Source: a virus. From it: a stretch of DNA of 27,838 nt. Position numbers and translations under genes: made by a program. The notes beneath the pieces were generated by a model. The model saw only the letters and a program-made list of their open reading frames with translations. It had not been told where the DNA came from and searched no databases. Within the stretch, counting starts at the first letter, position 1, and each line of letters begins with the position of its first letter. This document shows positions 1-27,838 of this stretch, one piece after another. The stretch is from the IMG/VR virus record IMGVR_UViG_3300042483_000232, positions 1 through 27,838 of that record; one strand, given 5' to 3'.

Positions 1-252
1 AGTTGCTTCTTTAATTGCCTTTTCACGCTCGGTAGCAAGTGTTGAAATTTGCTCTTCCATGCCTTTGTAGCGACCTTCAGCCTCTTCCAAACGCTTGTAG
101 AGTTTATCTTTTTCTTGCTTGCGGATACTTTCAACTTCATCTTCAGTGAAAGTCTTCCCTTTTTGCTGCGGTGCAACTTGTTCAACCGCCTCATTAAAGG
201 CTTCAATAGCCTCTACGGGAATAAGGATTTCATCATTACTTTGCTTTGCCAT
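1..252 (-). CDS. Probable scaffold / head morphogenesis protein (N-terminal part, cut by window edge)
   Basis: The reading frame is open from an ATG at 252 to the left edge, giving the first 84 residues. The protein is highly charged and predicted to be helical, with a Glu/Lys/Gln-rich heptad-like stretch from about residue 38 to the edge (EDEVESIRKQEKDKLYKRL and on), as in phage scaffold proteins. A good ribosome site (AGGAG, 7 nt before ATG) fixes the start. It lies directly downstream of the portal gene, where scaffold or protease genes usually sit before the major capsid gene. The scaffold role is inferred from composition and position; no sequence family is recognised. Confidence 0.65.
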   Translation of the reverse strand, partial: MAKQSNDEILIPVEAIEAFNEAVEQVAPQQKGKTFTEDEVESIRKQEKDKLYKRLEEAEGRYKGMEEQISTLATEREKAIKEAT

Positions 253-310
253 AATTTTCTCCTATGTGTTGTTTAGCAAATACTAAATTAACTTGAATTA
301 TGTAAACGTA

Positions 311-2002
311 TTATTTATCTTCATCAGGGATTCGGCGTTGAGCGAATCTTGCGCCGTATGCCCTGCTAGTCATTTGGTTCATCAGTTCCATTTCTACTGG
401 TGGGACACCAGCACCTGGAAGCACTCCGCCCCCTTGGGGACTTCCTGCACTACTAACATTAGCACCTCCAGCGGACACGTTTTCTAAGCCTCCGCCTTGA
501 GGCAATAATCCTGTAGCCATCATTACTGCTTGACCAATTTGTGCACGGAGCATATCCAGTGCACCTTGATCAAGAGCATCATCTCGTAGTTCCTCAAAGA
601 TTTCAACCATCTTCTCATTTGGAAACTCTTCACCAAGGAGAGCCAATGCTCCACGCTTGGACTCAATACCAAGAGCCATCTTTGCTTGCACTTCATTGAG
701 TTTAATAAGAGCATCAACTGGCAAAGGCTCAGGCCAGTGGATAGTTGTCTTATATGTGTTTGGATCATTAGGGTCAAGAACTAGAAGCATGTCTGGTTCA
801 GGTTGAGCCGATTGAGAAGGGTCAAACGAAAGCATCTGTGGTTCAAAAATAGATGCAGTTCTAATGATAATTTCATTAAGTTTTTCAAGACCATGCGTGA
901 AGTGAATCTTCTTCATCTGGTAACGGTTCATAAGAGGCTGGTATTGGATAGCCAAAGCAACACCTGAAGTATTAGATACTGGTTGAAATTGACCAAGGGC
1001 AGTTTCAGGAACACCAGTGATTTCGTGCATTGCTCGCTTGATCATTTGAACGTATTCAATTGCTCCAGCCATCTCACCACGAGATTCAAGGTTGAACACG
1101 TTAGCGTCTTTAGGAAGACCTGCCCAAACTTTCTTAGGACCACGCTCTAGTTGTGAAGCCTTTGCTCCAGTAATGATTGTTACAGGAGCAGCGTGGTAGT
1201 TGATGATGTCTGAAATTTCAGTCATCTTCTCGTTGAGTTCACGGTTCAATTGAATGACATCCCAGATGTCCGATTGACCCCAAGGTGATGAAGTTATTGT
1301 AATGTTCGGAATGTGAACAACTGGAACCATACCAATTGGGTTTGGGTACTGATCAATCAACTCATCATTGATAAATTGTTGTACTGATTCATCAGTCAAG
1401 ATTTCAGTAAAGGTATATACCTGACGAGTACCTTCTGGTGAAGTTCCCCAAAAGCGATACTTAAGTTTGAACCTAAGAAGTCTTTCCTTATCGTGTGGGT
1501 GGTATTCAGGAAAACAATGCGCTGGGTTAAGCGGGAGAATACGAATACGACCTGGTTTTGTTAAACCAGTTGGATCGGCGTATGGTTCGTCATATGCAAT
1601 TTTTACAAAGCAATCGCCTGTAACAGAAGCAAGTTGCCCCATTTGCCAAAGAAGATAATGTTTGTTGTTATGGTTATCCCATACCTCATGAAGTAGATGA
1701 GGAATAACTGCTTGGTTTTGTTCAGGAACTTTGAACTGAATACCTTTACCAAAACAAAAGTTAGTAATAAAATCAGACATAGTCTTGATGTAGTTCATCG
1801 TGACATTGCTGTCACCCATCTCACGTCGGTGAGACCAGTGGTGTCCTAGGTACCAAGCCCATGCTGATGAATACCTATTGAGTCTTGGTCCATGAACTTC
1901 AAATTCTTCATCAGCAAGTTCAACTAGTCCCAAAGGACTAATTGCAACAGTTAAATCGCTAGATGCCGCCCTATAAGACGGTGACCAAAAATCAATAGGC
2001 AT
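311..2002 (-). CDS. Portal protein
   Basis: A 563-residue protein, a normal length for a tailed-phage portal. The portal forms the dodecameric ring at the capsid vertex through which DNA is packaged and ejected. Recognisable features are the N-terminal region with YLGHHWSHRREMGDSNVTMNY followed by an FITNFCFGKG-type segment, a beta-rich wing region, and the helical segment after about residue 300 with PETALGQFQPVSNTSGVALA and QPLMNRYQMKK, typical of the stem/crown helices. The C-terminus is Gly/Pro/Met-rich and ends in a basic, acidic-tailed segment. The start is an ATG at 2002. It lies between a small membrane protein gene and the putative scaffold gene. Identification rests on remembered family patterns and genomic position. 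Confidence 0.85.
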   Translation of the reverse strand: MPIDFWSPSYRAASSDLTVAISPLGLVELADEEFEVHGPRLNRYSSAWAWYLGHHWSHRREMGDSNVTMNYIKTMSDFITNFCFGKGIQFKVPEQNQAVIPHLLHEVWDNHNNKHYLLWQMGQLASVTGDCFVKIAYDEPYADPTGLTKPGRIRILPLNPAHCFPEYHPHDKERLLRFKLKYRFWGTSPEGTRQVYTFTEILTDESVQQFINDELIDQYPNPIGMVPVVHIPNITITSSPWGQSDIWDVIQLNRELNEKMTEISDIINYHAAPVTIITGAKASQLERGPKKVWAGLPKDANVFNLESRGEMAGAIEYVQMIKRAMHEITGVPETALGQFQPVSNTSGVALAIQYQPLMNRYQMKKIHFTHGLEKLNEIIIRTASIFEPQMLSFDPSQSAQPEPDMLLVLDPNDPNTYKTTIHWPEPLPVDALIKLNEVQAKMALGIESKRGALALLGEEFPNEKMVEIFEELRDDALDQGALDMLRAQIGQAVMMATGLLPQGGGLENVSAGGANVSSAGSPQGGGVLPGAGVPPVEMELMNQMTSRAYGARFAQRRIPDEDK

Positions 2003-2040
2003 CAGTTAGACCTTTTCAGCAAAGAGGTAGTAGATCAATA

Positions 2041-2301
2041 CTACTTCTTTTTTGCAGCAGTCTTTTTTACAGGTGCTTTTACAGGTGCGGCTGCAAGTGC
2101 TTTTTGTGCCAAATTAAGCAACAAGGCTGTGTTCTTGTCACCAATCTTTGTAGAAACTACCGAAAGTACAATAGTTACTACTGGCATAACCACTGCAACT
2201 GCCTCTACGGAAACATCGTATTTGATTGCTGCATAGGTCAAAAGACCTAAAACGGCTCCCTTTAACCCTGCATCTGCATGTGCTGTTTTTAGATTATTCA
2301 T
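2041..2301 (-). CDS. Small membrane protein with Lys/Ala-rich tail
   Basis: An 86-residue protein with two hydrophobic segments (about residues 13-27 and 33-50) and a basic C-terminus (VKAPVKKTAAKKK) resembling histone-H1-type tails. AGGAG lies 6-7 nt before the ATG. The two-helix layout with a charged tail is compatible with a holin, but two better-placed holin candidates lie beside the endolysin at 5163-5646. Its position between the peptidase and portal genes could also suggest a role at the membrane or with DNA during head assembly. Function is not known. Confidence 0.7.
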   Translation of the reverse strand: MNNLKTAHADAGLKGAVLGLLTYAAIKYDVSVEAVAVVMPVVTIVLSVVSTKIGDKNTALLLNLAQKALAAAPVKAPVKKTAAKKK

Positions 2302-2328
2302 GTTTTCTCCTAGTTTAGGTATACCCGA

Positions 2329-2964
2329 TTATACAGGCTTACGGGTTTTGTTGGTTACCTCATACTCCTGTACGTATGAGTGGTATGGCGGACCCGTATA
2401 CGGATCAAATCTTGCTGAGACAGTGAGGGCTTTTATTGCGTGTGTCTTTGCTTGTTGTATTGTTTGCTTCTTATTATGCGTCAAAACTTGCATTGCCCCT
2501 AAAGCGTAAGAAGAACCTGAACCGATAGCATAAACACTATTGGCTTCGGATGCCCAAGAGTAGTCCCCATCAACAATAAAGATAACACCATTAACAACTA
2601 CAAGGATTGTTGATCCGTGTTCTGCAATGTGGTCTTTGTCGTCCCTATCTGGGATTGAGTACCCCTGTGTATCAAAGCATTCACGGAGTGCTGGTATAAA
2701 CTTCGCCGTAAAGAACTGGTCAAGTTTCTTCCCTTTAAGGTTTGGTGGTGGTGTTGGTGGTTGGAAGACGTGATGAAGAATGTTGATGGCCCGTACATCT
2801 CCAGCAGCGCCAAGTAGATATTTTCCATTAGTTGCTACCTTGCTTGACCCTTCTCGTAAAGTTCCTATTTGCGTTGCAAATCCTGTAATGTCCATTGCTG
2901 ATATTCGTGAATCTACACAGATAACCGCAAAGCCATCTCCCTGTACTCCAACGATAGTTGTCAT
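2329..2964 (-). CDS. Proteasome/HslV-like Ntn-hydrolase peptidase
   Basis: A 211-residue protein that begins Met-Thr-Thr-Ile-Val, so removing Met exposes the N-terminal Thr that is the nucleophile in proteasome beta subunits and HslV. In mature numbering Asp17 sits in VDSR as in the family. A Lys (41, in SSKV) can fill the Lys33 role if an insertion of about 8 residues is allowed. LGAAGD matches the family Gly47 loop, and AIGSGSSYALGA (about residues 146-157) closely matches the family GSG motif. There is no propeptide, as in HslV. GGAG lies in the end of the phosphoesterase gene just upstream. Such proteins form rings that degrade proteins. No partner ATPase gene is seen here. A role in prohead proteolysis is speculative. 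Confidence 0.85.
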   Translation of the reverse strand: MTTIVGVQGDGFAVICVDSRISAMDITGFATQIGTLREGSSKVATNGKYLLGAAGDVRAINILHHVFQPPTPPPNLKGKKLDQFFTAKFIPALRECFDTQGYSIPDRDDKDHIAEHGSTILVVVNGVIFIVDGDYSWASEANSVYAIGSGSSYALGAMQVLTHNKKQTIQQAKTHAIKALTVSARFDPYTGPPYHSYVQEYEVTNKTRKPV

Positions 2965-2966
2965 TT

Positions 2967-4139
2967 CTACTCCGAAGTGTATTCTTTACCCTGATACAAC
3001 GCCCAGCCATCATAGATGGGGATTACATCGTAACTAAACCGATGTGCACCGCTGTCCTCGTAGGATACTACACCCATTCCTTGTTGCCAATTTTCGTAGC
3101 GAACAAGTGGTCGTCCGTCTAGATCCACCCCACCACGAGTAGAAGGGATAGCCCCGTCAATCCGAGCAAGGCAACCAGGAGAAGCAGCCATGATGGTTCT
3201 TGGTCCATCAAAGTCTTCACGAGTTTTAAATGCTGTTTCAATTCTGTGAATGTGACCATAAATTACGCTCGTCTTTTCTGCATTGAGGTAAACGTGTGCT
3301 GTGGAGCCTGACGACTTCACACGATCACCGTGGATAATACGGAGTTTCTCATTGACCCAATAATCAGATGCGGGATACCCTGGACGGTACTCTACACCAA
3401 ACTCATCCATGCGACAAAGGTATGGAACAGATAATACAGGCCAAGAGTCAGGAGTATTCCCTTTTCGGAGTCCATACGCAGCAGCAGCGTTCATTACTAG
3501 ATACTTAGGCATACGCTCTTCGTGGTTTCCTGCCAACCAAATGATCTTTGCGTCAGGAGCCATTGCTCTCATTTGTGCACAGAAGAAAGTTGCACGATCA
3601 ATTGCTGCTTGAGTAGTTTGTGCGTATGCAGGGTATGTAACATACTTACCCATTTCAGGAAGATCTAAGTTATCTCCAACACACGCAATAACATCAGGCT
3701 TAAGTTCTTGAATCATCTTCAAACAAATCATGATTGCTTTTTCATCATGCGTTGGTTCTAGTTGACCATCACGACCACGAAAGTAACCAAACTGAATGTC
3801 AGGGACAACTACACATGTTTTGAATGCTGAAGTTTTTTTACTTATCACCTTAATGGGTGGCAATTTGACAGCAGGACCTTGCTGTACAACAGGCCATTCA
3901 GGACCAGTCTCCCACTTAGGAGAAAGTTGTACGGTGGTAGTAGTCCTAGTTTGAACATCTCCGTTCTTATCTGGAGATAGTGCGTGGCGAATAGATACCT
4001 TTTCTACGTTACCAATCTCATCAAGATCTATATCTTTAGCAACTAGCATGTCTGCAATTGCTCCAAGCATCTTTTCTTTACGCTGTTTTATTTCTTGCTC
4101 ACTTGCAAGACTTGATAGTTTTTCTTGTAGATTACTCAT
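2967..4139 (-). CDS. Calcineurin-like metallophosphoesterase
   Basis: A 390-residue protein. The phosphoesterase domain spans about residues 108-330 with motifs in order: VVPDIQFG (D114), VGDNLD (G155-D158), AGNHEE (203-207), IIHGD (269-272) and YGHIH (294-298). These are the dimetal ligands of the family, which hydrolyses phosphodiesters or phosphomonoesters. The first motif reads D-x-Q where D-x-H is usual. The N-terminal ~105 residues are unrelated and partly coiled, followed by Thr-rich sequence. The start overlaps the stop of the 97-residue gene (ATGA), so translation is probably coupled. It belongs to the operon with the peptidase and portal. The substrate is unknown; processing of nucleic acid ends or nucleotides is possible. 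Confidence 0.85.
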   Translation of the reverse strand: MSNLQEKLSSLASEQEIKQRKEKMLGAIADMLVAKDIDLDEIGNVEKVSIRHALSPDKNGDVQTRTTTTVQLSPKWETGPEWPVVQQGPAVKLPPIKVISKKTSAFKTCVVVPDIQFGYFRGRDGQLEPTHDEKAIMICLKMIQELKPDVIACVGDNLDLPEMGKYVTYPAYAQTTQAAIDRATFFCAQMRAMAPDAKIIWLAGNHEERMPKYLVMNAAAAYGLRKGNTPDSWPVLSVPYLCRMDEFGVEYRPGYPASDYWVNEKLRIIHGDRVKSSGSTAHVYLNAEKTSVIYGHIHRIETAFKTREDFDGPRTIMAASPGCLARIDGAIPSTRGGVDLDGRPLVRYENWQQGMGVVSYEDSGAHRFSYDVIPIYDGWALYQGKEYTSE

Positions 4140-4429
4140 TTAGTTACTCCCAAATTGTTTGGTAAACATAGGCACTTACTATCAGTTCCCTCTCGGAAAC
4201 ACGCACGTTTTTGATTAATTGTTGCTCTTGCAATTGAAAAACCTTCATCAATTAAGGCTTGGTGTATTGCTGTATTTGATGCTGGACTCTGTAATGCGTC
4301 AAGTAATGCTGAAGCAGTTTCTGTGTCTAACATTTTATGCACTCTCCCTAATGGGCAAGGTGCATCAACAACTTTAGAAAGTTGTGTAAGGCGATTAAGT
4401 AATGTCTCTTCTTCGTTATTTTTTGACAT
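4136..4429 (-). CDS. Small protein, possible HTH, unknown function
   Basis: A 97-residue protein with no confident family. Residues about 30-75 look helical, with a pattern (ALLDALQSPASNTAIHQAL, then FSIARATINQKRACF) that could be a helix-turn-helix like those of small DNA-binding or phage packaging proteins. Three Cys lie near the C-terminus (CFREGTDSKCLCL). The ATG at 4429 lies inside the end of the 47-residue ORF upstream and its stop overlaps the phosphoesterase start, so all three are likely translated in sequence from the promoter at 4590-4618. Confidence 0.7.
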   Translation of the reverse strand: MSKNNEEETLLNRLTQLSKVVDAPCPLGRVHKMLDTETASALLDALQSPASNTAIHQALIDEGFSIARATINQKRACFREGTDSKCLCLPNNLGVTK

Positions 4430-4559
4430 GCTTTTTCTCCAGTTTGTGTCGTTCGTGTTTTAAAACTTCAAGCAGTCTGAACAATTCGTCGGCATCTTGT
4501 TGACCCCCAAAGACCTTACTCAGGTAATAGGTAATACTATCAATGTCTTGTACACGCAT
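4416..4559 (-). CDS. 47-residue charged small protein
   Basis: This short frame starts at ATG 4559 (MRVQDIDSITYYLSKVFGG...) and ends at TAA 4416, giving 47 residues. GGTGG lies a few nt before the ATG and it is the first gene after the promoter at 4590-4618. The protein looks helical, with a Leu-rich amphipathic middle and a very basic C-terminus (HERHKLEKKHVKK). It overlaps the next gene by 14 nt, consistent with coupling. No family is recognised. The promoter, ribosome site and overlap together make it a credible gene. Confidence 0.65.
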   Translation of the reverse strand: MRVQDIDSITYYLSKVFGGQQDADELFRLLEVLKHERHKLEKKHVKK

Positions 4560-4589
4560 GCAACCACCTTCATCTGGTCTAGGACACAG

Positions 4590-4618
4590 AGCCTAGCCTA
4601 CCTCAAAGTTTGTGTCAA
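4590..4618 (-). promoter_or_regulatory. Sigma70/SigA-type promoter for the head operon
   Basis: On the minus strand TTGACA (4618-4613) is followed after exactly 17 nt by TAGGCT (4595-4590), which fits the TANNNT -10 form. The predicted transcript starts about 4583 and has a leader of about 24 nt before the ATG at 4559. The -35 box overlaps the endolysin stop codon. It would drive the 47- and 97-residue genes, phosphoesterase, peptidase, membrane protein, portal and scaffold genes. Confidence 0.7.
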
Positions 4619-5166
4619 GCAGGTTTCTGTGCCAACACATATGCTACAACAGCAGGCGTTGGAAATGGACCAGTGACAAGTCGGATATGCCAAGGCTCGC
4701 TTGGGACAACTTCCCAACTAAAACCAAAGTCTTTGATGTTGGCAATTAGCCATTTCATGCGCTTTGGTTCCGCAGCACCTGCAATATCAATTGCCAATCC
4801 GAGATTATGCATGGACTTGCCAGGTGTCGCCAGCATCGCCATACCCTTTTTCAGGTACCAGGTTTTTCCTTCAAACGTCTTCGTGCTTGTTCCTGCAACT
4901 GGTTCCAAAACGTAGCGTTGCTTAAAACCCGCCAGTTGGCTCTCGTATGTGCGATATAAATCGCCGCTGCTCGTGGGTTTAAGTTCAATTCCGTCTGCTT
5001 TTGCTTTTGCGACCATTGCGTTCCAAGCGTCTGCGGCTCGGTGGTGGAGTTTTCCTCCAGTTGAGATTGCTCTAAGCATAGATTCAGGCAATTTTCCAGG
5101 TTCAACTCCTTTAAGGTCTGGCGGCAATACTACAGGAACAATGTAATCCCAAGCAACTTTACTCAT
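4615..5166 (-). CDS. Endolysin, VanY/M15-type peptidase
   Basis: A 183-residue zinc peptidase of the M15 (D-Ala-D-Ala carboxypeptidase / L-Ala-D-Glu endopeptidase) type, used by phages to cut peptidoglycan stem peptides at the end of infection. Visible motifs are SSGDLYRTYESQ (about 66-77), the zinc ligands H120 and D127 in SMHNLGLAIDI, and catalytic E157 with the third ligand H160 in SEPWHIRL. No separate cell-wall-binding domain is evident, and there is no signal peptide, so it needs a holin. The ATG overlaps the stop of the upstream holin-like gene (ATGA), with AAGGA just before it. It forms a lysis cassette with the two small membrane genes upstream. Confidence 0.9.
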   Translation of the reverse strand: MSKVAWDYIVPVVLPPDLKGVEPGKLPESMLRAISTGGKLHHRAADAWNAMVAKAKADGIELKPTSSGDLYRTYESQLAGFKQRYVLEPVAGTSTKTFEGKTWYLKKGMAMLATPGKSMHNLGLAIDIAGAAEPKRMKWLIANIKDFGFSWEVVPSEPWHIRLVTGPFPTPAVVAYVLAQKPA

Positions 5167-5426
5167 TTTTTATCCTTAACTGTTGTGTCTTTTCCGTCTA
5201 CTTTATTAAAAACATCATTAATTTCTGCAAGCGTAAGTTTACCATCATCTAAGAATGACCTAGACAACCCCTCAATCACAAAAGCAACACCAGCGATACC
5301 AGCCATAAAGCAGGCTTTCCATAGGGGAACTCCAGCAATTGCTCCAGCACCAATTACACCTAACCCAGATGCAGCAAAGGTGGCAAGAATACGAAGGATG
5401 ACATTAAGGATTAAGTCTTTACGCAT
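5163..5426 (-). CDS. Putative holin
   Basis: An 87-residue membrane protein with hydrophobic segments at about residues 5-32 and 37-54, followed by an acidic then basic soluble tail (DDGKLTLAEINDVFNKVDGKDTTVKDKK). Its stop overlaps the endolysin start. Size, two membrane passes, charged C-terminus and position immediately before the endolysin all fit a holin that releases the endolysin to the wall. No conserved holin family motif is claimed. Confidence 0.7.
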   Translation of the reverse strand: MRKDLILNVILRILATFAASGLGVIGAGAIAGVPLWKACFMAGIAGVAFVIEGLSRSFLDDGKLTLAEINDVFNKVDGKDTTVKDKK

Positions 5427-5427
5427 A

Positions 5428-5646
5428 CTATTTCTTTTCTTTATCTAGATGCCAATCAATATGCCCGTCTAGTCGCTCGCTTGTTTTTTCTGTAATGTGG
5501 GTCAAAATCTTTAACTGATGTAGAACGCCAGCATGATCTGTTCTATTCTCTTTACGCATTGTTCTGGCTTCTTTAATTAGCCAAGCAAACCCTGCCGCAA
5601 AAACTGGAATGATTGCAGCGAGAATGGTTGCCCAGCCAGTATCCAT
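5428..5646 (-). CDS. Small single-pass membrane protein of the lysis cassette
   Basis: A 72-residue protein with one N-terminal hydrophobic segment (about residues 5-24) followed by a charged, coiled-coil-like region with several His (HQLKILTHITEKTSERLDGHIDWHLDKEKK). This layout resembles short membrane-anchored helical proteins placed beside holins in many actinophages and the XhlA type in Firmicutes. It could be a second holin, an antiholin or a spanin-like accessory. GGAG lies about 9 nt before the ATG. The role is inferred from position. Confidence 0.6.
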   Translation of the reverse strand: MDTGWATILAAIIPVFAAGFAWLIKEARTMRKENRTDHAGVLHQLKILTHITEKTSERLDGHIDWHLDKEKK

Positions 5647-5649
5647 GAT

Positions 5650-6885
5650 TTATGCTCCGAACTGCTCTGAGTTAACATGACTACGACGGTTGCGTTTAGC
5701 CATTTCAGCCGCACCTGGAATATTAAAGACTGGAGAAGAATCAGCAGTTTCACTAAATTTTGCTTGTCGTTGCAAAACATCTGGAGATGCATATTTCAAA
5801 GGAATACCACCAGGTTGCCCGACTGGAATATCAGGGCGAACAGGGCGAACAAAGTGATTCTCTGACACAGTACCAATCATTGCTTTTAACCCTGCTGTTT
5901 GTTTTACACGCAACCCACCAGTTTGACCAGCAAAACCACGAGAAACGTCATGCAAACGGGCATCGCTATCATCTGCATCATAAAGATGGAACTCTTCTTC
6001 ATTACCATGCCCATCATGCATCACCCATCGCTCTGGCTTAGGGTCTTCCTCACCCAGCCATAATGCTACTTGAGTAGTAAGACCAGCATCGTGGCGTTGC
6101 TTCACACGTTTTGTAGGTGTTTGTTCACTGATACTGCCAGTAAGGTAATAGTTTGGTGGTGCATCTGCTTCAGGTTCTTTTTCACCTGGGCGAAGGACAC
6201 GGTTCATTGTTTCTTTTGTGTAATTCGTATGGGTCAGCAATGGATGCTCTTTTGCAAGACCAACTGCTCCTGAGTCCGTACTTCCTTCTTCGTTAAAATC
6301 GTGAATCCAAGGACCAGCCAAAGTTGTTTTATGCCAAGGAACGTCTGTCCACATGTTGCTACGCAAAGCAGGAACCATGCCAAGATCACGAGCACTACGA
6401 GCACCCCTTCGTGATTGAATCACAGCAAGTGCTCCAGCAAACTGAGGATTGTCTGCCCAGTAACCAGACCTAGTTTGTTTTGCTCTTTCAGCAGAACCTC
6501 CAGGCATACCATAATGCCCAGACTTAGAGTTACACAATTGAGTGCAGATTGGAGTCCTACAGCCTGAGCACCCCTCAAATCTTCCGCTACTTGTAGCGTT
6601 TGATAAAGACATACCCATTTCAAGTGTTGATCTAACAAGTTCATTTGGATGACTTGCATTTTTAGCAATTTTTAAATTAGTTGATTTTGCCGTTGGGTCA
6701 GTATCACTAATCATTGCTAGGTCTTTACCACTACCTCTAGATTTTTTGTATAGATCCCAATCATCCATAACTTCTTTTGGTCTAGCAATTGCAGAACGAT
6801 ATTCAGATTCACTAACTGAATTGACAATATCCTGTAATGTGGGTAACTGCGGGGTTACTTTTATTCCTATAGGTTTTCTTGCCAT
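5650..6885 (-). CDS. GP88-like protein with CX2CX4CX3C motif
   Basis: A 411-residue protein resembling the phage/plasmid 'Gene product 88' family, whose biochemical role is not established. Supporting pattern: the Cys cluster C106, C109, C114, C118 followed by ARG-rich sequence and a WADNPQFAGAL segment, an HDFNEE...YTKE segment, YYLTGSISEQTP followed by TTQVALWLG, and the C-terminal LHDVSRGFAGQTGGLRVKQTAG (split here for description). This order of motifs matches the family as I remember it. The four Cys could hold Zn or an Fe-S cluster. The protein is longer than usual for the family, with an extra C-terminal ~60 residues rich in Pro/Gly. It sits between two unknown genes and the lysis cassette. 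Confidence 0.6.
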   Translation of the reverse strand: MARKPIGIKVTPQLPTLQDIVNSVSESEYRSAIARPKEVMDDWDLYKKSRGSGKDLAMISDTDPTAKSTNLKIAKNASHPNELVRSTLEMGMSLSNATSSGRFEGCSGCRTPICTQLCNSKSGHYGMPGGSAERAKQTRSGYWADNPQFAGALAVIQSRRGARSARDLGMVPALRSNMWTDVPWHKTTLAGPWIHDFNEEGSTDSGAVGLAKEHPLLTHTNYTKETMNRVLRPGEKEPEADAPPNYYLTGSISEQTPTKRVKQRHDAGLTTQVALWLGEEDPKPERWVMHDGHGNEEEFHLYDADDSDARLHDVSRGFAGQTGGLRVKQTAGLKAMIGTVSENHFVRPVRPDIPVGQPGGIPLKYASPDVLQRQAKFSETADSSPVFNIPGAAEMAKRNRRSHVNSEQFGA

Positions 6886-6888
6886 AAT

Positions 6889-7425
6889 CTACCCCTGATA
6901 GTCGTACTGGTCTTTGCGACCCTTGTTAACGTGGATTGAACGCCTACGCATATCTACTGCCTTAAGGAGTCGCCCTTCCTCTTCAGGTTGCACAGTGTCC
7001 TTTACATTCTTATCAAGTGCAGGACCCTGACTTGAAAAAGCAGAATCAACAGGGTCACCTTCTTGAGCAGTTGGTGTGTAGGCAAATTGAGATTCTTGTA
7101 ATGTCTCCATACCGACAAGGTTTTTAGGAATGGCATACCCTGTTGGTTGAAACGTATTTACAGCACCACTACTCTTTAGGTAACTACTAAGAATAAATGG
7201 GTGTCGCCGTTCACGAACTGTTGGTGGTGGTTCGGCACGAAAAGATGCTTGAAACTCACCCAGACGACTTGGGAACATATATTGTCCCTGTGCTGACAAT
7301 CCATAATTTTGGGCAATGCCTGCTGCAAGATCATCGGTTGAAGTTGAGACAGACAAAACAGAAGTATCGCTACCTACATCGCTATCTGATCCGTAATCAA
7401 CAGAGGCATCACCACTGTCGGACAT
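6889..7425 (-). CDS. Unknown acidic protein
   Basis: A 178-residue protein of unknown function. The N-terminus is low-complexity Ser/Asp (MSDSGDASVDYGSDSDVGSD) and probably disordered; the rest is polar with basic segments near the C-terminus (VDMRRRSIHVNKGRKDQYDYQG). The ATG at 7425 follows the stop of the preceding gene by 2 nt, with no strong ribosome site, suggesting coupled translation. It lies between the terminase and GP88-like genes. A minor structural or assembly role is possible, but nothing in the sequence shows it. Confidence 0.65.
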   Translation of the reverse strand: MSDSGDASVDYGSDSDVGSDTSVLSVSTSTDDLAAGIAQNYGLSAQGQYMFPSRLGEFQASFRAEPPPTVRERRHPFILSSYLKSSGAVNTFQPTGYAIPKNLVGMETLQESQFAYTPTAQEGDPVDSAFSSQGPALDKNVKDTVQPEEEGRLLKAVDMRRRSIHVNKGRKDQYDYQG

Positions 7426-7427
7426 GA

Positions 7428-7829
7428 TTAGTCGTTAACAACCGTCACGTTAGGGCGGTTCATATGACCACCCGAGTTGTATGAATATTCCCACTTAGGC
7501 ATGTCATCGCCAGCCATTGCACCTTCAACAAACTCTGAAAGTACGGATGGGGCTTCAACCCATGATGCCGAGCCAACATGTGCTCGCTCACGCATGGTGT
7601 CTGCTGCATGCTTGTAGAACATTTCAGGGTTGTTATGGTTCATTCGCATTGGCGAAGGAGCGGTGTCCTCGTATGCGCCTTGACCAAAGTCGTTTGGAAC
7701 GTCAGTGTCAGTTGCTACACCTTCTTCAAAACGCAAAGGTCCTTTATTGCCTGGAATGCTTGGAGCCATCGTGCGCTCAAACATTGATCCGTCCCGCTCT
7801 GGGAACATAGGTGATGGTGCTACTGTCAT
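7428..7829 (-). CDS. Unknown protein downstream of terminase
   Basis: A 133-residue, Met/Pro/Gly-rich acidic protein with no family recognised. A strong site (AGGAG about 6 nt before ATG 7829) supports the start. Conserved-looking segments are MNHNNPEMFYKHAADTMRER, which looks helical, and the C-terminal NSGGHMNRPNVTVVND. It follows the large terminase gene by about 40 nt and precedes another unknown gene by 2 nt. Confidence 0.7.
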   Translation of the reverse strand: MTVAPSPMFPERDGSMFERTMAPSIPGNKGPLRFEEGVATDTDVPNDFGQGAYEDTAPSPMRMNHNNPEMFYKHAADTMRERAHVGSASWVEAPSVLSEFVEGAMAGDDMPKWEYSYNSGGHMNRPNVTVVND

Positions 7830-7870
7830 GAGTTACTCCTCATAGATAAGGGTTTCCTTAAAGAATATCA

Positions 7871-9436
7871 CTAATTGAAGAACGGGTTCTCACCAACTTG
7901 AATAGTAGGCATAGTATCATGAACTGTCATGGCACAAGCAAGCGCTAGGGAGTCTGGGTAATCATCAAAAGCGCCCTTTTCATTAGGGGCTTCTGCCAAC
8001 ATATAAGGACCCCGATACACTTTTTCTAGGTCATTCATTTGCTGATTAAATCTTTTCCAGTTTCTTGTCCTACGGGCTTTAGAGTGCCCAGGAATGACTA
8101 ATTGCTCTCTTTGAATTAGTTCAGTTAAATGAATCCATCTTTCGTTCTGAGCCTTAGAGTCAGAACTCATTGCTATAACTTCCCTGTCGGGCATAAGTAT
8201 CTTTAGGCGCTCTGCGACTGCTCCACCCACTCCCTGAGAATCCACCCCAATTCTAAAGACATCATAGTTTCTCAGAAAGTCAATAATTTGGAAGTATTGC
8301 TGTTCCCATTCTTCGTTGTTTATTTCTAGCCAATTAAGAATACGGTGTTCGTAAAAGCCAAAAGGATCGGCATGATCCCAATCCACCCAAACTACTGTGA
8401 CAACAGTAGAGTCATTAGATCGGGCAACGTCAATACCAACTACTACAGGTGTTCTCCACCACTGCTTGACCATAGGCATGGATGAGTCGTACAGCCGCTC
8501 CATACGCTCCTCAGTAACAAACATACCCTTTTCAAGCATCCAACGATTGCAATAGGACATTTGGAACTCATCAGAGTCTTCACCAATACGAAGTTTTTCT
8601 TTAGATATAAACTTCCCGTAGTTGGAGTTATATTTGGAAGCAACACGATGGTCGTATTCAAAGTGGCACTCTCTAATGCCCTTCTTACTTTGAGTTGTCC
8701 TTCTTTTGTTGTACTGAATCATCTTGTAGAAATAGGATTTAGTTCTAGATGCAGTTCCAGTAAGCATGATGCTTCCGTTATTAAACGCCAACATAGGCTT
8801 GATTGACTTGGTAATCATAAACTCATCGGCTTCTTGAGCCTCGTCAATAAGTACGAAGTGGTAGGTCTTAGATTCAATTTTTGCTTTTGGGTTACAAGTC
8901 TGCATTCGGCAAAGTGAGCCAGAGCGCTTCATCGTGATGATCTTTCCCTTACCACGAGTACCACCAGATGCTGCTTTGTCATCAATCTCTGGATCAAGTA
9001 AGAAACTCATTGCGTGGTCACTGGTTAGGCGATTAACAATACGCCCAAAGACCGTATCGGCTTGATCTTCGGTAGGCGCAAATACTCCAACCCAAAATCC
9101 CTTGTCAAACTTAGATAACCACGTTGGGTAGACCTTGGCAAGTTTAGGAAGGATAACCATTTGCGCTGCAAGCACATTAGAAAGCACTTCTGATTTACCA
9201 CTTTGACGAGTTGCGATAAGCGTAATTTCTTCACCGTCACCAAGAACTATGGATTCAATAATTCGGTAAGCAATAGGTATCTGATACGGAAAGAACTCAA
9301 CATCACAAAATTGTTCAGTAAATAATACTAATTTGGTAACTAACTGGTCTACAAATTCAGCAGAGGTCTCGTCAAGTTCCTCGCCTATATCCTCGGGTAG
9401 TAACTCAGATTCTTCGTCAGTTAGTGCTTCAGCCAT
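7871..9436 (-). CDS. terL: Terminase large subunit
   Basis: A 521-residue DNA-packaging motor protein. The ATPase domain carries Walker A ATRQSGKS (75-82), Walker B FVLIDEA (194-200) with the catalytic Glu199, and the coupling motif LTGTAS (225-230). The RNase H-like nuclease domain carries D336 in VGIDVARSND, D399 in GVDSQGVGG and D495 in DDYPDS. All key residues are present. ATG 9436 follows the upstream stop by 2 nt with no clear ribosome site, so translation is probably coupled. The N-terminal ~25 residues are very acidic. No small terminase gene is certain here; one of the small genes at 9439-10210 or the 97-residue gene at 4136 may fill that role. Confidence 0.95.
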   Translation of the reverse strand: MAEALTDEESELLPEDIGEELDETSAEFVDQLVTKLVLFTEQFCDVEFFPYQIPIAYRIIESIVLGDGEEITLIATRQSGKSEVLSNVLAAQMVILPKLAKVYPTWLSKFDKGFWVGVFAPTEDQADTVFGRIVNRLTSDHAMSFLLDPEIDDKAASGGTRGKGKIITMKRSGSLCRMQTCNPKAKIESKTYHFVLIDEAQEADEFMITKSIKPMLAFNNGSIMLTGTASRTKSYFYKMIQYNKRRTTQSKKGIRECHFEYDHRVASKYNSNYGKFISKEKLRIGEDSDEFQMSYCNRWMLEKGMFVTEERMERLYDSSMPMVKQWWRTPVVVGIDVARSNDSTVVTVVWVDWDHADPFGFYEHRILNWLEINNEEWEQQYFQIIDFLRNYDVFRIGVDSQGVGGAVAERLKILMPDREVIAMSSDSKAQNERWIHLTELIQREQLVIPGHSKARRTRNWKRFNQQMNDLEKVYRGPYMLAEAPNEKGAFDDYPDSLALACAMTVHDTMPTIQVGENPFFN

Positions 9437-9438
9437 AC

Positions 9439-9702
9439 TTAATAGGCTACACCATCCCCAAAATCAAACTGTAGTTGATTTGGGTTGGGCAACTTTGGCT
9501 GGTATATGGCTTTCATTTCTGCCAGTTCATCAGCAAGGTTCTCTACTTGTAAGATAAAATCGTACATGTCTTCAGTGTTTGCTACTAGTTGATAATCTAT
9601 TCTTTTTAATAGTCCATTATGTGGAAACGCATTAATCTTGTTGGCTATGTTTCTAGCAAGGATAATTGTCCTATCCATTTTCATTTCTTCGGGCATTCTC
9701 AT
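9439..9702 (-). CDS. Unknown 87-residue helical protein upstream of terminase
   Basis: A small charged protein. The frame is open to a TTG at 9756, but the ATG at 9702 makes a 4-nt ATGA overlap with the upstream gene and has AGGG about 8 nt before it, so I choose it (starts MRMPEEMKMDRT). The middle looks like two long helices (IILARNIANKINAF; MYDFILQVENLADELAEMKAIY). Its location immediately before the large terminase fits a small terminase or packaging accessory, but no DNA-binding motif is clear. Confidence 0.65.
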   Translation of the reverse strand: MRMPEEMKMDRTIILARNIANKINAFPHNGLLKRIDYQLVANTEDMYDFILQVENLADELAEMKAIYQPKLPNPNQLQFDFGDGVAY

Positions 9703-9944
9703 TTTGTAACCCTGCTTTCTAGTTCGGTCCAAATTACCTGTAATGCCTCCACACAATCACGTACATCACTGGATGGAGAACTTTTGTATCGCCAACCATC
9801 AAAGGATGACCCAAGAGACATGATGGTGGTATCCATCCAGGTGTAAAGCGATGGTGTATCTAGGCGAGATGCTCGCTGTTGCGCCTTGCTTAATGGTTGA
9901 TCTTTAAGACTTTTTGTACTCTTTTTAAAAAAACCTATCTCCAT
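9699..9944 (-). CDS. Unknown 81-residue protein
   Basis: A small basic-to-neutral protein, rich in Ser/Lys at the N-terminus (FFKKSTKSLKDQPLSKAQQR) with a predicted C-terminal helix (SDVRDCVEALQVIWTELESR). GGAG lies about 8 nt before ATG 9944. Its start region overlaps the end of the upstream gene, and its stop overlaps the next start by ATGA. No family is recognised. The SSDVRDCVEALQVIWTELE segment resembles C-terminal helices of many small phage proteins without indicating function. Confidence 0.65.
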   Translation of the reverse strand: MEIGFFKKSTKSLKDQPLSKAQQRASRLDTPSLYTWMDTTIMSLGSSFDGWRYKSSPSSDVRDCVEALQVIWTELESRVTK

Positions 9945-10210
9945 ATTGATATCTCCGCCGTAGTTGTGTCTAGTATTCGCCCCTCAACTGCCATGAGGAT
10001 ACCATCCATTTCATCCTTCACCTCATGTTTTGCACAAAAACCAAATTGGAATATGAATTTTCCAAACTTGATCTGTGGACCCTTTCCTGTTCTCCAGTAA
10101 CCACCAAGTTCTTTAGTCCAGCCAATACACATGCGTGGTGTATGGCTTGTAGCGGTGTCTCTAACTATCCAGTAAAAACGACCAAATCCGTGAACAATAT
10201 TTAAACGCAT
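9935..10210 (-). CDS. Unknown 91-residue protein with leaderless start
   Basis: A beta-rich-looking small protein with many aromatic residues (FGRFYWIVRD, GGYWRTGKG, FGKFIFQFGFCAKHE). No family is recognised. There is no Shine-Dalgarno before ATG 10210; instead TAGACT ends 6 nt before the ATG, so the transcript probably begins at the start codon. The gene begins the small block that runs into the terminase gene. Confidence 0.65.
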   Translation of the reverse strand: MRLNIVHGFGRFYWIVRDTATSHTPRMCIGWTKELGGYWRTGKGPQIKFGKFIFQFGFCAKHEVKDEMDGILMAVEGRILDTTTAEISIWR

Positions 10211-10216
10211 GCTTGC

Positions 10217-10247
10217 AGTCTAGTCAGACTTTAAGAACCCCAGTCAA
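10217..10247 (-). promoter_or_regulatory. Probable leaderless promoter for the 10210 gene
   Basis: On the minus strand TAGACT (10222-10217) lies exactly 6 nt before ATG 10210. TTGACT (10247-10242) lies 19 nt upstream of it, a slightly long spacer. The -35 overlaps the end of the KTSC-domain gene. The geometry is the same as at 10804-10809 and 15363-15368, which supports it. Confidence 0.5.
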
Positions 10248-10797
10248 ACGGAAGTTGCATATTATTTTTATCTTGTTTTTCAATTTTGGGAAATGTAGGG
10301 TCTGTTGCTTGTTGTTGACTAAATGCTCCGTGTTGAAACTTTGCACCAAGTGGTGTTGCTGCTGGTTGGGAGAAGTGTTTAGCATCCCCTTTAACATACC
10401 CCCCACTCATTCCTCCAGTATTAAAAGTCTTACCTTTGGAAAGTGCCTCATAGAAACCTATGGCTTGATATACAGGGACATTATTAAATACATACTGTGT
10501 TGGGTTTTTTCTTTTTGCTTTTCCACGAAAATCCATATAAATGTCACCAGTAAGCGTGTCTGGATTAAAGAAGTATTGGACAAATGTAAAACGAGTACTA
10601 TCCTGCCCGTTAGTGTTCTCCCCCAACATTGAGTCGGTAGCATTATCTATTCCCCCAGTTGAAGCCACCCAAGGATCAAAGTTTTCTTCTTTATTAAAGA
10701 GTGCTTCTTTTGTTTTATCGTCAGCATAGACAAAAGCCTGTAATGAGTCCTGAATGCGGGCTTTCCCTGCGCTACCTAGTCCTCGTGCTTTTGCCAT
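10231..10797 (-). CDS. KTSC-domain protein
   Basis: A 188-residue protein. Residues about 66-128 resemble the KTSC domain: beta strands in FTFVQYFFNPDTLTGDIYMDF, then YVFNNVPVYQAIGFYEAL followed by SKGKTFN, where the family has a VP...Y..l..A.SkGkyfn pattern. KTSC domains occur in RNA-associated and phage proteins with poorly defined roles. The N-terminus is basic (MAKARGLGSAGKAR) and the C-terminal ~60 residues are polar and probably disordered. There is no Shine-Dalgarno; TATAAT lies 6 nt before the ATG, so leaderless translation is likely. Confidence 0.65.
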   Translation of the reverse strand: MAKARGLGSAGKARIQDSLQAFVYADDKTKEALFNKEENFDPWVASTGGIDNATDSMLGENTNGQDSTRFTFVQYFFNPDTLTGDIYMDFRGKAKRKNPTQYVFNNVPVYQAIGFYEALSKGKTFNTGGMSGGYVKGDAKHFSQPAATPLGAKFQHGAFSQQQATDPTFPKIEKQDKNNMQLPFDWGS

Positions 10798-10803
10798 GCC
10801 CTA

Positions 10804-10809
10804 ATTATA
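10804..10809 (-). promoter_or_regulatory. -10 box of a probable leaderless promoter (KTSC gene)
   Basis: A perfect TATAAT on the minus strand, followed by 6 nt (TAGGGC) and then ATG 10797. It lies in the 14-nt gap after the methyltransferase gene. No good -35 is seen at 16-18 nt. The absence of a usable Shine-Dalgarno supports transcription beginning at or next to the A of ATG. Confidence 0.55.
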
Positions 10810-10811
10810 GA

Positions 10812-11393
10812 TCAAGGCTTATTGGTGCATTTAAGCGCTAACTGCCAGTAATACTTGCCGACTACAGGCCAGGTAATTTGGTTCTCTTCGTCAAACCATG
10901 TCTTCCCACCTGGATCGTTAGGGATTACATCAAACACATTGACAATGTTATTAAACTCTAATGAGTTCAGTAACTTCTCAACTCGTGTTTCATGACAATT
11001 CCAATGATGGTGAGCACCATCCCACCATTCCAAACCAGGAACATGTGTATCAGGAACGTCTAAATGTTCCATAACTGACTCCACCAACCACCACGGTTCT
11101 TGCCCGTCTTTCCATCGCTTAATAGTTTTGTGCACATCTGGACCAACAATAAGCATTGGTGCATTGGGTTTAGCAATGCGTTGCATATCTTTAAGGAAAG
11201 TAGAAACTTCTAGCCAAGGGATGTGTTCCAACACATGTCCCATGTATATGGCATCAAAGTAATTGTCTTCAAATGGGTATGGTTGATTAGGAGTTACTTT
11301 GACATCTGGTCTAGTGTCCTCTGTTTCCCATGTGTCGGCGTTTACCCAACCTTCTGCGTAGTGTGTTCCACAACCAACATTTAAAAGTTTCAC
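10812..11393 (-). CDS. Class I SAM-dependent methyltransferase
   Basis: A 193-residue protein of the Methyltransf_11 type. Motif I is LLNVGCGTHYAEGWVNAD (about 3-20), the SAM-binding loop, and FDAIYMGHVLEHIP (about 46-59) is the motif IV/VLEH signature. The start is GTG 11393, which overlaps the stop of the dioxygenase gene by 1 nt with GGAGGA 7 nt upstream. The C-terminal half is rich in Trp and His (EWWDGAHHHWNCHE). It is the last of three overlapping genes (glycosyltransferase, PhyH dioxygenase, methyltransferase), so it probably methylates a sugar or small molecule made or attached by the others. The substrate is unknown. Confidence 0.85.
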   Translation of the reverse strand: MKLLNVGCGTHYAEGWVNADTWETEDTRPDVKVTPNQPYPFEDNYFDAIYMGHVLEHIPWLEVSTFLKDMQRIAKPNAPMLIVGPDVHKTIKRWKDGQEPWWLVESVMEHLDVPDTHVPGLEWWDGAHHHWNCHETRVEKLLNSLEFNNIVNVFDVIPNDPGGKTWFDEENQITWPVVGKYYWQLALKCTNKP

Positions 11394-12157
11394 TAAACAG
11401 TTCCTCCGTCAATTGGGAAGTACCAACCACCACCATGTGGTAAAGCAGTAGGCATATCTTCTCTGTGGTTAACTCCTGAGTAATGTGCAATTAGCGATTT
11501 ACGCACCATTCCACTAACATTTGGTTCAGAACCACGATGTACTAAGCGACCATGCCAAAAAAGAACATCACCACGTTTTGGAAGGTATGTAACAACTTCC
11601 GCATTACGTGTCTCAATTTCTTTTTCAAATAGTGGAGTTAAAATGCGCTCACTATATTTAGGCCAACGATGATCTTGTTCTTCTGGTTTTAGTGCTGCAA
11701 GAATCTTTTCTTGTGTAACAACAGGCCAACGATGTGACCCACGCACAAATTGAAAGGGACCAGAATCAGGATGTATATCTTCTAGAGCAATCCAAATAGC
11801 AGCGTAGTAGTCACCAACGTGTTTAGGGTTGAGGTAAGTGTCTTGGTGCCAATTACGGCGAGTAGTAACCCAACCAGTTAGGTTTAAATGAACAGCCGCT
11901 GGTTCACCAATCAAACGCTCTAGCGTGTCATTAATGTTGTGATGTGTCAAAATATTCATTACTTCTGGGTGACGACGGTAAGGAGTGCAATCAGGCCAAC
12001 CACCAGGTCGTTCTTCATTATGTTCAACCCAACACTGCTCGTAAGCAACTAGCAGGTCTTCTGGAAGAAAGCCCTTTTTAATAACAAACCCATCATCATT
12101 CCAATCGGCTGCACTGGGTACTGGAGCAGGAACCGTAAGGTCTTCTAAAGTAATCAT
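11393..12157 (-). CDS. PhyH-type Fe(II)/2-oxoglutarate dioxygenase
   Basis: A 254-residue enzyme of the phytanoyl-CoA dioxygenase (PhyH) family, which hydroxylates diverse small molecules using Fe(II), O2 and 2-oxoglutarate. The iron ligands are H104 and D106 in NWHQDTY and H207 in HGRLVHRGSEPN; R219 in VRKSL probably binds 2-oxoglutarate. DSGPFQFVRGSHRW (131-144) is the family core motif. ATG 12157 overlaps the glycosyltransferase stop (ATGA) and its own stop abuts the methyltransferase GTG. The tight coupling suggests a shared pathway of glycan or metabolite modification. All catalytic residues are present. Confidence 0.9.
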   Translation of the reverse strand: MITLEDLTVPAPVPSAADWNDDGFVIKKGFLPEDLLVAYEQCWVEHNEERPGGWPDCTPYRRHPEVMNILTHHNINDTLERLIGEPAAVHLNLTGWVTTRRNWHQDTYLNPKHVGDYYAAIWIALEDIHPDSGPFQFVRGSHRWPVVTQEKILAALKPEEQDHRWPKYSERILTPLFEKEIETRNAEVVTYLPKRGDVLFWHGRLVHRGSEPNVSGMVRKSLIAHYSGVNHREDMPTALPHGGGWYFPIDGGTV

Positions 12158-13236
12158 AACTTGGCAATCTGTGTCATTACGTCATTCCAATCTGATCCAC
12201 GAACTTCCATTGAAAACACATCTCTTACAATTTCATAGTTTAGCATTGCCTCATCTTTTCGCATCTGTGGATTAATGAGTTCCCCAATATGGTACTCCCA
12301 CTCTTCCGCAGTTCTTGCAATTCTACCCACACCTTTACTTGCTAGGTATTCGTACTCTGGTGAAGGTGATGAAATAAAAGGAACACCCGACCCTGCGTAC
12401 TCTAAACCTTTAATAAAAGATTTTGCATTATTAAACGGAACAGAACTTAAAGGAACTATACCTATATTAATTGGTACAAATATCTTAGGGTAATCCAAAA
12501 TTGGAACTAATGGCATAACCGTGCATATGTCTCTTGCAACGCCTAGTTGCTCATGTGCGAATGGGGCATTAGGGGTATGTCCTGAATGATGAAATTTAAG
12601 ATTATGTTTCTTAAATATGTTTTTCATAAATGGGCGCAGTTGCTCTAGATCACCAGACCTCCAAGGAGTTGCCCCAACCCACCCGACTACTGGTTTATGT
12701 TTAGCATTGTCTGTTCGCATTTTCCAGCGTTCCATGTCTAACCCATTACGAACTAAGAATACATTTTTACGCTTTGCTGCATAATAATCGTGTAGAAATG
12801 GGGTAGAAGTAATAACAGCGTCTGCTTCCATAATCATTTGGAAGTAGTGATCCCTATTATTTTCTTCATTTCTTTTAGGATCAGTAGCATCAAAAGCACG
12901 ATTATTGGGATCAAGTCCTTCAAAAAAGTCATCAATATCAACAACTATCTTCTGCCCTTTAGCCTGTGCTTCACGTACATGTTGAGCAATGCTCTTACGC
13001 ATTATTAGTTTAAATACCAGAATATCCCAACCGTGTATGGCTTGATCTTCATTTAGTAATTGCCCATACCCGTACTCGTCGCTCCAGCGAGGGAATCCCA
13101 TCCCCACCTTCCAGCCAAACTTCTCTAATTCACGCATGGGCAATAAGCATCGGTACCATGCACAGCCATTTGGTTGTAAAGGTTTTGTTCCAGTTGCCCA
13201 GTCGTATGTTAAGAAACTAATCGTTTTTGTAGCCAT
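12154..13236 (-). CDS. GT-B glycosyltransferase
   Basis: A 360-residue protein with the GT-B two-domain pattern. The N-terminal half has GCAWYRCLLPMRELEKFGW and VVDIDDFFEGLDPNN. The linker carries ADAVITSTPFLHDYY and VFLVRNGLDMERW. The C-terminal half has PVVGWVGATPWRSGDLEQL and the nucleotide-sugar region NIGIVPLSSVPFNNAKSF followed by IKGLEYAGSGVPFISS, similar to GT4-type enzymes, including the conserved K and E. AAGG lies about 7 nt before ATG 13236. It heads the overlapping trio with a dioxygenase and a methyltransferase. Such phage enzymes may decorate virion proteins, DNA bases or host surface glycans; the target cannot be told from sequence. Confidence 0.85.
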   Translation of the reverse strand: MATKTISFLTYDWATGTKPLQPNGCAWYRCLLPMRELEKFGWKVGMGFPRWSDEYGYGQLLNEDQAIHGWDILVFKLIMRKSIAQHVREAQAKGQKIVVDIDDFFEGLDPNNRAFDATDPKRNEENNRDHYFQMIMEADAVITSTPFLHDYYAAKRKNVFLVRNGLDMERWKMRTDNAKHKPVVGWVGATPWRSGDLEQLRPFMKNIFKKHNLKFHHSGHTPNAPFAHEQLGVARDICTVMPLVPILDYPKIFVPINIGIVPLSSVPFNNAKSFIKGLEYAGSGVPFISSPSPEYEYLASKGVGRIARTAEEWEYHIGELINPQMRKDEAMLNYEIVRDVFSMEVRGSDWNDVMTQIAKL

Positions 13237-13245
13237 TCTAACCTT

Positions 13246-13416
13246 CTACTCGTTGTCGTCGTCCTTACCAATAAGTCCACCGAAGTGTAGCGCAATACCT
13301 ACGATAGTAATCCACACACCCATTTTTCGGGTATCTCCTGACAAGGTAATCAATACTAGTCCAGTACCAGCCAAAGTCCAAGTCAATGCATGAAATTCAT
13401 TCCAAAGTTTCTTCAT
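13246..13416 (-). CDS. 56-residue two-helix membrane protein
   Basis: This short frame from ATG 13416 to TAG 13246 encodes MKKLWNEFHALTWTLAGTG and on. It has two hydrophobic segments (about residues 10-26 and 33-50) separated by GDTRK, and an acidic tail (GKDDDNE). AAGGAG lies 5 nt before the ATG, which strongly supports it. It ends 9 nt before the glycosyltransferase start. It may be a holin-like or membrane-anchoring peptide; no family is recognised. Confidence 0.75.
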   Translation of the reverse strand: MKKLWNEFHALTWTLAGTGLVLITLSGDTRKMGVWITIVGIALHFGGLIGKDDDNE

Positions 13417-13482
13417 AACGCTCCTTAAAGCCGTGCTTAGTACTTACGCTGCTGGGATACCAAAAGGTGGTTTTCGTTCGTC

Positions 13483-13510
13483 TAGGAGGCTCCTACAGGC
13501 CTCTGAGAGG
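13483..13510 (-). terminator. Overlapping inverted repeats after the repeat-protein gene, possible terminator
   Basis: Between the repeat-protein stop (13515) and the next gene lie three nested palindromes: TAGGAGGCTCCTA (13483-13495), GAGGC/GCCTC with an 8-nt loop (13486-13503) and CCTCTGAGAGG (13500-13510). They could fold in the RNA of either strand. No T-run follows on the minus strand, so it is not a classical intrinsic terminator. An RNA processing site or a protein-binding site is also possible. Confidence 0.35.
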
Positions 13511-13514
13511 ACCA

Positions 13515-15356
13515 TCAGATAACTCTACGAGATACGACTGGTGCGGGTAGTATAAAGGATACAGTAACTACGCCGATGATAACTCTGCGACCACTGACAG
13601 GTATCCCTGATCCAATTGCGGTATAGGTGTCAAAGACACCCTCGTAGACATTTAATTCTTCCTCAAAAGATTCCTTAACGGCTTTAGGGGCATCCTGCAC
13701 AGCATCAACAATGGCAAGACCATTTTCTGGGGTTACTGCCGAAGCCACGATTGCGTCAAAGACTTCAGCCGCTTGCTCTCCTGAAACGCTTTCCAACACT
13801 TTGGCGCTCGTAGCGAGTTCGGTGGCTTGTCCTTCGCTTACTCCGCCTTCTTGAGAAATGACCAAATCCACCACTTGAGCAACTTGATCGTTTGTAATGG
13901 TGTCGTTTTCAAGAATATTCACCACTTCCTCAAACTTGCTGTCCGACAGTTCTGGGGTCAAAATGGCATCAAAGGTTTGTGTCAAAACCTCATCAGACAC
14001 TTCTTCGTCAAAAATGGCATTGATTACCGTTGCAAACTCGTTGTCATCAAGTGGGCTGTCAAGAATCTGGGCAGCAAGGGCAACCGTTTCCGCATCAGAC
14101 AAGTCACCGTCAAATGCAGCCGTAAAGACCGCTTCTAGTTCTGCTGGTGAAAGGTCGGAATCCAGCATGTTATCAACAATTGCGCCCATCTCTTCTACGC
14201 TTGCTTCTTCACTAAAGACGGTGTCCATCACAATTGTAAGTTCTTCGTCCGAAAGATTAGAACTCAGCAAAGAAACTAAGACTTCAGACACTTGCTCGGT
14301 ATCAGTCGTATCGGCAAGTACGGCATCCATTACGGTAGAAAACTGTTCCGTTGAGAGGTCGGCGCTTAATATGTCATCAAGTGCAGCCGTTATCTCTTCG
14401 GTAGAAGCGTCAGGGGTAAAGGTGTCCTCAAGGATATTCGTTAATACCGCATCCGATATAACCTCACCGACAAACGGTAGCGTTTCGTCTGTATCAACGG
14501 TAGTATCTGGGTATGTTATATCTGGTGTTAAATCTGTTGTCTCTGTCGGTATCACTTCTGGGATTATTGCTGGTATTTCTTCAGGAAGCGTCGTTACTGT
14601 GGGTACTTCTATCTGTTCTAGCACTGTTGTCCCCGTTGGTACTTCTGGGACCACCAAGTCGGGAACAGTAATTGTCGGTATTTCTAGTGTTGTTGACGTG
14701 GTCGTTGATTCTTCTGGCAATGTTGTTTGGAGTACGGAAGAGGTAGATGAGTTTTCAGGGATAGTGGTATCCGCTGGAATAGTGGTATCTGGTGGGATAG
14801 TAGTAGTATCTGGTGGGATAGTAGTAGTATCTGGTGGAACTGTGGTAGTTGGTGCAGCAATACCGTTCCATAGGGATAAATTGCTAATTGTGAGATGACC
14901 AGGTTGACAGCAGGTATCTATTGAGTATTGGCGAAATGTAAAGATGTCGCCTTCTTCAACAGGCACAGACAAGGTTCCCGATGAAGTGTTGACTTGTGTA
15001 ATCAGGGTATAAACCCCATTGATACCATATTGTGGTGGGTCATAAACCCAACCGTCATTCGTTTGATATGACCAAGTAAAATCAAGGGTTGCTAGATCAT
15101 CAGGGATTGTGGTTTCAATTTTGACCCAATGCGCTCCCCCACAAGGTGATCCTTGCGGTGCTAATTGGTTATCAGGACCATGTAAAGTTATGGCGTTGTC
15201 TACGACTTCAATGTAACCACCACAGTTTTGTGATTGGCTGTATGTCCACTCACCAAGTACGTCGGCCTTAACAGATGTAGTAAGAGGAGTAATCCAAGCA
15301 AATATTGCTACTGGAAGGTAGATCCAGAATCCCTTACGAAGTTTAGGTCTATTCAC
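13515..15356 (-). CDS. Secreted/surface Thr-Pro-rich protein with eleven 17-residue repeats
   Basis: A 613-residue protein of unknown function. A basic N-terminus and hydrophobic segment (about 10-30, ending SVKA) form a signal peptide. A probable beta-sandwich domain with Cys pairs (C45, C72, C149, C150) follows to about 165, then a Thr/Pro stalk (168-295) with PPDTTTI repeats. Residues 317-503 are eleven in-phase 17-residue repeats of the form LSxEExxxVxDAIxxxx. The C-terminus has a hydrophobic stretch (about 590-607) then SRRVI, possibly a membrane anchor. The start is GTG 15356 with no Shine-Dalgarno but TATAAT 6 nt before it. The architecture is that of an actinobacterial exported protein, so host origin and a role on the infected-cell or virion surface are inferred. 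Confidence 0.8.
   Translation of the reverse strand: MNRPKLRKGFWIYLPVAIFAWITPLTTSVKADVLGEWTYSQSQNCGGYIEVVDNAITLHGPDNQLAPQGSPCGGAHWVKIETTIPDDLATLDFTWSYQTNDGWVYDPPQYGINGVYTLITQVNTSSGTLSVPVEEGDIFTFRQYSIDTCCQPGHLTISNLSLWNGIAAPTTTVPPDTTTIPPDTTTIPPDTTIPADTTIPENSSTSSVLQTTLPEESTTTSTTLEIPTITVPDLVVPEVPTGTTVLEQIEVPTVTTLPEEIPAIIPEVIPTETTDLTPDITYPDTTVDTDETLPFVGEVISDAVLTNILEDTFTPDASTEEITAALDDILSADLSTEQFSTVMDAVLADTTDTEQVSEVLVSLLSSNLSDEELTIVMDTVFSEEASVEEMGAIVDNMLDSDLSPAELEAVFTAAFDGDLSDAETVALAAQILDSPLDDNEFATVINAIFDEEVSDEVLTQTFDAILTPELSDSKFEEVVNILENDTITNDQVAQVVDLVISQEGGVSEGQATELATSAKVLESVSGEQAAEVFDAIVASAVTPENGLAIVDAVQDAPKAVKESFEEELNVYEGVFDTYTAIGSGIPVSGRRVIIGVVTVSFILPAPVVSRRVI
13848..14408 (-). repeat. Eleven 51-bp (17-residue) coding repeats
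   Basis: Residues 317-503 of the surface protein divide exactly into eleven units of 17 residues with no phase slip. Typical units are LSTEQFSTVMDAVLADT, LSDEELTIVMDTVFSEE and LSPAELEAVFTAAFDGD. The DNA units are well diverged, so the array is old and selected at protein level. Each unit looks like a turn plus one amphipathic helix. Confidence 0.8.
14791..14832 (-). repeat. 21-bp tandem repeat coding the Thr/Pro stalk
   Basis: The 21-bp unit ggtgggatagtagtagtatct occurs twice in perfect tandem (14791-14811, 14812-14832), with degenerate copies on both sides. It encodes IPPDTTT on the minus strand. The near identity suggests recent slippage and possible length variation between related phages. 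Confidence 0.8.
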
Positions 15357-15362
15357 ACATAG

Positions 15363-15368
15363 ATTATA
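15363..15368 (-). promoter_or_regulatory. -10 box of a probable leaderless promoter (repeat-protein gene)
   Basis: A perfect TATAAT on the minus strand (15368-15363), followed by 6 nt (CTATGT) and then GTG 15356. No Shine-Dalgarno precedes the GTG. The -35 region at 17 nt is weak (TATCTT). It lies in the 51-nt gap between this gene and the upstream gene, so the surface protein probably has its own transcript. Confidence 0.6.
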
Positions 15369-15407
15369 GTTTAAAAGTAATGCTCAAGATACTTACGGTG
15401 GTTAGCA

Positions 15408-16496
15408 CTAACTAATGAAAGACAGTGCAATATCTCTTTTTTGCTTTAGTATCTTCCACCTAAAACTATAAGCCTGTTTCCCATTAACATGATTACTAGG
15501 AATCAAATCCAAAGCATCTTCGTAATTGTCCAAGGAGTGGTTTCCTTGAATTTGCATACTTGAAATCGTTTGAAAGAATTCATTGTTAGCAGACTCAATA
15601 TCCATTTGAATTTCATCATCAAGATTGCCGTATTCTGGGTAACAGGACATCAGACCTGCTAAAGACATATGAGCCATTTTTTGTTTGACAAAATTAAGCA
15701 ACTCTTGGTTTGTCTCAACAACACCAGCAGGTCGCCTGCGAGCATCTGTATTGCCTTTTAGGTATTCAGCAACTTGCATATCTACTTGATCTGCAACCAA
15801 TGACTTATCAAAACCTATTTGTTTAAGAAATTCTTTAGCATCCAAAGCAATCGGGTCTTTACCCTTAAATGGAGCATTGGCTAATGCAGCCCATTCAGTT
15901 ATCAAACGAAACATCTCGGATAAGGTTGCGGTACAACCAGGGATAGGGTCGCCATTTATCCAATGATCTTTTATGAGTTCAACCCGTTTAAGATAAGTAT
16001 AAACGAGGCTTGATACCCCATTTATGTTGATTATAGGTTCATAAACGATAATGTCGTCTAGTTCAAAAACATCGTAATAAGGTTTTTCACCTTCGGTCAA
16101 ATAGCGCTCAACACCGTAAAAAGTGTTGTCACAACGCCAACTATTAACGTCCGTGTATATGGGCTTAGAGTTCATAAAGAGAAAAATGCCCCTATCCGAA
16201 TAATCCAAACCTGGATTCCAATATGGAATTATTCGCTCAAAAGGCAATAAACTGACATATTCCTCTTTGTCACCACATATGGCAACAAGGCTATGCACTG
16301 TTTGAAAATCCCAATATAACCAAAATGCTATAAGCAGTTTTCCATCGGGCATACGATGCAAGTCATAGAAAGTAAATTCTTCATCACCTGCTGGTGTCCT
16401 ACGAAACAATTTCAAGGAATCATCCGTAATACTGTCAAGCATATAAAATAATTTACGATCTTTTAGATTGTTTGTATTATAGTTTTTTGTTTCCAT
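15408..16496 (-). CDS. Unknown 362-residue protein
   Basis: A soluble mixed alpha/beta protein with no family recognised. The first ~180 residues are rich in aromatic and acidic residues (YDLHRMPDGKLLIAFWLYWDF, VFELDDIIVYEPI); the second half looks helical (TLSEMFRLITEWAALANAPF, ELLNFVKQKMAHMSLAGLM). ATG 16496 follows the adhesin stop by 8 nt, with AGGG about 8 nt before it; TAGGGT 5 nt before the ATG could alternatively act as a leaderless -10. Its position after the fibre adhesin could suggest a fibre assembly or chaperone role, but this is only context. Confidence 0.65.
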   Translation of the reverse strand: METKNYNTNNLKDRKLFYMLDSITDDSLKLFRRTPAGDEEFTFYDLHRMPDGKLLIAFWLYWDFQTVHSLVAICGDKEEYVSLLPFERIIPYWNPGLDYSDRGIFLFMNSKPIYTDVNSWRCDNTFYGVERYLTEGEKPYYDVFELDDIIVYEPIININGVSSLVYTYLKRVELIKDHWINGDPIPGCTATLSEMFRLITEWAALANAPFKGKDPIALDAKEFLKQIGFDKSLVADQVDMQVAEYLKGNTDARRRPAGVVETNQELLNFVKQKMAHMSLAGLMSCYPEYGNLDDEIQMDIESANNEFFQTISSMQIQGNHSLDNYEDALDLIPSNHVNGKQAYSFRWKILKQKRDIALSFIS

Positions 16497-16504
16497 AATT
16501 TACC

Positions 16505-18700
16505 CTATGGTCCGTAGTAAGTGAAGTATACAATACCAACAACGCCTGGTTGACCGACCTGAAAAGCACCCATCCCACCAGCACCACCAGCGCCAATATT
16601 GTATGGGGAGCCGTTTGCTCCTTGAGTAGCATTACTACCACCACCACCACCGCCAGCATTTCCCCAAAAACCATTTCCAGGACCACCATTACCAGAAACT
16701 GCATTAGTGGATGGCGCTGAACCATTGCCGCCATTGCCATCATTACCTGCTCCACCACCCGATGCTTTGTAAGTGGTCTTGCCAGCGTAATAGAAAGCAG
16801 TAGTACCACCTGTATATGCAGGGTTATCTCCGTAACCAACATTGCCACCTGGACCGTCAACAGTACCACCGCCACCGCCACCAGCCGCAATTTGAACAAA
16901 CTGCGGTCCGCTAAAGAAACAGGCACCACCAGGTGCACCAGGACTCAGTGCTGGATCGTAGGTACCAGTGGTGTACGTTGTATTGTAACCACCAGCGCCA
17001 GGGTAACCAACATTAATGGTCAATGCGCCATCGGCTGCCAAAAACGCAACATTGGTTCTAGTAACAAGACCACCAGCGCCGCCTCCAGAGCCAGCCCAAG
17101 CACCTCCTCCACCTGAACCAATTAGATAAACTTCAGGCAATGGATGAGGATATGTACCACCAACAGTGGGAACTGTAAAATAGTGAGTTCCAGGAGTTCG
17201 CTCATTGTATTCTTTTTTGCCCCAACTTCGGAATGAAGTAACACCAGAGGTCGTAGTACCATTAGCATTTACCGCTACAACACGAACATAAAACAAATAC
17301 CCATTACCATTAAGTGCTGTGTTTTTTGGAAGAGTAGGGTAAGCAGACTTTGCCGCAGATTGGGTAGTGACAGTACCAGCGTATACTTGAGTATAATCTC
17401 CAGGAGAATTAAAGGTATTTGTTGTATTGTATTGGAAATAAACTTCCGTGCTTGTACCATTAGCGCTTATAGTTGCGTTAAGGGTTGCTATACTTTCAGT
17501 AAAGTTAGTTACTGCATTAATTGTGGCTGAAGGTGCAGACAGCGTAGTAAATGTGACAGCAGTTGAAGCGGGACCTGGACCAACACTATTTACTGCCCTT
17601 AGATAAATGCTGTATGCAACATAAGGTGACAAACTGCCAATAGTCACAGGGCTAACAGCATCAGCAGGACTTAACGCAGTCCAAGACGAGTTATTAAACG
17701 AATACTCGTAGTTTGTTATTGCTGAAGTACCTACGTCTGTTGGTGCAGTGAACGAAATAGCAACAGACGTAGTGGATGGTGCGGCACTAAGGGAAGTTGG
17801 AGCAGTCTTAGGTACAGACAGTGTCGTAAATGAAGTAATACCAGAGGTAGCAATTCCCACAGAGTTGGTTGCTTTAAACTGTACATAATAAGTAACCCCG
17901 TTACTTAAGCCTGTAGCATTGTATGTACATAGAGTGTCAGTTGCTCCTGATGCAATGGTTGCGTTAGTAGAGGCAGTAAACCACGCTGAGTTCCCCGAAG
18001 CAAACGTAGAAGAAGTAGAGTACTGAAACTGAACAGTCGTGATGTTAGTGCCACCCGTAGTGTTTACAGTACCTCTCAAAACAGCAGTGGTTTGATCGTA
18101 AGTAACGACAGAAGCAATTGTGACAGTAGGCGTATCTAGCGCTACGGGGGAGTATACAAAACTCTCAATGGGTACGCTTACGGCATTAACAACAATTCCG
18201 TGCTTTGTTGCCCTTGTTGGGGCAGTAGGTGTTTGTTGTATTTGGACAACATCATCACTTGCTTTTTTTGCGGTAGCCGTTATTTTACCAGCACTATTAG
18301 TAACTACTTGGATGTATTGAATACCAGCAGAAGTGTCTCCTATAGCAACACTACCCATTTCTGAAACAACACCGTTAGCAGATTTTAGTAATTTTAGATT
18401 GGTTGAAATAACAACAGCCGCCCACCAATTATCAGAATCCTCTACCCAAAAAGAAGTTCCCCATCCAACGCTAGTTCCACCACCATCAGCACGGATAGTC
18501 ACACTGTTGGTGTTTGCTGAAAAGGTTGCGAGTGCATATGTTGTCGGCGTAGTGAGAGCCACAGCCTTATTACTTTGAAGTCCCCACGTATCCCTGATAT
18601 TGCTCCATCTAGGATTTAGGGAAGTTCCACCAGTACCCGTAAACTCATCCGTAAATGCTGGGTTAACGCCAGGATTTGAGGCAACGATGCCAGTAAGCAT
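16505..18700 (-). CDS. Tail fibre/adhesin with LamG-like, FN3 and Gly-rich domains
   Basis: A 731-residue tail protein. The frame is open to a TTG at 18733, but ATG 18700, 2 nt after the upstream stop, is preferred. Domains in order: an N-terminal concanavalin/LamG-like domain (about 15-185; FTDEFTGTGGTSLNPRWSNI), three fibronectin-III-like domains (about 190-295, 300-390, 390-495; TYYVQFKATN, SIYLRAVNSVGPGP, FYVRVVAVNANG), then a Gly-rich domain (about 510-731) with HYFTVPTVGG, long GGGGG runs and a final GVVGIVYFTYYGP. The last resembles Gly-rich host-range adhesins in which Gly strands pack as polyglycine-II. FN3 domains are common in tail proteins and may bind surface sugars. It probably recognises the host receptor. 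Confidence 0.8.
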   Translation of the reverse strand: MLTGIVASNPGVNPAFTDEFTGTGGTSLNPRWSNIRDTWGLQSNKAVALTTPTTYALATFSANTNSVTIRADGGGTSVGWGTSFWVEDSDNWWAAVVISTNLKLLKSANGVVSEMGSVAIGDTSAGIQYIQVVTNSAGKITATAKKASDDVVQIQQTPTAPTRATKHGIVVNAVSVPIESFVYSPVALDTPTVTIASVVTYDQTTAVLRGTVNTTGGTNITTVQFQYSTSSTFASGNSAWFTASTNATIASGATDTLCTYNATGLSNGVTYYVQFKATNSVGIATSGITSFTTLSVPKTAPTSLSAAPSTTSVAISFTAPTDVGTSAITNYEYSFNNSSWTALSPADAVSPVTIGSLSPYVAYSIYLRAVNSVGPGPASTAVTFTTLSAPSATINAVTNFTESIATLNATISANGTSTEVYFQYNTTNTFNSPGDYTQVYAGTVTTQSAAKSAYPTLPKNTALNGNGYLFYVRVVAVNANGTTTSGVTSFRSWGKKEYNERTPGTHYFTVPTVGGTYPHPLPEVYLIGSGGGGAWAGSGGGAGGLVTRTNVAFLAADGALTINVGYPGAGGYNTTYTTGTYDPALSPGAPGGACFFSGPQFVQIAAGGGGGGTVDGPGGNVGYGDNPAYTGGTTAFYYAGKTTYKASGGGAGNDGNGGNGSAPSTNAVSGNGGPGNGFWGNAGGGGGGSNATQGANGSPYNIGAGGAGGMGAFQVGQPGVVGIVYFTYYGP

Positions 18701-18702
18701 AA

Positions 18703-19065
18703 TTAACTCGTGATGTTTCCGATAAGTACCCAAGTGTTGGCTGCATACTTAATCAAGGTAGCGGCTGCATACTGACCATTAAGTTTTAATTTGCCACTTT
18801 CCGAATGGAGCGTTGCATTCCCCGCAGCAATGCTTACTATGTTTCCCGTTGGACTAGTCTGTAAAAGATCTACACGGTCACCAATAGCAAAGTTTGCTTC
18901 AGAATCATTTGGTACAGTAATTTCAAGCGCACCAGAAACGCCGATAGTTAGAACTTTACCCAAATCATCAATGTCAAGGATTCTCCCAGCAGATACAGCA
19001 GCAACCTGTGAGTTAAACCCAGTAAGGTTTCTACTAGCGGAATTTTCAGAAAGGCGAGAAATCAC
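18703..19065 (-). CDS. Small beta-rich tail-fibre-associated protein
   Basis: A 120-residue protein resembling a domain common at the ends of phage fibres: GKVLTIGVSGALEITVPND, then FAIGDRVDLLQTSPTGNIVSI, KLKLNGQYAAATLIKYAANT and WVLIGNI. GTG 19065 overlaps the upstream stop by 4 nt (GTGA). Here the domain is a separate gene rather than part of a fibre, between another small tail protein and the large adhesin. It probably caps or connects fibre parts; the precise role is unknown. Confidence 0.7.
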   Translation of the reverse strand: MISRLSENSASRNLTGFNSQVAAVSAGRILDIDDLGKVLTIGVSGALEITVPNDSEANFAIGDRVDLLQTSPTGNIVSIAAGNATLHSESGKLKLNGQYAAATLIKYAANTWVLIGNITS

Positions 19066-19391
19066 GAAATCTCTGCCCCAAACAATGAGAACGAGAAGTT
19101 AGCAGTTGAGGCATAGACAGTAACTACGTCAGTAGCCGCCAGGGTAAGACCAACACTAAGAGTTACCGTGTCCTTTGCTCCGATGTTGGCATCGTAAATT
19201 ACATAGTGCTGATTAGCAAGTGATGCCCCAGCAGGGCGCACAGCCACTCGGTAAGTAGCCGCAGTAGTTCCTCGGTTACATACAGAAAGGGTTGATGCCA
19301 CTACTGATTTTCCAGCACCAATTGTCAAAATATCCGTAGCAGTAGTTGCTGACGGGGCAGATTGGGCTAATACTTTATATGCTTGGGCCAC
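19062..19391 (-). CDS. Small beta-rich tail protein
   Basis: A 109-residue protein of a kind I recognise as frequent in aquatic phages next to fibre genes: MAQAYKVLAQSAPSATTATD, then VASTLSVCNRGTTAATYRVAVRP, ASLANQHYVIYDANIG and a final VVTVYASTANFSFSLFGAEIS. The pattern is an immunoglobulin-like beta-sandwich. The start is GTG 19391 with AAGGAG about 6 nt upstream. It opens the tail adhesin group and is preceded by the only non-coding gap above 100 nt in the window. The exact structural place is unknown. Confidence 0.75.
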   Translation of the reverse strand: MAQAYKVLAQSAPSATTATDILTIGAGKSVVASTLSVCNRGTTAATYRVAVRPAGASLANQHYVIYDANIGAKDTVTLSVGLTLAATDVVTVYASTANFSFSLFGAEIS

Positions 19392-19497
19392 GGGCGCTCC
19401 TTAGAAGTCTGTAATGCCCTAGTTTACACTACCTTGTATAGGGAACTTTTTAGCCTATGTATTATTAGCATTATAAAGCCTATCCCAAATGGGCACA
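19392..19497 (-). promoter_or_regulatory. Intergenic leader with possible promoter and hairpin
   Basis: A 106-nt gap. On the minus strand TATAAT (19475-19470) could be a -10 box, but no good -35 is found at 16-18 nt. Downstream, CCCTA and TAGGG with a 17-nt loop could form a hairpin (about 19414-19440) before the AAGGAG site of the GTG 19391 gene. If real, transcription starts about 19463 and leaves a leader of about 70 nt for the tail adhesin genes. Confidence 0.3.
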
Positions 19498-19788
19498 TTA
19501 GTTAAACCACCAGAAATGCTTGAGGATTGAAAGAGATGCCAGAACAACCCACAATACATTAAAAAGAATGATTGTTGGTAATGTCTTTTTCGTAGATGTC
19601 CAAATAAGAGCAACGCTGGAAATGATGGCAAAGATGTAGAGCCACCAGAACTGCTTGCCAAGCAATAAGCCAGGAAAGATGATTGCAATCTTGGTGGCAA
19701 ATCCCCAAGCCTCTACGGTATTGACTCTTGTCCAGTACTCTTTACTGGACATTGTCTTAACGGCTGTAACGATCTTACTAAGAAACAT
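19498..19788 (-). CDS. Small membrane protein, unknown
   Basis: A 96-residue protein with a soluble N-terminus of about 25 residues and two or three hydrophobic segments (about 31-44, 47-63, 70-90), rich in Trp, Ile and Leu (KQFWWLYIFAIISS; LFNVLWVVLASLSIL). GGGAG lies about 6 nt before ATG 19788. It overlaps the end of the upstream gene by 11 nt. It could be a holin-like or superinfection protein; the sequence does not decide. Confidence 0.7.
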   Translation of the reverse strand: MFLSKIVTAVKTMSSKEYWTRVNTVEAWGFATKIAIIFPGLLLGKQFWWLYIFAIISSVALIWTSTKKTLPTIILFNVLWVVLASLSILKHFWWFN

Positions 19789-20494
19789 TCATACTCCCTA
19801 AAGCAGCATTAAGTTTTTCCTCAAAGGTCAAGGTTGGGTACTTGTTAACCACAGTCACAATCCACTGTTTAAACTCAGCAGAGATAGCAGGATGTGCTGG
19901 AATCAACCGATAGTTTGCTTGTCCTTTTAAGAACATTGCTAAAGGCATGTCTGGCATAGCATCAATCTCGTCTAAGACGGCTTGAGGAATTTCAAGCAGG
20001 TCAATTGCCATTTTTGAGTAAATTGCCATTGGGTGATCACTATTAAATGGTTCTTCAACCATAAAAGACCATTCACGCATGTTTTTAAACAGTTGGTAGA
20101 TGGTGCACCCATACCACATAGCACTTGGAGTAGGGCTTTTTTCCAAATCAGGAGTCCCTGGACTACCATCTTTACCTAGTGCTTTAACTTGAACGTAATC
20201 AATAAAGAAATGTGGTACTACAGAAATAATGTGCCCCCATTTTTCAAATAAAGTCACTTTCATCTCAAAGTCATCAAAACCCGATTTGTGTGCTACGTCC
20301 CAAGTTTGATTTGCGTAAGGTGTTCCCAGAACAGGACTAAGGCTGCCATATGAGAGGTTTTCGCAGCGGTCTCCTCGGGGCGCATTACGCCCTTCTTCAG
20401 TAAACTCACATTTCAAAAGAATAAAAAGTAATGGATTTTCTGATGGCACAGAGTCCAACAGTAGGTTATCCCAACCTAAGTCTTCTATTGTCAT
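19778..20494 (-). CDS. Unknown 238-residue protein of the halogenase cluster
   Basis: A soluble, acidic protein with no family recognised. Aromatic and Met-rich segments (HIISVVPHFFIDYVQVKAL, AMWYGCTIYQLFKNMREWSF, DAMPDMPLAMFLKGQANYRL) suggest a folded globular enzyme or binding protein rather than a fibre. It starts at ATG 20494 with AAGGAG 6 nt upstream and overlaps the preceding stop (ATGA). Its tight coupling to the DUF6065-like/halogenase/oxygenase genes suggests it may act with them. Confidence 0.65.
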   Translation of the reverse strand: MTIEDLGWDNLLLDSVPSENPLLFILLKCEFTEEGRNAPRGDRCENLSYGSLSPVLGTPYANQTWDVAHKSGFDDFEMKVTLFEKWGHIISVVPHFFIDYVQVKALGKDGSPGTPDLEKSPTPSAMWYGCTIYQLFKNMREWSFMVEEPFNSDHPMAIYSKMAIDLLEIPQAVLDEIDAMPDMPLAMFLKGQANYRLIPAHPAISAEFKQWIVTVVNKYPTLTFEEKLNAALGSMNVS

Positions 20495-20697
20495 GTTGTC
20501 TCCTTGAGTTGCTTCTCTACTATTTGTAATTTATGACAGTGACTACTGAGGTTATTTTGAAAAACCATATTTGGTTCATTATATGCAGAAAAGCCTACAT
20601 CAAGCGTTTCTGGATCTTTCCCCATCTCTATGCACATTCTGAAAAGTTCATCCAAGATAGATTGGCGAATTGCTTCTAATTCACTTTTTCTTGTCAC
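20491..20697 (-). CDS. Unknown 68-residue protein
   Basis: A small helical charged protein (ELEAIRQSILDELFRMCIEMG; NNLSSHCHKLQIVEKQLKETT). The start is GTG 20697, 17 nt inside the end of the upstream gene, with a weak GGTGG site. Its stop overlaps the next start (ATGA). The layout supports a real coupled gene, but no function can be assigned. It may be an accessory or dimerisation peptide for its neighbours. Confidence 0.6.
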   Translation of the reverse strand: MTRKSELEAIRQSILDELFRMCIEMGKDPETLDVGFSAYNEPNMVFQNNLSSHCHKLQIVEKQLKETT

Positions 20698-21472
20698 GAG
20701 ACCACCACCTACGCTTATTGTCTTCTTTCAACCGAGCATCTACTCGTATTCTTTCTTTCCTATACGTGGCACCCGTTTCTTTAGGGGAAATAAACCCTGA
20801 TCCAAATCCAGTACTTGCATAATACTTAAACTCTGACTCATCATTAAATAAAACTTTTGTAAAGTCCGAATCCCTCTTGAATGGGATAAGTTGGGCAATC
20901 GGGGTGTTGTACTTCAGCGCAAATGGTCTATCTCCCGTTAGATTTAAAACAATATTTATTGCGTGGTAAAAGTCTGTGTGCACAATTGCTGGAACTACAG
21001 TGTAGTCTTCGCTAGGTTCCCAGTAGCAAGGAAGTATTAGCGTTGACCATCCTGGAGCAGTCTCCATTCTCCACGGATTAACTAATTTTGGATACTGTCC
21101 TGTTTCAATTTTTCGTACACCCGTCATAGGACAGGTACCAGTAGATTCATGACTAAATCCCGACACCACCCCAATTGGTATTGTCTGCCCACTGACTACC
21201 GCTGAAGGGTAAAAATCATCTGATCCATTTTCCCACGTACCATTACCATCTGGGCGAAAACGATAATTTGTCCACAAGGGAAGAGTCACACCAGCCGCAA
21301 GAAGGTCAATGGTTCCAACACATTTCCGTAAGGCCGCTCCCTCTTTAGTAACACGCTTGAACCAGTTTGGCAAGTTTGCCGTGCTATTTGCAAAAGGAGC
21401 CGCCGACATCAACCTATTGTCTGTCGGGGTAAACCGTATTTCCCCTGGCTTTACTTTGCTTCTTTTACCCAT
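20681..21472 (-). CDS. DUF6065-like protein beside halogenase
   Basis: A 263-residue protein resembling the DUF6065 group as I remember it. Signature segments are LPNWFKRVTKEG (about 34-45), LPLWTNYRFRPDG (64-76), NPWRMETAPGWSTLILP (132-148), VVPAIVHTDFYHAINIVL (159-176) and NTPIAQLIPFKRD (189-201). The family has no established activity. The fold implied is beta-rich and cupin- or jelly-roll-like, which is a guess. The C-terminus is very basic (DARLKEDNKRRWWSRDKKK). ATG 21472 follows the halogenase stop by 1 nt, so the two are probably co-translated. I suspect it is a functional partner or substrate-handling protein for the halogenase and oxygenase. Confidence 0.55.
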   Translation of the reverse strand: MGKRSKVKPGEIRFTPTDNRLMSAAPFANSTANLPNWFKRVTKEGAALRKCVGTIDLLAAGVTLPLWTNYRFRPDGNGTWENGSDDFYPSAVVSGQTIPIGVVSGFSHESTGTCPMTGVRKIETGQYPKLVNPWRMETAPGWSTLILPCYWEPSEDYTVVPAIVHTDFYHAINIVLNLTGDRPFALKYNTPIAQLIPFKRDSDFTKVLFNDESEFKYYASTGFGSGFISPKETGATYRKERIRVDARLKEDNKRRWWSRDKKK

Positions 21473-21473
21473 T

Positions 21474-22967
21474 TTAGTTCCACTCCTCGTCTATCAGTTT
21501 GATTTCCCGCAATGCTTGAGCATGGTCAACTAAAGTATGGTCGTGTCTTTGGTGTTTATACTCACTTACTTGTTTGTCTATAGACTCACGCAAATGAAGC
21601 GACTCAATCGCCCTCGTGCAAGCATCCACGCTAATAATTCCCTGCCCTTGCCCTACGTGGGCTAAGTGTGGAGCACCAAACATTTCTCCGTTATTATTAG
21701 CAAAATCATACCTACTAGGTGAGCGTTCAGACCACACATCAATTAATTCTTGCAATTCCGAGTTAACGGGCATACGAGACATTTCCTGCCAAAACTTTGA
21801 ATCTTGCCTATCGCTATAGTAGTGCAGCCGTATCATTGTCAAAATATTACGCATTAGTGCATCTGAACCTTTATTGTAATGTTTCTGAGAAGCGGTATGC
21901 GAAGGAAGGTATGACGCAAGATACTGAATAGAATTTCTTACTTGCTGAATTGTAGAACCAATACTGGTTGCTTCTAGTGGTTCCACAAAGGAAGAAGCCA
22001 AACCAACAGCAATACAATTCTTTTGCCAAGGCTCTTTAAGGTGACCAGCATCAAACTTGATCACTCGTGGGTCGTCAGGTAGTTTGTACCCTGACATTTG
22101 TTCCGCTTCCCGAACAGCCTCGTCTACCGAAATAAATGCATCACAAAATACATAGCCATTACCCCTGCGTTCCTGCGTAGGAATTTCCCACATCCAACCA
22201 GAAGACGCTGCACGAGCACGGGTATACGGACGAATTTGTCCGTTTGGGTCACTTTCTGTTGGAAAAGGAATGGCTGAGTTGCAAAGCAAAAACTCACTAA
22301 AAGAATTCCACTCCACATTGCCAACTTCATTCATTAGCACTTTATTAAAACCAGATGCATCAAACCAAAAATCAGCCTCTAATACATCGCCTTGTTGAGT
22401 ACGTACTGAACTAATGAGTCCGTCTTCGTCTTTTGTAACAGACTCAAATTCTCCATCAATAAACTTGATGTGTCTTTTAAAAGCCAACTTTGTAAAGTAC
22501 TCATTGAGTTTAACGGTGTCAAAATGAAACTGGTTGGTGTTCTTATGCAAATTGTCTTTACTGATTTTGTTTTGCACCAGACCGACACTACCTGTTTGGC
22601 TTGTCAGTGTTTTTCCAGATTCAATAATTCCCATATATGTCGCAAAGAGGCCATGACAAAAGATGTCATCAACCTGACCTACACTGTGGAAATAATCTTT
22701 TGTATGTGTTGTCCAGTTTTCATAACGAATTCCGTACTTATGGGTAGCCAATGTCTCTACCAACATCTCCTCAAGAGGGATGTCAATTAGTTCCATAAAC
22801 TGTCTCCAGTGTTCTGTAGAACCTTCACCAACCCCAATAATACCTATTTTAGAAGACGATAAAACTGTTATTCCACACACAGGAAAAGCCTTACGTAAAA
22901 TTAGTGCAGTTATTAACCCTGCTGTGCCTGAACCTACTATGCCAAAGTTTTGTATACGGTCTTTCAT
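21474..22967 (-). CDS. Flavin-dependent (tryptophan-type) halogenase
   Basis: A 497-residue protein of the Trp_halogenase family, which uses FADH2, O2 and halide to halogenate aromatic substrates. The frame is open to a TTG at 22997, but ATG 22967 has AGGAG 5 nt upstream and is chosen. Visible: FAD motif GIVGSGTAG (9-17), GVGEGST (45-51), the catalytic-type Lys77 in HKYGIRYENW, the halogenase motif GWMWEIP (257-263), which distinguishes the family from monooxygenases, and FVEPLEATSI (327-336), where Glu332 matches the catalytic Glu of PrnA; the following Ser and Gly of PrnA are Ala and Ser here. Length is near the usual ~510-540. A separate flavin reductase is needed and is not seen. A halogenase from a cyanophage is known, so the activity is plausible; the substrate and halide are unknown. 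Confidence 0.9.
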   Translation of the reverse strand: MKDRIQNFGIVGSGTAGLITALILRKAFPVCGITVLSSSKIGIIGVGEGSTEHWRQFMELIDIPLEEMLVETLATHKYGIRYENWTTHTKDYFHSVGQVDDIFCHGLFATYMGIIESGKTLTSQTGSVGLVQNKISKDNLHKNTNQFHFDTVKLNEYFTKLAFKRHIKFIDGEFESVTKDEDGLISSVRTQQGDVLEADFWFDASGFNKVLMNEVGNVEWNSFSEFLLCNSAIPFPTESDPNGQIRPYTRARAASSGWMWEIPTQERRGNGYVFCDAFISVDEAVREAEQMSGYKLPDDPRVIKFDAGHLKEPWQKNCIAVGLASSFVEPLEATSIGSTIQQVRNSIQYLASYLPSHTASQKHYNKGSDALMRNILTMIRLHYYSDRQDSKFWQEMSRMPVNSELQELIDVWSERSPSRYDFANNNGEMFGAPHLAHVGQGQGIISVDACTRAIESLHLRESIDKQVSEYKHQRHDHTLVDHAQALREIKLIDEEWN

Positions 22968-22977
22968 TATTCTCCTA

Positions 22978-23559
22978 TCAGTGGTACCAAGTAACAAGTG
23001 AGTGCTTTACACCCTTAGTCACAGGGTGTGCAATATGCAAATACGGGAAGTTTGATGGGAACATCAGAACCCTTCCGCATATTGCCTCAACAGTAACATC
23101 AAATTGTGGAAACTCTAGTTGACCACCCCCTTCTGGGGTAGACAAAAATGACACCATACTGTAGATCCTACGGTTATCAGGACCGTGGTCAGAGTGGGGT
23201 TTGTATTCAGATTGTTCTAAATACTTTAAAAGAGAATACGCTTCATGCACGGCAGTCGGAATTAAATATTCATGCCTGTAGTCTTCTGAGACTTCTTCAA
23301 TAGGGTTGCGAATTGTTTCTGTAAAAAACTTTGACAATTCAGTTTCTGGATATGGCTTCATCAGTGGGATGAGAGAACAATTTAAAGAAGTTCTATGCGA
23401 TGTTGTTTTGTTATTCCCTACAGTAGAACCATCCCATGATAATTCTGACCATTCGGAATCTATTTCTTTTTCTAGGCTTTGCAAAAATTGACTTGCATTA
23501 TCCTCGGTAAAAACGTCTTCGTAAAGGGAGATGCACGTCCCTAGTTTTGTAAGTTTCAT
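22978..23559 (-). CDS. 2OG-Fe(II) oxygenase, prolyl-4-hydroxylase-like
   Basis: A 193-residue enzyme of the 2-oxoglutarate/Fe(II) superfamily. The double-stranded beta-helix ligands are H122 and D124 in YKPHSDHG and H175 in YLHIAHPVTKG, with K185 where Arg usually binds 2-oxoglutarate. RIYSMVSFLSTPEGGGQLEF and GRVLMFPSNFPY are the usual core strands. ATG 23559 overlaps the upstream stop (ATGA). It lies directly before the halogenase. This family hydroxylates proteins or small molecules; here fibre proteins or a halogenated or hydroxylated metabolite are candidates. The Lys replacement occurs in some active members. Confidence 0.85.
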   Translation of the reverse strand: MKLTKLGTCISLYEDVFTEDNASQFLQSLEKEIDSEWSELSWDGSTVGNNKTTSHRTSLNCSLIPLMKPYPETELSKFFTETIRNPIEEVSEDYRHEYLIPTAVHEAYSLLKYLEQSEYKPHSDHGPDNRRIYSMVSFLSTPEGGGQLEFPQFDVTVEAICGRVLMFPSNFPYLHIAHPVTKGVKHSLVTWYH

Positions 23560-23954
23560 GTTACCGTAAACTCTCCCTCGTAGTAGACCTTACTATTATT
23601 ATCAACAATTCTAAACTTATGCAAACCTAGCATATGGTATCGTGAACGAAACATAAGCGAATTCTTTGTTCTTACCATCGGCTTTATACTTTGAGAAGAA
23701 GAGTTTAAATCCGTTACTTCCAGGTGGGTATCCTTTGGGAAGTCTATGAATTCGTTTGTAACGTCCAGCCTGTGTATAAAGCCTGCCTTTACTTCATCCA
23801 TACAGTCGGAAAATTCATCTTCTGGAAAAGACTTTATACAGATTTTATCAATACCATCTTCTATGCGAATTGATAATTGGTATTCTTTTGACAGTTTAAT
23901 TGCCTCATCTGGCATAGCCCCCATACTAGATGGGACGCACACAAACCGTTTCAT
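23556..23954 (-). CDS. Unknown 132-residue protein
   Basis: No family recognised. The C-terminal part is beta-like (LHKFRIVDNNSKVYYEGEFTV) and resembles an Ig-like or carbohydrate-binding strand pattern. The N-terminus MKRFVCVPSSMGAMPDEAIKL is helical later. ATG 23954 overlaps the preceding stop (ATGA), and its own stop overlaps the oxygenase start. The coupling places it in the same unit as the halogenase cassette. Confidence 0.65.
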   Translation of the reverse strand: MKRFVCVPSSMGAMPDEAIKLSKEYQLSIRIEDGIDKICIKSFPEDEFSDCMDEVKAGFIHRLDVTNEFIDFPKDTHLEVTDLNSSSQSIKPMVRTKNSLMFRSRYHMLGLHKFRIVDNNSKVYYEGEFTVT

Positions 23955-24178
23955 CCAGCCTCGGTTAATTTGCTTTCAATTAGTTCCACACTCCCAAGAA
24001 GAGTTTCTAGTCTCTGCTGTTCTCCTATGAGAACTTCAGACATAGTATAGTTTTCTGGGTCAAAAGTATCTGGGTCAATACCTGAACGAAGAAGCAAGTG
24101 AAAAACTTCTGACTTAACATTTGTCAAACTGTTTTCCAGTATGGATTTCTTTTGTTGTGCGCTTAGACCGTAGTCCAT
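23951..24178 (-). CDS. Unknown 75-residue helical protein
   Basis: A small acidic, predicted helical protein (AQQKKSILENSLTNVKSEVF; LIGEQQRLETLLGSVELIESKL) that could form a coiled coil. It follows the His-rich fibre gene by 11 nt, with GAGGAG 6 nt before ATG 24178. A small helical protein directly after a fibre gene could be a fibre-assembly chaperone, which is inference from position and composition only. Confidence 0.65.
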   Translation of the reverse strand: MDYGLSAQQKKSILENSLTNVKSEVFHLLLRSGIDPDTFDPENYTMSEVLIGEQQRLETLLGSVELIESKLTEAG

Positions 24179-24189
24179 GTTTGTCTCCT

Positions 24190-25899
24190 CTATGAGTTAA
24201 TGAGTAAGTATGCCGAGCCAGTGGTAGCACCAACAGTACCATATGACCCTGCTGTTGTATCGTACACAATTGTATTAGCGACTGCGTCTGATACTACCAA
24301 TATTGCGCCACCACCGCCACCACCGCCAGCATCACCTGTTGCTCCCGTAGAACCAGCAGTGCCAGGAGTACCAGGAGTACCGTTTGGGGCAGTTCGTGCT
24401 GGTGCACCTGCTCCTGTATTTACACCATCATTGTGTCCGCCAGCCCCACCTGGATAGTGTGCAGAAGCATCTGGGTTACCGTGGTGGTGGGGGTGGTGAT
24501 GGTAGTCAGCATGAGAAGTAGGCAGAGTAGGTGCATGCGTGTGTGTATGGCCTGGGTGTCCATAATGAAAATGGGTGTGCCCGTCATGCCCACCAAAAGA
24601 CCCATGATAATACAGGGTGTGGTGGTGTGCGTTTCCTGATGCTTCATGACCTGATGCATGTGTATTTGGTTTTTTATGGTCATGGAGCGGATAATGCACC
24701 CAGTGACCATCACCGTTGTAATGGGGTCTCCATGCATGCCAGTAGTGCCCATCCCAGTGATGGGCACCACCATGTGGACCATCGTTGTGTGGGTGATGGC
24801 TGTGTCCGCTGGTATGCCAGTGGTCACCTTCACGGTTATTACCCTTGTTGTGGAAATGGGGTTTTGTTGCGTGAAAATGACCATCAGAATGTCGTGTTGT
24901 ATGACTGGTGTAGTTATGCGTTCTAGGGGCATGGCTTACATGGGGGGCAACATGGTGGTGGTCTGTGCGACTAGGTGCAGGCTGTCCATAAATATGACCA
25001 TTTGCTCCTTTGGGCACGTGTTCACCAGTTCCACCTGCTCCACCTGCTCCACCAGGGCTTCCAGGGCTTCCAGCAGAACCAGCAGAACCATGACTACCAA
25101 CAGACATGACTTTTCCCGCTCCTAGAATTGTTTTAGCAACCACAAGAACTACTCCACCTCCATTTCCTGCTGCCCCACCTGCCCCACCTGCCCCACCTGT
25201 ACCCGCTGTACCCGCTGTACCCGCTGTACCACCTGCGGCGGTAGGGTTGGCTGAACCATCTGGTGCAGGGCCGCCCTTTCCTCCAGGCGCAAGGACCGTA
25301 GTTGCACTAGGGGCATATCCACCATTACCGCCAATTCCTCCTGCTTTGCCAGGCCATGACGCTGGGGTCGTACTTGGTGTTCCTGCTGTTCCAGCAGCAC
25401 CTGCTGTTCCAGCAGCACCTGTAGCGCCTGTAGCGCCAGCGTTTCCTTTTGAACCACCACCGACAGGGATGATTGTCCCAGAAGGATCTACCATGATTCC
25501 AGAAAGCATCATATTGATATTTTTATACAAGTATGAAGGCAGTTGTGGGATAGTGGGAGCCGTTGTTCCTCCGCCCTGACCACCTGCTCTGTACGTTATT
25601 GCTGACTGAGAATGCCCTTTGACTGTTCCATCTGAAACAGTTGACGCAGACGGACTTACAACCCCAGAAGACACAGCACCTATGCCCATGTGTCCATCTA
25701 GGGTCAGTGTGTTTCTTACAAATACTCTGTAGCCGTTAGTGAGTAGTACTCCTGATGAGGTGATTGTTAGCGAATTATAAAACATGTCTGAAGTCAAAGT
25801 AACGACTGAAGAAACGGTGACATCTCCATCAACGCCTGATCCATATACAGAATCGTTTGCAATTCTCGCAACACTTTTTTCTACTCTTGAAATTGGCAT
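24190..25899 (-). CDS. Collagen-like, His-rich tail fibre
   Basis: A 569-residue fibre. The N-terminal ~75 residues (SVYGSGVDGDVTV... LTNGYRVFVRNTLTLDG) match the equivalent part of the preceding gene, so the two are paralogues. Residues about 147-290 are collagen-like Gly-x-y runs (GATGATGAAGTAG) with a GGGVVLVVAKTILGAG strand. Residues 294-489 contain 53 His in 196 positions with repeated HxH motifs, and residues about 490-530 are again collagen-like. The C-terminus is AILVVSDAVAN...GSAYLLINS. ATG 25899 follows the upstream stop by 1 nt. HxH motifs hold metal ions in the T4 long-fibre tip, so a metal-stabilised trimeric shaft is possible. Confidence 0.75.
   Translation of the reverse strand: MPISRVEKSVARIANDSVYGSGVDGDVTVSSVVTLTSDMFYNSLTITSSGVLLTNGYRVFVRNTLTLDGHMGIGAVSSGVVSPSASTVSDGTVKGHSQSAITYRAGGQGGGTTAPTIPQLPSYLYKNINMMLSGIMVDPSGTIIPVGGGSKGNAGATGATGAAGTAGAAGTAGTPSTTPASWPGKAGGIGGNGGYAPSATTVLAPGGKGGPAPDGSANPTAAGGTAGTAGTAGTGGAGGAGGAAGNGGGVVLVVAKTILGAGKVMSVGSHGSAGSAGSPGSPGGAGGAGGTGEHVPKGANGHIYGQPAPSRTDHHHVAPHVSHAPRTHNYTSHTTRHSDGHFHATKPHFHNKGNNREGDHWHTSGHSHHPHNDGPHGGAHHWDGHYWHAWRPHYNGDGHWVHYPLHDHKKPNTHASGHEASGNAHHHTLYYHGSFGGHDGHTHFHYGHPGHTHTHAPTLPTSHADYHHHPHHHGNPDASAHYPGGAGGHNDGVNTGAGAPARTAPNGTPGTPGTAGSTGATGDAGGGGGGGAILVVSDAVANTIVYDTTAGSYGTVGATTGSAYLLINS
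24433..25020 (-). other. His-rich segment with repeated HxH motifs
   Basis: Codes for residues 294-489 of the fibre: 53 of 196 residues are His by my count, many as HxH or longer (GHFHA, PHFHN, DHWHTSGHSHHPH, HTHFHYGHPGHTHTH, YHHHPHHHG). Gly, Asn, Asp and aromatic residues fill the rest and there is almost no hydrophobic aliphatic core, so a metal-bound fibrous fold or a disordered chain is expected. Confidence 0.85.
25172..25227 (-). repeat. 9-bp tandem repeats coding Gly-rich turns
   Basis: gccccacct is repeated three times (25172-25198), followed by acccgctgt three times (25201-25227). Read on the minus strand they encode Gly-Gly-Ala and Thr-Ala-Gly triplets of the collagen-like fibre. 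The perfect identity indicates slippage-prone sequence. Confidence 0.85.
25382..25417 (-). repeat. 18-bp tandem duplication in the collagen-like region
   Basis: cctgctgttccagcagca occurs twice in perfect tandem (25382-25399 and 25400-25417), coding the Gly-Ala-Ala-Gly-Thr-Ala repeat. It suggests recent change in fibre shaft length. Confidence 0.85.
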
Positions 25900-25900
25900 A

Positions 25901-26665
25901 TCATACCTGCGACATATAGTGGACGGTTCCTGCGTTTTGACCAGTTACATCTGTAGATATTCCAGATGGCAACGCTTCAGAAGATGATACAACAAGAATT
26001 ACACCACCTCCAGCAGGAGCAGTTCCTGGCGCTTTAATGTAAGCCGTACCTGTTGCTGGTCCAGAAATGTAACGAGCAGCAATGATAACTACTCCGCCAC
26101 CTGCTTGGCTAGCCCCACCTGCACCACCTCGTAGAAATGTAGGTCCACCAGATGCAGTAACTGAATAACCAGTTACTGCTTGACTTGGGATTTTAAAGTA
26201 GTTACTTCCACCAAGAGTTGCTAATGGGGCAGTCGCTGCAAACCCAGTAGCAGAACCACCAAGGGAGTGTGATACCGCAGTAGATGCCGCTCCACCTTGC
26301 TTAATTGATCCATCAGTAGCAAAACCTGTAATGTAGCCGATTATTGAGTTGTTCCCCATGAACTTCAATGTGCCTTTAACAAATATCCTGTAGCCATTAG
26401 GCGCAAGACGAACGCTCGCATCAATCGTCAAATCATTCAAATACAAATCTCGTGTCATGGAATAGGCACTTGAAGATGGAGCCATGCTCAAAACGGTTGT
26501 AGTTCCGTCTAGTACGGCATCACCATCAGCACCAGTTCCGTAGACAGAGTCAACGCCTTCGTTGTAATAGGCATTCCATAAAGAACCATCCCATTGCCAA
26601 CTCTTAGAGCCAACAGTAAAGATTTGGTTTGTGTATGGAGAAGCAGGGAAAGTAATTGCTGCCAT
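25901..26665 (-). CDS. Tail fibre protein, paralogue of the His-rich fibre
   Basis: A 254-residue protein. The first ~25 residues (MAAITFPASPYTNQIFTVGS, SWQWDGSLWNAYY) are a common fibre start that links to other fibre parts. Then DSVYGTGADGDAVLDGTTTVL and LNDLTIDASVRLAPNGYRIFVKGTL match the following gene. The C-terminal half is Gly-rich beta (RGGAGGASQAGGGVVIIAARYIS; AGGGVILVVSSSEALP), as in the long fibre but without collagen or His-rich insertions. It starts at ATG 26665, 2 nt after the upstream stop, with AGGAA about 10 nt before. It may be the unexpanded form of the same fibre. Confidence 0.75.
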   Translation of the reverse strand: MAAITFPASPYTNQIFTVGSKSWQWDGSLWNAYYNEGVDSVYGTGADGDAVLDGTTTVLSMAPSSSAYSMTRDLYLNDLTIDASVRLAPNGYRIFVKGTLKFMGNNSIIGYITGFATDGSIKQGGAASTAVSHSLGGSATGFAATAPLATLGGSNYFKIPSQAVTGYSVTASGGPTFLRGGAGGASQAGGGVVIIAARYISGPATGTAYIKAPGTAPAGGGVILVVSSSEALPSGISTDVTGQNAGTVHYMSQV

Positions 26666-26667
26666 GA

Positions 26668-27838
26668 CTAACTATTCCTGTAGCCATAGACACGAATAGT
26701 TCCACCCGTCATAGTGCCTCCAGCGGGCGCAATTGTAAAAGCAGTGTAAGAATTTGAGTTGGCTATTCTGCCGTTATACGTGCCGTTGTAAGTTAAATAT
26801 GCAACACCAGGTGCGGTTACATAAGTTTGTTTTGTTAGAAATGGGTTAATCAAAGTAAAGTTTGCGGCTGCACCATTAAACTGGTCCCCGCCGCCAACAT
26901 TAAAAAAACTACTACCGTTGTTTTGATTGGTACTGGCAACTGTTGTATTTGTGTAGTTTGCGTAAGTATAATTTCCGTAGTATCCAGTAGTGGTTGAACC
27001 CAAAACAAGGGTTAAATTTTCATCTGCACTCATACCTCCACCCGACCAAATAACCTGATAAGCGTCATAGGTGGCATTAAATGCCGAAGAAACTGTGACC
27101 GATGAAACAGCACTACCGACTGTTTGTGACTTGACAAAAACCAGCCCTGAGTTACCGACAGCGGTACCACCCGACACCTGCTGCCAAGCAGACCCACCAT
27201 AGACATACTCAAGACCTGTATCTGTTTCATAGACATGTTGACCAGTCCACGGAGAAGATGGACGAGTAGTAGATGTTGCTTGATATGGTGACATTGTTCC
27301 GCCACCTAGTTCAACCCATGCTGAGTTGTAGTAGATGAATGCTGCACCAGTAGTCGTGTTAAACCAAAGATCCCCTTCTGATGGAGAAATGGGGGCAGTT
27401 GCTGAAACTTCTAGGCTTGCGCCACCACCACCCGAAGCAGATGCTGATGTCCATAGCGACCCATTGTATGTAAGGACATCATTTGTGTTAGGTGTTGCTA
27501 CAGAAACATTAGATAGGTCATCTAAGGTGGCATTGAGCGAAACAGATGCGCTTGCACCTTCACTAGGGGTAAAATCAACAGAAATACCTGTACCTGCGGT
27601 AACTGATGAGACATAATCACCAACGGTGTCAGTACCTAAGTTGATTTGATCATTTACCCAAAGTGTTCCGTTGTATTTAAGGAAATCTCCAGATACTTTA
27701 TCAACAAGGGAAACATCGTGCATCCACTCAAGGTGGTTGTTGCCTGGAATAATTCTTATTGCAATTTGACCAGTGGAAGCATGACGAACGGTAATGAATG
27801 CAACAGCAAGGTCATGTTGTGGTCTTACATTTGTGAGT
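26668..27838 (-). CDS. Tail fibre protein (start beyond the window)
   Basis: The frame stays open past the ATG at 27723 to the right edge (reading LTNVRPQHDLAVAFITVRHA and on), so the gene begins outside and at least 389 residues are visible. The YNGTLWVN, LTYNGSLWTS, GDLWFNTTTGAAFIYYNSAWVEL and GQHVYETDTGLEYVYGGSAW units are the small Trp/Gly/Asn repeats typical of fibre shafts and collars. The C-terminus (ENLTLVLGSTTTGYYGNYTYANY; GTIRVYGYRNS) resembles a receptor-tip or jelly-roll domain. It is first in the visible fibre operon. Confidence 0.75.
   Translation of the reverse strand, partial: LTNVRPQHDLAVAFITVRHASTGQIAIRIIPGNNHLEWMHDVSLVDKVSGDFLKYNGTLWVNDQINLGTDTVGDYVSSVTAGTGISVDFTPSEGASASVSLNATLDDLSNVSVATPNTNDVLTYNGSLWTSASASGGGGASLEVSATAPISPSEGDLWFNTTTGAAFIYYNSAWVELGGGTMSPYQATSTTRPSSPWTGQHVYETDTGLEYVYGGSAWQQVSGGTAVGNSGLVFVKSQTVGSAVSSVTVSSAFNATYDAYQVIWSGGGMSADENLTLVLGSTTTGYYGNYTYANYTNTTVASTNQNNGSSFFNVGGGDQFNGAAANFTLINPFLTKQTYVTAPGVAYLTYNGTYNGRIANSNSYTAFTIAPAGGTMTGGTIRVYGYRNS

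Follow-up and report, generated by a model that had tools for sequence, protein, structure and literature searches.

Why would a virus of bacteria keep enzymes for halogenation and hydroxylation in the middle of its tail-fibre genes? The question is raised by a 27,838-base linear IMG/VR virus record (IMGVR_UViG_3300042483_000232, the whole of which is called the window here), which belongs to a freshwater virus of bacteria and encodes, at 19778-23954, a cassette of overlapping or abutting open reading frames on the minus strand (read from high to low coordinates). So far, phage halogenases, among them the tryptophan halogenases (prnA) of cyanophages, have been classed as auxiliary metabolic genes with no known purpose. 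For the cassette studied here, an initial annotation had offered two options, namely that it modifies fibre residues after translation or that it makes a metabolite during infection. Based on the comparison with relatives that is reported below, we suggest that this adhesin-linked cassette, which is conserved in dozens of related viruses, may serve the chemical tailoring of the protein with which the phage grips its host.

Every open reading frame that had been described for the cassette is present in the ORF listing, on the minus strand (Table 1), and fibre genes do lie on both flanks, at 24190-27837 upstream and at 18703-19391 downstream, together with the minor-tail-like protein at 16505-18733. 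Two features of the region had been missed, the 75-residue gene at 23951-24178 and the extreme His content of the adjoining fibre. The large terminase is closest to those of the Streptomyces phages BRock and LuckySocke (45-47% identity), and a relative of the halogenase (62%) sits in a contig of an Actinomycetota MAG; judging from these two sets of relatives, the host is likely to be an actinobacterium.

Table 1. Features of the cassette and its flanks in the window.
Feature	Position	Strand	Basis
Upstream tail fibre, reaches record end; 351 aa from first ATG	26668..27837	-	phrog_9729 tail fiber, 1.6e-14
Fibre protein preceding tip, 254 aa	25901..26665	-	Fibre cluster; N-terminal domain common with tip
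His- and Gly-rich fibre-tip protein, 569 aa (proposed substrate)	24190..25899	-	Composition, linkage, structure model
His-rich insert of tip, residues 316-477	24469..24954	-	pLDDT mostly <50; conserved His
Small protein, 75 aa, directly after tip	23951..24178	-	Same cluster as (paralogue of) 20491-20697
c132, conserved cassette protein, 132 aa	23556..23954	-	In 71/93 tip-halogenase clusters; without Pfam family
2OG-Fe(II) oxygenase, prolyl-hydroxylase type, 193 aa	22978..23559	-	PF13640, 1.9e-11
Flavin-dependent halogenase, 497 aa from ATG	21474..22967	-	PF04820, 1.9e-103
Halogenase with alternative TTG start at 22997, 507 aa	21474..22997	-	ORF listing
DUF6065-like protein, predicted dUTPase fold, 263 aa	20681..21472	-	Weak PF19541 and PF00692 matches; model
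Small cassette protein, 68 aa	20491..20697	-	Paralogue of 23951-24178, same cluster
c238, 238 aa	19778..20494	-	In ~50/82 halogenase loci; without Pfam family
c96, small conserved protein at cassette end, 96 aa	19498..19788	-	In 44 loci
Two small fibre-type genes, other flank of cassette	18703..19391	-	Fibre cluster
Minor-tail-like protein, downstream	16505..18733	-	Gene list

The halogenase had been described as complete, and this description agrees both with its family match (347 bits for PF04820, against a cut-off of 21) and with its motifs, since the FAD motif, the catalytic Lys, GWMWEIP and FVEPLEATS are all present and conserved; the Lys77 numbering used initially fits the ATG start (21474-22967). 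Among the unique relatives of the enzyme, the catalytic Lys and the GxGxxG motif are kept without exception (137/137 each), E342, the second Glu of the FVEPLE motif, is kept in 134/137, and W270 (WxWxIP) is Trp in 120/137 and Phe in 15. By its catalytic motifs the halogenase is intact, and halogenating activity on an aromatic substrate, with FADH2 and halide, is predicted. Each of the 20 large records (89-203 kb) has exactly one halogenase, and none of these 20 has a member of the flavin reductase family PF01613, so that reduced flavin would have to be supplied by the host, or by a reductase of a different family. The bacterial relatives of the halogenase are four loci only, every one of them on MAG contigs (as seen from profile patterns), and the tree was therefore midpoint-rooted, with no bacterial outgroup; in this tree the window-type halogenases form one clade, separate from the MAG contigs.

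The second enzyme of the cassette matches PF13640 (45.2 bits, against a cut-off of 27), and the iron triad HxD...H that had been proposed for it (H122, D124 and H175) is invariant or nearly so among its homologues. Its nearest solved structures are prolyl 4-hydroxylases. By sequence, the enzyme is of the prolyl-hydroxylase type, and it may hydroxylate X-Pro-Gly, which is the context used by collagen prolyl 4-hydroxylases. For the gene that follows the halogenase, the label DUF6065-like holds as a weak resemblance and nothing beyond: the window protein does not match PF19541 (DUF6065) at E 0.1 nor at E 1, 2/28 of its homologues match weakly (best E 0.0065), and the dUTPase model (PF00692) matches more of them (13/28, best E 1e-4). 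The structure model of this protein (pLDDT 84) has the jelly-roll fold of dUTPases, many of which it resembles with Z ~10 over residues 8-217; the fold is predicted to be dUTPase-like, and a common fold implies no function. None of the open-access papers covered speaks of DUF6065, and no Pfam family was found for c132 or c238.

The placement of these genes relative to fibres was the point on which the initial annotation had made its reading depend beforehand, and the analysis of relatives shows that the cassette is not placed at random beside the tip. With the halogenase alone as query, 80 IMG/VR loci were obtained and their neighbours were clustered, which gave a recurring block in the order fibre, 254-residue fibre, His-rich fibre, small gene, c132, 2OG, halogenase, DUF, small gene, c238 and c96. 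This halogenase-selected sample holds 37 non-redundant halogenases, 25 of which have at least 4 kb on both sides, and a His- and Gly-rich tip is found within 5 kb of the halogenase in all of these non-redundant loci with full flanks (25/25), against a background of 15/2,098 ORFs of at least 250 residues with the same composition outside the fibre families. The reverse search, with the fibre as query (four scans plus the earlier loci), led to 99 tip clusters, of which 93 have a halogenase in the locus and the other six are contigs ending near the tip; this search is not fully independent of the former, because the fibre profiles came from linked loci. In the 93 clusters, tip and halogenase are 1,354 bp apart in the median and never more than 3,943 bp, and the 2OG gene is present in 89, the DUF gene in 81 and c132 in 71.

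The cassette may lie downstream or upstream of the tip or on the opposite strand, with the 2OG gene before or after, and more than 20 gene-order strings were found (some of which differ only via contig ends or undetected genes). Despite this reordering and inversion, the halogenase is never further than 4 kb from the tip. The four fibre-directed scans gave no intact contig with a tip and no cassette, only truncated ones. A 35 kb record without halogenase (L262/L320), which has a His-poor tip (0.7%), is truncated upstream, on the side that carries the cassette in its relatives, and no His-poor control tip without the cassette was found on an intact contig.

The tip itself is unusual in composition, with 10% His and 20% Gly in the window. 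In 81 non-redundant pairs of a tip and the fibre encoded just before it, the mean His content is 7.9% in the tip and 0.7% in the preceding fibre, an 11-fold increase that holds in 81/81 pairs (p 5e-15), while Tyr goes down to 0.62-fold and Trp is unchanged. Two positions, H368 and H371, are His in 40/41 aligned tips, no Tyr or Trp of the insert being comparably constant across the 41, and Cys-His clusters are seen in some tips. Collagen-type G-x-P-G motifs number 3.9 per tip on average (0.07 in the preceding fibre), and in comparison with shuffles the Pro residues of the tip have Gly after them 1.41 times as often and before them 0.41 times as often. Among the residues initially offered as targets (Tyr, Trp, His and Pro), His and X-Pro-Gly fit this composition. 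A Tyr- or Trp-specific target is unlikely as a general rule, because Tyr is depleted and Trp is not enriched in the tips, some of which have hardly any of either, and because one tip has a His-rich stretch with 46 His, 0 Tyr and 0 Trp and a halogenase in the same locus.

In the AlphaFold model of the tip, the Gly-rich scaffold is mostly confident (blocks with pLDDT 72-97 within residues 21-310), as are residues 481-569 (pLDDT 79-97), and the His-rich insert at 316-477 is poorly predicted (pLDDT mostly below 50). The fold search of this model against the PDB gave no solved homologue, a missing match being no proof of absence, and a gp38/PGII identity is therefore not claimed for the tip. No relatives of the window fibre were found in isolate phage records.

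The same layout is present in cultured cyanophages with another fibre family. The iodinase VirX1 matches the Syn10 ORF L085:8511-10103 over its full length; upstream of it are a second halogenase and Gly-rich tips whose ends contain His, and downstream a DUF6065-like gene (matched by the profile at E 2e-17) along with genes of the 2OG type. Comparable fibre-halogenase layouts are found in S-CREM1, P-TIM40, S-RIM44, Sf-FR1, P-RSM6, S-WAM1 and S-SZBM1. In a search of 50,697 phage records, the Syn10 tip matches 12 records and the S-RIM44 tip 8, and all 20 of them (several are duplicates or close relatives of one another, so the number of independent phages is below 20) fall among the 70 halogenase-bearing records. 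Additionally, a Gly-rich protein lies within 4 kb in 32/38 of the VirX1-type IMG/VR loci with sufficient flanks. The window-type and VirX1-type halogenases occupy different parts of the tree, with non-fibre-linked halogenases between them, and two phage lineages with different fibre families therefore show the same association. Two observations speak against a tailoring role. The halogenases of S-H38, Syn1, S-MbCM6, S-PM2, S-SSM7 and HTVC008M lie away from fibres, which means that phage halogenases are not all of the tip-linked type, and in DSL-LC01 the halogenase adjoins collagen-like fibres with almost no His, so that the target residue may differ between clades.

Since the linkage holds over many contigs and several gene orders, and with either of two fibre families and of two halogenase clades, we prefer the first of the initial options, the modification of a receptor-binding part; the chemical modification itself is the conjectural part of it. 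We propose that the cassette is a virion-tailoring island that would hydroxylate and halogenate the adjoining receptor-binding tip, a proposal which we see as evenly poised between right and wrong. Its observed basis is the conserved linkage, the intact catalytic motifs, the composition of the tip and the recurrence in an unrelated phage lineage; from these we infer the tip as substrate, the residues that would be hit, the roles of the helper proteins and every benefit. In such a mechanism, the tip protein would be made from the same gene block during late infection and be hydroxylated by the 2OG enzyme, the likeliest sites being X-Pro-Gly in the Gly-rich scaffold or residues within the His-rich insert. 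With reduced flavin from host reductases, the halogenase would make hypohalous acid, and the conserved Lys would guide this acid to aromatic residues of the exposed insert. Of these, His alone is consistently available across phages; to our knowledge no flavin-dependent halogenase is known to halogenate His. The dUTPase-fold protein and the small proteins may hold, fold or present the substrate, and modification would change how the tip binds its receptor or metals, or would stabilise it. A broader form of this proposal, which we would place just short of even, is that unrelated aquatic phage lineages carry dedicated halogenation-hydroxylation islands that tailor adhesins post-translationally at His/Pro-rich tips, and that this is the physiological role of VirX1.

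Other explanations of the locus have to be weighed against this. One is that the enzymes produce or change a free small molecule, halogenated and hydroxylated, in the course of infection, whether for host metabolism, chemical defence or the exclusion of rivals. In its favour, free tryptophan and other aromatics are the classical substrates of the halogenase family, several phage halogenases sit among metabolic genes, and in some loci (L035-L042) a P450 comes after the cassette; for cyanophage prnA, antibiotic protection has been proposed, speculatively (PMC2984593). We consider a free small molecule rather unlikely here, as no precursor-supply or transport genes recur in the block, the linkage to one fibre type survives reordering, and those phage halogenases that have metabolic neighbours branch elsewhere in the tree and are without the DUF gene.

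The His-rich tip could also be a metal-binding receptor-binding element, with the enzymes acting elsewhere, for instance on the host surface or on another virion protein. The T4 protein gp37 coordinates iron via tip histidines that are critical for its function (PMC6957217), and the conserved His positions and occasional Cys-His clusters of the present tips are in line with such a role. This would give no reason for the halogenase and 2OG genes to come after this tip rather than after another fibre, and it is compatible with modification of part of the residues as well; taken as the explanation of the cassette, it seems unlikely to us. Finally, the fibre region could be a hotspot of gene acquisition, where the cassette is inherited with a host-range module and does not act on the tip. 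Fibre regions are exchanged as blocks, and all window-type loci share a common ancestry, their halogenases forming a clade apart from the MAG contigs. Passive inheritance of this kind is nevertheless distinctly improbable in our view, given that the halogenase keeps its proximity to the tip where the genes have been reordered and inverted, and that a second halogenase clade has the same layout with a different fibre family.

The enzyme families involved are familiar ones. In the open-access literature searched we found no description of the conserved adhesin-linked cassette and no published link between a halogenase and a fibre. The tie to one adhesin type, seen with the halogenase as query and again with fibre profiles that came from linked loci, makes the purpose of these enzymes a testable question. 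If the proposed tailoring is true, phages would diversify their host-gripping proteins chemically by halogenation and hydroxylation, a virion protein chemistry of a kind not described before, and these enzymes would count as protein halogenases of natural origin that could serve in the site-selective labelling of proteins.

Several known systems resemble parts of this locus. The cyanophage prnA genes (S-PM2, Syn1 and S-MbCM6) are also PF04820 members in aquatic phages, but they are not beside fibres and no DUF6065-like neighbour was detected for them. Collagen prolyl 4-hydroxylases are the closest solved kin of the 2OG enzyme, and the tip has X-Pro-Gly sites; here, however, the gene is of a phage and the substrate is putative. 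We know of no modifying enzymes for the gp38 adhesins, to which the picture of the tip (a confident Gly-rich core and an uncertain insert in our model) bears a resemblance. In T2/S16-type gp38, variable receptor-binding loops protrude from a polyglycine core at the fibre tip (PMC12892980), whereas the insert of the present tip is long and His-rich, and no fold or sequence match between the two was found. VirX1 (PDB 6QGM) belongs to the same enzyme family as the window halogenase and likewise follows Gly-rich tips and precedes DUF6065-like and 2OG-type genes, but the window enzyme is ~27% identical to the Syn10 halogenases, its fibre family differs and Syn10 is a T4-like phage. VirX1, the best-studied of the phage halogenases, has an open active site and was tested in vitro with small-molecule substrates, and the review that covers it does not discuss the fibre context and names no native substrate (PMC8407142). 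Chemical parallels are found among peptide halogenases. The flavin brominase SrpI modifies ribosomal peptides via a disordered region (PMC10858898), and a different halogenase requires that its peptide substrate be hydroxylated first (PMC12615548), so that a hydroxylase-halogenase pair on one polypeptide has natural-product precedents. These enzymes belong to bacterial natural-product pathways and involve no virion protein; what SrpI would have in common with the proposed action on the phage tip is the halogenation of a ribosomal polypeptide by a flavin-dependent enzyme.

The 238-aa cassette protein (window 19778-20494, minus strand) shares its cluster with a second protein of the same window, 362 aa long and located at 15408-16496, and long forms belonging to this cluster (about 360-390 aa) are found upstream of the halogenase in other loci. 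Elsewhere in the window, modification-type genes form a second block (10812-13236).

Modification-type genes of the second block
Feature	Location	Profile
Methyltransferase-like	within window 10812-13236	
Phytanoyl-CoA dioxygenase-like	within window 10812-13236	PF05721
Glycosyltransferase-like protein	within window 10812-13236	phrog_7162

Among the related viral loci, one group of phages, comprising L038 (9262-10509) and its relatives among L035-L042, has a cytochrome P450 gene (PF00067, 1.6e-26) after the cassette. Up to four halogenase-profile ORFs per locus were observed in L462 and L470, behind three tandem Gly-rich tips. A halogenase is also present in L308 (MT835646), a record filed as phage whose source is a human faecal sample. 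The fibre-tip protein encoded at L262:542-1849 is the sole His-poor member of its family (0.7% His); no halogenase was found in this 35 kb record, and the contig begins just upstream of the tip gene.

Regarding the cyanophages, the S-RIM4 record contains a DUF6065-like homologue (L087:7917-8711) adjoining a transaldolase gene, and no halogenase was detected in this record. In S-CREM1, the halogenase and DUF genes are followed by an uninterrupted run (L313:11625-17115) in which eight genes are annotated as 2OG oxygenases and one encodes a JmjC protein. VirX1, the viral halogenase with a solved structure, itself lies within a fibre-linked cassette of cyanophage Syn10 (L085:4830-13637), which also includes another halogenase alongside 2OG-type genes and one DUF6065-like gene.
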